From assembly GCA_017516965.1 (NCBI GenBank), contig JAFXAP010000006.1, positions 1 to 49,070 on the forward strand: DNA of 49,070 nucleotides, read 5' to 3'. The position numbers were made by a program, and so were the translations under genes. Source of the DNA: Clostridia bacterium (GTDB lineage: Bacteria > Bacillota > Clostridia > Oscillospirales > Acutalibacteraceae). Positions within the stretch are counted from its first letter, which is position 1; every line of letters begins with the position of its first letter. The notes below the pieces were generated by a model. That model was not told the origin of the DNA. It did not search any database and worked only from the letters and a program-made list of their open reading frames with translations. This document shows, one piece after another, positions 1 to 49,070 of this stretch.

Positions 1-1
1 C

Positions 2-1297
2 ACCCATGCGGGTAACCCTTATTTTATCGACCTTGATATTTTGGTAGAGGATGGTCTTTTAGAACAGTCGGAAATTGATGCGCTGTTTTGGGGCGATAGC
101 CCTTGCCTTGTTGATTATGGTGCGCTGTATGAAAACCGCTATACCCTTTTGCAAAAAGTGTGTGAACGCGGATGGGATAGGGATTTTGAACGGATTGAAG
201 CCTTTAAGAAAGAAAATGAATACTGGCTTTTAGATTATGCGCTTTTCATGGCGCTAAAAAGACATTTTAATATGCTTTCGTGGCTTGACTGGCCTGACGA
301 AGATATACGTCTTAGAAAGCCTGATTCAATAAAATTTTATACTGAAAAGTTGGCAGATGATATCCACTTGTTCATTTATATACAGTTTCTTTTCTTTGAA
401 CAATGGAATGCACTTCGTAAATATGCTCACGAGCATTCGGTTGGAATTATAGGTGATTTACCTATTTATGTTGCACTTGATTCGGTTGATGTTTGGGCTT
501 CACCCGAATGCTTTCAGTTGGATGAAAAGGGCTTTCCTACCGAGGTTGCGGGAGTACCGCCCGACCAATTCACAGCCGATGGTCAGCTGTGGGGGAATCC
601 GCTTTATGCTTATGATGTTATGCAGCAAAACGGCTATGAATGGTGGATAAAGCGTATCGAAGGTGCGGCAAAGCTTTATGATGTTGTTCGCATTGACCAT
701 TTCCGCGGTTTTGAAAGTTTTTGGGCAGTACCATATGGAGAGAAAAATGCGATAAATGGCCATTGGGTAAAGGGACCTGGTATGTCACTTATATCCACTC
801 TTAAAAACCGCTTCCCAAGCATAAGCTTTATTGCTGAGGATTTGGGGTATCCATCACAAGAGGTAGTACAGCTTTTAAAGGATTCTGAATTTCCCGGTAT
901 GAAGGTGTTGGAATTTGCATTTGGCGCTAATGAAGACAGCGTTTACCTTCCACACGCTTATAATAAAAACTGTGTTTGTTATACAGGCACTCACGATAAT
1001 GACACCATAAAGGGTTGGCTTTCACAATTAACCCCCAGTGATTTAAAAAAGGCCGAGGATTATCTTGGTCTTAATGAACACGAAGGGTATGTTTGGGGAA
1101 CTATCCGTGGCGGTATGAGTAGTGTGGCGCGACTTTTTGTGGCGCAAATGCAGGATTATCTCGAGCTTTCTAACGAGGCAAGAATCAATATTCCAGGCAC
1201 ACAAGAGGGTAATTGGCGATGGAGAATGCTATCTGACCAAATTCCACATGGTTTGAGCGATAAGATAGCTCATATAACTAAACTTTATAATCGATGA
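2..1297 (+). CDS. malQ: 4-alpha-glucanotransferase (amylomaltase), 5'-truncated by the window edge
   Basis: This is the C-terminal part of a GH77 disproportionating enzyme, which moves 4-alpha-glucan segments between maltodextrins in the cytoplasm. The frame is open from base 2 and already carries the conserved THAGNPYFIDLDIL stretch before the first possible start, so the gene begins outside the window. The catalytic motifs are visible: VRIDHFRGF (the nucleophile Asp), FIAEDLG (the acid/base Glu) and THDNDT (the third carboxylate). The end near LYNR is the normal C-terminus for bacterial MalQ. The stop is followed 14 bp later by a stem-loop. The frame is intact and nothing suggests decay. 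Upstream neighbours are unknown. Confidence 0.95.
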   Translation, partial: THAGNPYFIDLDILVEDGLLEQSEIDALFWGDSPCLVDYGALYENRYTLLQKVCERGWDRDFERIEAFKKENEYWLLDYALFMALKRHFNMLSWLDWPDEDIRLRKPDSIKFYTEKLADDIHLFIYIQFLFFEQWNALRKYAHEHSVGIIGDLPIYVALDSVDVWASPECFQLDEKGFPTEVAGVPPDQFTADGQLWGNPLYAYDVMQQNGYEWWIKRIEGAAKLYDVVRIDHFRGFESFWAVPYGEKNAINGHWVKGPGMSLISTLKNRFPSISFIAEDLGYPSQEVVQLLKDSEFPGMKVLEFAFGANEDSVYLPHAYNKNCVCYTGTHDNDTIKGWLSQLTPSDLKKAEDYLGLNEHEGYVWGTIRGGMSSVARLFVAQMQDYLELSNEARINIPGTQEGNWRWRMLSDQIPHGLSDKIAHITKLYNR

Positions 1298-1310
1298 ATT
1301 ATATTATAAT

Positions 1311-1345
1311 ATCCCCTCACACTAAAATGTGTGAGGGGATATTGT
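1311..1345 (+). terminator. intrinsic terminator after malQ
   Basis: A perfect 12-bp stem (ATCCCCTCACAC paired with its complement at 1329-1340) closes a 6-nt loop. It is followed by a short, imperfect T-rich stretch. It lies just after the malQ stop. Confidence 0.7.
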
Positions 1346-1395
1346 TATACCATTGTAATTTGTTTTTCTATTATTGTGGTTTCCTTTTTCTTTTT

Positions 1396-1695
1396 CAATC
1401 AAAGGTTCGATTTGCTTCAAGACTTAAACTGATAAAACCTATTGAATTTAGCAAAGCCGAATATGAAAAACAACTTACTTTGTGTTTATATGAGAATTAT
1501 CCTAGACTAAGATTTCATATTATGAAGGCAAATGAAATTAATGAGAAGTATTATAAAGACTATCCAGAGTTTCGTATTCGCTTTCAGCCTAATTTTACTT
1601 GGTCGGATGACGGGCTTGATTGGCGCAGGTAACAACCCAAGGCTCAAATGACAGTTGCTTGCGCAGTTGCAGTTAACGAAGCACTTAATAAATAA
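1396..1695 (+). pseudogene. decayed, frameshifted gene fragment of unknown function
   Basis: An open frame reaching 1632 carries a plausible protein segment (EYEKQLTLCLYENYPRLRFH onward, ending in FTWSDDG). The frame then stops, but the next bases in another frame read TGLIGAGNNP, and after one more shift KAQMTVACAVAVNEALNK to a stop at 1693-1695. Read together these look like the C-terminus of one protein broken by two small indels. The upstream part of the open frame (1294-1395) overlaps the malQ terminator and is not protein-like. There is no start with a ribosome binding site. I do not recognise the family. It could instead be coincidence in AT-rich DNA. Confidence 0.3.
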
Positions 1696-1698
1696 TAC

Positions 1699-1725
1699 AC
1701 AATGCATAATTCATAATGCATAATT
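1699..1725. repeat. short A+T-rich palindromic repeat (ATGCATAATTCATAATGCAT type)
   Basis: Two copies of AATGCATAAT lie 14 bp apart (start to start) within a self-complementary context directly before the next terminator. Short ATGCAT-rich units like this are often dispersed in clostridial genomes; whether it is repeated elsewhere cannot be seen here. Confidence 0.35.
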
Positions 1726-1757
1726 AAAGGACTTGAGGAATTTCTCAAGTCCTTTTT
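1726..1757. terminator. intrinsic terminator (AAAGGACTTGAG stem)
   Basis: A 12-bp perfect stem (1726-1737 with 1744-1755) has a 6-nt loop and a T tract. It presumably closes the degraded locus upstream on the plus strand. Confidence 0.75.
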
Positions 1758-1811
1758 CATATAAGCAGAACAACCATTTACAAATATCTTTCGCTACCCA
1801 AAAACTAAAAA

Positions 1812-1842
1812 GGGAGCGGTTATTAACCGCTCCCAAATTTTT
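1812..1842. terminator. bidirectional terminator downstream of the lipoprotein gene
   Basis: GGGAGCGGTTA pairs with TAACCGCTCCC almost without a loop. AAATTTTT follows on the plus strand and TTTTTAGTTTT on the minus strand. It is placed to end the minus-strand lipoprotein transcript. Confidence 0.7.
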
Positions 1843-1877
1843 ATGGCATAAACATAATAACTATTTTGATTTTTGTT

Positions 1878-2384
1878 TTACGCTCTTAAATCTATTATAT
1901 ATTTTTTGCCTTTAAGTTTAAATTCTAATTTTAAAGGTTTTTCGGTATCATCTTTGATTTGTTCGGAAACATCAATACAAGTTTTACATTTTATTTCTTT
2001 GCTTAATGGCGGTAATACATCACCGTTTGCAACATAAGCATTTACATCATATGAATAAAAATATGAATCTCCGAATGATGCTTCATATTTGTATTCATCA
2101 TCATAAACTACTTTAAATATATCTTTAGGAATAGTAATTTCTGATGATCCAACATTTTTAACTGTATAATGGATTATGAAATGAATCAGTCCATCTTTGC
2201 TATTTGAGAAAGATACAATTGTATTAGGATCCCAACCATACGTGAATTCGGTGCCAGTAATAGTAACTTCATAGTCGCCGATGGTTACAGTTTCGTTTAA
2301 TTTTAAACTTTTAGTTCCTAAATTACAACCACAAAGACTGGAAATTACTGTAAGTACTAATAATAAAGATAATAATTTTTTCAT
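1878..2384 (-). CDS. secreted lipoprotein with DUF4352-like (telokin-type Ig) domain
   Basis: This 168-residue protein has an N-terminal lipoprotein signal: a KK start, a hydrophobic run and the lipobox LCGC with Cys20 as the probable lipidated residue. The mature part starts with a NETVTIGDYEVTITGTEF segment typical of the DUF4352 immunoglobulin-like fold, followed by alternating beta-strand-like segments to the C-terminus. It should be anchored outside the membrane; the ligand is unknown. AAAGGAAA lies in front of the ATG. It stands alone, with a bidirectional terminator downstream and a long AT-rich region upstream. Confidence 0.8.
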   Translation of the reverse strand: MKKLLSLLLVLTVISSLCGCNLGTKSLKLNETVTIGDYEVTITGTEFTYGWDPNTIVSFSNSKDGLIHFIIHYTVKNVGSSEITIPKDIFKVVYDDEYKYEASFGDSYFYSYDVNAYVANGDVLPPLSKEIKCKTCIDVSEQIKDDTEKPLKLEFKLKGKKYIIDLRA

Positions 2385-2472
2385 TTTTATTTTCCTTTCA
2401 AAAAAAGTTTTTATTACTAATATAATTAATTTAAAAAATTTAAAAAATTTGAACCTCCCTTAAAACAAAAAA

Positions 2473-2496
2473 GTGTGTGCAACCGAAGTCACACAC
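2473..2496. repeat. GTGTGTG/CACACAC hairpin
   Basis: A 7-bp GTGTGTG stem pairs with CACACAC across a 10-nt loop. It sits in the gap between the lipoprotein and the sugar operon. It has no clear T tract and its function is not evident. Confidence 0.4.
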
Positions 2497-2521
2497 ACCG
2501 AAAAATGCGACCTCGTTTTGC

Positions 2522-2638
2522 TACCACACAAAAACTTTTAACACTCACACAAGAAATGCCAAAATGGAAGTGCGCATTTTTACCAAAATAAAAAATGCCA
2601 CTCCTTGCGTGAGTAAAATATTAAGTTTTCGTGTGGTA
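2522..2638. repeat. 117-bp foldback (MITE-like) element
   Basis: The ends TACCACACAAAAACTT (2522-2537) and AAGTTTTCGTGTGGTA (2623-2638) are inverted repeats matching at 15 of 16 positions. Inside them ACTCACACAAG (2543-2553) pairs with CTTGCGTGAGT (2604-2614), 10 of 11. Inside that, the segment from GGAAGTGCGCATTTTT (2566) pairs with AAAAAATGCCACTCC (2589-2603) apart from a small bulge. No open reading frame is present. This three-tier palindrome fits a small non-autonomous foldback element or a structured RNA. It fills most of the 2385-2720 gap, which otherwise holds no gene I can see. Confidence 0.55.
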
Positions 2639-2683
2639 TGGCTTTATTATAGCACCACCGTAAATAAATAGCAATATAAAATT

Positions 2684-2713
2684 AAGGCTTGAGGTAAAAT
2701 CCTCAAGCCTTTT
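2684..2713 (-). terminator. terminator of the dehydrogenase/isomerase operon
   Basis: AAGGCTTGAGG pairs with CCTCAAGCCTT around a 6-nt loop, with A/T runs on both sides. It lies 8 bp beyond the last stop codon of the minus-strand operon. Confidence 0.8.
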
Positions 2714-2720
2714 GCTATGC

Positions 2721-3782
2721 TTATTTATGAAAATCAAATTTTGTGCCGCGGCGAACAGCTTCTACTGCCTGCATAACTTCGAGCGCTTCGCTCTCTTTAA
2801 TGGGGTAGTCGGCGCCGTTCCTATAGCTTTCGTACATATAGTCCCAAATAACTGTAAGGTCTTCGGCTGGGGCTTTGTATTCTTTTTCTAACCAATCTAT
2901 CTGCGTTGCAGAAGCGTATGTACCGCTTGCGCCGAATGCGGCACCTGGGGTGTCGGGGCTTGATACAACGGGAGGAATTTCTTGTTCGGGGTTTATGTAG
3001 CGCATTTTAATGTTGCTGTCGGTGCATATCATAGAGCCACGGTCACCGTATACGCTGAAAATTCTACCACCATTTAGCGCCATACCACCGCTAATGCACA
3101 TATTTACGGTTCTGCCTGCTTCGGCTTCAAAGTGAATTATAACGTGGTCTTCACAGTTGCCGCCTGCAGTTACCTGCTTGAGCTCGCCTGTGATGTTTTT
3201 GACAGGGGAGCCGAGCAAACGCAGGGAGTGGTCGATGATGTGGGGTCCCCAGTTGAGTAACTGACCGCCACCAAACTCGCTTATGGTCTGCCAGTCGTCA
3301 CGGTGTTGGAAAGAGCCCTGTGAAATGTTGATTTCGTACACGTTACCGAGCACACCTGATTCTATAGCGTTTTTAACTTCGGTGAAAACGCTTTCAAATC
3401 GACGGTTGTGACGGATGAATATTTTGCGGCCTTCCGCCTTAGCGGTTGCAAATAAATCTTCGGCTTGGCTTAGTGTCAAACCGATGGGTTTTTCCATAAG
3501 CAGATCCTTGCCGCTTTTCAGCACCTTAATACCGTGTTCAAAGTGGTCGCAAGAACGGGTTGCTATACAAACGATCTCAGCATCGCTGTCGCTAAGAAGC
3601 TCGTCAATATTGCTGTAACCCTTGCAGCCGTATTTTTCTACCATTTTTTCTACTCTTTCGGGGAGTAGGTCACAAGCGGCAACGTACTTAAACTTATCTT
3701 CTTTGCCGGCAAGTTCGTTTGTGTGCATACCCCAGCCGGCTCTACCGATACCAACAAGAGCAAGTTTGATTGGATTAGACAT
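2721..3782 (-). CDS. Gfo/Idh/MocA-family NAD(P)-dependent oxidoreductase
   Basis: This 353-residue cytoplasmic dehydrogenase has an N-terminal Rossmann fold (LALVGIGRAGWG, residues 8-18), the family EKPIG motif near residue 98 that carries the catalytic Lys, and a C-terminal alpha/beta domain with the GGGQLLNWGPHIIDHSLRLL segment containing the usual catalytic His. The family oxidises or reduces cyclic polyols and sugars such as inositol, glucose derivatives or scyllo-inosose. The exact substrate cannot be read from sequence. It is the last gene of a three-gene operon with an isomerase and a second dehydrogenase. The 11-bp gap to the isomerase supports cotranscription. Confidence 0.88.
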   Translation of the reverse strand: MSNPIKLALVGIGRAGWGMHTNELAGKEDKFKYVAACDLLPERVEKMVEKYGCKGYSNIDELLSDSDAEIVCIATRSCDHFEHGIKVLKSGKDLLMEKPIGLTLSQAEDLFATAKAEGRKIFIRHNRRFESVFTEVKNAIESGVLGNVYEINISQGSFQHRDDWQTISEFGGGQLLNWGPHIIDHSLRLLGSPVKNITGELKQVTAGGNCEDHVIIHFEAEAGRTVNMCISGGMALNGGRIFSVYGDRGSMICTDSNIKMRYINPEQEIPPVVSSPDTPGAAFGASGTYASATQIDWLEKEYKAPAEDLTVIWDYMYESYRNGADYPIKESEALEVMQAVEAVRRGTKFDFHK

Positions 3783-3793
3783 AATATTTCCTC

Positions 3794-4534
3794 CTATATA
3801 CCGCAGTCTTTAAGATAATCGCGGCTTAATTTTAAATCAATGCGTGGGTCTTGAAGGTGGGTGTCGTGCTCGACCATAACCCAACCGTTATAACCCTTTT
3901 TAACCAGCGTTTCGGCAACTTTACGAGGGATGTCGCCCATAACACCGCCGCCGAGTTCACAAAAACGAAGTCTGCTTGACCAAACGGTAGCGTCGGCATC
4001 CTTTATAACGTAGTCCTTAAAGTGAACTGTTGCAAGGCGGTCAAAATATTTTTCAATTATATAAAGCGGGTCGCCGCCTGCGCCGTGATGATGACCGATA
4101 TCAAAAACAATGTAGCAATCGGGGCAACGACGCAAAAACTCTTCTAACTGTTCTTGTGTTTCAACAGGGGTACCCAAGTGATTGTGAATAGCAACCTTTA
4201 CGCCGTATTGACGGGCGAGTTCTGCCTGATGGTTGGCGTGACGACAAAAGGTGTCAAAATCTGTAGCGGTTGATTGCACCCAGATATATTCTTTTTGAAG
4301 CCCTGCAGAAAAGGTGAGTGTGTCAGCGGCATTACTGCCACGGCAGGTGGCAAAGCCCATACCCATTTTGCGAGCGAGGGCGTTATATTCTAAGGCGCGG
4401 TCGGCAGTTGCGGCTTCAAGACGCTCGATACCGTCAAAACCTAATTCCTTAAGCATTGAAAGGCGCCATTCGTAATCGTGCATATTACCATACCATACAT
4501 TAAGACCGTAATCGGCAATTCCTACTTTAATCAT
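3794..4534 (-). CDS. sugar phosphate isomerase/epimerase (xylose isomerase-like TIM barrel)
   Basis: This 246-residue protein belongs to the AP-endonuclease-2/xylose-isomerase-like TIM-barrel superfamily. Likely divalent-metal ligands are visible in VAIHNHLG, FDIGHHHGAGGDP, VHFKDY and VMVEHDTH. Proteins of this type often act with Gfo/Idh dehydrogenases on inositol or keto-sugars (IolE/IolI/IolH-like). It lies between two such dehydrogenases in the same direction, which suggests a small catabolic pathway under the neighbouring AraC regulator. The ATG has GGAGACTC upstream. At about 246 residues it is slightly shorter than IolE. Confidence 0.85.
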   Translation of the reverse strand: MIKVGIADYGLNVWYGNMHDYEWRLSMLKELGFDGIERLEAATADRALEYNALARKMGMGFATCRGSNAADTLTFSAGLQKEYIWVQSTATDFDTFCRHANHQAELARQYGVKVAIHNHLGTPVETQEQLEEFLRRCPDCYIVFDIGHHHGAGGDPLYIIEKYFDRLATVHFKDYVIKDADATVWSSRLRFCELGGGVMGDIPRKVAETLVKKGYNGWVMVEHDTHLQDPRIDLKLSRDYLKDCGI

Positions 4535-4599
4535 AGTGAGTCTCCTTAAAAAATAATACAGCTAAGCATAAAGCTTAACTGTATTATATTATAGTAATT

Positions 4600-5871
4600 T
4601 TATTTTTTCAAGTCATTTATGTATTCTTCTACATCAATAACCGTACCTGTTTTGCGGGCATGATCTGCCGCAAAGGTGACAAGGTGGTTGTAGCAAGATT
4701 CCTGAATGGTGGGCACAGAATTTCCTGTGTAATCGTCGGTCATATATTTGTAAAGCGTTACTATGATACCGGAATCGCCACCACCGTGGCCACCAACAAT
4801 ACCATCGGTGCCTGAGCTTGGTATCTCTTCGGTTTCTTTGGAAACGATATCATATACCTTTATAGGTGTATCGCCCTTAAGAGCGGCACGTATTTCGCCC
4901 TTGGTACCGTAGATGTTAATGTATCTGCCACCTGTGTTAAATGCGTTCATTGTAAAGGTTACGGTGATATCATCTTCAAAGAGCATATTAACTGTTTGAT
5001 GGTCAACAACGTCATTGTCACAATGGAAAACACATTTGCCGTAGTTAGATTCCATAAGTGACTTTTTAACGTCTTCATCGGAGGATTTAACTAATTTTGT
5101 AGCGGCGCTGCGGAACCAGTTGCTGTCATTTTCAAGATAAAGTTTAACAGCGTTATATATACAAGTGTCACCTACAGGGCAACCTTCAATACAACGCTCG
5201 GGTGCGCCTTCGGGAGCGTTTTCACGGGTGAAGTAACTAAGTGAGCCAAAAGATTGAACCTTTTTGCACTTTTTACCAAGAAGCCACTGTAAGATATCAA
5301 TATCGTGGCAAGACTTTTGCAAAAGCATCACAGAGCTACGCTCTGAGTTACCCCAGTTACCACGTACAAAACTGTGCGACTGGTGAACAAACTCAACACA
5401 TTCCTCGTGGTTTATTGACATAACCTTGCCAATGCGACCTGAGTCGATAATTTCTTTGAGTTTAATAAAGAGTGGAGTGTAGCGCAAAACTGTGCATATT
5501 ACAACCTTAACACCCTTTTCATTTGCGCGGTTGGTAAGCGCAATACACTCTTCAGGGGTAGGAGTGATTGGCTTTTCGAGAAGTAGGTCATAACCTAAAT
5601 CAATTGCCATCATAGCAGGTTCATAGTGGTCACGGTCCATAGTAGCTATAAGAGCAATATCAGCAATCTTGCCAAGAGCTAAAAGCGGTTTGTAATCGGT
5701 GAAGCACATATTGTCCGGAAGCTTGTGTATTTCCTGTATGCGTTCTCTGCGACTGTCTCGTGGTTCGGCTACAGCGACAACCTCGAATTGCTCGGGCATA
5801 GCAGCCATAACATCGGTGTATGTGCCGCCACGGTTACCGGCGCCTATTAAGATAACTTTTAACTTTTTCAT
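4600..5871 (-). CDS. Gfo/Idh/MocA-family oxidoreductase with Cys-rich insertion
   Basis: I place the start at MKKLKVILIG because AAGGAG lies 7 bp before that ATG; the upstream in-frame ATG lies within the Shine-Dalgarno region. The protein is 423 residues. It has a Rossmann GAGNRGG motif (10-16), the catalytic EKP motif (99-101) and the helix SCHDIDILQWL (from 187) with the probable catalytic His189. Residues 227-237 hold three cysteines in the pattern C-x3-C-x5-C, an insertion absent from the operon's other dehydrogenase, possibly a metal site. It is the promoter-proximal gene of the operon. The substrate is unknown, probably a cyclic polyol or uronic sugar. Confidence 0.88.
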   Translation of the reverse strand: MKKLKVILIGAGNRGGTYTDVMAAMPEQFEVVAVAEPRDSRRERIQEIHKLPDNMCFTDYKPLLALGKIADIALIATMDRDHYEPAMMAIDLGYDLLLEKPITPTPEECIALTNRANEKGVKVVICTVLRYTPLFIKLKEIIDSGRIGKVMSINHEECVEFVHQSHSFVRGNWGNSERSSVMLLQKSCHDIDILQWLLGKKCKKVQSFGSLSYFTRENAPEGAPERCIEGCPVGDTCIYNAVKLYLENDSNWFRSAATKLVKSSDEDVKKSLMESNYGKCVFHCDNDVVDHQTVNMLFEDDITVTFTMNAFNTGGRYINIYGTKGEIRAALKGDTPIKVYDIVSKETEEIPSSGTDGIVGGHGGGDSGIIVTLYKYMTDDYTGNSVPTIQESCYNHLVTFAADHARKTGTVIDVEEYINDLKK

Positions 5872-5902
5872 AACAGTACTCCTTGACATTTGTAAAGTTT
5901 TA

Positions 5903-5923
5903 GTTTATATTGTCAGTATAAAC
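5903..5923. promoter_or_regulatory. operator-like inverted repeat between araC-type gene and dehydrogenase operon
   Basis: GTTTATA, a 7-nt spacer, then TATAAAC form a perfect 7-bp inverted repeat. It overlaps the -10 box of the minus-strand promoter, so a factor bound here would control that promoter. The divergent AraC protein is the obvious candidate. Confidence 0.55.
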
Positions 5924-5943
5924 GGTCTAAAAGCATAAATCAA
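5915..5943 (-). promoter_or_regulatory. predicted promoter of the sugar dehydrogenase operon
   Basis: On the minus strand TTGATT (5938-5943) is separated by 17 bp from TATACT (5915-5920). It fits a sigma-A type promoter reading into the three-gene operon. Confidence 0.6.
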
Positions 5944-5993
5944 TATAAATTTAGGCAAAAATATATGATTTTGGTTCAAAAAATGGTGATATA

Positions 5994-6836
5994 ATGGCTT
6001 GGCAATCATATGAAGTTAAAGAACAGGTAAAAATTGAAAGATTATATAGCCTTTTTAAGAGGCATTATGATAAAGGTCATCACTTTTTGGGTGAAATGCA
6101 TGACTTTTGGGAAGCGGTATATGTAATAGAAGGCGAAGTTATAATATCGGCTGATGAAAACGTGCATAACTTTAAAAGCGGTGACATTATTTTTCACAAA
6201 CCACTTGAACTTCATAAGTTTAACGTGGTTGGTGACGACGGCGCAACACTGCTGATATTTTCGTTTGATATGGCGGGTGAGCTGTGTAAAAAAATGGAGC
6301 GCAGAGCAAGTCACCTTGATAAATATGGACGTTTGATTATTAAATCCTTTTTAGAATTTTTGGAGTCAGAGCAAGAAAAACGCACGCAAACAAAAGCGGA
6401 TATTACTTATACTGATTTTCATTCGATTTATTCACAAGATGATATTTTTTTGCAAACGGTATCACTCTATATATGCAATATTATTCTTTCTCTTGCAAGT
6501 AAAGCAAGTACACTCACAAAAACCAAGACACACGAGACCGAACTGTTCAGACGAGCGCTTATTGTAATGAATGAGCGTATAGCGGAACAACTTTCGGTAA
6601 GGGAGTTAGCGGACTCACTTAATATTAGTGAGTCAAGTTTGAAAAGGCTTTTTGATAAATATGCGGGTATGAGTGTGCATAAATATTTTTTGACCCTTAA
6701 AATTAAGACTGCCACTATTATGCTAAAAGGCGGTATGGGGGTAAGCGAGGTATCGGATGCATTGGGATTTAGCTCGCAAGGGTATTTTTCGGCTACATAT
6801 AAAAGGGAAACAGGCAATAATCCATCTCAAATTTAA
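5994..6836 (+). CDS. AraC-family transcriptional regulator (cupin sensor + HTH)
   Basis: This 280-residue regulator has an N-terminal cupin-like ligand-binding half (HHFLGEMHDFWEAVYVIEGE, then FKSGDIIFHKPLELHKF, residues about 25-75). The C-terminal double helix-turn-helix spans about 185-280, with LSVRELADSLNISESSLKRLF and GVSEVSDALGFSSQGYFSATY. It probably senses a sugar and activates the divergent dehydrogenase/isomerase operon. Its Shine-Dalgarno sequence is weak. A bidirectional terminator follows directly. Members with this layout usually bind direct or inverted repeats in the divergent promoter region. Confidence 0.9.
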   Translation: MAWQSYEVKEQVKIERLYSLFKRHYDKGHHFLGEMHDFWEAVYVIEGEVIISADENVHNFKSGDIIFHKPLELHKFNVVGDDGATLLIFSFDMAGELCKKMERRASHLDKYGRLIIKSFLEFLESEQEKRTQTKADITYTDFHSIYSQDDIFLQTVSLYICNIILSLASKASTLTKTKTHETELFRRALIVMNERIAEQLSVRELADSLNISESSLKRLFDKYAGMSVHKYFLTLKIKTATIMLKGGMGVSEVSDALGFSSQGYFSATYKRETGNNPSQI

Positions 6837-6837
6837 A

Positions 6838-6873
6838 AAAGACTTGAGGAATAAAATTTTCCTCAAGTCTTTA
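6838..6873. terminator. bidirectional terminator between the AraC gene and the ABC operon
   Basis: GACTTGAGGAA pairs with TTCCTCAAGTC, with A and T runs on both flanks. It sits between two convergent transcripts. Confidence 0.8.
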
Positions 6874-6876
6874 AAT

Positions 6877-7836
6877 TTATTTAAATATTATAAGTAGTAT
6901 AACCGATAGGGCAAATAGCATAAGTTCTGCAGCAGAGGTAATGTATATAGCCCTGAACAGTTTTTTGTAAATGGGGGTTTTGGCGCGTATTGAAAGTATC
7001 AAGAACAGCACCAAAGCGGCAAGCGGAACAAGACCAAAGATTATGCACAAAAGGAGTGTTCCAAAAACGTTAAAGAGTTCACCCGAGAAAATAAGGTCGA
7101 TAATATCGCTATTGTTTCCGGTTTGTTCATCAAATTTTGCAATCAAATCGGCATCGGTTACCTTGTAACCAATAACACTTTGAAGGTCTTTGTAATACTT
7201 GTTTGCTTTTGTTATCTTGTTTTGATGATAATCAACATAGTAGTATTCATCTTCAAAGATTACCAAAGCGCCTTTTTGAACGTAGAAACTTTCGTCCTGA
7301 CTGTAGACATTTACGTTATACTCATCTAATGAATAAAACGCTGTATTGTTAATGTTGGTTGCTTCACTTGAAAGCGCAGCTGCGGTCAAGGGGATTTTTA
7401 CATAGTCAGGGTAATCGAAATTTACTACATACTGCGAAGCCGAGGTTGAAATATTGTTGTGTTCGGAAAGAAGTGTTTCTTTGATAAAAGAGCAACGAAG
7501 ATAACTATCATCTGAGTGGTAGATGTTGGCCGTAATGATGCTATCTTTTTCACTGATATCATAATCGATATAATCGACACCACTTAGGTAGGAGCAGTTG
7601 TTGTCGGTGGTTGTGTTGGTAATATCCCATTCGGTTACCGATGCATCGAAACGCACGTAGGTAATATCTTTATAAACAAGGCTTTGATGGTCGGATGAAA
7701 TGATTATATCGTTATCTTGTACTTCGAAGGGTACTGAAAATTCCTCAATAGGTAATGATGCCGCCAAAACGTTTGAGGTAAAACAGGGGACAACTAAAAT
7801 GATTGCTATAATTAAAGAAAATATTCTTTTTTTCAT
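6877..7836 (-). CDS. exported membrane protein of the GntR-ABC operon, function unknown
   Basis: This 319-residue protein has an N-terminal signal segment (MKKRIFSLIIAIILVVP, likely cleaved near VLA-A), about 200 residues of extracytoplasmic beta-rich sequence, then two strong hydrophobic segments near residues 255-285 and 293-318. I do not recognise the family. It starts only 13 bp after the permease gene and ends the four-gene operon, so it is probably a partner of the transporter, as membrane proteins are in YtrA-type operons. It could be a sensor or an accessory subunit. The start has AAGGGGG upstream. Confidence 0.7.
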   Translation of the reverse strand: MKKRIFSLIIAIILVVPCFTSNVLAASLPIEEFSVPFEVQDNDIIISSDHQSLVYKDITYVRFDASVTEWDITNTTTDNNCSYLSGVDYIDYDISEKDSIITANIYHSDDSYLRCSFIKETLLSEHNNISTSASQYVVNFDYPDYVKIPLTAAALSSEATNINNTAFYSLDEYNVNVYSQDESFYVQKGALVIFEDEYYYVDYHQNKITKANKYYKDLQSVIGYKVTDADLIAKFDEQTGNNSDIIDLIFSGELFNVFGTLLLCIIFGLVPLAALVLFLILSIRAKTPIYKKLFRAIYITSAAELMLFALSVILLIIFK

Positions 7837-7849
7837 TTTTATTACCCCC

Positions 7850-8656
7850 TTAACTTAAGTTTAACTTGCGGTCGAGCATAAAATACTCGAGCAAATAGAG
7901 CAAAAGGCTTACAATGGCTAAAAACACTATAATGCAAAGAACTACTATAAAAATAGTGGGTTTTACCATAGTTTTTTGCAGAGATATGAGTTTTTCGATA
8001 AGGGCAATGCCACCAAAAAGGTAGGCAAACTCTAAAACGCCTGACATTATGGTGGAGGTACCGTAATAAATACCGATTGCTGTAATAAGCTTTGCCTTTT
8101 TGGCAATTACCGAAGCTACTGTTATGCAACAAAAGGTAAACAGTACAGAAACAATAGTTACGAGTATGAAGAAAACAAATATTTCGAGTATGAAACCAAC
8201 GTCAAATATATCGAACTTATAGGTTTTGTCGATGGTGATTTCTTCATAAGGTAGGTTTATTGTTGAGATGGCGGTAAAAATGAGAACTTCAACCAACAAA
8301 GCCAAAGTGCTAACCGCAGAAGCGATGGTAGCAGATATGAGTTTTGAATTGAGCAGTTGACTGCGTTTTACAGGTAGTGTAAAGGTGAGATAGCCTTCGT
8401 CAGTAAAGAAGTTTTTGTAAAAACGAACGTAGATAAGAATGTGGCTTATCAGCGGTAAAGCCACCATAGCAATAATGGCTAAGAAAACTGAAAATCTTAA
8501 AAATATGGCTATGTATACCGGTAAATCATATTGCGGTGAATTGATTATTAAATTGCATCCTCCACCTATGAGTGTGGCTACAAAAGAAGCCAGAGCCGCA
8601 ATCCACCAGTATTTCATCATTGATTTTAAATCGTATTTTAAAAGTTTTTTTAGCAT
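7850..8656 (-). CDS. ABC-2-type transporter permease
   Basis: This 268-residue polytopic membrane protein begins MLKKLLKYDLKSMMKYWW, a typical cytoplasmic lead-in of ABC-2 permeases. About six hydrophobic segments follow, at roughly 18-38, 48-75, 108-132, 150-180, 190-215 and 232-258. The ATPase gene directly upstream overlaps it by 7 bp, so the two should form one transporter. The substrate is unknown; related GntR-ABC systems export or respond to cell-envelope-active antibiotics and peptides. Confidence 0.82.
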   Translation of the reverse strand: MLKKLLKYDLKSMMKYWWIAALASFVATLIGGGCNLIINSPQYDLPVYIAIFLRFSVFLAIIAMVALPLISHILIYVRFYKNFFTDEGYLTFTLPVKRSQLLNSKLISATIASAVSTLALLVEVLIFTAISTINLPYEEITIDKTYKFDIFDVGFILEIFVFFILVTIVSVLFTFCCITVASVIAKKAKLITAIGIYYGTSTIMSGVLEFAYLFGGIALIEKLISLQKTMVKPTIFIVVLCIIVFLAIVSLLLYLLEYFMLDRKLNLS

Positions 8657-9351
8657 CTGAATACCTCCCTAAACAGCATATCGAGTGATTTGCCGTTTTC
8701 AATTCGCGCTTGTTCGGCATTACCTGAAGCAAGAATTTGACCGCCGAAGGACAAAAATACATAATCATCAAGCACCTGCTCGACATCGGTGATAAGATGT
8801 GTTGTGATAATGATTGTAGCCTCGGGGTTGTAGTTGCTTACAATGGTGCTTAAAATATATTCGCGCGCCGCGGGGTCGACACCTGCGATTGGTTCATCAA
8901 GCAAATAGAGTTTTGCGTCGCGAGACATAACCAAAATGAGTTGAACCTTTTCTTTAGTACCTTTTGAAAGGGATTTTAATTTGTCCTTAGGATTTATGTT
9001 AAGGTCATAAAGTAGTTTGAAGGCGCGTTCGGCATTAAAGTCGGAATAAAATTCTTCAAAGTACATTATAAGTTCTTCGACCCTCATCCAAGAATTAAAG
9101 TAGGTTCGCTCGGGAAGGTATGAAATGATGGCGTTGCTGTGCTCACCAATGGGGTTGCCATCAACCAAAATCTCGCCGCTATCGGGTTGTAAAAGACCAG
9201 AGATGAGTTTGATTAAGGTGGATTTACCGCAACCGTTAGGTCCTAAAAGCCCCACGATTTTACCTGCAGGAATTTGTAGATTAAGATTGTTAAGAACCTT
9301 TGTGCCTTTTTTGTAAGACTTGGTTAAGTTTTTACACTCTAGTATGTTCAA
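8650..9351 (-). CDS. ABC transporter ATP-binding protein (YtrB/BcrA-like)
   Basis: This 233-residue ABC ATPase has Walker A GPNGCGKST (residues 37-45), signature LSKGTKEKVQL near 128, Walker B LYLLDEP near 148, and a switch His in TTHLITDVE. The start is a TTG that overlaps the TGA stop of the GntR gene (TTGA), indicating translational coupling. It energises the permease encoded next. The short length without a C-terminal extension is usual for the class. Confidence 0.93.
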   Translation of the reverse strand: MNILECKNLTKSYKKGTKVLNNLNLQIPAGKIVGLLGPNGCGKSTLIKLISGLLQPDSGEILVDGNPIGEHSNAIISYLPERTYFNSWMRVEELIMYFEEFYSDFNAERAFKLLYDLNINPKDKLKSLSKGTKEKVQLILVMSRDAKLYLLDEPIAGVDPAAREYILSTIVSNYNPEATIIITTHLITDVEQVLDDYVFLSFGGQILASGNAEQARIENGKSLDMLFREVFRC

Positions 9352-9707
9352 GTTAATTCCTCCCTTAACATTGTAATGATTTCATCATTTGAAAGTCCTA
9401 AATTACGGGTGCTTTTTACAAAACTTTTTATTGTTTGTTCTGCAGTTTTTTTGCGACAGCTTTCAATAATATCTGTGTTATCGGTAACGTATCGCCCGAT
9501 AGTTCCCTTAGAGACAATTAGCCCCTCTTTTTCGAGTTCTGAAAAAGCGTGTTGAACGGTGTTGGGATTAACTGCCGCTTCGATTGCAAGTTGACGCACG
9601 GAGGGGATTTGTTCACCGCTTTTGTATTCGCCTGATAATACCGACAGGGTAATACGTTCGGCAATTTGCAAATAGATGAGTTTATCGGAAGTAAAACTCC
9701 AAGCCAT
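9348..9707 (-). CDS. GntR-family regulator, YtrA subfamily
   Basis: I place the start at MAWSFTSDKLIYLQ because AAAGGAG lies 7 bp upstream; the longer reading has no ribosome site. The 119-residue protein has the winged helix at residues about 10-75 (IAERITLSVLSGEYKSGEQI, then PSVRQLAIEAAVNPNTVQHA) and only a short C-terminal helical tail, the hallmark of the YtrA subfamily. These proteins repress their own ABC operon. Here the gene is the first of four and an inverted repeat overlaps the promoter, fitting autoregulation. Confidence 0.9.
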   Translation of the reverse strand: MAWSFTSDKLIYLQIAERITLSVLSGEYKSGEQIPSVRQLAIEAAVNPNTVQHAFSELEKEGLIVSKGTIGRYVTDNTDIIESCRKKTAEQTIKSFVKSTRNLGLSNDEIITMLREELT

Positions 9708-9722
9708 AGCAAGACTCCTTTC

Positions 9723-9744
9723 TTGTATTACTGTGATAGTACAA
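9723..9744. promoter_or_regulatory. probable YtrA-type operator
   Basis: TTGTATTA, 6 nt, TAGTACAA form an 8-bp inverted repeat with one mismatch. It lies at the transcription start region just downstream of the -10 box of the GntR operon and fits self-repression by the encoded GntR protein. Confidence 0.6.
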
Positions 9745-9772
9745 TAATACAATGTTTTGGTTTATGTGTCAA
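9744..9772 (-). promoter_or_regulatory. promoter of the GntR-ABC operon
   Basis: On the minus strand a consensus TTGACA (9767-9772) is separated by exactly 17 bp from TATTAT (9744-9749). This is a strong match to a vegetative promoter. Confidence 0.75.
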
Positions 9773-9802
9773 GTATAGTTACAAAAGTGTAATATATGTA
9801 AC

Positions 9803-9835
9803 AAAAAAGAACGAGGTTAAACTCGTTCTTTTTTT
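9803..9835 (-). terminator. intrinsic terminator overlapping the end of the CLC gene
   Basis: AAAAAAGAACGAG pairs with CTCGTTCTTTTTTT around a 6-nt loop. The right arm encodes the last codons (KKERV) of the CLC protein and the stop codon lies in the loop, so the coding sequence ends inside its own terminator. T tracts on both strands make it bidirectional. Confidence 0.8.
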
Positions 9836-11025
9836 GCGTTTTTTATTAGTTTAAAAATATCTTTTGTATTATAAAGACCCTGATATCTTGCTATAAGAAA
9901 ACTTACAATTACTAATGGCGCTATAAAGGTTAAGTATTTAAAACCAAACATTTCGCCGCAAAGCAAAACTGTGGCAAAGGGGCACTTGGTGGCGCTGACA
10001 AAAAGGACTGCCATACCAACTGCGGCGCCCACGCCAATGGGTAAACCGAGTAAGAGTGATAGCGCGCCGCCGAGGGTTGCGCCGATAAATAGTGTGGGGA
10101 TTATTTCGCCACCCTTGTAGCCTACTGATACACAAATGACGGTAAAAAGCAATTTTAAAGCAAAGGCTTCGTATTTAACCGAGCCTTCAAATACCTGGGT
10201 TATGATGTTAACACCGCCGCCGTTGTAATCCTGATTGCCGATTAAAAGTGTTAAAATCACAATTATTATACCACCGACGGCTATGCGTAAAAATTCGTTT
10301 TTAAATATTTTTTTAGCAAAAGTTTTGCCGAGGCTTAATCCCTTGCAAAAGGTGAATGCAACCAAAATACCTGCAAGAGATATTACGCATATCTTTAATA
10401 AAAAAGAAAGGGAAAACTGTGGCGCGTTACCGATAATGAATCTTTCGGGGTGTATTTGTAACAGTTGCGCTACAATGAAAGACGTAACACTAGAGACTAA
10501 CACCGGTAGCGCAGCCGCAAGGCAAAGGCGTGTCGTTATAACTTCGAGCACAAAAACACAAGCGGCAATTGGAGTGCCGAAAACGGCGGAAAATAATGCC
10601 GCCATACCGCACATAACGGTTATGTGACGGGAGGTTTCATCTAATTTGAAGATGTGCGATAGGGTATTTGCAACGCCGCCGCCGATTTGAAGCGCGGCAC
10701 CCTCACGACCTGATGATGAACCAAAAAGGTGAGAAATGCAACTACCCAGAAAAATTGCAGGGGTAAGACCTAAGGGGAGATTTTGCTCGGTGCGGACACA
10801 GTCAAAAACATTTGTGGTACCGATGTTTTTGACGCGACATAGTTTATAAATGCTAACCGAAAGCAAACCGCCAAGTGGCAGTAGAAATAAAATCCAGTTG
10901 TGTTGCGCGCGTATATCGGTTACAAAACCTACCGATTTTGAAAAAGCGGCGCCAACAAGACCGCAAATAGCGCCTGATAATATAGCGAGTAGCAGCCATA
11001 AGGCATATTTTTTAATAATTTTCAA
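9817..11025 (-). CDS. CLC-family anion/proton antiporter, fluoride (CLC-F)-like
   Basis: This 402-residue polytopic membrane protein is of CLC type. The gating-glutamate motif is GREGAALQIGGG (Glu108), preceded by LTPAIFLGSCISHLFGSSSG. Further motifs are FGTPIAACVFVLEV and GYKGGEIIPTLFIGATLGG near residue 300. The canonical chloride-filter GSGIP motif is absent, and the GREG and KGGE-P segments resemble CLC-F fluoride/proton antiporters more than chloride CLCs. That subtype is my inference. A TTG start has AGAAGG 8 bp upstream. It lies 2 bp after the broken SulP gene, so it may depend on that gene's promoter. Confidence 0.85.
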   Translation of the reverse strand: MKIIKKYALWLLLAILSGAICGLVGAAFSKSVGFVTDIRAQHNWILFLLPLGGLLSVSIYKLCRVKNIGTTNVFDCVRTEQNLPLGLTPAIFLGSCISHLFGSSSGREGAALQIGGGVANTLSHIFKLDETSRHITVMCGMAALFSAVFGTPIAACVFVLEVITTRLCLAAALPVLVSSVTSFIVAQLLQIHPERFIIGNAPQFSLSFLLKICVISLAGILVAFTFCKGLSLGKTFAKKIFKNEFLRIAVGGIIIVILTLLIGNQDYNGGGVNIITQVFEGSVKYEAFALKLLFTVICVSVGYKGGEIIPTLFIGATLGGALSLLLGLPIGVGAAVGMAVLFVSATKCPFATVLLCGEMFGFKYLTFIAPLVIVSFLIARYQGLYNTKDIFKLIKNAKKERV

Positions 11026-11027
11026 AA

Positions 11028-11432
11028 TTATGCCTTCTTTCTAAATCTTTTAACTAACATAATTACAAAGTGAAGCGCCAGACCTATTATTATTGCGACT
11101 ACCAAATCAAATACAACGGTAAGCACAAAGGTGAGAACCATTATAATAATATCGGTAACGTTTTTTTGTTTTATTATTTTTACAAAACTGTGCCATTCAC
11201 TCATATTATAGGCTACTATAAATAGTATTGCGGCAATGGTAGGCATAGGTATTAGTTTTGCGCAGGGCATTAAAAACATCACAACCAGTAACAAAACAAT
11301 TGCAAGCGCGATTGAAAGCGGTAGGGCAATGATTGCAACAATTATACCTGCTATGATATCATTTAACAGTTGACTTTTGGTGTAGGTTTTAAGTGTTTCA
11401 AAAAATTTTGGTTTTAAATAAAAATCTCTCAT
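11028..11432 (-). pseudogene. SulP-type anion permease with a large in-frame internal deletion
   Basis: The start is MRDFYLKPKFFETL, with AAGGGG upstream. The 134-residue product joins the N-terminus of a SulP permease (LLNDIIAGIIVAIIALPLSI, the first transmembrane segment) directly to the C-terminal transmembrane part (VLLLVVMFLMPCAKLIPMP, then TIAAILFIVAYNMSEWHSF). Normal SulP proteins are about 500-560 residues with 10-14 membrane segments and a C-terminal STAS domain; here the central part and STAS are missing. The junction is around LAI/VLLL, near base 11317. The reading frame is preserved, but transport is very unlikely. The upstream promoter and ribosome site may still serve the CLC gene 2 bp downstream. 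Confidence 0.75.
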
Positions 11433-11533
11433 AATAATCCCCTTAATCAAACCACAGCATTATATCATATTAAAATTAAAAAGTCCATTGTTAAACTTAA
11501 TAAAAAGCGGTTGTAATTTGAAAGGTGGGTTTG

Positions 11534-11562
11534 TTGACTTTTTGAAGAGTTTATGCTAAAAT
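11534..11562 (+). promoter_or_regulatory. promoter of the phosphopantetheinyl transferase gene
   Basis: TTGACT (11534-11539), a 17-bp spacer and TAAAAT (11557-11562) lie 60 bp before the ATG. Confidence 0.6.
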
Positions 11563-11622
11563 GCAAGGGATTTTTACGGTGTGAGCATTATATTTTAAAA
11601 ATTAACAAAGGGTGGTGGTAAT

Positions 11623-12249
11623 ATGATTTGTTCTTTGTCTGTTGTAGACGTGTATGTTGCTACAATTCCAAAGCAGATAGATTTTACCCCACTTTACCCT
11701 GTTGAGCGCCAGCAGGAAATAGATACTGTAAAAAATGAAAAAACAAAGCGCCAAAAATGGTGCTCTTGGAAGTTGTTGGAATATGCTATGGAGCGCTCAT
11801 TTGGAATAAAGATGAGTGAATGCTCTTTTTTAAAAAGTGATAACGGCAAGTGGGGTAGTGACGCTTTTGAGTTTTCACTGTCGCATTGTGATGGCGCGGT
11901 AGCGGTAGCGGTGGCAAAAAAGAGCATTGGCGTTGACATTGAAAAAAAGCGCTCGTTTAAGTATGAAAAATTATTTGATAAAATACTTAACGAAAATGAA
12001 AAAGCAGTTTATTTAAAAAAGGATGAGTGTGAGCGCCAAGATTTTTTACTTGAAAAATGGACAGCCAAAGAAAGTTTGTTTAAATGCGGTGGCGGCAAAA
12101 CTTTTTTACCTCGTGAACACGACACGCTGGGTGGTAACGTTTTTACAAAAAGATTGACTTTAGACACAGATGATTATGTGCTTTCTGTGGCTACTGATAC
12201 ACCAAAAGACATACGCGTGTATAGTGATTTGGATGTTTTTAAAAAATAA
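11623..12249 (+). CDS. Sfp-type 4'-phosphopantetheinyl transferase
   Basis: This 208-residue cytoplasmic enzyme transfers phosphopantetheine from CoA to a Ser of carrier proteins. Both core motifs are present: GVDIE at 103-107 (Mg2+-binding Asp105 and Glu107) and WTAKES at 146-151 (Lys149, Glu150). A SLSHCDG segment before them matches the usual SxSH element. It stands alone with its own promoter, so its carrier-protein partner (peptide, polyketide or fatty-acid synthase) is not seen here. The ribosome site is GGTGGT. The gene ends directly against the hairpin array. Confidence 0.92.
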   Translation: MICSLSVVDVYVATIPKQIDFTPLYPVERQQEIDTVKNEKTKRQKWCSWKLLEYAMERSFGIKMSECSFLKSDNGKWGSDAFEFSLSHCDGAVAVAVAKKSIGVDIEKKRSFKYEKLFDKILNENEKAVYLKKDECERQDFLLEKWTAKESLFKCGGGKTFLPREHDTLGGNVFTKRLTLDTDDYVLSVATDTPKDIRVYSDLDVFKK

Positions 12250-12635
12250 AAAAGACAGTCAATAGAGGCACCCTCCGTAAGGAAGGTGCCTCAGTTATAT
12301 TCGCCAAAGGCGAGTTATATTGCTTCGCAGTTATATTATACTACGCATAGTTATATTGCCCTTCGGGCAGTTTTAAGGGCGGATATAATATCACGAAAAC
12401 CGATAGGTTTTCATATCACTCTTTAGAAATATCTCGCCTTTGGCGAGGTATTCTAAAGAATATCACTGTGAGACCTGTCTCACAATATCACTTATTATTC
12501 TTATCTTTGAGATAGGTTAATTTTAAAGTATGTAACCCACTATGACACTTTCTACAGATAAGTGTCAATTTTTATATAAAAAGAAAGTAGGGAGAACACT
12601 TCTTTACGAAGTGTCTCCCTACGACTGTCTTTTTT
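12248..12635. repeat. 388-bp array of short hairpins separated by AGTTATATT and ATATCAC spacers
   Basis: The array is framed by a perfect 13-bp inverted repeat (AAAAAAGACAGTC 12248-12260; complement 12623-12635, ending in six Ts). Left arm: hairpins at 12265-12292, 12302-12312 (CGCCAAAGGCG), 12322-12328 (GCTTCGC), an 11-nt weak unit, and 12358-12368 (GCCCTTCGGGC). Exact AGTTATATT lies between them at 12293, 12313, 12329 and 12349. Right arm: exact ATATCAC at 12388, 12413, 12460 and 12485 alternates with stems at 12395-12412, 12420-12459 and 12467-12484. Further stems are at 12544-12566 and 12587-12622. GTTATATT and AATATCAC are complementary at 7 of 8 bases, and the 12302 hairpin is the reverse complement of the tip of the 12420 hairpin, so the whole is a large imperfect palindrome. 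No reading frame is present. Confidence 0.85.
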
Positions 12636-12636
12636 A

Positions 12637-13515
12637 TTATAGTTTTGAGAGTAGTTGATTTATGTTGTGGTCAGAATATTCGATTTCACCGGAATAAAGT
12701 CGGGCGATTTCGAGAAGTTCTTGCATGGTATTTGAGGTGTTAATAGACTTTATAACTTTGTAGATAAGCACCGCAAACAAAACGCGTTCTTTTAGCTTGT
12801 CGTCATATTGGCAATCGGTGAAATGCCTGAAAATAAGATATACAAGTAGTTGCTCATAGGCGGTGTCAAGCGAAGTATCAGGCGCATTGGATTCGATGCC
12901 GTTTTTTATTCTTAGCAGGTAGTTGTCCCAAGCGGTATCTAATTTTTCAAGACCTTGGAAAACCGTATACCAGTCTACACCTGAAGGTAGTTTAGCATCA
13001 ATGAGGTTTAGCATATTGTTTATGCGCTCATCAATGGGTTGAGTTCGATCTTGTAAAATATTAAAGAGTTTTTCTCTGAAATTTATGAGGGGTATTTGTT
13101 TTATGTTATTTGGTAAGTTAAGTTTAGTTTTTTCTTTGTTTGTCAGTATGATTTGTGCCGCTGCTTCGCAGGTAAGACCCAGACCGATCTCGGTAAAATC
13201 CTCATAAAAATTGCGAAAACGTGGGTGGTCGCTACAAATTTGACATAGCATATCTTCACCAAGGTTTGTAATTATGTCGCAGAGTCCGTTATTGTTTAAA
13301 AAAGGGCAACGCTCGTTTGCCGCTAATTTAAAGTGTGGCGCATCGATAAGGCTTATATTAGATTTTAGCCTTGAGGCGAACTCACCCTCTAGATTATTGT
13401 ATTTTTTTAAGGTTGTGTCATCGATATCAATCTCCCAACCGATGCAACAGGAATGGTGGCAACGGTCGGAAATGCATTTGAATTTATTATAATAATCGGG
13501 TGTTATTGTTAGCAT
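12637..13515 (-). CDS. FliB-family protein (flagellin lysine-N-methylase-like), Cys-rich
   Basis: The start is MLTITPDYYNKF, because AAAGGA precedes that ATG; the longer frame is unsupported. The 292-residue protein has the family's N-terminal cysteine cluster (CISDRCHHSCCIGWEIDIDD, Cys14, 19, 23, 24) and a second set (CPFLNNNGLCDI, MLCQICSDHPR, LGLTCEAAAQ). Together these resemble a metal/Fe-S centre. FliB methylates flagellin lysines in enterobacteria, but relatives are widespread in Clostridia with no flagellin gene nearby, as here, so the substrate is uncertain. It ends against the hairpin array. Confidence 0.8.
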   Translation of the reverse strand: MLTITPDYYNKFKCISDRCHHSCCIGWEIDIDDTTLKKYNNLEGEFASRLKSNISLIDAPHFKLAANERCPFLNNNGLCDIITNLGEDMLCQICSDHPRFRNFYEDFTEIGLGLTCEAAAQIILTNKEKTKLNLPNNIKQIPLINFREKLFNILQDRTQPIDERINNMLNLIDAKLPSGVDWYTVFQGLEKLDTAWDNYLLRIKNGIESNAPDTSLDTAYEQLLVYLIFRHFTDCQYDDKLKERVLFAVLIYKVIKSINTSNTMQELLEIARLYSGEIEYSDHNINQLLSKL

Positions 13516-13644
13516 AAAAATGTCCTTTGTGGTGTTTTTTATGAATATAACATAAATTACACTAACAGTCAACTTGCACCTAATTTGTTGTTTATAAATT
13601 ATAATGAAAAATATTTTAAATTTGTGTTGACTTAATTGACAAGT

Positions 13645-13688
13645 TTCAAAAGTGAAGAATGAAAAGTGAAGAGTTAATAGTGAAAAAG
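13645..13688. repeat. short degenerate AAAGTGAAGA-type repeats
   Basis: Imperfect AAGTGAAGAA / AAAGTGAAGA / TAGTGAAAAA units follow one another in the gap between the FliB-like gene and the tRNAs. No function is visible. Confidence 0.3.
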
Positions 13689-13689
13689 T

Positions 13690-13725
13690 AAAATCGACAA
13701 ACCTCTGTTGAGATTTGTCGATTTT
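13690..13725 (-). terminator. terminator of the tRNA transcript
   Basis: AAAATCGACAAA pairs with its exact complement at 13714-13725 around a 12-nt loop, giving a T-tailed hairpin on the minus strand immediately after the tRNA-Trp 3' end. Confidence 0.8.
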
Positions 13726-13799
13726 GGCAGGGGTAGAAGGACTCGAACCCTCACAAACGGTTTTGGAGACCGGTGTGCTACCATTGACACCATACCCCT
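13725..13799 (-). tRNA. tRNA-Trp (anticodon CCA), 3' CCA encoded
   Basis: The minus strand folds as a cloverleaf of 75 nt including CCA. The acceptor AGGGGTA pairs with TACCCCT, the anticodon loop is CTCCAAA inside the CCGGT/ACCGT stem, and the T-loop is GGTTCGAGTCC. The anticodon CCA reads UGG (Trp). Confidence 0.95.
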
Positions 13800-13808
13800 A
13801 TAAATAAA

Positions 13809-13885
13809 TGGTGGACCAACAGGGACTCGAACCCCGGACCAACCGGTTATGAGCCGGTTGCTCTAACCAACTGAGCTATTGGTCC
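13809..13885 (-). tRNA. tRNA with anticodon CAT (Met elongator or Ile2), 3' CCA encoded
   Basis: A 77-nt cloverleaf including CCA: acceptor GGACCAA with TTGGTCC, D-arm AGCTCAGTTGGTTAGAGC, anticodon loop CTCATAA on the stem ACCGG/CCGGT, and T-arm GGGGTTCGAGTCCC. CAU may be elongator Met or Ile2 (lysidine-modified). The sequence resembles Gram-positive Ile2 tRNAs starting GGACC, but I cannot decide. It is cotranscribed 9 bp upstream of tRNA-Trp. Confidence 0.93.
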
Positions 13886-14097
13886 ACATACAGCCGTCAG
13901 TTGACAGCAAAAATTATTATACATTTATTTTTTTATTTTGTCAACATAAATTTTAAATATTTTTATGGCGAAAAAAATTGAATTGGTTCGTTTCAAATTC
14001 ACTCTATTAAACATCATCAAATGTCCTAAAATAATCAAAAAATGTCTTGAATATGATAAATTTTGTTTTTTATAATGGGTATAAAGGAGATGATTTT

Positions 14098-16482
14098 ATG
14101 CGAAGATTTGATTTAAATGGCATTTGGCATCTTGAGGGTGGAGAATATTCCTGCAACGGTACAATTCCCGGTTCGGTTTATTCTTTTTTGCTTGATAATA
14201 AACTCATAGATGACCCGTATTATCGTGATAATGAACTAAAATGTGTTGGCATAATGGACAACGAGTTTGAGTTTTCACGCAAATTTGACTATACAACTGA
14301 CGGTAATACAGTTTTGCTTTGTTGTGATGGTCTTGACACTCTTTGTGATATATATGTAAACGGTAAACACATAGCTTATACCGATAATATGCACCGCAGT
14401 TATGAATTTGATATAACTGATGTGCTTAAAGACGGCGAAAATGAAATTAAGATTGCTTTTCATCCCGCTGACGCTTATATAAAAGAAAAAGAGGAAAAAC
14501 AACCTACATTTTATGCAAAAGAGGCAATGGCGGGTTTTGGTAACATACGCAAAGCGCACTGTATGTTTGGTTGGGATTGGGGCCCCAGACTTCCTGACGC
14601 GGGTATATGGAAAGATATTTATCTGCTAAAAAAAGACAGTGCCAGAATAAGCGACATCTATATAACACAGCGTCATACTGACGGACGTGTTTTTGTGACA
14701 CCAAAGGTTAGCGTTGATGGTGATGCTGATGTGAAAATCAGTTGCACATCACCAGATGGGCAGAGCTTTGAGCTTGTGGCAAATTGTGAAAATGAAATTG
14801 ACAACCCACAACTATGGATGCCAAGAGGTCTTGGCGAACAGCCACTTTATACAATAAAGGTTGACCTTTTAGAAAATGGTGCGGTTGTAGATAGCAGCAG
14901 CCGTCGCATAGGACTTAGAACCATAAAACTTATTCGCGAAAAAGATAAGTGGGGCGAGTCTTTTTGCCACGAGGTTAACGGCGTTCGTTTTTTTGCAATG
15001 GGCGCTGACTATGTACCCGAAGATAATATTTTATCGCGACTTAGCGAGGAACGCACACGTGATCTTATAACACAGTGTTGTCGTTGCAACTTTAACTGTC
15101 TGCGCGTATGGGGCGGTGGTTTTTACCCACACGATTATTTCTTTGATATTTGTGATGAGATGGGTATTACGGTTTTTGTTGACCTTATGTTTGCATGCTC
15201 TAGTATGAACCCCGATGACGCAATGATGGAAAACATTAAAATAGAAGCCGAACAGAACCTTGCAAGACTTCGCCATCATCCGTCTATTGTTATTATAAGC
15301 GGTAACAATGAAATTGAACTTTGGTGCACCTGGCAAGCTGTAAAATACCCACGATACCTAGAGATATTTGAGGATGTTTTAGCCGACGTAGCCAATCGCA
15401 TTTGCCCTGATATTCCATACGTTCCGTCTTCACCATCATCAATCGGTCACTTTATGGACCCACAAAATGAGAATTTTGGCGATTGTCATTATTATGATGT
15501 TTGGTGCGGTAAACCAATTACCGAATATCGCACAAAGCATTGGCGCTATATGAGCGAGTTTGGTGTGCAGTCATACCCAGGTGAAAAGACTGTGAATTCG
15601 TACACATTACCCGAAGACCGAAATGTTTTTTCACGTGTTATGGAGATGCATCAGCGTTCTATTCCTGCAAATAAGTTTTTGATGCAGTATTTGTCTGAAA
15701 ACTTTAAATACCCCAACAGCCTACCTGCTTTTATTTATGCGACACAGCTATTCCAAGCGGAAGCAATTAAATATTGCGTGGAGCATTTGCGACGTCATAG
15801 AGGCAGATGTATGGGTGCGCTTTATTGGCAGCTTAATGACATTTGGCCTGTTGCATCTTGGGCAAGTATTGACTCTTGTGGCAGATATAAGGCACTGCAG
15901 TATTATTCAAAGCGTTTTTATGAACCTGTGCTTATCTCTTGCCGAGAGGTAGGAGAAAACGACGTTCGCCCATTTATTAATACCGAGCGTAACATTGAAC
16001 TTGTAACCACAGCCCAGCTTACGGTAACTAACGATACGTTAAATGACGTAAGCGGTACTGTTAATTGGGAGCTTCGCGACAGCAAAGCGAACGTGATTAA
16101 AAGCGGTGAGCAAGAACTTACCGTACCGGCGCTTTCATACGTAACGCTTGATAATATGGACTTTAACAAAACTGACCCATATACAACCTATATCAGTTAT
16201 TCTTATACAGTTGATGCACAGGTTATATCAAGCGGTACAACACTTTTTGCGGCGCACAAACGTTTTGATTTTGAAGACCCGAATTTACGTTATGAAATTA
16301 ACGGTGATGAAATTACGGTTTATGCCGATACATATGTTAAAGCGGTTGAAATCGACTCGCTTGACAGCGATTTTATTTTAAGTGACAACTACTTTGATAT
16401 GAATGCAGGTAGCAAAACTGTAAAGATAGTTGAGGGAACACCTAAGACTATAAGACTAAGAAGTGTGTATGATATAAAATAA
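14098..16482 (+). CDS. beta-mannosidase, glycoside hydrolase family 2
   Basis: The start is MRRFDLNGIWHL, with AAAGGAG upstream; a longer in-frame start at 14047 has none. The 794-residue enzyme follows the GH2 order: an N-terminal jelly-roll (with FGWDWGPRLPDAGIWKDIYL, characteristic of mannosidases), an Ig-like domain, then the TIM barrel. The barrel has the acid/base SGNNEIE (Glu405) and the nucleophile MSEFGVQSYP (Glu487). C-terminal beta domains follow. No signal peptide is present, so it is probably intracellular and releases mannose from imported manno-oligosaccharides or N-glycan fragments. It stands alone. Confidence 0.93.
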   Translation: MRRFDLNGIWHLEGGEYSCNGTIPGSVYSFLLDNKLIDDPYYRDNELKCVGIMDNEFEFSRKFDYTTDGNTVLLCCDGLDTLCDIYVNGKHIAYTDNMHRSYEFDITDVLKDGENEIKIAFHPADAYIKEKEEKQPTFYAKEAMAGFGNIRKAHCMFGWDWGPRLPDAGIWKDIYLLKKDSARISDIYITQRHTDGRVFVTPKVSVDGDADVKISCTSPDGQSFELVANCENEIDNPQLWMPRGLGEQPLYTIKVDLLENGAVVDSSSRRIGLRTIKLIREKDKWGESFCHEVNGVRFFAMGADYVPEDNILSRLSEERTRDLITQCCRCNFNCLRVWGGGFYPHDYFFDICDEMGITVFVDLMFACSSMNPDDAMMENIKIEAEQNLARLRHHPSIVIISGNNEIELWCTWQAVKYPRYLEIFEDVLADVANRICPDIPYVPSSPSSIGHFMDPQNENFGDCHYYDVWCGKPITEYRTKHWRYMSEFGVQSYPGEKTVNSYTLPEDRNVFSRVMEMHQRSIPANKFLMQYLSENFKYPNSLPAFIYATQLFQAEAIKYCVEHLRRHRGRCMGALYWQLNDIWPVASWASIDSCGRYKALQYYSKRFYEPVLISCREVGENDVRPFINTERNIELVTTAQLTVTNDTLNDVSGTVNWELRDSKANVIKSGEQELTVPALSYVTLDNMDFNKTDPYTTYISYSYTVDAQVISSGTTLFAAHKRFDFEDPNLRYEINGDEITVYADTYVKAVEIDSLDSDFILSDNYFDMNAGSKTVKIVEGTPKTIRLRSVYDIK

Positions 16483-16487
16483 ATTAT

Positions 16488-16516
16488 AAGGGAGGCATTG
16501 TGCCTCCCTTTGTTTT
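16488..16516 (+). terminator. terminator of the beta-mannosidase gene
   Basis: AAGGGAGGCA pairs with TGCCTCCCTT around TTG, followed by TGTTTT. It begins 6 bp after the stop. Confidence 0.75.
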
Positions 16517-16553
16517 GTGATATAATTATAAAAAATTTTTATGAGGTATTAAA

Positions 16554-17018
16554 ATGATAAAAATACTTTTTGTGTGTCATGGCAATATTTGCAGGAGTCC
16601 TATGGCTGAATTTTTGATGAAAGAATTGGTGCGTGAAAACGGTTTGGAAAACGATTTTTACATAGAGTCGGCGGCGACCTCTACCGAAGAGATAGGTAAT
16701 GGGGTTTACCCACCTGTAAGACGTATTTTAGCGGCACGTGGTATTAACTGTTCGACTAAACACGCCCGTCAGATGACACGCGCGGATTATGATAGATTTG
16801 ATTATATAGTTTGTATGGACGGCAAAAACTTGCGCAATATGGGTTATATAGCAACCGATACACAGGGTAAATACAGCCGATTGCTTGATTTTACCGAGAG
16901 TCCGCACGATGTGGCTGACCCTTGGTATAGCGGTGATTTTGAAACCACCGAGCGAGAGGTACAAGGGGGTTGCAAGGCGTTGCTTGAATATATACTTAAC
17001 AAACAAAACGGATGCTGA
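16554..17018 (+). CDS. low-molecular-weight protein-tyrosine phosphatase
   Basis: This 154-residue cytoplasmic phosphatase has the signature CHGNICRSP at the N-terminus (nucleophile Cys8, Arg14; the C-x5-R loop) and the general-acid DPWYSGDF near residue 121. The length is normal for the family. Members dephosphorylate tyrosine kinases or act in exopolysaccharide control or arginine-phosphate removal; no partner is nearby. The stop codon lies inside the terminator hairpin that separates it from the convergent DegV gene. Confidence 0.93.
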   Translation: MIKILFVCHGNICRSPMAEFLMKELVRENGLENDFYIESAATSTEEIGNGVYPPVRRILAARGINCSTKHARQMTRADYDRFDYIVCMDGKNLRNMGYIATDTQGKYSRLLDFTESPHDVADPWYSGDFETTEREVQGGCKALLEYILNKQNGC

Positions 17019-17038
17019 GAATAGCATCCGTTTTGTTT
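17001..17038. terminator. bidirectional terminator between LMW phosphatase and DegV genes
   Basis: A perfect 16-bp stem (AAACAAAACGGATGCT with its complement at 17023-17038) contains the last codons of the phosphatase gene. T tracts occur on both strands. Confidence 0.85.
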
Positions 17039-17040
17039 GG

Positions 17041-17871
17041 TTATTTTTCAAATCCTAAGAGTATTCCGTCCTTTTCGGCATAGAAGCTGCAAAGACCGCC
17101 GCAACTATAGATTTCGATATCGATTTCTTTAAACTTTTGCACAAGAACTTGACGCAGTTGTTGTGCGAATTGAGGGTTTTGGCAATGGGCAATTCGCACC
17201 TTGCCGCCGCAGAAACCTTCTTCTTGCATATGGTTTATAACACAAAGGAATGCTTTTTGCTCACCACGCGGTTTATCGAGTGGTTGAAGGTCGCCTTTGC
17301 TACTGGCTTTTCCGACAACCCTTATTCCGAGTAGTCCTGCCGCTTTAGCGGCTATGTGGCTTACTCTGCCATTGTTGGCAAGGTTTTTCATAGACTCTAA
17401 CACAAAAATAAGACCTGTTTTATTTTGGTATAAATCTATTTCTTTGCAAATGTCTTCGTAGGTAAGCCCCAGCAAAATAAGTTCTCTGATTTTTTCGATT
17501 ATAAGCTTCATTTCGGGTCCTGTTGAAAGAGAGTTTATAACAAAAACCTTGCGGTCGGGATGTTGCTCTTCATATAGCTGTTTTGCAACACAAGCGGCGT
17601 TGTAGCTTCCCGAAAGGGTACCTGTTATGGTTATACAAAAAATGAATTGCGAATCACCAAAGGCCTGTAGCCACTCGTTTGTATTGGGACAGGATGAAGA
17701 GGATTTGCCCCTGTATTTTAAAAGGTCATTTACCATACTTCCTACATCAAGATTTCCATCATCGACATATTCTGTATAATCGGTTACGATTTTAAGGGGG
17801 GTTACCTCGAAAGGTATGTCGTTTAGCTTGAACATATCAGATGAAGAGTCGGTCACAATTTTAAAACTCAT
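17041..17871 (-). CDS. DegV-family fatty-acid-binding protein
   Basis: The start is MSFKIVTDSSSDMF, with AAAGGAG upstream; a longer frame extends through non-coding AT-rich DNA. The 276-residue protein has the DegV features: the N-terminal TDSSSD, the ligand-contacting TGTLSGSYNAA segment, and a C-terminal lobe with HIAAKAAGLLGIRVVG and a degenerate CGGL end. DegV/FakB proteins bind a fatty acid and present it to the FakA kinase; no kinase gene is next to it. Confidence 0.88.
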   Translation of the reverse strand: MSFKIVTDSSSDMFKLNDIPFEVTPLKIVTDYTEYVDDGNLDVGSMVNDLLKYRGKSSSSCPNTNEWLQAFGDSQFIFCITITGTLSGSYNAACVAKQLYEEQHPDRKVFVINSLSTGPEMKLIIEKIRELILLGLTYEDICKEIDLYQNKTGLIFVLESMKNLANNGRVSHIAAKAAGLLGIRVVGKASSKGDLQPLDKPRGEQKAFLCVINHMQEEGFCGGKVRIAHCQNPQFAQQLRQVLVQKFKEIDIEIYSCGGLCSFYAEKDGILLGFEK

Positions 17872-18011
17872 AAAATTTTCTCCTTTTTTAAAAACTGTTA
17901 CGATTATATGTTTTAGGTGTTTTAAAAGCAATCTATTATAAGTTTTTGCTACTCTACTAAGTAAAAAATCAATTCTACTGATAAAAGAATTGCCAAAATA
18001 TGCAAAAAATA

Positions 18012-18040
18012 TTGCCTTTATTTGTGATTTGAGGTATAAT
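18012..18040 (+). promoter_or_regulatory. promoter of the DUF951-prfA gene cluster
   Basis: TTGCCT (18012-18017), a 17-bp spacer and a consensus TATAAT (18035-18040) lie 36 bp before the first ATG of the cluster. Confidence 0.65.
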
Positions 18041-18075
18041 ATTATGATAGATATATATAGGCGGTGAGAAGTATT

Positions 18076-18270
18076 ATGAATATTAATGTGGGCGATGTTG
18101 TACAAATGAAAAAAAGTCATCCGTGCGGTAGCAATACCTTTACGGTAAAACGAATTGGTATGGACTTTAAGCTTTGTTGTAACGGATGCGGTCACGAGGT
18201 AATGCTTCCGAGAAAGGCTGCCGAAAAAAGTGTTAAAAAGATAATAAGTTCTAATGGAGAGAATATTTAA
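18076..18270 (+). CDS. DUF951 family protein
   Basis: This 64-residue basic protein has the family pattern [37 protein letters not shown] and a basic tail. The Cys residues (CG, CCNGCG) suggest a small zinc site. Its role is unknown, but small proteins of this family recur beside translation genes in Firmicutes. I use the ATG at 18076 (GGCGGTGAG upstream), not the GTG 12 bp earlier. Its TAA stop shares a base with the prfA ATG (TAATG), so translation is probably coupled. Confidence 0.85.
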
Positions 18271-19346
18271 TGTTTGAAAAATTGTCTGCGGTAGAAAACC
18301 GCTATGAGCAAATAGGCGTAGAGCTTACACGCCCTGATGTTGCAAGTGATAATGCCACCTTTACACGTCTTATGAAAGAGCATAGCGAACTGACTCCTTT
18401 AGTGGAGAAATATCGTGAATACTCAGCGGCAGTAAAGGCTGAAAGCGAAGCGCTCGAAATGTTGGATGCGGGCGGTCTTGATAAAGATTTTAAAGAGCTG
18501 GTTGAAGAAGAATTAAGAGAGGCTAAAGAAAAGATTGCCACAACCAGTGACGAACTTAAAATTTTGCTTTTGCCAAAAGACCCCAATGACGAAAAGAACG
18601 TTATTGTTGAAATACGCGGTGGTGCCGGCGGTGAAGAGGCGGCGCTTTTTGCGGCTTCACTTTTCAGAATGTATTCTATGTATGCTGAAAGCAAATGCTG
18701 GCAGGTAGATATCACCAACGCTAACGAAACTGAGCTTGGCGGTTATAAAGAAATAAGCTTTATGATAGAGGGAACAGGTGCCTATTCGCGCTTTAAATAT
18801 GAAAGCGGTGTTCACCGTGTTCAGCGTGTACCCGATACCGAAACACAGGGACGAATTCACACGTCAACCGTAACGGTGGCAGTGTTGCCTGAGGCGGATG
18901 AAGTGGAATTTGACCTTAACCCTGCTGACCTTAAGATTGATACCTTCCGTTCTTCAGGTGCCGGTGGTCAACACATAAACAAGACATCATCGGCAATTCG
19001 TGTAACGCATATTCCTACAGGTGTGGTAGTTGAGTGTCAGGATGAACGCAGTCAGTTTAAGAATAAAGAAAAGGCGCTTAAAGTGCTAAGAGCGCGTCTT
19101 TATGATGCCGAAAAGGAAAAGGCTGATGCAGCCATTGCATCTGATAGAAAAGCGCAGGTTGGTACGGGCGACCGCAGTGAGCGAATTCGCACCTATAACT
19201 ATCCGCAAGGTCGCGTAACCGACCATAGAATTGGTCTTACACTTTATAAGATTGATAGCATTTTAAACGGTGATATTGATGAGATTGTAGACGGTCTTAC
19301 CACATATTATCGCGCTGAGGCATTAAAGGCACAGGAGAATTCTTAA
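18270..19346 (+). CDS. prfA: peptide chain release factor 1
   Basis: This 358-residue class-I release factor recognises UAA and UAG and hydrolyses peptidyl-tRNA. The GGQ motif is at 232-234 ([16 protein letters not shown]). The codon-reading PxT tripeptide is PDT at 188-190 ([14 protein letters not shown]), where many bacteria have PAT, PVT or PET. The length and N-terminal helical domain 1 are normal. It is second in a coupled cluster; the Sua5 gene starts on the base after its stop. Confidence 0.97.
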
Positions 19347-20366
19347 ATGAAGACTTTAAAGTTGGATGCTGTAGATAATTATGATTTTGCTGTAAAAACT
19401 GCATCCGAAATACTTAAAAACGGCGGGATTGTTGCCGTTCCTACCGAAACGGTTTATGGACTTGCGGCTTCGGCTTATAGCGATGATGCCATAAAGGCAG
19501 TTTTTACCGCTAAAGGCAGACCACAAGATAATCCGCTTATAGTGCATATATCAAGCCTTGATATGTTGCGTGATATAGCACGTGACATACCCGATGTGGC
19601 ATATGAGTGTGCGAAAGCCTTTTGGCCGGGACCCTTTACAATGGTGTTGCCAAAGGGTGAAAAAATAGCAAAGAGTGTGTCTGGCGGACTTGAAACTGTA
19701 GCGGTAAGATTTCCAAGTGAAAAGACGATATGCGATATTATATCGACAAGTGGTATTCCACTTGCGGCGCCGAGCGCTAACACATCAGGCAGACCCAGTC
19801 CTACTACGGCTGAGCACGTTATTGATGACCTTAAGGGTAAAATTGACGCTGTGGTTATGGGAAAAGATTGCACGGTGGGTGTTGAGTCGACTGTTGTGTC
19901 GCTTGTAGGGGAGAAGCCACGTCTTTTAAGACCGGGAGCTGTAACGGTTGAGCAACTACGTAAGGTTTTACCCGAACTTGTGATTGATGACGCAGTGCTT
20001 GAGCAGTTAAAGGATGGCGAAACGGCGGCATCGCCCGGTATGAAATATAAGCATTATGCGCCTAAAACCGATGCGTTTTTGGTAGAGGGATGTAGTAACA
20101 GTTTTGTGAATTTTGTGAATTCAAAGGATGGTTGCGCCGCAATTTGCTTTAGTGAGGAGTATTATAGCATTAATGTTCCTAAAATTTGCTATGGTTCAAA
20201 GCGGGACGAAAGCAGTCTTGCTCAAAAGGTGTTTTCGGTGTTAAGAGATATTGATTCTTTTGATGTGAAAGAGGTTTATATTCACGCACCAAGCAAAGAT
20301 GGAGTGGGTCTGGCAGTTTATAACAGACTTATTCGCGCATGTGGATTTAAGGTGATAAGGTTATGA
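19347..20366 (+). CDS. threonylcarbamoyl-AMP synthase (Sua5 type)
   Basis: This 339-residue enzyme makes threonylcarbamoyl-AMP from Thr, bicarbonate and ATP, the first step of t6A37 tRNA modification. The YrdC domain (about 12-205) shows GGIVAVPTETVYGLAASA, KGRPQDNPLIVHI, PLAAPSANTSGRPSPT and ESTVVSL. After the SPGMKYKHYAPK linker comes the Sua5 C-terminal domain, which defines the long Sua5 rather than the short TsaC form. It is placed between prfA and coaE, overlapping coaE by 4 bp. Confidence 0.95.
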   Translation: MKTLKLDAVDNYDFAVKTASEILKNGGIVAVPTETVYGLAASAYSDDAIKAVFTAKGRPQDNPLIVHISSLDMLRDIARDIPDVAYECAKAFWPGPFTMVLPKGEKIAKSVSGGLETVAVRFPSEKTICDIISTSGIPLAAPSANTSGRPSPTTAEHVIDDLKGKIDAVVMGKDCTVGVESTVVSLVGEKPRLLRPGAVTVEQLRKVLPELVIDDAVLEQLKDGETAASPGMKYKHYAPKTDAFLVEGCSNSFVNFVNSKDGCAAICFSEEYYSINVPKICYGSKRDESSLAQKVFSVLRDIDSFDVKEVYIHAPSKDGVGLAVYNRLIRACGFKVIRL

Positions 20367-20956
20367 GTTTTGTAATTGGTCTTACAGGTCCTACGGGAGC
20401 GGGTAAAAGCAGTGTGACAAATACAGCCGAGAAAATAGGATTTAAGGTTGTTGATTGTGACCAACTTGCGCGTGTTGCAGTGCAAAAGGGTAGTGATGGA
20501 CTCAGCGCTGTGGTGAGCGTGTTTGGCGCAGACATTTTAAATGATGACGGTACACTTAATCGCGCATCACTTGCTAAAAAAGCATTTGCTGATGAGAGCA
20601 GTACCGAACTTTTGAATAAAACACTTTTACCGTATATTACCTGTCTTGTGCAAAAAGAAATAACAGAAGATTTAGTAATGCTTGATGCGCCAACCCTTTT
20701 TGAAAGCGGGGCTGACAGCCTTTGTGATGAAATTGTGGTTATTTTGGCAAGTCAAAAAATTCGCTTGTCGCGAATTATGGAACGCGATAAGATTGATGAA
20801 GAATCGGCGCTTATTCGTATAAAAGCGGGAAAAGATGATAATTTTTATATTGAAAGAACCAATAATATAATATATAACGATTGCGAACAATCGGTTCTTG
20901 AATTGAAATTTGAAAAACTTTTAACTAAATTATTGGAGGAAAAACAAGGTGTCTGA
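20363..20956 (+). CDS. coaE: dephospho-CoA kinase
   Basis: This 197-residue kinase catalyses the last step of CoA synthesis. The P-loop GPTGAGKS (9-16) and DCDQLAR shortly after match the family, as do MLDAPTLFESGADSLCDEI and the C-terminal LEEK tail. It overlaps the Sua5 stop by ATGA and the aminopeptidase start by 8 bp, so the three are almost certainly cotranslated. Confidence 0.95.
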   Translation: MSFVIGLTGPTGAGKSSVTNTAEKIGFKVVDCDQLARVAVQKGSDGLSAVVSVFGADILNDDGTLNRASLAKKAFADESSTELLNKTLLPYITCLVQKEITEDLVMLDAPTLFESGADSLCDEIVVILASQKIRLSRIMERDKIDEESALIRIKAGKDDNFYIERTNNIIYNDCEQSVLELKFEKLLTKLLEEKQGV

Positions 20957-22340
20957 TAAGATTAAAGAACTTAAGGAAAAATTGTTTTACGAGAAAAAGA
21001 ACGGTCTTTTGAAGGTTGATGAGGCGACTATAGATAATATGCAAAGCTATTGCGAAGGCTATAAAGCATATCTTGATGCCGCTAAAACCGAGCGTGAAGC
21101 AGTAAAAACTGCGATTGATTTAGCTAAGGGAAAGGGATTTGTTCCTTTTGAGATTGGCAAAAAATATAATGCGGGAGATAAGGTTTATTTTAACAACAGA
21201 GGTAAGACGGTTGCATTTGCGGTAATTGGTAAACAAAATGCCGATATGGGTGTAAACATTACTGCGGCGCACGTTGATTCGCCGCGTCTTGACCTTAAAC
21301 CAAACCCACTTTATGAAGAACTTGAGTTGGCGCTTTTTAAGACACATTATTATGGCGGTATAAAGAAGTACCAGTGGACTGCTTTGCCGTTAGCGTTACA
21401 CGGTGTGTTTGCCAAAAAAGACGGTAGTGTTATTGAAGTTAATATTGGTGAAGATGACAGCGACCCTAAGTTCGTTATTAACGATTTGTTGCCACATCTT
21501 GCGCGTGAGCAAAACAAGCGTACCTTATCTGACGGTATTCGCGGTGAGGAGCTTAACGTGCTTGTAGGCAGTATGCCGTTTAAGAGTGACGAGGGAAGCG
21601 AACTTGTAAAACTTAATATTTTGAAATTGCTTAATGAAAAATACGGCATTACAGAGGAAGATTTTCTTTCGGCAGAACTTGAGCTTGTGCCTGCGGCAAA
21701 GGCTAGTGATATTGGTTTTGACCGCAGTCTTGTGGGCGCTTACGGTCAGGATGACCGAGTTTGCGCATACCCTGCGCTCACCGCTGTTTTAGAGGTTGAA
21801 GCGCCTGAAAAAACCGCGATTGCTATTCTTGCTGATAAGGAAGAAACCGGTTCTGACGGCAACACAGGTTTGAATTCGGACTTTTTGTCACATGTTGTTC
21901 ACGATATTTGTGTGATGCAAGGTTGTGACGAGACTGTAGCGCTTCGCAATTCAAAATGTTTGTCGGCTGATGTTAATGCAGGTACCGACCCGACATTCCA
22001 GGACGTTATGGAACGCAGAAATGCAAGTTTTCTTAACTATGGCGTTGTGGTTACAAAATATACAGGCGGTGGCGGAAAGGGTAGCACCTCGGATGCATCG
22101 GCTGAATATGTTGCCGAAATAAGATCAATGTTAGATAATGCGGGTATTATTTGGCAAACGGGTGAACTTGGAAAGGTTGACGCAGGTGGCGGCGGAACGG
22201 TTGCTATGTATGTGGCAAACCTTGGCGTTGATGTGATTGACCTTGGTGTGCCTGTGCTTTCGATGCACGCACCGTATGAGACAACAGCTAAACTTGACGT
22301 TTATATGTGCTACCGCGCTATGTATGAATTTATGAAATAA
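20949..22340 (+). CDS. M18-family aminopeptidase (aspartyl aminopeptidase type)
   Basis: The start is a GTG with GGAGG about 9 bp upstream, overlapping the end of coaE. The 463-residue metallopeptidase shows M18 zinc-site segments: TAAHVDSPRLDLKPNP (His/Asp ligand region), ADKEETGSDGNTG (catalytic Glu/Glu pair), DVNAGTDPTF and a C-terminal SMHAPYET with a His ligand. The enzymes are large cytosolic oligomers that trim N-terminal acidic or neutral residues. It closes the DUF951-prfA-Sua5-coaE run. Confidence 0.93.
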   Translation: MSDKIKELKEKLFYEKKNGLLKVDEATIDNMQSYCEGYKAYLDAAKTEREAVKTAIDLAKGKGFVPFEIGKKYNAGDKVYFNNRGKTVAFAVIGKQNADMGVNITAAHVDSPRLDLKPNPLYEELELALFKTHYYGGIKKYQWTALPLALHGVFAKKDGSVIEVNIGEDDSDPKFVINDLLPHLAREQNKRTLSDGIRGEELNVLVGSMPFKSDEGSELVKLNILKLLNEKYGITEEDFLSAELELVPAAKASDIGFDRSLVGAYGQDDRVCAYPALTAVLEVEAPEKTAIAILADKEETGSDGNTGLNSDFLSHVVHDICVMQGCDETVALRNSKCLSADVNAGTDPTFQDVMERRNASFLNYGVVVTKYTGGGGKGSTSDASAEYVAEIRSMLDNAGIIWQTGELGKVDAGGGGTVAMYVANLGVDVIDLGVPVLSMHAPYETTAKLDVYMCYRAMYEFMK

Positions 22341-22349
22341 TAAAAATTT

Positions 22350-22385
22350 AACCCCGTAGGCTAAATGCCTGCGGGGTTGTATGTT
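22350..22385 (+). terminator. terminator closing the prfA-coaE-aminopeptidase operon
   Basis: AACCCCGTAGGC pairs with GCCTGCGGGGTT (one mismatch), followed by the T-rich GTATGTTTT. Confidence 0.75.
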
Positions 22386-22417
22386 TTAGGTTGCATCAGT
22401 TGCAAATTGTGGGTTGC

Positions 22418-22446
22418 TTGACTGAAATATAATCAGATGGTATAAT
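22418..22446 (+). promoter_or_regulatory. promoter of the GH3 gene
   Basis: TTGACT (22418-22423), 17 bp and TATAAT (22441-22446) lie 33 bp before the ATG. Confidence 0.7.
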
Positions 22447-22479
22447 TTTTATCAGATAATTATAGAAAGAGGAGCACTA

Positions 22480-24045
22480 ATGAAAAAACTTTTGAATATT
22501 GATGAATTATCGCTTGACCAAAAACTTGGTATGTTGATGTGCGCGAGATATTTTCACCCAAATGATAAGGAAGATTTGGAGTATACATTAGAACTGATTA
22601 AAAATCATTCTCTTGGATGTGTTCAGGTGCCTCTGTCACAGCTTTATGTTATGGAAAGGGTTTTGGAGGTTGCAGATTACCCGATTATAATCATTACCGA
22701 TATGGAAATGGGTTACCCCAACGGCAAATTGCCTAAAATTCCTCTTATGGCGCTTGCGGCATGTGATAATGATGAGTATTACCGAGCTTTTGCGCGAGGA
22801 ACAATTTATGAGGCTAAACGTGACGGCTATAACAGTATGTGGGGACCTGTTTTAGATGTTTTGCAGTCGGATGGTCCTTGCAGTGTTCACAGGCATTTTT
22901 CTGATGACCCGATGCGCGTTGGAAGGGCGGCTGAGCTTATAGCGGGTGTATGCGCAGAAAATAAATTTTTAACCTGTGGTAAGCATTACCCCGGTGGTGA
23001 TAAGGTTGTAATTGATTTGCATATGACGAATACGCCATCTGACGTACCGCAAGAAACTATTGAAAATTTTGACCTTGTGCCATATAAATATTTAATGGAA
23101 AAAGGTTTGCTGCCATCGATTATGACAAGTCACCGAGTGTTAAGCGGCATTGACCCTGAGCGCCCTGCGAGTCTTTCTAAAAAGGTGAATGACATTATTA
23201 GAAAAGATGGGTTTGATGGGCTTTGCTTTACTGATTCTATGGCGATGATGGCAATCTTGCAAGAGTGGGGCGAAGAAAATATTTTGGGTATGGCGGTTGA
23301 GGCAGGAAATGATATTGTGCTACCTAATTACCGCAGTACCAACAAGCAATCGTTTGAGCTTTTAAAGAAAAATTATCTTGATGGCGCATTTAGTGAACAG
23401 CGTCTTGATGAGGCGGTACGCAGAGTGTTGGCAGTGCAGCAAATGCTTGGCAGCGCACCGAGTGATTGTGGATTTACGGACAAAGACCGCCAAGCACTTG
23501 ATAACGTAGCCAAAGACTGCATTACCGCAATAACCGATGACGGTGTAACTGCGGCGCTTGACCATGACAGTAAAAAGTTGTTTGTTATTGTTACCGAAAA
23601 TTCACACAAAGAAATTGCAGGAGAGGTTACATTTGGCAAATGGTATAATCCAAATAAAATTGCCGATAAGATAAGAGAAGAATTTCCCGATTCTGATATT
23701 GAATTTTTACCAGAGTTTCCATCGGCTAACGATAATGAGCGTGTGTTGCTTGCCGCTACAAAACATAGTGAGGTTGTATTTATAACATATTGCGCTACGG
23801 GACCGTACCTTGGAACCGATTGTATGACACGTCGTGTGGAATATATGATTAACACACTTGTTATGTCGGGTAAAGTGTCGGCTGTTTTGCATTTTGGTAA
23901 TCCGTTTGCCGTAAAACCCTTACAGCACACACCGCGTCGATTGTTTGGGTATATGATGCCCGAATCGCAAATTTACGCTATCGACGTGCTTGCAGGTAAA
24001 CTGCAAGCTAAGGGTAGGCTACCTTTTAATATTGATTTTGATTAA
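22480..24045 (+). CDS. glycoside hydrolase family 3 protein (beta-N-acetylhexosaminidase-like)
   Basis: This 521-residue protein has the GH3 TIM barrel: ITDMEMG, WGPVLDV, GKHYPGGDKVVIDLH (His169 region), MTSHRVLSGID and the nucleophile motif CFTDSMAM (Asp252). KHYPGGD replaces the strict NagZ KHFPGHG, so the His/Asp acid-base dyad of NagZ is not clearly present; a different sugar specificity is possible. A C-terminal domain of about 180 residues follows. No signal peptide is present. It has its own promoter and a bidirectional terminator after it. Confidence 0.85.
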   Translation: MKKLLNIDELSLDQKLGMLMCARYFHPNDKEDLEYTLELIKNHSLGCVQVPLSQLYVMERVLEVADYPIIIITDMEMGYPNGKLPKIPLMALAACDNDEYYRAFARGTIYEAKRDGYNSMWGPVLDVLQSDGPCSVHRHFSDDPMRVGRAAELIAGVCAENKFLTCGKHYPGGDKVVIDLHMTNTPSDVPQETIENFDLVPYKYLMEKGLLPSIMTSHRVLSGIDPERPASLSKKVNDIIRKDGFDGLCFTDSMAMMAILQEWGEENILGMAVEAGNDIVLPNYRSTNKQSFELLKKNYLDGAFSEQRLDEAVRRVLAVQQMLGSAPSDCGFTDKDRQALDNVAKDCITAITDDGVTAALDHDSKKLFVIVTENSHKEIAGEVTFGKWYNPNKIADKIREEFPDSDIEFLPEFPSANDNERVLLAATKHSEVVFITYCATGPYLGTDCMTRRVEYMINTLVMSGKVSAVLHFGNPFAVKPLQHTPRRLFGYMMPESQIYAIDVLAGKLQAKGRLPFNIDFD

Positions 24046-24091
24046 TAATAAAACCTGACCGCTGTATTGTTAGCGGTCAGGTTTTATTATT
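24044..24091. terminator. strong bidirectional terminator between GH3 and SGNH genes
   Basis: A perfect 20-bp stem (24044-24063 with 24072-24091) has an 8-nt loop and T tracts on both strands. The first two bases of the SGNH stop codon lie in its right arm. Confidence 0.88.
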
Positions 24092-24989
24092 ATTGGTTTT
24101 GCATAAATTTGATTACCAACTTTATGTTTTCTTGTAATTGGGATTTGTATTCGGGGTATTTGCCGGCTAGTTGTTTAAAATATGCGACATAAGGTCCTGT
24201 TTGTTCGTTGTCAAAGTAATCCTTAATTTTTGCAGCACGTTCTTCATCGGTTAACGTGAAATTGTCGTTTAATATATTGTGTTCGGTAGCAAAGACGTGA
24301 CGAATTTTGCCTACGACCTCGTGCCATTTTTGAACATCGGGTGGTAATTCTTTTTCTTTGCCAAGGTCGTACCCTTGAAACTCAAGGAAACATTTTGCCA
24401 TATAGTATTGGCCGCGGTCGGTTGGGTGAACGCGATCGGGATTGTAAATGACTTCGGTTTGCATAAGACGGGTGAAATAGTCGTGATAATCACAAATGGG
24501 GTAACCCTTTAATTTGGCAAACTCACGCACGAAATTGGCATAGCCTAACAGTAATGCGCTGCCGCCACGCAAGACTTCTTCATCGCTTTGCATATATTCG
24601 GCATAGGGTGTTTGGGTGCAAAGGGTGATGCTTACTCCCATTTTTTCAAGCTTGTTACAAAGTTTGCTTAAATTTGATTTGTAGTTTTCAAATGCATCTT
24701 TGATTGTTTGGTATTTTTCTTTTCCTTCAAAGGGAAGAGCCCAACGCGCAGAATCGTTTATACCAATCATAATTACAGCGTGGGTAGGGTTGTAGGGGAG
24801 TATGTCTTCATCGAAGCAGTTAAGCGTTGTGGTTAGTGTGCCGCCTGAAATACCGCAGTTATAAAACTCAACCTTGTCATTTGGAAAATGTTCACGGTAA
24901 TATGTAACAATATGAGCTAAAAACATATTGTTGTGGGTGATGCTGTCACCTATAAACACAACGCGGGCACCTGCGGGGAATTTATTCAT
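24090..24989 (-). CDS. SGNH/GDSL-family hydrolase
   Basis: I use the start MNKFPAGARVVF; an in-frame ATG four codons earlier abuts the AAAGG ribosome site. The 299-residue esterase-like enzyme has block I IGDSITHN (nucleophile Ser16), block II NCGISG, block III MIGIND, and block V DRVHPTDRG with the catalytic Asp and His. No signal peptide is visible, so it is probably cytoplasmic. Such enzymes deacetylate glycans or hydrolyse esters, which would suit this glycan-enzyme-rich neighbourhood; the substrate is unknown. Confidence 0.88.
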   Translation of the reverse strand: MNKFPAGARVVFIGDSITHNNMFLAHIVTYYREHFPNDKVEFYNCGISGGTLTTTLNCFDEDILPYNPTHAVIMIGINDSARWALPFEGKEKYQTIKDAFENYKSNLSKLCNKLEKMGVSITLCTQTPYAEYMQSDEEVLRGGSALLLGYANFVREFAKLKGYPICDYHDYFTRLMQTEVIYNPDRVHPTDRGQYYMAKCFLEFQGYDLGKEKELPPDVQKWHEVVGKIRHVFATEHNILNDNFTLTDEERAAKIKDYFDNEQTGPYVAYFKQLAGKYPEYKSQLQENIKLVIKFMQNQ

Positions 24990-25166
24990 AACATAACACA
25001 TCCTTTACTTATATTTTAATTATATTGATATTTTGTGATAAATCAAGATGAAAGGCTTTGTTTTTTAGGAAAATTAAAATGTGCATATGTTAAGAAAAGT
25101 GTATAGGGGTGTTTTGAAAGAATATGATGAAAAATGATGGAAGTTGTGTAAAAACAAATTAAATTT

Positions 25167-25213
25167 AAAAGACAGCCTTTGCTAAAATGAAATAGCAAAG
25201 GCTGTCTTGTTTT
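25167..25213. terminator. terminator downstream of the XRE regulator (AAAAGACAGCC type)
   Basis: AAAAGACAGCCTTTGCTA (25167-25184) pairs perfectly with 25193-25208 and T-rich ends flank it on both strands. Its GACAG...CTGTC outer arms resemble the arms that frame the hairpin array at 12248-12635. Confidence 0.8.
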
Positions 25214-25252
25214 TATGACGATAATGCAATATGAAAGAAAGGCTTTGCGTCG

Positions 25253-25483
25253 TTAGTGAATTTCAAAGATAGCAGAATAATCAACGCGTAGAATTTCTTT
25301 AATTAAAATGATTTCGTCAGGGTAGAGGTGGCGTTGTCCGACTTCGATTTTTGCAAGTGCGCTTCGGGTGATATCACAACCGTTAAGTTGAAGTTTTGCT
25401 ACGAGTTGTTCTTGCGTGAGATTTGCTTTTTTTCGCAGTTTGCGAATGTTTGAGCCGACTATTTTTTCGATTTCGTAATTCAG
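25253..25483 (-). CDS. small XRE-family helix-turn-helix regulator
   Basis: The protein is about 77 residues and almost entirely one HTH: NIRKLRKKANLTQEQLVAKL, GCDITRSALAKIEVGQRHLY, EIILIKEILRVDYSAIF. The start is unusual. AAGGAGG (25491-25497) is 7 bp from a CTG at 25483, while the nearer GTG is only 1 bp away and a TTG at 25501 lies upstream of the site, so a CTG start is my best reading. It is divergent from the secreted CHAP protein. A TTGCACTTAT-TAGG element occurs in both leaders, which suggests it represses both. Confidence 0.8.
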   Translation of the reverse strand: MNYEIEKIVGSNIRKLRKKANLTQEQLVAKLQLNGCDITRSALAKIEVGQRHLYPDEIILIKEILRVDYSAIFEIH

Positions 25484-25495
25484 AACCACCCCTCC

Positions 25496-25510
25496 TTGCA
25501 CTTATTTAGG
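25496..25510. promoter_or_regulatory. operator-like half element in the XRE gene leader
   Basis: TTGCACTTATTTAGG matches 14 of 15 bases of the left part of the palindrome at 25553-25572. It overlaps the XRE ribosome site. Confidence 0.45.
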
Positions 25511-25519
25511 AACATTTTC

Positions 25520-25548
25520 TTGACTTTATTATAATTATTCTTTATAAT
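25520..25548 (+). promoter_or_regulatory. strong promoter of the CHAP protein gene
   Basis: TTGACT (25520-25525), 17 bp and TATAAT (25543-25548). Confidence 0.75.
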
Positions 25549-25552
25549 ATAT

Positions 25553-25572
25553 TTGCACTTATATAGGTGCAA
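25553..25572. promoter_or_regulatory. palindromic operator at the CHAP gene transcription start
   Basis: TTGCACTTATATAGGTGCAA is a near-perfect 20-bp palindrome sited 5 bp after the -10 box, so a bound repressor would block initiation. The divergent XRE protein is the likely binder. Confidence 0.6.
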
Positions 25573-25594
25573 ATGCAAAAAAGGAGAAAATAAA

Positions 25595-27349
25595 ATGAAA
25601 AGAGTTAAGAGACTAAGTGCATTTTTATTATGTTTGATTGTTATTTTATCAATAACAACATTAAACATACCTGTATTGGCAGCGTCAAACCCTTACCCTT
25701 CTTCTCAAACCATTTCTGGAGTAACAACCGTACCTTGCACACGATATGCTTGGCAACAAGTATACGATAGGCTAGGAATTGCTCTGCCAAATTGGGGAAA
25801 TGCTATTAATTGGCTTGATAAAGCAGCTAATAATGGATATAGTACAGGAAGTGTTGCACAAGTAAATTCTATTGCTGTGTGGCGATCTTCGGCGCACTCC
25901 TATGGTCATGTTTCGTTTGTAACAGCTGTAAATGGCAATTCTATGACTATAAACGAAGGTGGAATGACTATTGATAACAAACCTGCTAACGGAACAGGCA
26001 TTATAACAGGAGCAAGTGCAAGTAGTGTTGTGGGAACGAAGAAGAATTCGTATTCCAGTTGTACACTTTTAGGTTTTATATATTTAACAAAGGCAGATAG
26101 CGGTTCATCGCCAGTAACAACAGTTACTATTAAAAATACTGGTGTAGATAATATTACAAGTTCAAATGCGTTTCTTAAAAGCGTGATTAATAAACCTAAA
26201 TCATACGCTGTTCAACGTGTCGGTGTTAAAATTCGTCGAGAGGGAAAAACATACACTGAAGAATGGAAATTTCACAAGCAAGATGCTGCGAAAGCCTGGA
26301 CGGATTATGCTGAGGTAGAGCTTACGTGGAATCTAAGTAGTGAATGTGGATATTCGTTAATACATGCAACCAAATATTATTATAAAATGTATGCGGTAAT
26401 TAATGGTACTGAATATTGGAGTGATGAAAACTCCTTTACAACTGCTGGATCGCATTCTTATAGTAATGCTTGTGATACTTCTTGTAATACTTGCGGTGTA
26501 ACCCGAAAAGTTAGCCATAATTTTGCAAGTGCGACTTGTGAATCACCAAAAAAATGTAAAGTTTGTGGGGAAATTAGCGGTAGTGCATTAGGTCATACGT
26601 ATACCAACGGTTGCGATGTTGACTGTAATCGTTGCGGTGATATACGATTAATTGCTCATAGTTATATAGATGCTACATGTACTAAAGCAGCAACTTGTAA
26701 AGTGTGCGGTTGTACCTATGGTAAATCATTAGGTCACTCTTACAAAACCACAACCACAAAAGCAACACTTTCAAAAAATGGTAGCATAGTTAAAAAATGT
26801 ACTGTATGCGGAAAAGTTGCAAGCAAGAGTACAATTAAGTATGCCAAAACATTTAAACTTTCTGCCACAAGTTATACATATAACGGTAAGGTTAAAACAC
26901 CTATAGTGACCGTTAAAGATTCTGCAGGTAATAAACTCAAGAAAAATGTTGATTATACATTGTCTTCTTCAAGCGGTAGGAAAAACGTTGGTACTTATAA
27001 AGTAACCATCAAGATGAAGGGCAAGTACTCAGGTACTAAGACACTCACCTTCAAGATTAACCCTGCAAAGACCAATGTATCTAAACTTACCGCAGGTAAA
27101 AAGAGTATTACAGTAAATATCTCTAAAAAATCTACACAGGTAAGCGGTTACCAGGTTCAGTACTCTACAAGCAAGAAGTTTACAAGCGCTAAAACAAAGA
27201 CAATTTCAAGTTATAAAACAACGAAATATACTTTAAAGAGTCTTAGCGCTAAAAAGACATACTACGTAAGAGTAAGAACCTACAAAACAGTAAATGGTAA
27301 AAAGTACTACTCAGGTTGGTCAACTTACAAATATATTAAAACTAAATAA
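25595..27349 (+). CDS. secreted CHAP-domain amidase/peptidase with cysteine-rich and Ig/Fn3-like repeats
   Basis: The start is MKRVKRLSAF (AAGGAG upstream); longer readings begin inside the operator. The 584-residue protein has a signal peptide (cut near VLAA), then a CHAP domain with Cys48 (PCTRYAW) and His105 (YGHVSFV). A beta domain of about 110 residues follows. Next come about 130 residues of repeated CxxC units (CNTCG, CKVCG, CNRCG, CKVCG, CTVCG), each preceded by an H-(S/T/N)-(Y/F) element. The C-terminus has an MBG/Ig-like module and a Lys/Ser/Thr-rich Fn3-like domain. It probably cleaves peptidoglycan or peptides outside the cell. It could be a self-wall hydrolase or an anti-competitor enzyme. 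Confidence 0.85.
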   Translation: MKRVKRLSAFLLCLIVILSITTLNIPVLAASNPYPSSQTISGVTTVPCTRYAWQQVYDRLGIALPNWGNAINWLDKAANNGYSTGSVAQVNSIAVWRSSAHSYGHVSFVTAVNGNSMTINEGGMTIDNKPANGTGIITGASASSVVGTKKNSYSSCTLLGFIYLTKADSGSSPVTTVTIKNTGVDNITSSNAFLKSVINKPKSYAVQRVGVKIRREGKTYTEEWKFHKQDAAKAWTDYAEVELTWNLSSECGYSLIHATKYYYKMYAVINGTEYWSDENSFTTAGSHSYSNACDTSCNTCGVTRKVSHNFASATCESPKKCKVCGEISGSALGHTYTNGCDVDCNRCGDIRLIAHSYIDATCTKAATCKVCGCTYGKSLGHSYKTTTTKATLSKNGSIVKKCTVCGKVASKSTIKYAKTFKLSATSYTYNGKVKTPIVTVKDSAGNKLKKNVDYTLSSSSGRKNVGTYKVTIKMKGKYSGTKTLTFKINPAKTNVSKLTAGKKSITVNISKKSTQVSGYQVQYSTSKKFTSAKTKTISSYKTTKYTLKSLSAKKTYYVRVRTYKTVNGKKYYSGWSTYKYIKTK

Positions 27350-27353
27350 CGTT

Positions 27354-27393
27354 AAAAGGGCAGATGCTAAAAAGTATCTGCTCTTTTATTTAC
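27354..27393 (+). terminator. terminator of the CHAP protein gene
   Basis: AAAAGGGCAGATGCT pairs with AGTATCTGCTCTTTT (G-T pairs and one mismatch), ending in a T tract. Confidence 0.75.
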
Positions 27394-27448
27394 TTATAAT
27401 AATTTTTGTGATATACTAATAAAAAAGTTTGTTTTGTGAGGTGAGCAG

Positions 27449-29407
27449 ATGGACAAGTTTGTTTTGCATAGTGATTATAAACCTACGGGGGATCAGCCCG
27501 AGGCGATAGAAAGGTTAGTAGATGGTTTAAACAGTGGTGACCGTGAGCAAGTGTTACTTGGTGTTACGGGCAGTGGTAAAACCTTTACTATGGCTAATAT
27601 TATAGAGCGTGTAAACCGACCGACGCTTGTTCTCGCTCACAACAAAACTCTTGCCGCACAACTTTGTACTGAGTTTAAGGAATTTTTTCCTGAGAATGCG
27701 GTGGAATATTTTGTTTCCTATTACGATTATTATCAACCCGAAGCGTATATACCGGGTACTGATACCTATATCGAAAAGGACAGCGCTATAAATGATGAGA
27801 TTGACAAACTGCGTCACAGCGCTACGTGCGCGTTGTCGGAAAGGCGAGACGTTATAATTGTGGCGAGTGTTTCGTGTATATATTCGCTTGGTAACCCGAT
27901 TGATTACCGCAATATGGTTATTTCGCTTCGCACGGGTATGGAAAAGAGCCGTGACGAGCTTATTCACAAACTGGTGGATTTGCAGTATGAACGAAACGAT
28001 ATAAACTTTGTGCGAAACAAGTTTAGGGTGCGTGGTGATACGGTAGAGGTGTACCCTGCATATTCATACGGTAATGCGCTGCGCATAGAATTTTTTGGCG
28101 ATGAGATTGACCGCATTAGTGAGATTAACACGGTAACGGGCGAGGTAAAGCAGTTTTTGTTGCATACGGCAATTTACCCTGCGTCTCACTATATTGTGCC
28201 ACAGGACAAGTTAGAGGACGCGCTACAAGACCTTAAAAACGAGATGGAGGAGCGCGTGGCGTTCTTTCAGGAAAACGGAAAACTTATTGAAGCGCAAAGA
28301 ATTCGTCAACGCACCGAATATGACATTGAAATGCTAAGAGAAATTGGCGTTTGTAAGGGGATTGAAAACTATTCGAGAGTGCTTTCACGTAGAGCGCCAG
28401 GCAGTACACCGTCGACATTGCTTGATTATTTCCCCGACGATTTTTTGTTGTTTGTAGATGAGTCGCACGTTACACTACCACAGGTTCGCGGTATGTTTGG
28501 CGGTGACAGGGGAAGAAAAGATAACCTTATTGAATACGGTTTTCGTTTGCCGTCGGCATATGATAACCGACCGCTTAATTTTGAGGAGTTTTACTCACAT
28601 ATAAATCAGGCGATATTTGTGTCGGCAACGCCCGGTGAATTTGAAAAAGAACACGCGGCGCAAACGGTAGAACAGGTGATAAGACCTACAGGACTGCTTG
28701 ACCCGTTGGTTACTGTAAAGCCGAGTGAAGGGCAGATAGATGATATCGTGTCGCAGATAAATGAGCGCACAGCCAAGGGCGAGCGTGTGCTTATAACAAC
28801 ACTTACCAAAAAACAAGCCGAGGACCTTACCGAATATCTTACCAATCTTGATATTAAGGTAAGATATATGCACTATGATATTGACACCATAGAGCGTATG
28901 GAAATTATAAGGGACTTGCGACTTGGTGAATTTGACGTGCTTGTTGGTATAAATTTGCTTCGAGAAGGTCTCGACATACCTGAAGTATCGCTTGTGGCTA
29001 TACTTGACGCTGACAAGGAAGGATTTTTGCGTAGTGAGACTTCGCTTGTGCAGACAATTGGCCGAGCTGCGAGAAATGCAAACGGTGAGGTTATAATGTA
29101 TGCCGACAGCGTTACGCGCTCTATGGAAAATGCCATTCGCGAGACTGAACGCAGACGGGGTATACAACAGGCGTATAACGAGGCGCACGGTATTGTGCCA
29201 AAGACCATTGTTAAAGACGTGCGAGACATTATTGAAATTGGTACTAAAGTCGAGGGTGAAAAGAGCGATAGTAGGCTTTCACGTGCTGAAAAAGAGGCGC
29301 TTATTAAGCGACTTACGGCTGAGATGCGTCAGGCGGCAAAAATTCTTGAATTTGAACACGCGGCATACCTGCGTGACAGGATTGAAAAACTTAGAAAAAA
29401 CGGATGA
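27449..29407 (+). CDS. uvrB: excinuclease ABC subunit B
   Basis: This 652-residue helicase-like damage-verification subunit belongs to nucleotide excision repair. Walker A is GVTGSGKT (38-45). The beta-hairpin [12 protein letters not shown] inserts at lesions. DEXX-box FVDESHVT, helicase motifs [18 protein letters not shown] and QTIGRAARN, and a C-terminal UVR motif ([21 protein letters not shown]-like, splitting UvrC contact) are all present. The length is normal. A -10-like TATACT (27412-27417) lies upstream. The stop sits within the terminator stem. No uvrA is adjacent. Confidence 0.98.
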
Positions 29408-29427
29408 TTTTATCATCCGTTTTTTTA
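29395..29427 (+). terminator. terminator of uvrB
   Basis: AAAAAACGGATGA pairs with TCATCCGTTTTTT. The arm includes the last uvrB codons and stop. Confidence 0.85.
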
Positions 29428-29457
29428 ATTGAAAATTGAAAATGTAAAGTTTAAAAT

Positions 29458-29475
29458 TTTGGTGTGCTTCGCACA
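29458..29475. repeat. short GTGTGCTTCGCACA hairpin in an A+T-rich degenerate repeat
   Basis: A TTGAAAATTGAAAAT-like stretch is followed by a TTC-looped hairpin and AAATTAAAAATT, reminiscent of the TTC-looped units in the array at 12248-12635. No function is visible. Confidence 0.3.
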
Positions 29476-29489
29476 AATTAAAAATTATC

Positions 29490-29518
29490 TTGCTTTAATA
29501 AGACAAACATTATATAAT
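29490..29518 (+). promoter_or_regulatory. promoter of uxaC
   Basis: TTGCTT (29490-29495), 17 bp and TATAAT (29513-29518) lie 32 bp before the ATG. Confidence 0.65.
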
Positions 29519-29550
29519 AAAAACAATAAATATTTTAAGGAGATATTGCT

Positions 29551-30951
29551 ATGAGCTTTATTAACGACGATTTTATTTTGACCAATGAAACGGCAAAAAG
29601 ACTTTATCACGAATATGCTGAAAAGATGCCGATTATTGACTATCACTGCCATATAAATCCAAAAGAGATTTATGAAAATAAGAAGTTTAAAAACATTACC
29701 GAAATCTGGCTTGGTGGCGACCACTATAAATGGCGTTTGATTCGCAGTAACGGTGTGCCTGAAAACGAGATTACGGGTGATGCTGACGATTATACTAAGT
29801 TTTTACGCTTTGCCGAGATGTTACCACGCGCTATTGGTAACCCAATGTATCATTGGAACCATCTTGAACTTAAGCGCTATTTTGACTATGACGGCATTTT
29901 GAGTGCAAAGACTGCCGAGGAAGTTTGGAATCTTTGTAACGAAAAGTTGCAGAGCGATGATATGTCGGCTTGTAGCATTATTAAAAAGTCTAACGTTAAG
30001 ATGATTGGCACAACAGATGACCCGATAGACACACTTGAGTGGCACAAAAAGATTAAGGATGAGGGTGTGTGTGACGCGCTTGTGCTTCCATCATACCGCC
30101 CTGACAAAGCGGTTAACATTGATAAGGCAGGTTTTGCAGATTACATAAAGGCGCTTGGCAAGGCCGCAGATATGGAAATTAACTGTGTTGCTGATGTAAA
30201 GGCGGCGCTTATCAAGAGATTAGAATTCTTCTGTGAGATGGGTTGTAAGGCTACCGACCACGGTCTTGACTATGTACCGTTTGCAGTTGGTACCGAAGAA
30301 GAAATTGACGCCGCATTTAAGGCAGTAATGAATGGTGAGGCAATTACTGCGCAACAGGCTGATATGTATAAAACCGCTATACTTGTATGCCTTGGTAAAG
30401 AGTATGCAAAACGCGGTATAGTAATGCAGATTCACTATAGTGTTCAGCGTAATACTAATACGGCTATGTTTAATAAGATTGGCGCAGACACAGGTTTTGA
30501 CACAATTTCAACACGTCCTTGCAGCGAGGCGCTTACTGCGCTTCTTAACGCGCTTGCAATAGATGATTTACTGCCTAAGACAATTATCTATTCACTTAAT
30601 CCACACGATAATGAAATGATTGATACCGTTATTGGTGCATTCCAGGGCACCGAGGCTGCAGGTAAGATTCAGCACGGTTCAGCTTGGTGGTTTAGCGATA
30701 CCAAATCAGGTATGGAAACACAGCTTAAATCTCTTGCTAACTTATCACTGCTTGGTAATTTTGTTGGTATGCTTACCGACTCGCGCAGTTTTCTCTCTTA
30801 TACACGTCATGAATATTTTAGAAGAATACTTTGTAACGTGCTTGGCACCTGGGTAGAAAACGGTGAATACCCAGCAGATATGGAGACCTTGGGTCAGATA
30901 GTAGAAGACATCTGCTATAACAATGCTGCCCGTTATTTTGGAATAGAATAA
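29551..30951 (+). CDS. uxaC: glucuronate/galacturonate isomerase
   Basis: This 466-residue amidohydrolase-fold isomerase converts D-glucuronate to D-fructuronate and D-galacturonate to D-tagaturonate. Diagnostic segments are MPIIDYHCHINPKEI (metal-binding His pair), NPMYHWNHLELKRYF, IGTTDDPIDTLEWH, GIVMQIHYSVQRNTNTAMF, HGSAWWFSDTKSGMETQL and MLTDSRSFLSYTRHEYFRRI. The length is normal. It has its own promoter and stands apart from the other uronate genes. The prophage lies directly downstream. The terminator after it also serves the convergent phage repressor. Confidence 0.96.
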   Translation: MSFINDDFILTNETAKRLYHEYAEKMPIIDYHCHINPKEIYENKKFKNITEIWLGGDHYKWRLIRSNGVPENEITGDADDYTKFLRFAEMLPRAIGNPMYHWNHLELKRYFDYDGILSAKTAEEVWNLCNEKLQSDDMSACSIIKKSNVKMIGTTDDPIDTLEWHKKIKDEGVCDALVLPSYRPDKAVNIDKAGFADYIKALGKAADMEINCVADVKAALIKRLEFFCEMGCKATDHGLDYVPFAVGTEEEIDAAFKAVMNGEAITAQQADMYKTAILVCLGKEYAKRGIVMQIHYSVQRNTNTAMFNKIGADTGFDTISTRPCSEALTALLNALAIDDLLPKTIIYSLNPHDNEMIDTVIGAFQGTEAAGKIQHGSAWWFSDTKSGMETQLKSLANLSLLGNFVGMLTDSRSFLSYTRHEYFRRILCNVLGTWVENGEYPADMETLGQIVEDICYNNAARYFGIE

Positions 30952-30959
30952 AAAATTTA

Positions 30960-30990
30960 AACTCCTCTTGGAAATTCCAAGAGGAGTTAG
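30960..30990. terminator. bidirectional terminator between uxaC and the phage repressor
   Basis: AACTCCTCTTGGAA pairs perfectly with TTCCAAGAGGAGTT, flanked by A-rich and T-rich runs. It marks the visible left limit of phage genes. Confidence 0.82.
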
Positions 30991-30992
30991 TT

Positions 30993-31607
30993 TTATATAA
31001 GTGTGCTTGTAAAACCGACTGCCTTGCCGAGTATGCGAATGTCGTTTAGCTGTTTGCCGGTATATACAAACGGTTGATATTTTGAATTACAAGCGACTAA
31101 AGTTATTGTATTGTCAGAGATATAGACACGCTTGAGTGTTGCCTCATCATCGATAAGTACTGCCGCGATTTCGCCGTTTTCGACGGTGGGCTGTTGGCGG
31201 ATGTAGACGATATCGCCATTGTAGATGCGCGCGTCTATCATACTGTCACCCTTGCAACGAAGCGCAAAGTCGGCATTGATGTCCTCAGGTACTGTAACCT
31301 CACCGTCAAGGTTTTCACTTGCCAAAACGGGAGTGCCGCAGGCAATAGTGCCAACCAAGGGGATGCGATTCATTTTGGGGAAGGTGATTATGTTATCATA
31401 AGAAGTATAATCATCATCAATAAAAGAAGATGGGGGAACACTGAAAATTTCGGAGAGTTTTTTAATGGTTTCTCGCTTTAAATTTTTAACGGTGCCACAT
31501 TCCCACTTTTGCACGGCGGCGCGCTGAACGCCAAGCAAAGCCCCTAATTCTTCCTGTGAATAACCGCGTTCGGTGCGGAGTTTTTTTATATATGAGCCTA
31601 TATTCAT
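30993..31607 (-). CDS. phage CI/LexA-like repressor (XRE HTH + S24 autoprotease)
   Basis: The start is MNIGSYIKKLRTERGYSQEE, with AAAGGA 8 bp upstream; the TTG nine codons earlier lacks a site. The 204-residue protein has an XRE helix-turn-helix at 4-60 and a C-terminal S24 domain. The predicted self-cleavage site is Cys90-Gly91 (GTIACGTPVL). The Ser/Lys dyad is Ser122 (KGDSMID) and Lys159 (ATLKRVY). This is the design of SOS-inducible prophage repressors. It faces the early phage genes across a 227-bp region with two 19-bp operators, and its own -10 box overlaps a half-operator. Confidence 0.93.
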   Translation of the reverse strand: MNIGSYIKKLRTERGYSQEELGALLGVQRAAVQKWECGTVKNLKRETIKKLSEIFSVPPSSFIDDDYTSYDNIITFPKMNRIPLVGTIACGTPVLASENLDGEVTVPEDINADFALRCKGDSMIDARIYNGDIVYIRQQPTVENGEIAAVLIDDEATLKRVYISDNTITLVACNSKYQPFVYTGKQLNDIRILGKAVGFTSTLI

Positions 31608-31630
31608 AATATCAAATCCTTTCTGCAACA

Positions 31631-31659
31631 ATTGTATCTTAAAACGAGCAAAAAGTCAA
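31631..31659 (-). promoter_or_regulatory. repressor promoter
   Basis: On the minus strand TTGACT (31654-31659), 17 bp and TACAAT (31631-31636). The -10 overlaps the half-operator TGTATC at 31633-31638, fitting autoregulation. Confidence 0.7.
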
Positions 31660-31698
31660 GAAAAATTTAAAAAAGTAGAAAAAATAGATACAAAACTC

Positions 31699-31727
31699 TT
31701 GACAATTATGGAAAAAGGTGGTAACAT
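31699..31727 (+). promoter_or_regulatory. early lytic promoter of the prophage
   Basis: A consensus TTGACA (31699-31704) is 17 bp from TAACAT (31722-31727). A perfect operator begins 4 bp after the -10 box, and a half-site GATACA lies at 31687-31692, just upstream of the -35. Confidence 0.75.
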
Positions 31728-31730
31728 TTA

Positions 31731-31749
31731 TGTATCGTAAAAAGATACA
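31731..31749. promoter_or_regulatory. repressor operator 1 (TGTATC-N7-GATACA)
   Basis: A perfect 6-bp inverted repeat with a 7-bp spacer sits at the start point of the early promoter. Confidence 0.75.
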
Positions 31750-31800
31750 ACGTAGAAAATATTGTAAGAAAGGGTGAGATATATATTTTTTTACTACGAC

Positions 31801-31819
31801 TGTATCTTGCAAAGATACA
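31801..31819. promoter_or_regulatory. repressor operator 2 (TGTATC-N7-GATACA)
   Basis: A second copy with identical arms lies 70 bp after operator 1 and immediately before the ribosome site of the first early gene. Confidence 0.75.
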
Positions 31820-31834
31820 AAAAGGAGAAGAATT

Positions 31835-32065
31835 ATGAATTGTTTTGTTTTAGAGGGAATAGCGCTGTATGTTTTTTTGATAGCAGTGGTTCTGCTTTTG
31901 ATAATCTCGTTATTATGTATGACAAAATTACTGATGGCAAGTAAGCGGAATTTTGCACTTGTTAATTTACTTATAAATGAGAAACATAAGGTGAAAAACC
32001 TGGCAAGAGAAAACTTTATATTAAAAATTAAGTGTGGTGAATTTGAATTTGATGAAGAAAAATAG
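31835..32065 (+). CDS. small early phage membrane protein
   Basis: This 76-residue protein has one strong hydrophobic segment (residues about 9-32, LYVFLIAVVLLLIISLLC) followed by a basic region and an acidic tail. AAAGGAG precedes the ATG. It is the first gene behind the lytic promoter. I do not recognise it. Position and topology would suit an excision/immunity-type or envelope-active small protein, but that is a guess. It overlaps the next gene by 14 bp. Confidence 0.65.
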   Translation: MNCFVLEGIALYVFLIAVVLLLIISLLCMTKLLMASKRNFALVNLLINEKHKVKNLARENFILKIKCGEFEFDEEK

Positions 32066-32456
32066 CAGGTTTTTTTGCAATAACTGTAAAAGATTTTTTT
32101 GTGAACCGAAGAGATATGAGGAGCGACATAACCTTGATGCGCCACCTTATGAAGTAATTTTTGTATGTTCAAAGTGTGGTAGTGGTGATTTTTGTGAGTT
32201 TGAAACTGATATTTCAAAATTTGAGGTGGTAGAAGGATTGCTGCGTGTGACGGCTTTTATTAACAGGTATGTTGAAAATTTAAAGAATTTGTATGGCATA
32301 AATTTAAAAAATGAGGAATTGGACGAAGCGTCAGGTCTGATTAATGAAATGATTTGTGAAATGTTTGATTATATGGACATAGATGTGAAAAAGAAATTAT
32401 TTAAGATAAGAACAAAAAATGATGTAGAACAAATTTTGGTGCGCTTGAGAGGTTAA
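32052..32456 (+). CDS. early phage zinc-ribbon protein, function unknown
   Basis: The start is taken as the ATG at 32052 (MKKNSRFFCNNCK); an in-frame GTG lies 18 bp earlier and neither has a good ribosome site, so coupling to the previous gene is likely. The 134-residue protein opens with a zinc-ribbon pattern: CNNC near residues 9-12 and CSKC near 41-44. A helical acidic C-terminal half follows. It is unrecognised. It may be a nucleic-acid-binding regulator. Confidence 0.65.
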   Translation: MKKNSRFFCNNCKRFFCEPKRYEERHNLDAPPYEVIFVCSKCGSGDFCEFETDISKFEVVEGLLRVTAFINRYVENLKNLYGINLKNEELDEASGLINEMICEMFDYMDIDVKKKLFKIRTKNDVEQILVRLRG

Positions 32457-32460
32457 AAAT

Positions 32461-32721
32461 ATGAAAAGTGTAAGAAAATGCATTTGTGGTGAAACCAGCG
32501 AAAAGCACGGATTGTGTGAAGAATGCCTTTATTTATTAAGGGCAAAAAGAAGCAAAAACATAAATATAGTAGAAAAGTTCAGAGCCGATTATAACGATAG
32601 ACACGGTACATATAAAACATATGGGCAGTTTGTTATGCTACTTGATTTGATAGATAGGAGGAGAAAACTTGACGATAGAAGAAAAAAAGCAGTTGTTAAA
32701 AAGGTACGGGGAAATAGATGA
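32461..32721 (+). CDS. small Cys-motif basic phage protein
   Basis: This 86-residue protein begins MKSVRKCICGETSEKHGLCEECLYLL; the C-x-C and C-x2-C pairs probably bind zinc. The C-terminal half is strongly basic (RRRKLDDRRKKAVVKKVRGNR). Its end overlaps the next gene by 53 bp in another frame. It is unrecognised, and DNA or RNA binding is likely. Confidence 0.65.
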   Translation: MKSVRKCICGETSEKHGLCEECLYLLRAKRSKNINIVEKFRADYNDRHGTYKTYGQFVMLLDLIDRRRKLDDRRKKAVVKKVRGNR

Positions 32722-33115
32722 CCGTATCGAACAGTTAAGACGAGCTAAAGAAAATAGTAAGCTTTGTGAAAAGTATCATAATGTGAATTTTAATGAGGAA
32801 ATAAAGACAGGTCGTGTAAAAGGATCGATTGTTGAAGTTACGGTGGAGAAAAGAGAGGAAGATTGGGACAAGCTTATAAGGGAAGAAATGGAAGTGTTAT
32901 ATGATTTGAGAATTAGGATTGAAAGGGCTATAAATTCGATTGAAGATATGATGCAACAAAGACTATTGAGGCTTTTGTATTTAGGAGAAATTGATGAATA
33001 TGGAGACCGTACAAGATATAGTTTTTTGGAAATATCTCGAATATTGTGTTACAGCGAAAGACAGATTTACAGAATATATAAAAAAGCACTTATTAACTTA
33101 CCTGATTTAATTTGA
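32669..33115 (+). CDS. ArpU/DUF1492-like phage late transcriptional regulator
   Basis: The start is TTG at 32669, supported by AGGAGGAG 8 bp upstream. The 148-residue protein has a helical N-terminal half and a sigma-region-4-like helix-turn-helix at the end (MMQQRLLRLLYL, then YSFLEISRILCYSERQIYRI). This matches the ArpU/RinA/DUF1492 group, which sits just before the terminase genes in many Gram-positive phages and switches on late genes. A tandem decamer (33119-33138) begins 3 bp after its stop and is a candidate target. Confidence 0.8.
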   Translation: MTIEEKKQLLKRYGEIDDRIEQLRRAKENSKLCEKYHNVNFNEEIKTGRVKGSIVEVTVEKREEDWDKLIREEMEVLYDLRIRIERAINSIEDMMQQRLLRLLYLGEIDEYGDRTRYSFLEISRILCYSERQIYRIYKKALINLPDLI

Positions 33116-33118
33116 GGG

Positions 33119-33153
33119 ATGTCAGTGAATGTCAGTAAAAGGCATGATAGTAT
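33119..33153 (+). promoter_or_regulatory. presumed phage late promoter with tandem decamer
   Basis: ATGTCAGTGA is followed directly by ATGTCAGTAA (a 10-bp tandem, one helical turn). A -10-like TAGTAT lies at 33148-33153 and no -35 consensus is present. This fits an activator-dependent promoter served by the regulator encoded just upstream. Confidence 0.5.
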
Positions 33154-33187
33154 ATCAGCGTGGCAAAAAGTATTTTTAAATCAGTAA

Positions 33188-33222
33188 AAAAAGCGCACAA
33201 AGTCACGTGTGCTTTTTAATTT
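33188..33222 (+). terminator. terminator-like hairpin between late promoter and terminase
   Basis: AAAAAGCGCAC pairs with GTGTGCTTTTT (one G-T pair), followed by AATTTT. It stands between the presumed late promoter and the small terminase gene, so it either closes early transcription or requires antitermination. Confidence 0.65.
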
Positions 33223-33238
33223 TGAGGAGGTGTTAAAA

Positions 33239-33598
33239 ATGGAAAACACAACAAAAGACGAATTCAACATAAGCAGCAAGATGAAGCGTTGCGCTGAGGC
33301 GCTTATAAGCCCTGAATTTGATGGGAATATAAGCAAACTTTGTGATGAGCAGGGAATTGCGCGTTCCACCTTTTATAGATGGTATGATAAAAAAGAATTC
33401 AGACATTATGTAAATTTTTTGATTAACAGATATACCGAAACGGAACTTTTTGCTATTTGGAAGTCGATAATTGAGACGGCTAAAAAGGGTAGTCCGCAGG
33501 CACTTAAATTGTTTTTTGATTTAAAAAGTTTGCAGAGTAAAAACAAAGAGTCGGCAGGGGTAGTTTTTATATCGGGTGAGGATAAAATTGAAAACTGA
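33239..33598 (+). CDS. phage terminase small subunit (HTH type)
   Basis: The start is MENTTKDEFNISSK, with GAGGAGG upstream. The 119-residue protein has an HTH (ISKLCDEQGIARSTFYRWYD, about 37-56) and a helical C-terminal part. The phBC6A51-type small terminase HTH is similar. It recognises the packaging site and partners the large subunit, whose gene overlaps it by 11 bp. The assignment rests on HTH type and position. Confidence 0.75.
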   Translation: MENTTKDEFNISSKMKRCAEALISPEFDGNISKLCDEQGIARSTFYRWYDKKEFRHYVNFLINRYTETELFAIWKSIIETAKKGSPQALKLFFDLKSLQSKNKESAGVVFISGEDKIEN

Positions 33599-34940
33599 TG
33601 TTTGTTATTTGCCTAGTATTGTAGGAAAAGGATACAGGGATTTTTGGTATGATAAAAATCGATATCGAGTGGTAAAAGGTGGCAAAGGAAGCAAAAAAAG
33701 TACGACTACGGCACTTAATTTAATTTACAGGCTTATGAAGTATAAAGATAGTAATTTGCTTGTTGTGCGCGCAGTTTTTAACACGCATCGAGATAGCACC
33801 TTTGCGCAACTTAGATGGGCGCAACAGAAATTAGGTGTTGCGCACTTGTGGCAAAATACAGTGTCCCCTATGGAAATGATATATAAACCCACAGGGCAAA
33901 GAATATTATTCAGGGGATTTGACGACGTTTTAAAATTAGCGTCTACTACAGTGCCGGATGGTTATTTGTGCTGGGTATGGATTGAAGAAGCTTTTGAGAT
34001 AGGCAGTGAAAATGACTTTGAAAAACTTGACCTTTCGGTGCCACGCGGAAATGTGCCGAAGCATTTGTTTAAGCAAACAACCTTAACCTTTAATCCGTGG
34101 AGTGAAAGCCACTGGTTGAAGAAAAGATTTTTTGATAAAGAAACAAAGGATGCAAGCGTTTATTCGACAAATTACTTATGTAATGAGTTTTTAGATGATA
34201 CCGATCGCAAGGTGTTTGAAAGGATGAAGGAAACGAATTATAGGCGATATGCGGTGGCGGGACTAGGTGAATGGGGAGTTGCTGATGGGCTTGTGTATGA
34301 TAATTTTTCAAAATTGGATTTTGAGTTTGATGACAAGGGTAATTTGGTGTGCAATGAAGATATTACTGATGCTTGGAAATTAAGACATTTTTTTGGGCTT
34401 GATTATGGCTATACGAATGACCCCACGGCATTTATTGCGTTTGCAGTGTGTCCGATAAAAAAACACATTTACATATATGATGAGCATTACCAAACGAGGA
34501 TGCTTAACTGTGATATTGCTGAAATGATAAAGAAAAAGGGATTTGCAAAAGAAAGAATCCGAGCAGACTGCGCAGAACCGAAATCAAACGAGGATTTGCG
34601 TAGAATGGGAATATCAAGAATAATGCCGAGCGTTAAGGGAAAAGATTCAATTCTTAACGGAATTGCGCAAATACAGGAATATAAAATTTTTATACATCCG
34701 CGTTGTAAAAACACATTTAGTGAAATTAGTAGCTATTGTTGGAAAAAAGATGAGAAAGAAAATGGAGTTAATATGCCAGAAGATCAGAATAATCATTTGA
34801 TGGACGCTATGCGCTATGCTTTTTATGACGTTAAGTATTTTAGACCACAAGACCCAAATGCACCCAAAAGAAAACCTGCCAGTGAAGAAATTTACAGACG
34901 TAAGCATGGGCTTAATTTACAGGATATAGGTTTTAGATAA
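33588..34940 (+). CDS. phage terminase large subunit (PBSX family)
   Basis: The probable start is TTG at 33588 (GGTGAGG 7 bp upstream); a GTG at 33576 is an alternative. The ATPase half shows the Walker A variant GGKGSKKST (about 31-39), then LVVRAVFNTHRDSTFAQLRW and Walker B WVWIEEAFE, with TLTFNPWSESHWLKKRF as the coupling motif. The nuclease half has GLDYGYTNDPTAFI, RADCAEPKSNEDLRRMG and the C-terminal NHLMDAMRYA. It packages DNA into proheads and cuts it. At about 450 residues it is full length. Confidence 0.95.
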   Translation: MKTDVCYLPSIVGKGYRDFWYDKNRYRVVKGGKGSKKSTTTALNLIYRLMKYKDSNLLVVRAVFNTHRDSTFAQLRWAQQKLGVAHLWQNTVSPMEMIYKPTGQRILFRGFDDVLKLASTTVPDGYLCWVWIEEAFEIGSENDFEKLDLSVPRGNVPKHLFKQTTLTFNPWSESHWLKKRFFDKETKDASVYSTNYLCNEFLDDTDRKVFERMKETNYRRYAVAGLGEWGVADGLVYDNFSKLDFEFDDKGNLVCNEDITDAWKLRHFFGLDYGYTNDPTAFIAFAVCPIKKHIYIYDEHYQTRMLNCDIAEMIKKKGFAKERIRADCAEPKSNEDLRRMGISRIMPSVKGKDSILNGIAQIQEYKIFIHPRCKNTFSEISSYCWKKDEKENGVNMPEDQNNHLMDAMRYAFYDVKYFRPQDPNAPKRKPASEEIYRRKHGLNLQDIGFR

Positions 34941-34952
34941 AGGAGAAAAATA

Positions 34953-35192
34953 GTGGATTTTACGAATTTTTATATGATGTTTTTTTGTGTTATAGCACTT
35001 GTTTTGATGGTTTTTGCAGTGTTTATGATTGGATTTTTAATAGGATATAAAACCGAGGATATGCGCATAAAAACAAAAAAATACAATGTAGATAATAAGA
35101 CCTCAAATGAAAATAAAAATGAGGAAAAGGCAAAAAAGGATTGGAAAAGATTTTTAGAATATGACGGTAGTATGCCGTATGAAAAACTATAG
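34953..35192 (+). CDS. small membrane protein between terminase and scaffold
   Basis: GTG start with AAAGGAG upstream; 79 residues. One transmembrane segment (about 5-30) is followed by a charged Lys/Glu/Asn-rich tail. A membrane protein inside the head-gene block is unusual and its role is unknown. It could be a small holin-like or superinfection protein, but nothing proves this. Confidence 0.6.
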   Translation: MDFTNFYMMFFCVIALVLMVFAVFMIGFLIGYKTEDMRIKTKKYNVDNKTSNENKNEEKAKKDWKRFLEYDGSMPYEKL

Positions 35193-35239
35193 AAATTATT
35201 ACCTTTACCATAGGTATTAAGAATAAAGGAGAATAAAAA

Positions 35240-36061
35240 ATGGACGAGAATTACAACGTTCAAGAGGCGGATTTTGAGGATACCATACCTGAAAATGCGA
35301 CCGAAGAAAATGAGGACATAGGAAACGAAGAGGAAGGCATTGTTACACCAGACGATGATGAACTCGCGGAAGAAAATGTTGTGCGAGAAGAAGAGATAGG
35401 AACACATAAATCTTCTTCAGAAAAAAAGGATGTATCGGAGCCGTTTGTTTCGGTACAGTATAATCACAAGAATAGAGATTTCACAAAAGACGAAGCAATT
35501 AAATATATTCAAAAAGGTATGCATACCGAGAATTTAAGGGCGAAGCTGGAGTATTTGGCACAAAGTCAAGGCGTTGATATTAATACGCTGGTAGATAGAA
35601 TGGTGTCAGGTCACGAAATGCTATATAAAGATCACCTTGAAAGGTTATACGGCAAAGATAGCCCCGATGTTGATGTTGGTATGCAGATATATAAACAAAA
35701 GCAGTCGGATGAGTATAAGAAAATTATGTCTGAGAGCCAAGAAGAAAATGAGCAACAAGCAAGATATGAGAATTTAAACTTACGACTTGCCGATGAATAT
35801 ATGGCTTTAAAGAATGAAATGCCGGATGCTCCCGAATATAGTGATTTACCCGATTCGGTGATTATTGAAGCTGCAAAGGGCAATAGGGATTTGTTCTCTG
35901 CATATTTGTGTTATTTATATAAAGAAAGAAAAAAGGTTGAAGCTGCTCAAAAAACACAAGTGGCAGCAAGTATGGCGAGTTCGGGCAAGATGGCTGTAGA
36001 TAGAGGAAATGAAATGACATCTTCAGACAGGAACTTTTTGCTTGGACTTTGGAGTAAATAA
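35240..36061 (+). CDS. probable capsid scaffolding protein
   Basis: This 273-residue protein has a strongly acidic N-terminal third (PENATEENEDIGNEEEGIV), then mainly helical charged sequence and a C-terminal tail (SDRNFLLGLWSK). It directly precedes the major capsid gene and has AAAGGAG at its start. Acidic, helical composition and position are typical of scaffolds that guide prohead assembly. No protease domain is visible. The call is positional. Confidence 0.65.
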   Translation: MDENYNVQEADFEDTIPENATEENEDIGNEEEGIVTPDDDELAEENVVREEEIGTHKSSSEKKDVSEPFVSVQYNHKNRDFTKDEAIKYIQKGMHTENLRAKLEYLAQSQGVDINTLVDRMVSGHEMLYKDHLERLYGKDSPDVDVGMQIYKQKQSDEYKKIMSESQEENEQQARYENLNLRLADEYMALKNEMPDAPEYSDLPDSVIIEAAKGNRDLFSAYLCYLYKERKKVEAAQKTQVAASMASSGKMAVDRGNEMTSSDRNFLLGLWSK

Positions 36062-36087
36062 AGAAAGAAAAGGAAGGTATTTAAATT

Positions 36088-36975
36088 ATGGCAAATGTAT
36101 TTGAACATGCAAATAGGTATGTAAACGAACTTGACAAGATGATTGTTCAGGAATCAAAGGTAGGCTTTATGGCCGATGGCAAATTTAAGACAAAGTTTAA
36201 GGGCGCAAAGATTGTTAATATTCCACAGATTGATTTTGATGGTCTTGGCTCTTATTCACGAGAAGGTGGTTACTCTAAGGGTGGCACAAACTTTAACTAT
36301 AAGTCTTATGAACTTACAAAGGAGCGTAGCAAGCAGCTGGTTATTGATGCGCAGGATGCTGATGAAACCGGTATTTCTTCACTTGCGGGTAAAATTGTAG
36401 GTGAATATACACGCACAAAGGTGAACCCTGAAATTGACGCTTACGTAATGTCTAAGCTTTGCGGCATTGCACAGCAAAAGGGTAATACTGAAACTTATGT
36501 TGCTGATAAAGCAGTTGAACTTATGCTTGAGTGTATAAATAAAGCTGAAGCGGCAAGCGGTTATACAAATGAACAGATGGTAGCGTTTGTTGACCCTGTT
36601 ATGTATGCGGCGCTTATGACAAGCGATAAGCTTCAGCATAGCATTACTGTGAGTGAGTTTGAACAGGGCGCGATTGACCTTAAGGTTAAGTGCATTAATG
36701 GATGCGCCATTATTCCTGTAGCGGCTGATAGAATGAGAACAGAATATAACTTTACCGAAACCGGATTCGAAGCGAATGCAGACGCAGGTTTTATTAAGGC
36801 GATTGTTCTTCCTAAATCAGCGGCATCACTTGTAAAGAAGGTTGATAAGGTAGATATTTATACACCTGATATGGTTCAGGATATGGATGCATATAAGATT
36901 AACTTTAGACTTTATTATGATTGCTTTGTTATGGAGAATAAGAAGAATCTTATTTTTGCAATTTGCGGTGAATAA
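36088..36975 (+). CDS. major capsid protein (HK97-fold type)
   Basis: This 295-residue protein starts MANVFEHANRYVNELDKMIV. It has the beta-rich central pattern of HK97-like coats (KIVNIPQIDFDGLGSYSREG, then KSYELTKERSKQLVIDAQDADE) and a later TRTKVNPEIDAYVMSKL helix corresponding to the spine region. The scaffold gene lies before it and a strong terminator after it. Codon use is richer in GC-ending codons than in neighbouring phage genes, as expected for a highly expressed structural gene. Confidence 0.85.
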   Translation: MANVFEHANRYVNELDKMIVQESKVGFMADGKFKTKFKGAKIVNIPQIDFDGLGSYSREGGYSKGGTNFNYKSYELTKERSKQLVIDAQDADETGISSLAGKIVGEYTRTKVNPEIDAYVMSKLCGIAQQKGNTETYVADKAVELMLECINKAEAASGYTNEQMVAFVDPVMYAALMTSDKLQHSITVSEFEQGAIDLKVKCINGCAIIPVAADRMRTEYNFTETGFEANADAGFIKAIVLPKSAASLVKKVDKVDIYTPDMVQDMDAYKINFRLYYDCFVMENKKNLIFAICGE

Positions 36976-36996
36976 CGCATATAAGAATATAGTAGG

Positions 36997-37030
36997 AGAT
37001 GGCTGCCAAGCGGCAGCCATCTTATTTTTT
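36997..37030 (+). terminator. terminator between capsid and portal genes
   Basis: AGATGGCTGCC pairs perfectly with GGCAGCCATCT around AAGC, followed by TATTTTTT. It should leave the capsid mRNA more abundant than the portal mRNA. Confidence 0.85.
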
Positions 37031-37044
37031 GGAGGTAGTCATTA

Positions 37045-38895
37045 GTGATTAAACTTGGAACAAAATCAATTTGGTCGGAGTATGAGGCGGGTCAGCAATA
37101 TAAAAATGGAATTGGTGACAAAGGAATACACGACCAGTCAAGAATTAACGAGAGATTCTTTGTAGGCGACCAGTGGCACGGTGTGAACGCAGGAAATGAA
37201 AAGCCGCTTACAAGACGAAATATAATTAAAAGAATAGGCGAATATAAAATGGCGACCATTGGCAGCGCGCCTATAGCCGTGAATTACAGCGCTGAAGGTG
37301 TGTCTGACACTTTGGATGTTGGTGCACGAGATGAGGTAAGACGCCAGTTGTTAGAGGGTAACACACCTGTTGGCAAACCAAACGATGCCGAGGTTTCGGT
37401 GGTTATGAGCGCGCTTACCGATTACTTTAAAATTACGGCTGAAAGACTAAAATACGACGATAAAAAAGACCAGTTGCTTAGAAATGCATATATTTCAGGA
37501 ACCGGTATTTTATATACATATTGGGACAGTTCTATTCGCACGGGACTGTATGCGGACGAGGGCAGAACGACCGCAATAAAAGGCGATATTGCCTGTGAGG
37601 TTTTAGATATAGAAAATGTGGTGTTTGGGGACCCCAACAATGAAGATGTTGAAAGTCAGCCATACATTATAATCGCGAGACGTTTAGATGTTGAAGCGGT
37701 GAGACGCGAGGCGGAAAAATATGGTCAGGTGACAGAATATATAGTGCCTGATGATGCTAACGAATATTATCAGAATGCGGGTGATAGAGGTGAGCAGGAG
37801 CCAAGTGACTCAAGACGAGTAACGGTTATTACAAAACTATATAAAAAATATGATAAGGACGGTAACGCAACTGTTTGGGGTAAGACGGTTACCGAAAAGG
37901 CAGTAATAAGACCTGAATGGAATTTACTTATACACAGATATCCTATAGCAAAATTTGTTTGGGAGCGTCGTCGCAGTTGCGCTTATGGTGATAGTGAAAT
38001 CACCTATCAGATACCTAATCAAATTGCACTTAATCAAGCACATTCGATATCGGTTTGGGCTATGCAAAATACCGGTATGCCCAAGACAATTATAAACGGT
38101 GATCTTGTACCGGACGGTATTACAAACGACCCTGCTGAAGTGGTTAAAATTTATGGTAACGCAGAAGATATGGTAAGCGCAATACGATATGTGGCTCCGC
38201 CAAATTATGGCGCTGCATTTATTGATTTTACCGATGCATTTGCTAGAAATGTACTCGCCGACAGCGGCGCAAACGATATGGCGCTTGGTAATTTCAGACC
38301 AGACAATGCTATGGCGATCGTTCAGGCACGTGAGGCTGCTATTGCGCCAATGCAAATGTATCAAAACCGTTTTTATAGCGCTAACGAAGATGTGGCGCGT
38401 ATATGGGCAGACTTTTGGATTACAATGTATGGAAAGCGTTCAATTAAGGTTAATGATGATGGTATTGCAAGATACATGGTGTTTGATGCTGAGCGTTATA
38501 AAGATTTGGTTATTGTGGCAAAAATCGATGTTGGCGCGGCTACTCTTTGGAGTGAGGCGGTGTCGATATCTAATCTTGGTAATTTGTTATCTGCACAGCT
38601 TATTACTTTTACGGAGTATCTTGAAAGAATTCCAAAAGGACTTATTCCGGATGTTACAGGACTTATAAATTCAAGAAAGCAACAGCAAGAGCAGGAGGCA
38701 AAACCTGATATATCGCCAGATAATATAAGTAATGAGGAAGTACTGGAATATATCAAGAATAATAGACCTGAAATTTATGAGAGATTGATGGCATTATCAC
38801 CAGAAGAACAACAAAAGGCATTGGCGATGATGAGAGAAGAAAATTTGAACACTACAGGACAAAACATACAATTTGGAGAAGGTGATGGAATATGA
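37045..38895 (+). CDS. phage portal protein
   Basis: GTG start (37045) with GGAGG upstream; 616 residues. The N-terminal part has RINERFFVGDQWHGVNAGNE and KPLTRRNIIKRIGEYKMATI. The central part has SYRRSCAYGDSEI-like sequence (VWERRRSCAYGDSEITYQIP) and NQIALNQAHSISVWAMQNTG, a typical helical portal stem. The C-terminus is Gln-rich. It forms the dodecameric DNA gate at the capsid vertex. The size and motifs resemble portals of short-tailed phages. It lies after the capsid gene rather than before it, which is uncommon. Confidence 0.88.
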   Translation: MIKLGTKSIWSEYEAGQQYKNGIGDKGIHDQSRINERFFVGDQWHGVNAGNEKPLTRRNIIKRIGEYKMATIGSAPIAVNYSAEGVSDTLDVGARDEVRRQLLEGNTPVGKPNDAEVSVVMSALTDYFKITAERLKYDDKKDQLLRNAYISGTGILYTYWDSSIRTGLYADEGRTTAIKGDIACEVLDIENVVFGDPNNEDVESQPYIIIARRLDVEAVRREAEKYGQVTEYIVPDDANEYYQNAGDRGEQEPSDSRRVTVITKLYKKYDKDGNATVWGKTVTEKAVIRPEWNLLIHRYPIAKFVWERRRSCAYGDSEITYQIPNQIALNQAHSISVWAMQNTGMPKTIINGDLVPDGITNDPAEVVKIYGNAEDMVSAIRYVAPPNYGAAFIDFTDAFARNVLADSGANDMALGNFRPDNAMAIVQAREAAIAPMQMYQNRFYSANEDVARIWADFWITMYGKRSIKVNDDGIARYMVFDAERYKDLVIVAKIDVGAATLWSEAVSISNLGNLLSAQLITFTEYLERIPKGLIPDVTGLINSRKQQQEQEAKPDISPDNISNEEVLEYIKNNRPEIYERLMALSPEEQQKALAMMREENLNTTGQNIQFGEGDGI

Positions 38896-39254
38896 AGGCA
38901 AATGAACTATTAAACAGCGCGCTGAAGGTATTGGGTTATAGTGATGCTGACGGTAATGTTGAGTTGACACAACGAATCAGAAACAGCGCTATTGTAAATG
39001 TGAATTTAGTATATAGTGAATTGTGGAGAATTTTTAATACTGATGAATTTAAACCGATTAGATCACTTGGTGAAGAAATACACTTGACCGAAAGGGCATT
39101 GTCTGAAGCATTTATATATGGCCTTGCTATGCACATAGCACGAAGCGAAAATGATGGAGATCAGCAACAGTATTTTGCGCACCTTTATAATGCGAAGCGA
39201 GCGGGGCTGACGCAGTATGGTTTGGTTAAAAATGTACTGCCGCACCCTAATTGA
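38892..39254 (+). CDS. head-tail adaptor/connector protein
   Basis: This 120-residue mostly helical protein (MKANELLNSALKVLGYSDAD) overlaps the portal stop by ATGA, so it is translationally coupled. Small helical proteins in this place usually form the adaptor ring under the portal. No specific motif is recognised, so the name is positional. Confidence 0.65.
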   Translation: MKANELLNSALKVLGYSDADGNVELTQRIRNSAIVNVNLVYSELWRIFNTDEFKPIRSLGEEIHLTERALSEAFIYGLAMHIARSENDGDQQQYFAHLYNAKRAGLTQYGLVKNVLPHPN

Positions 39255-39312
39255 TGCGCATAGTATTTTTTTAAAAATGAACGTGAAAAAATTGATATAG
39301 AAAGGGTAAGAT

Positions 39313-41616
39313 ATGAAGCATATAAGAATAAATAGCAAACCTCATCGCGAAGTAAATATTCCATCGCTTGCAGGTGGGCTAAATTTGAGAGATGGCATTA
39401 CAAATGTTAATGATAATCAGCTTACCGATTGCGTTAATATGTGGTTTAAAAACGGGAAACTAAGAACAAGACCATCCTTTGATACCGATAAGACAATGAC
39501 TGCAACAATTAGTAAACTTAATGATGAATATATTATGGGAATTAAAGTACATTCCAATATAAAAAAGGATGAATTCACTCTTGTAAGCGCATATAAATAT
39601 TCAGGTGTAAAGGGTAATGGTTCAAATTGGTCTATGCATATAAATTTCTGGTGGCAAGACAAAACATCATTTACCGATGCGGGTACTGCGGAAATTAGCA
39701 TTCCTGAATTTACTTGGAAAAACAAACAATCATTGATAAAAAAGGCAAAAAGCTGTTCGTATTTTTTAACTATGAATGATGGTGTAGTGTATTTATATAT
39801 ATCAAACGGAAAAGAATTTAAAATAAGTAAACTGGATTGTAATGAAGAGGATTCAAACTGGGAAAATGTAGAGAGTAGTGAAATGTATGTTCCAACCGTT
39901 TATGCGCACTGTCATAGGACAGGTTTGTCTAGTTTTACCGGTACACAGTTTGAAGGCTTTAACCTTATAGGTAACAGCTATAAGATGATATATTCGGCTT
40001 ACAATGAGGCAGATAATGACAAAACGCATCCAATGAGATATAAGCTGGGGCAAAGTTTGCCCGAAAGCGGTGTTATCAAGGTGTCTATTACATGTTGTAT
40101 TGAAGATGACGACGAAGGAAAAAGCAAGGTTATAACAACTGAACATAAAATAGAATATGGAAAATCAAAGTATGACAAATTTAAAAACGGGGAAGTTGTT
40201 ATAGAAACCTTTAAAGATGGAAACATACCGGAAGATGGACTGAGGTTGTTTATAAAATATGGCTATGTAGGCTTCATTATGGCATCGGATGATGATACTA
40301 ATGAAGACGAGGTGCTTATGGCTGTTAGACTTGATACCGATAAAAAGAAACAAACATACGCTTGTAGTGAAGATAATATTGTTATAACGGCTCCACATAA
40401 GGTTAAAACGAGCGATATGAAAAAAGTTTTTTGTATGACGAGAAATATTTGGTTTGGTAATGCTGCTAATGGTATAAATGGTGGCTCAAGATTGTTTTTA
40501 TGTGGTAATACAGTAGAAAAAGAAAAGTCGCTTGTTGTGTGGTCGAGTCTTAACAATCCATTGTATTTTAGTGAAAACAATTATGCTTATGTTGGAGACA
40601 AAACACAGGCGGTAACATCATTTGGTAAGCAGGGTGAAAACCTTGTTATTTTTAAAGAGAGTTCTACCTATTATTCGTATTATGAAGTGAACAATAACAT
40701 TGTGGCAGACAGTCTTATAAATCAAACGGTTGTTGATTATGAAGCAAACAGCGTATTTTTTCCAATGATTCAGTTAAATGGAAGTATTGGTTGTGATTGC
40801 CCGGACACTGTACAATTATGTCGTAACAGACTTGTATGGGCTAATAGTGACGGTAATGTGTATGCGCTGTATTCAAACAATCAATATAGCGAAAGAACAA
40901 TTTATAAAATATCTGACATGGTATACCCTGAACTTTCTACAAAAGATTTAATTAACGCGGTGTCGAGTGATTTTGAAGGGCATTATTTATTGTGTGTAGA
41001 AAATAGAATTTACGCTATGGATTATAATAGCTACGGTTATCAGTATGCAGCGTCTTTTAGCAAAACTGAAGATAGTAATTTACAAATACCTTGGTATATC
41101 TGGGAGTATGATTTTAATAATGAATGTCAATTTTTCTCGATGGGAAACAGTTTATCTGTTGGTGAATTTATTCCTACCGCTACGGGTAGTAAAATAGTTT
41201 TTTCTGTTCTTAATAGTAAAAAGAATGATGGTAAAGATAAATATTTAATTTATGATTCAACTACAAAAAATTTTAATATTACTGAAAAGAAAATAAAATC
41301 TTTATGTACAACAAAACTTTTTGATTTTTGGTCAACGGGAAGTTTAAAAAATGTTGATAGAGTGTGTTTGGGACTTGGTAATAGTGGTGATGCACCAATA
41401 CAGGTAGGATTTATTACCGAAGTTGGTAATACAAGTGAAACGGTGACGTTTTGTAATGTGGATACAAATGAACGCGATGTAGCCTTTGTGGAGGTTAAAA
41501 ATTTTTATCCTACATTAAGGGCTGTAAGAATATTTGGAGTAAAAATTGAGTGTGAAGGATCACTTGTTGTGGATGGAATTTTGTTGAGATATAGAGTGTT
41601 AGGGGGAGTTAAATAA
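39313..41616 (+). CDS. large tail-hub/stabilisation-type structural protein
   Basis: This 767-residue beta-rich protein starts with INSKPHREVNIPSLAGGLNL and carries DNQLTDCVNMWFKNGKLRTR. This GGLN...D...N....G.LR.R opening occurs in propeller-like tail-hub or head-stabilisation proteins (P22 gp10 or T7 gp12-like). Repeated beta segments with IVFS, VVWSSLNNPLYFS and SIGCDCPDTVQLCRNRLVWANS follow. It probably forms the tail tube or hub of a short-tailed virion. GAAAGGG precedes the ATG. It overlaps the next gene by 1 bp. Confidence 0.7.
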   Translation: MKHIRINSKPHREVNIPSLAGGLNLRDGITNVNDNQLTDCVNMWFKNGKLRTRPSFDTDKTMTATISKLNDEYIMGIKVHSNIKKDEFTLVSAYKYSGVKGNGSNWSMHINFWWQDKTSFTDAGTAEISIPEFTWKNKQSLIKKAKSCSYFLTMNDGVVYLYISNGKEFKISKLDCNEEDSNWENVESSEMYVPTVYAHCHRTGLSSFTGTQFEGFNLIGNSYKMIYSAYNEADNDKTHPMRYKLGQSLPESGVIKVSITCCIEDDDEGKSKVITTEHKIEYGKSKYDKFKNGEVVIETFKDGNIPEDGLRLFIKYGYVGFIMASDDDTNEDEVLMAVRLDTDKKKQTYACSEDNIVITAPHKVKTSDMKKVFCMTRNIWFGNAANGINGGSRLFLCGNTVEKEKSLVVWSSLNNPLYFSENNYAYVGDKTQAVTSFGKQGENLVIFKESSTYYSYYEVNNNIVADSLINQTVVDYEANSVFFPMIQLNGSIGCDCPDTVQLCRNRLVWANSDGNVYALYSNNQYSERTIYKISDMVYPELSTKDLINAVSSDFEGHYLLCVENRIYAMDYNSYGYQYAASFSKTEDSNLQIPWYIWEYDFNNECQFFSMGNSLSVGEFIPTATGSKIVFSVLNSKKNDGKDKYLIYDSTTKNFNITEKKIKSLCTTKLFDFWSTGSLKNVDRVCLGLGNSGDAPIQVGFITEVGNTSETVTFCNVDTNERDVAFVEVKNFYPTLRAVRIFGVKIECEGSLVVDGILLRYRVLGGVK

Positions 41617-42779
41617 TGGCGAAATCAAATTATGATAAAATACGCGAGAAACTTGATGCAGATACAAAAAAGGTAAAATCATTAAAACTTTCTGATTATG
41701 AAAAATCAGCAAAAAAGAGTATTACATCAGAAAAGAATGCGGAGCAAAAAAGCATAAATGATGGATATAATTCTACAAAGAAAAATACAAAGGCGGTTTA
41801 CAATAAGAATATATCTGATACAAAAATTGCATATGAAAGCGGATATCAGAAAAACGCGGTTCAGAAACTTATAAATGAAAAGAAAATCGCCGAAACGAAT
41901 GCGAGTTTAGGTCTTACCGATTCGGGTCTTAACCGTACACAACAGACGGCGGCGCAATTGAGTTATGCTAATCAAAAGGGCGCTTTAGACATAGAACGCC
42001 AAAAGGCTATAGATAATTTAACGCTGGGTTTATCGGCTGCTTTATCGGATATTGAAAATAATAGAAATAATGATATTTTGGCTTCAAATCAAAAGTGGAA
42101 CGATAAAGCACGCTCTATAGCTCAAACTAATTATAACAATGATTTGGCAGCGTATAATAATAGAATAGCATCGGCGTACGAGCAACTAGGAGAAATAGAT
42201 AAGTTAAAAATTGTAGCAGATTCACAAAGTAATGCTGGTGCGAAAACCGGGAGCAAGACAGATACGAAATCACAAAGTAATGCGAATACTATCACACAAA
42301 GTAATGCTAATGTGAAGCCTAAAAATAATACCAATGCTAAGCCACAAAATAATGTGGTTTCGCCCCAAACAAACAACAGTAATAGAAAGTACATAATACA
42401 AACCTCGGGTGGTTTGTTGTCGCGCGACTATTACGGAACACTTAAAGATAATAATGTAGATGTAATTGATAATGGCAACGGAACATTTACGTATGTAGAT
42501 AATAACTCCGGAAATAAAACTACACTTATGAGTGGGATTAATCCTTATACAGGAACAAAAAATAAAGATGTGAATTACGGTGCTTTTTCAAATGGTTATC
42601 AGCCTAATAATATTGATGGTGTGAAATTAAAAAAGGTTGATGATGTGGAAATATCAGTTAAAGGATGTCCACAGAGTGTTTTTTATGCTAATGGTGTTTA
42701 TTACGTCTGGGATGGCGAAAACAACGAGTATCATATGTTGAGTAGAATACAAGTATATAAATTAGGTCTAAGCAGCTAG
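41616..42779 (+). CDS. coiled-coil, Asn/Lys-rich virion protein (ejection-protein-like)
   Basis: This 387-residue protein has an N-terminal helical charged region (about 1-200) including SLGLTDSGLNRTQQTAAQLS, repeated SQSNA/TQSNA/KNNTN/PQNN low-complexity units at about 200-250, and a C-terminal beta domain with YGTLKDNNVDVIDNGNGTFT and GCPQSVFYANGVYYVWDGEN. It stands between the hub-like protein and the giant protein, where short-tailed phages encode internal virion proteins that are ejected with DNA. The function is inferred from position and composition. Confidence 0.6.
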   Translation: MAKSNYDKIREKLDADTKKVKSLKLSDYEKSAKKSITSEKNAEQKSINDGYNSTKKNTKAVYNKNISDTKIAYESGYQKNAVQKLINEKKIAETNASLGLTDSGLNRTQQTAAQLSYANQKGALDIERQKAIDNLTLGLSAALSDIENNRNNDILASNQKWNDKARSIAQTNYNNDLAAYNNRIASAYEQLGEIDKLKIVADSQSNAGAKTGSKTDTKSQSNANTITQSNANVKPKNNTNAKPQNNVVSPQTNNSNRKYIIQTSGGLLSRDYYGTLKDNNVDVIDNGNGTFTYVDNNSGNKTTLMSGINPYTGTKNKDVNYGAFSNGYQPNNIDGVKLKKVDDVEISVKGCPQSVFYANGVYYVWDGENNEYHMLSRIQVYKLGLSS

Positions 42780-42803
42780 TTTAATGTTAAGTGAGGTGTT
42801 TTT

Positions 42804-45800
42804 GTGTTTGAGTATGAAATTATAAAAAAAAGAAACGGCGCAGATGAAAACAAAAAAACAAACTTTTCTTTTGAAATTACAAAAGGGAAAAATCAAAACA
42901 CTAATAAGAGTAATGAAACTGACTTTTCGTTTGAAATTACAAAAAAAAGGGCTAAGGCGGTTCAGGATGATAATCAGTCGGTTGATTATAGTAATTTTAC
43001 ATCGTTTTTTGAAATGGAGAATGGTAAGCTGCCAACTTTTGATACCGTTGTGCGTAGAATGGGATATGAAAATGTTGGTGACTATGAGGAATATAGTAAG
43101 AAGAATCCCGAACTGTTTGAGGCTATGGGAGGAGTTAAATATGATCCTGTAAATGCGCCTGTAAAAACTCCCAGTGTAAGTAAAGTGGCGGCTAATAATG
43201 TTGTTAAACGTTTTAAAAATACCGATGTTAAGGCTGTGGGGGAAATTTTTAAAACGCTTGCTATTGGTGAGTGGCAGGATGCTGATACTATGAAAGGGTA
43301 TACAGAAAAAGTAAATCAATATGTAAATGATTTTGTAGCGCTTGATAGTATGGGATATTTTAATTATTTGCCTACAGAAGAGAGAAAAGGGTATGTTGAA
43401 GAACTAAGAAGTATTAAAAAATATGCAAATAATTTAAAAGAAGTTTTTTCGGGGTATGATGATTCGGATAGTTATAAGGATGCAGTAATACAGGCAAAAA
43501 ATCAGGCGATAATGTATGAAAAAATGGAAAATGAAGATCTTGATGTATTACGAAAACAAATAAATGAGTGGAAAAATCAATATAGAGCCGCAAAGAAAGA
43601 ATACGACGAGTGGGATGTGCCTATTGTTGGAACACTTGATAAATACACTACGGAAAGAACGGGTGTTATAACTTACTATAATAATCGCGAAGCACAAAGA
43701 CTTGCTGAAATAGCAAGAGATAAAACCATTAAGCAAAAGTATGGCTATTCTCCTGATGAATTCAAGGATATGATTGTTGAGAAAGAGGCATACTATAATA
43801 AAGCAAAATATATCCAAGATGGTATTAAAATTAAAAATGATGCAAGAAATGATGGAAATTATGATAAATGGTCGCAAGAAGGTGCAACATTTTCTCCTAA
43901 TGACTTTGGCAAGATAACCATTGATGTAACAGAAAGAATAGGGCATATATCATCTTCTTCCATAGATAAATATCGTGCGGCAGCAATAGCTTTAAGTGAT
44001 TGGCAAAGCGGTGAAACAACAAAGTTTTCAAACAGTGTGACAAATGGAGAAAGTTTAACCTCTAAATATAGACTAATGAACAAAGATGAGTTTAAAGATT
44101 TTGCATATTGGCGAAAATATGACAAAGAAAATGGAACTAAATTTGCATATGACTATATTGATTCTGTTGAAGAAACCCTTAATATTCGTGAAGGACAGGC
44201 TATTGGTGAGGAATACAAGGACAAACATGCTTTGTTAAAAATAATGTATGGTGTAGAGGCAGGTTTTGACCAATTTGCATCGGGTGTTAGTAATGCATTT
44301 AACTTTACCGATGAATATATTCCAACAACCTCTACACAGTATGCATCACAAATTATAAGAGATGATTTGTGGGATGCAGGTCCTAATTTGCCTGAATGGC
44401 TTGGAGGAACTTCATTAGGGCAAGCTGCGTTTGATTTTGTAACGACAACAACAAATATGGTACCATCATTGGCGGTGGGTGGTATGTCTGAACTTTTACT
44501 TCCGGGATCAGGTACATATGTAACTGCGGGACTTATGGGATTGTCGGCATCGGGTAATGCATACCAACAAATGCTTAATGAAGGATATAATAAAACGCAG
44601 TCTCGAACATATGCAACTCTTGTTGGGTTGTCTGAAGCATCATTGAGTGCGCTTTTAAGCGGTATGATTGGTGGTAAAGCAAGCGAAAAAGCCATCGAAA
44701 ATGTTATTAAGGGAATAGACAAAGGCTTTTTGAGGTTTGCAGTTAGATGGGGTATGAGTGCTGCATCGGAAATTCCCGAAGAATCATTGCAAACACTTAT
44801 TGAGCCAATTTTACAAAACATAGCATTAGGTTATGAGAAAAATAAACTCGAAGATACTGATTGGAGTCAGGTTGCTTATGATGGTTTGCTTGGTGGTATA
44901 TCAGGTTTAGGCCTTGGTGGTGTAACATCTGCAGTAAGCACGGGTGTAGAGCAACACACTTGGAACAAGGCAGGTAAAAATGTTAGAGCCAATGAGACAA
45001 TTCAAAATGTTCTTGACATTGCACAATTATCACCACAAGAGTCTGATGCATATGCGACATATACAAGGTATGCAAACAATGGCATTAATGCCGAGAACAT
45101 TACCGACACACAAATTGGTAGACTATATGACGAGTTAAACACCTATGCCAAAGGTGTGTTGAACAACAAGAGGTCGCCAGTAGATGCAAAAGCGAATGCT
45201 ACAAAAGTTTTAAGTGAACTTTCCAAAGCTGATGAAAAAAGCACGGTTGACAAGGATACTATCGCAAAGTTTGAAAGAAGTGTAGCATATGAAGGTGCTT
45301 TGCACGAAAGTGTTGATGCCTTAATAGAAAGTGGGCTTGAGAGCGGCGAAAACACCAAGAGCCACAAACTTGCCATTGAACTACAAAACAAGATTCGTAA
45401 TGGCAAGGAAGTCACCACACAAGAAATAGTTAAATTGCAGGAAGCCAACGAGAAGGCATTTGTCGATGAGGCGCAAATTGAATTAAAAAACCGAGCGCAA
45501 CATTATGAAAAAAATCAAGCAGAACTTTTTGTAAATATCTATGATAAAAATGTCAACGGAGATATAGAGGCTTATCAAAACTCGTTTAACCTTGTTTCAG
45601 AACTTGTAGAAAACAGTTTTTCTCTAGATTATATTTTGGAGCGCAGGGGTGCGCTTACCACAGAACAGGTGAAATCAATATACAATGAAAAAGTTTTAAA
45701 TAGTAAGATTGCCTTTGCTAAAGAACTTGAATCTTTGAGGGCAGAACATAAGAGCGCATCATTTGTAAGTGGTTCGGTTGATATGTCGGTTATAGATTTT

Positions 45801-48800
45801 GGGAATTCGATAGAGGGTGAGGTTAGAACACCTAATGGTAATAAAATAAATTGGAATATGCTTGATACGAATCAACAAGCTGCTATAACCGGTGTGAGCA
45901 AATTTGCAAAAGATATGGGCATGGAAGTGGTTTGGATTTCTGATGGTATAGAGCGCGGAATAAACGGGGCATTTGAGGTCAATGGTAATAGAATGCTAAT
46001 TGACGTTTATGCAGGAAAAAATAAGGTTTTGAACTTAAATATGCGTGATGCCATTATTCCTACAGTATCTCACGAATTGGTGCATTGGGCAAAAGAGAAA
46101 TCGCCTAAAATATATCGCAAGCTTGATGCATTTGTATTTGAGAGCTTGGCAAGGGTAGGAATAGATGAAGAAACAGCGCTTGGCAAAAGAAGGCGCGAAA
46201 TGGAAAAGACTCACCCTGGAGTTGTCTACACCGATGCTGAAGTTAGAGAAGAGGTTATCGCCAGAGCATGTGAGGATATGCTGGCAAACACTGAAACATT
46301 TAGAGAGTGTTTGGGAACTATGACCGAAAGTGAAAAGAGAACACTTTTGGACAAAGTCAGAGAAATTATTAAAAACATTAAAGAATGGGTAGATACATTC
46401 TTAAAAGAACAAAAATCTGATTCTGCTGAAGCAAAGGCAACTCGTAAAGATATGACTCGCTTTCTTGAGCAGGTGGAAATATTTGAGGCAATGGTACTAG
46501 ATGCGACTTTAAACAATCAAGCATTGCATCAAAAAAGCAAAACAACAGAAAAAAACACCACCGAAAAGGGTGGTGTGAAGTATAGTTTAGTTGGTAGAAC
46601 GGTTGATGATATAGGGATTTATAAAACAAATTATCCTGAAGGTACCCCGAAGTCTATTAAACAAAATGATTTGATATCGCTTATCCAAAATATCTGGAGC
46701 AACAATCCAATAAATCTAAAAATTATTGAAGATGGGACTGTAAAAGAAATTAAAGCAAAGTTTAATCCTGAATTAAGTGGAAGGTCAGATTTATCTAAAA
46801 TTGTTTTTGGAAATCGAAAAGGGAATGGCTCTGAGAGAAGAATGACACTTGATTTGTCAAGTGATTTATATCAAATTGCAGCGGATTCAAGATATTTATA
46901 TAGTAAGGATGCAATACCAAAACCAAATAACCATGCCCATGATGGAGTGATAAAGTATCATTATTTTATTACAAATCTTGTCTATGAAGATAATGAAAAT
47001 AACTATACTTCATGTCATATGAATATTGATGTAAAACAAAATTCGGATGGTAATTGGTTTTATTCATTCGCGATAGAAAAAGGAAGTGTTCCGCAGACTT
47101 TACTTGCTGCGGTAACCGAAAACTCGGCAACACTCCCTATAAATAGTATATCACAAACTTCTAAAAAAAGTCAAGAAAAGTGGTCTGAGAGAAATACTAA
47201 TTTCTTTTCTCGTGCTCAGGAAAAGCACACCTCAACAAACCAGTTAGGTAGAGAAGCAGAAAAAAACACCACCGATAAGGGCGGTGTTAAGTTTATGGTA
47301 CGTGATAAGGTTCCTACTGGTTTTAACCCTGATGGCAAATCTTTGAGGGAACAATTAAAAGAGGCCTATAATACTGCAATTTCAAAAGAAAGAAGATACG
47401 TATATATAGGCGAGTTTACTAAGGAATTTATTGATAAACTAAAAAATCACATTAGTATAAAGAATTATCCTATAGTTATGAATTATAGAGATGCTTATAT
47501 TTCAATGCAAAGTAAAGAAAACGGAAAATATCAAGGTCAGGGTATTAACTATCATAATCTTGGTATAGAAGGCCTGGAATCCGCTTTATTGTCTTTTGAA
47601 AGTCCTGAATACGTAATACTCTCCAAGGCCAAAAATAGAATTGAATTGGTGCTTGAGGGTAGAGATTATAAAAACAGACAAATATTTTCAATAGTTGAGG
47701 TGAATACATCAGCCCAACACAGTAGAAAAAACTTGTCCGCTCATGTCGTTAATTCGGTTTATGGAAAAAGCAATTTAAATAATCTTCTTGTAAATGCCGA
47801 AAATGAACAACGAATTATCTATAACAAAAATGAAGAGCAACCGCAAGTTATGCCTCAAGTACAATACGAGAGGGATATTAACGATTACTCTTCTAAAAAC
47901 AGTATATCACAAGCTCCACAAAAAAATCAAGAAAAACCGTCTGATATAGATACTGACATCTTTTTTGGTATTAAGGAAAAGTATACCTCAATAAACCAGT
48001 TAGGTAGAGAAGCACAAAAAAACACCACCGATGAGGGTGGTGTTAAGTTTATGGTACGAGATAAGGTTCCTACTGATTTTAATTCTGATGAGTTACAAAA
48101 GACTATGTATGCGGATAGGGATATAATTGGTAAAAGTGGCACTAATTATGGAAAAGGTGTTTATCTTGACTCTGATAAACTTGCCAAGTTAGGTGAAGAA
48201 GAACGAATTGACGAGGTAAAAAAACATATAGAAAACCTTGGCGGTGTTCCATTTACTGCATTTGATAACGAGGGCAACGAAGTTAAAATAAAAATCGCTC
48301 CCAAAACAAAGTATATAAATGAAAATGGAAAACCTGCTCGCGCGAATAGGCATTTAACTAATTTTCTTGACAGTCAAGTAAAACAAAAGTCACTTATGTT
48401 AATTGACAAAGTTATATTGACAGCAAGATTTCAAGGTGAAGAAAATGCCGAACATCCACATGGTTGGTTAGATAATTATGGCAAAAATAAATGGGAAATT
48501 TGGACTACATATATTCAAGATGAAGAAAAAACCATTTGGGAGGCAAAATTAAAAATTGCCAATTCTACGAATGGTGAAAAAATCTTGTATGATGTTTATC
48601 CAATAGAAATGGTGGAGCAGGTCGGAACAATGACCACATCTACCACCAATGACAATATATCACAAGATGTTGATGAAAGTCAAGAAAAACTGTTTGATAG
48701 AGGTACTGATATCTTTTTTGGTATTAAGGAAAAGCAAATTCCAATAAACCGGTTAGGTAGAGATGCAGAAAAAAACACCACTGATGATAGAGTAGGTAGT

Positions 48801-49070
48801 GTAACACAAAACATTGTTGATATCAATGTAAACAGCAGTAAACAAATTAATGGAATTGATACAAATGAATTTATAAAAGGTTTGCGTGAGAAAGAAAATA
48901 AGTCTAAACAAGACGAGGGTTTACAATCGAGCGCAGATGGTTTTATTGACAATGCAAATGATACAAATTATAATGATAGCAGTATAGAAGAGGGTGAAAG
49001 ATCTAATGGTAAAAACACCGAGTTATTGGAAAGAGGAACAGTATCAGCCGTTAATAGAGGAGACGACCTA
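42804..49070 (+). CDS. giant polyvalent phage protein (at least 2089 residues, 3' end outside window)
   Basis: GTG start with GAGGTG upstream; the frame stays open to the last base. N-terminal part: duplicated FSFEITK (21-27, 41-47), then about 500 mostly helical residues. Residues about 549-715 are Gly-rich and hydrophobic, perhaps membrane-inserting. A zincin domain follows with HELVHWAKE (HExxH 1090-1094) and likely third ligand in REEVIARACEDML (Glu1149/1150). From about 1249, four linkers containing KNTT(D/E)xGGVK(F/Y) separate three domains. A (1263-1446) and C (1758-1950) look like BECR/LPD-type domains. B (1506-1698) resembles the MuF C-terminal domain, with YHNLGIEGLESALL and HVVNSVYG. 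This layout is that of polyvalent proteins injected with phage DNA. Domain names are my inference. Confidence 0.8.
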   Translation, partial: MFEYEIIKKRNGADENKKTNFSFEITKGKNQNTNKSNETDFSFEITKKRAKAVQDDNQSVDYSNFTSFFEMENGKLPTFDTVVRRMGYENVGDYEEYSKKNPELFEAMGGVKYDPVNAPVKTPSVSKVAANNVVKRFKNTDVKAVGEIFKTLAIGEWQDADTMKGYTEKVNQYVNDFVALDSMGYFNYLPTEERKGYVEELRSIKKYANNLKEVFSGYDDSDSYKDAVIQAKNQAIMYEKMENEDLDVLRKQINEWKNQYRAAKKEYDEWDVPIVGTLDKYTTERTGVITYYNNREAQRLAEIARDKTIKQKYGYSPDEFKDMIVEKEAYYNKAKYIQDGIKIKNDARNDGNYDKWSQEGATFSPNDFGKITIDVTERIGHISSSSIDKYRAAAIALSDWQSGETTKFSNSVTNGESLTSKYRLMNKDEFKDFAYWRKYDKENGTKFAYDYIDSVEETLNIREGQAIGEEYKDKHALLKIMYGVEAGFDQFASGVSNAFNFTDEYIPTTSTQYASQIIRDDLWDAGPNLPEWLGGTSLGQAAFDFVTTTTNMVPSLAVGGMSELLLPGSGTYVTAGLMGLSASGNAYQQMLNEGYNKTQSRTYATLVGLSEASLSALLSGMIGGKASEKAIENVIKGIDKGFLRFAVRWGMSAASEIPEESLQTLIEPILQNIALGYEKNKLEDTDWSQVAYDGLLGGISGLGLGGVTSAVSTGVEQHTWNKAGKNVRANETIQNVLDIAQLSPQESDAYATYTRYANNGINAENITDTQIGRLYDELNTYAKGVLNNKRSPVDAKANATKVLSELSKADEKSTVDKDTIAKFERSVAYEGALHESVDALIESGLESGENTKSHKLAIELQNKIRNGKEVTTQEIVKLQEANEKAFVDEAQIELKNRAQHYEKNQAELFVNIYDKNVNGDIEAYQNSFNLVSELVENSFSLDYILERRGALTTEQVKSIYNEKVLNSKIAFAKELESLRAEHKSASFVSGSVDMSVIDFGNSIEGEVRTPNGNKINWNMLDTNQQAAITGVSKFAKDMGMEVVWISDGIERGINGAFEVNGNRMLIDVYAGKNKVLNLNMRDAIIPTVSHELVHWAKEKSPKIYRKLDAFVFESLARVGIDEETALGKRRREMEKTHPGVVYTDAEVREEVIARACEDMLANTETFRECLGTMTESEKRTLLDKVREIIKNIKEWVDTFLKEQKSDSAEAKATRKDMTRFLEQVEIFEAMVLDATLNNQALHQKSKTTEKNTTEKGGVKYSLVGRTVDDIGIYKTNYPEGTPKSIKQNDLISLIQNIWSNNPINLKIIEDGTVKEIKAKFNPELSGRSDLSKIVFGNRKGNGSERRMTLDLSSDLYQIAADSRYLYSKDAIPKPNNHAHDGVIKYHYFITNLVYEDNENNYTSCHMNIDVKQNSDGNWFYSFAIEKGSVPQTLLAAVTENSATLPINSISQTSKKSQEKWSERNTNFFSRAQEKHTSTNQLGREAEKNTTDKGGVKFMVRDKVPTGFNPDGKSLREQLKEAYNTAISKERRYVYIGEFTKEFIDKLKNHISIKNYPIVMNYRDAYISMQSKENGKYQGQGINYHNLGIEGLESALLSFESPEYVILSKAKNRIELVLEGRDYKNRQIFSIVEVNTSAQHSRKNLSAHVVNSVYGKSNLNNLLVNAENEQRIIYNKNEEQPQVMPQVQYERDINDYSSKNSISQAPQKNQEKPSDIDTDIFFGIKEKYTSINQLGREAQKNTTDEGGVKFMVRDKVPTDFNSDELQKTMYADRDIIGKSGTNYGKGVYLDSDKLAKLGEEERIDEVKKHIENLGGVPFTAFDNEGNEVKIKIAPKTKYINENGKPARANRHLTNFLDSQVKQKSLMLIDKVILTARFQGEENAEHPHGWLDNYGKNKWEIWTTYIQDEEKTIWEAKLKIANSTNGEKILYDVYPIEMVEQVGTMTTSTTNDNISQDVDESQEKLFDRGTDIFFGIKEKQIPINRLGRDAEKNTTDDRVGSVTQNIVDINVNSSKQINGIDTNEFIKGLREKENKSKQDEGLQSSADGFIDNANDTNYNDSSIEEGERSNGKNTELLERGTVSAVNRGDDL
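46555..46576 (-). terminator. terminator-like hairpin inside linker 0 (reverse strand)
   Basis: ACACCACC pairs perfectly with GGTGGTGT around GAAAAG. The A run before it gives a T run on the minus strand, so it reads as an intrinsic terminator in the antisense direction while coding for EKNTTEKGGV on the plus strand. Confidence 0.55.
47142..47318 (+). repeat. linker repeat copy 1 in the giant phage gene
   Basis: It encodes NSISQ...SQEK...NQLGREAEKNTTDKGG, then VKFMVRDKVPT. The second half is close to identical in DNA to copy 2 (47898-48074). It contains the ACACCACC/GGCGGTGT hairpin at 47266-47287. Confidence 0.85.
47898..48074 (+). repeat. linker repeat copy 2 in the giant phage gene
   Basis: It encodes NSISQ...NQEK...FFGIKEKYTSINQLGREA, then KNTTDEGGVKFMVRDKVPT. 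It contains a perfect ACACCACC/GGTGGTGT hairpin at 48022-48043, preceded by an A run. Confidence 0.85.
48651..48788 (+). repeat. linker repeat copy 3 in the giant phage gene (3' part diverged)
   Basis: It encodes DNISQ...SQEK...FFGIKEKQIPINRLGRDA, then EKNTTDD. The GGVKFMVRDKVPT end is lost and the hairpin is degenerate, so this copy is the most decayed. Confidence 0.8.

Follow-up and report, generated by a model that had tools for sequence, protein, structure and literature searches.

Among the closest described systems, integron gene cassettes lie as an array behind an integrase, carrying varied cargo with conserved hairpin ends and no recombinase of their own; REPINs and BIMEs are mirrored palindromic units found between genes; and group IIC introns use terminators as their target and insert behind the stem. 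The locus analyzed here lies in a 49,070-nucleotide stretch of a Clostridia bacterium genome (contig JAFXAP010000006.1), which we refer to as the window, and it resembles each of these in part. Like integron cassettes, it belongs to a set with varied cargo between conserved hairpin ends and no recognised recombinase of its own, but its copies sit singly in terminator loops and not in an array behind an integrase. With REPINs and BIMEs it shares mirrored palindromic units in intergenic positions, whereas it has four spacers per arm and a long-range stem, and a Y1 transposase is unmatched in its own genome. As with group IIC introns, terminators are the target; here, however, the insertion is inside the loop, and a reverse transcriptase is unmatched in several carrier genomes. 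In the portions of the literature returned by our searches, no precedent was found for insertion into a terminator loop with both arms kept.

A further relative is the Gut-1 RNA, which, in the part of the 2010 report available to us, is listed as a certain noncoding RNA, not cis-regulatory and from human gut metagenomes only (PMC2864571); our literature search found no other paper on it. We favor the reading, at a probability of about 0.6, that the unit is a non-autonomous mobilizable element of ~360 bp located in the loop of a host intrinsic terminator and carrying a Gut-1-type structured module.

Layout of the unit and its relation to Gut-1

An earlier reading made from the letters alone (the sequence-only reading) had described an array of mini-hairpins at 12248..12635, separated by two fixed spacers and arranged as one large palindrome. 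The array proved real, and the full unit is slightly larger, spanning 12245-12638 (394 bp) and edged by a perfect 16-bp inverted repeat, AATAAAAAAGACAGTC and its complement, which contains an A-tract and a T-tract (Table 1). The array is indeed mirrored, but this outermost repeat is not one of its arms and is attributed below to the terminator of the host gene pair. Inspection confirmed four exact AGTTATATT spacers on the left (starts 12293, 12313, 12329, and 12349) and four exact ATATCAC spacers on the right (starts 12388, 12413, 12460, and 12485), with hairpins between them, and the near reverse complementarity of the two spacer sets was borne out; that the left CGCCAAAGGCG is the complement of a right-stem tip is also true, though nearly automatic because the unit is a palindrome. 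Within the outer repeat, a 4-nt loop remnant is followed by the left end hairpin (LH), the left array, the centre, the right array, an AT-rich linker, a 21-mer with its hairpin, and the right end hairpin (RH).

Table 1. Features of the unit and of the adjoining genes (positions in the window)
Feature	Position	Strand	Basis
Upstream host gene, 4′-phosphopantetheinyl transferase superfamily	11623..12249	+	PF01648, 43.4 bits; stop codon overlaps terminator A-tract
Predicted host terminator, 5′ arm (A-tract and GACAGTC), between two convergent genes	12245..12260	+	Perfect complement of 12623-12638; relatives have plain terminators at the corresponding sites of other copies
Likely terminator-loop remnant, left of insert	12261..12264	+	Sequence; a few bases at the same place in other copies (by eye)
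Left end hairpin (LH/H0), tip TCC-GTAA-GGA	12265..12292	+	Sequence; stem pairs with two-sided changes in alignment A1
Left hairpin array, 4 AGTTATATT spacers and 4 hairpins	12293..12368	+	Gut-1-like, 12292-12361, 43.0 bits
Array centre	12369..12389	+	GGGCGGATATAAT (12377-12389) pairs long-range with first spacer and hairpin; A1 columns 35-45 with 135-145; fold
Right hairpin array, 4 ATATCAC spacers and 3 hairpins	12388..12491	-	Weak Gut-1 match, opposite strand, 12383-12493, 29.8 bits
Putative MobV-type origin of transfer	12532..12567	-	21-mer 12532-12552 with hairpin; ATAGTGGGTTAC on - strand; same 21-mer (≤3 mismatches) near 6 MobV frames
Right end hairpin (RH), inverted relative of LH	12587..12622	+	CTTCGTAAAGAAG on - strand; sequence and comparison of copies
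Predicted host terminator, 3′ arm with T-tract	12623..12638	+	Sequence; complementarity to 12245-12260
Convergent host gene	12637..13572	-	Without Pfam family at E 0.001

The hairpin between right spacers 2 and 3 (12420-12459) is expanded and encloses a second CGCC-type hairpin; the same type of expansion occurs in loci L011, L012, L037, and L177, and another own-genome copy (L002) has the short form. Two tRNA genes (RF00005) lie nearby on the minus strand, at 13728-13885.

Judged by its sequence, the array is a two-armed relative of Rfam Gut-1 (RF01706), and the earlier statement that it fits no known type was to this extent wrong. At the curated Rfam cut-offs the window returned only two tRNAs, and the relation surfaced only with an E-value threshold: the left arm scored 43.0 bits and the right arm, on the other strand, 29.8 bits, both below the cut-off of 50, while the left arm matched the full length of the model (1-77; E of 3.2e-7 in a 481-base search), its three hairpins and fixed spacers being in register with the consensus. 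Both have three hairpins, mostly of the CUUCG type, with a fixed spacer between them (GUGAAAU in Gut-1). They differ in that Rfam models one arm only, whereas the full module has two arms, an inverted right half and a long-range stem, and in that the window copy, scoring 43 against 50, has AGTTATATT as its spacer. Among related array loci, 12/20 passed the cut-off over the left arm and 17/20 matched at an E value of ≤0.001; at the cut-offs, eight related loci gave T-boxes and tRNAs, elsewhere in the loci. By eye, three spacer types (AGTTATATT, GTGAAAT, and TGATAT) share a common layout.

Across the order, Gut-1 matches were found in 64 of 147 genomes (52 over the cut-off), with a maximum of 29 scored candidates in one genome; 1 of 14 control genomes (E. 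coli) gave a match, and none exceeded the cut-off. In the 20 loci returned by this search, 14 arrays start 31 to 43 nt behind a tRNA (12) or tmRNA (2) gene, and of 25 Gut-1 hits over the cut-off, 18 of the 23 inspected by eye start directly after a hairpin with a T-run. The hairpin at the tRNA-linked loci seems to be part of the element, since the same hairpin sequence recurs behind different tRNA genes. One such locus (L232, 1501-2380) has four tandem Gut-1 hits behind a single tRNA-Trp gene, with at least two spacer types (GTGAAAT and TGATAT) and a GAGTTCGAATTCATACGCAAAA-like tail that is also present in L229, L230, and L233.

Copies across genomes and their placement in terminator loops

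A search for the pattern in the own and related genomes, as the sequence-only reading had proposed, revealed dispersed copies, with matches in 25/40 genomes, own included. The own genome gave five matches, query included; its further copies lie on contigs 15 and 8, with fragments on contig 14. The 21-mer GTAACCCACTATGACACTTTC (≤3 mismatches) was present in 35/70 genomes of the genus, and a reversed-pattern control produced 6 hits over the same 70. The copies are numerous, patchy, and located at unrelated genes. Association of the array with this element is not strict, since arrays lacking LH and RH were also found, in other families following tRNA or tmRNA genes and in this genus following terminators. 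Arrays in L003 (G000:C8) and L018 (G001:C28) have another tail, GTTAGGAGAACCTAAAACCC, in place of the 21-mer and RH, and in L018 this tail runs into an apparent tyrosine-recombinase reading frame (by eye).

At the junction of the convergent genes 11623-12249 and 12637-13572, the outer arms in the window resemble an intrinsic terminator that works in both directions. We compared the flanks of other copies, using looser element finders because those requiring strict end hairpins missed most copies; one looser finder gave 61 candidates with many chance pairs and was left out of the counts. Starting from the ends only, the 21-mer with RH was present in 43 copies, 38 of which had LH within 1.5 kb. 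The flanking arms matched over at least 8 bases in 28/38 two-ended copies and over at least 10 bases in 23/38, against 314/1406 (22%) and 54/1406 (3.8%), respectively, when left and right flanks were taken from different copies; where several LH candidates existed, the best was chosen, giving a slight bias toward real pairs, and some of the 28 matches are mainly A/T-tract. In the other 10 two-ended copies the longest exact match was shorter than 8 bases, and by eye these comprise five imperfect stems and five non-matching flanks (L039, L091, L184, L188, and L014). A script that paired end hairpins and then required complementary flanks returned 25 copies with arms of 9 to 20 bases, every arm string being different, the arms of L002 and L017 being mainly A/T-tract.

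For empty sites, the joined flanks of five copies, and then of five further copies, were searched against 70 genomes. The copy in G004, beside a HIT-like gene (named by eye), has an empty counterpart in G011, which is 94% identical straight through the joined flanks and reads GCACCGA-TTAAA-TCGGTGC, versus GCACCGA-TTAA-[element]-C-TCGGTGC in G004. Plain terminators were also found at this site in G078 and the own genome; in G019, other content occupies this terminator, split over two contigs, and an LH-type hairpin adjoins the right arm. For the remaining four copies of the first search, no junction was crossed among the matches listed from the 70 genomes. A second empty site, for the G076 copy, was again found in G011 (73%), with AAAAGAAGCAC-GAAATC-GTGCTTCTTTT versus AAAAGAAGCAC-AATC-[element]-GTGCTTCTTTT in G076. 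For L173 (copy G076:C53), the left-hand gene is followed in two relatives by a plain terminator whose stem is similar. At genes taken by eye for rny, proS, and a KH-domain gene, copies are present in one or two genomes and mostly plain terminators elsewhere, except that in two or three cases proS is followed by another gene with no terminator in between. The window's own copy had no empty site among the matches listed from the 70 genomes; orthologues of its right-hand gene 12637-13572 in G011, G048, G019, and G024 have ordinary terminators and other neighbours (by eye).

These comparisons indicated that the outer 16-bp inverted repeat is a predicted host intrinsic terminator split at its loop, and that closing stems are host DNA, because a relative has the same terminators without the insert at the sites of two other copies. 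The dispersed copies and the two empty sites likewise support the non-autonomous mobile element that had been offered among the earlier suggestions. Target-site duplications, also suggested then, were looked for at both empty/filled comparisons (G011 versus G004 and G011 versus G076), and none was seen. An account without insertion, in which all 394 bp form a single structured RNA or large hairpin with a co-varying closing stem, would fit the closing stems in that these are perfect in many copies and differ between copies as a co-varying helix would; yet it is contradicted by the two uninterrupted terminators with the same stems in G011 and by gene-bearing copies of 1.2 to 2.4 kb that lie within perfect stems of the same kind, and we consider it highly improbable.

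Putative origin of transfer, cargo genes, and candidate enzymes

On its other strand, the 21-mer presents a hairpin followed by ATAGTGGGTTAC / TAGTGGGTTA, which we take to resemble the MobV origin of transfer of pMV158. Of 78 distinct 21-mers, 43 are followed by RH and 35 are not, the latter including several array copies with RH missed or beyond the contig end. A MobV frame lies 19 to 68 nt away (to the frame edge) at 6/35 sites without RH, and within 1.5 kb of 0/43 21-mers followed by RH. These six frames are similar to the MobV of L201, the one frame scanned, which matched Mob_Pre (PF01076) with 134.5 bits. Over the 70 genomes of the genus, Mob_Pre matches were found in 18 and none in 52, although 35 carry the 21-mer; the own genome had one match (69 bits). 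The 21-mer region is likely an origin of transfer, since the motif, within the same genome group, is shared with the six MobV relaxase genes. The locus resembles integrative mobilizable elements with a MobV/Pre-type origin in having the same 21-mer, and differs from them in that the motif is within an element without a recognised relaxase or integrase.

In L201 (1138-6438), a MobV relaxase followed by two large serine recombinases lies beside the shared 21-mer, a plausible helper element. In L218, L219, L220, and L224 (G048, G071, G058, and G011), the 21-mer follows a near-identical hairpin, ATCGAGTGTTCATAACCAACTTGAATGTTGG..CACTCGAT, which by eye lies just behind a tRNA-like end in 3 of the 4.

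In six copies, genes replace the array or lie beside it (L022/L059, L186, L060, L063, L221, and the G019 copy). Their products include a TetR-type protein (PF14278) in L060, YpsA (PF06908) with a 1306-aa BspA-type repeat protein (PF13306) in L221, HEPN_AbiU2 (PF18734) in the G019 copy, and a DUF6883 protein in L186 with a look-alike in L022 (by eye). A single base distinguishes the two arms of L221, and the G019 copy has its arms on separate contigs. No recombinase, relaxase, or transposase was recognised in the six copies, from which eight proteins were scanned (three without a Pfam family) and at which contigs often break.

These data bear on the possibility that the unit is an ordinary MITE of a DDE transposase which met terminators by chance. 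Its shortness, inverted palindromic ends, and many copies would suit a MITE; however, no transposase was recognised in the six longer copies, target-site duplication was not seen at the two empty sites, and random insertion is not expected to preserve the arms. We therefore regard this origin as improbable.

Searches for partner enzymes, which in this genus covered G000 (the own genome) and G068 only, left the Y1 transposase (PF01797) unmatched in the incomplete genomes G000, G027, G035, and G093, the last three of which have 23, 24, and 28 Gut-1 matches, respectively. A REPIN-like population moved by a Y1 (IS200/605-type) transposase would agree with the mirrored spacer-plus-hairpin units, their location mostly at gene 3′ ends, and the many Gut-1 matches per genome; weakened by these unmatched genomes, it has in our view a very small chance of being correct. 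The reverse transcriptase (PF00078) was unmatched in carriers G027, G035, G088, and G093 (incomplete genomes), and the own genome gave two matches. Neither enzyme was retained as a universal partner, both being unmatched in several high-copy genomes. The serine recombinases found in the MobV elements are no more than candidates for the integrating enzyme.

Folding of the array and the proposed mode of insertion

Folding and compensatory change, both of which had been named earlier as checks, were examined on the window copy and on an alignment of arrays. Compared with shuffles, the whole element strand folded with a z of -14.0, and the array alone with a z of -8.5 as RNA and -8.2 as DNA; the opposite strand of the array as RNA was almost as well folded (z of -7.6). 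Alignment A1, consisting of 35 of the 43 arrays found (eight, mostly with odd or uncertain ends, were omitted, and some ends were hand-trimmed), showed two-sided changes in 26/46 RNAalifold consensus pairs. The supported long-range stem joins the first left spacer with the centre, A1 pair 38/142 changing on both sides in 10/35 arrays. This strong compensatory change supports the highly structured RNA, or a structured single strand, that the sequence-only reading had listed among its options. Pairing of left with right spacers, as a ladder of four-way junctions, was rejected, the variable bases showing no co-variation (Spearman 0.09, P = 0.59, 35 arrays).

G-T wobbles outnumbered A-C mismatches by 24 to 10 cells, a weak count made on 35 hand-picked of the 46 pairs and omitting 11, some of which are almost always G-T. 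The excess leans to the plus strand; among these related sequences it does not separate RNA from single-stranded DNA. Of the 43 arrays, 36 follow a gene that shares their direction, 4 follow a divergent gene, and 3 have no call. A downstream gene was called for 30 arrays and is convergent in 21, which makes part of the orientation bias automatic.

The array could instead be a functional host RNA of the Gut-1 type, made from the transcript of the upstream gene or from its own promoter, its surroundings being incidental. Such an RNA would account for the compensatory change, the G-T excess, and the many arrays behind same-direction genes, and Gut-1 was rated a certain RNA by its discoverers in the part of their report that we could consult (PMC2864571). 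Against it, the numerous copies are distributed patchily and at unrelated genes; part of the orientation bias is automatic; the opposite strand is nearly as well folded; 18 of the 23 Gut-1 hits inspected start right after a terminator-like hairpin with a T-run, where transcription should stop; and an RNA has no need of inverted spacers. We hold a host RNA to be possible but rather unlikely. Since the unit has a mirrored layout, a patchy distribution, and a link to insertion sites, we consider the array most likely a structure-recognised mobility module, acting as single-stranded DNA or as an RNA copy, rather than a host regulatory RNA.

The unit as a whole is most likely a small hitch-hiking mobile element. 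In the insertion that we propose, an element of ~360 bp would enter a terminator loop with both arms kept; its ends are two similar palindromic hairpins in inverted orientation, and its inside is a mirrored Gut-1-type array, genes, or both. The 21-mer would be an origin of transfer used in trans by MobV relaxases of other integrated elements in the group, the transferred or exposed single strand may then fold, and a trans-acting recombinase would join the folded strand at the loop of the terminator palindrome. With the terminator stem still able to form, an insertion of this arm-keeping kind is expected to be of little cost to the host.

More broadly, we give about even odds to the proposal that terminator loops are a dedicated integration niche for gene cassettes that lack a recombinase and bear an origin of transfer, with the Gut-1 "RNA" being half (the left) of a mirrored module which is recognised by its structure and is carried both by these elements and by those linked to tRNA/tmRNA genes. 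Gut-1 is now located in genomes, where it makes up one of the two arms of a mirrored unit and is connected with mobile DNA, and its role becomes directly testable in any cultured carrier. Loop insertion would let mobile DNA, including defence-like cargo such as the HEPN AbiU2 protein, settle between genes cheaply.
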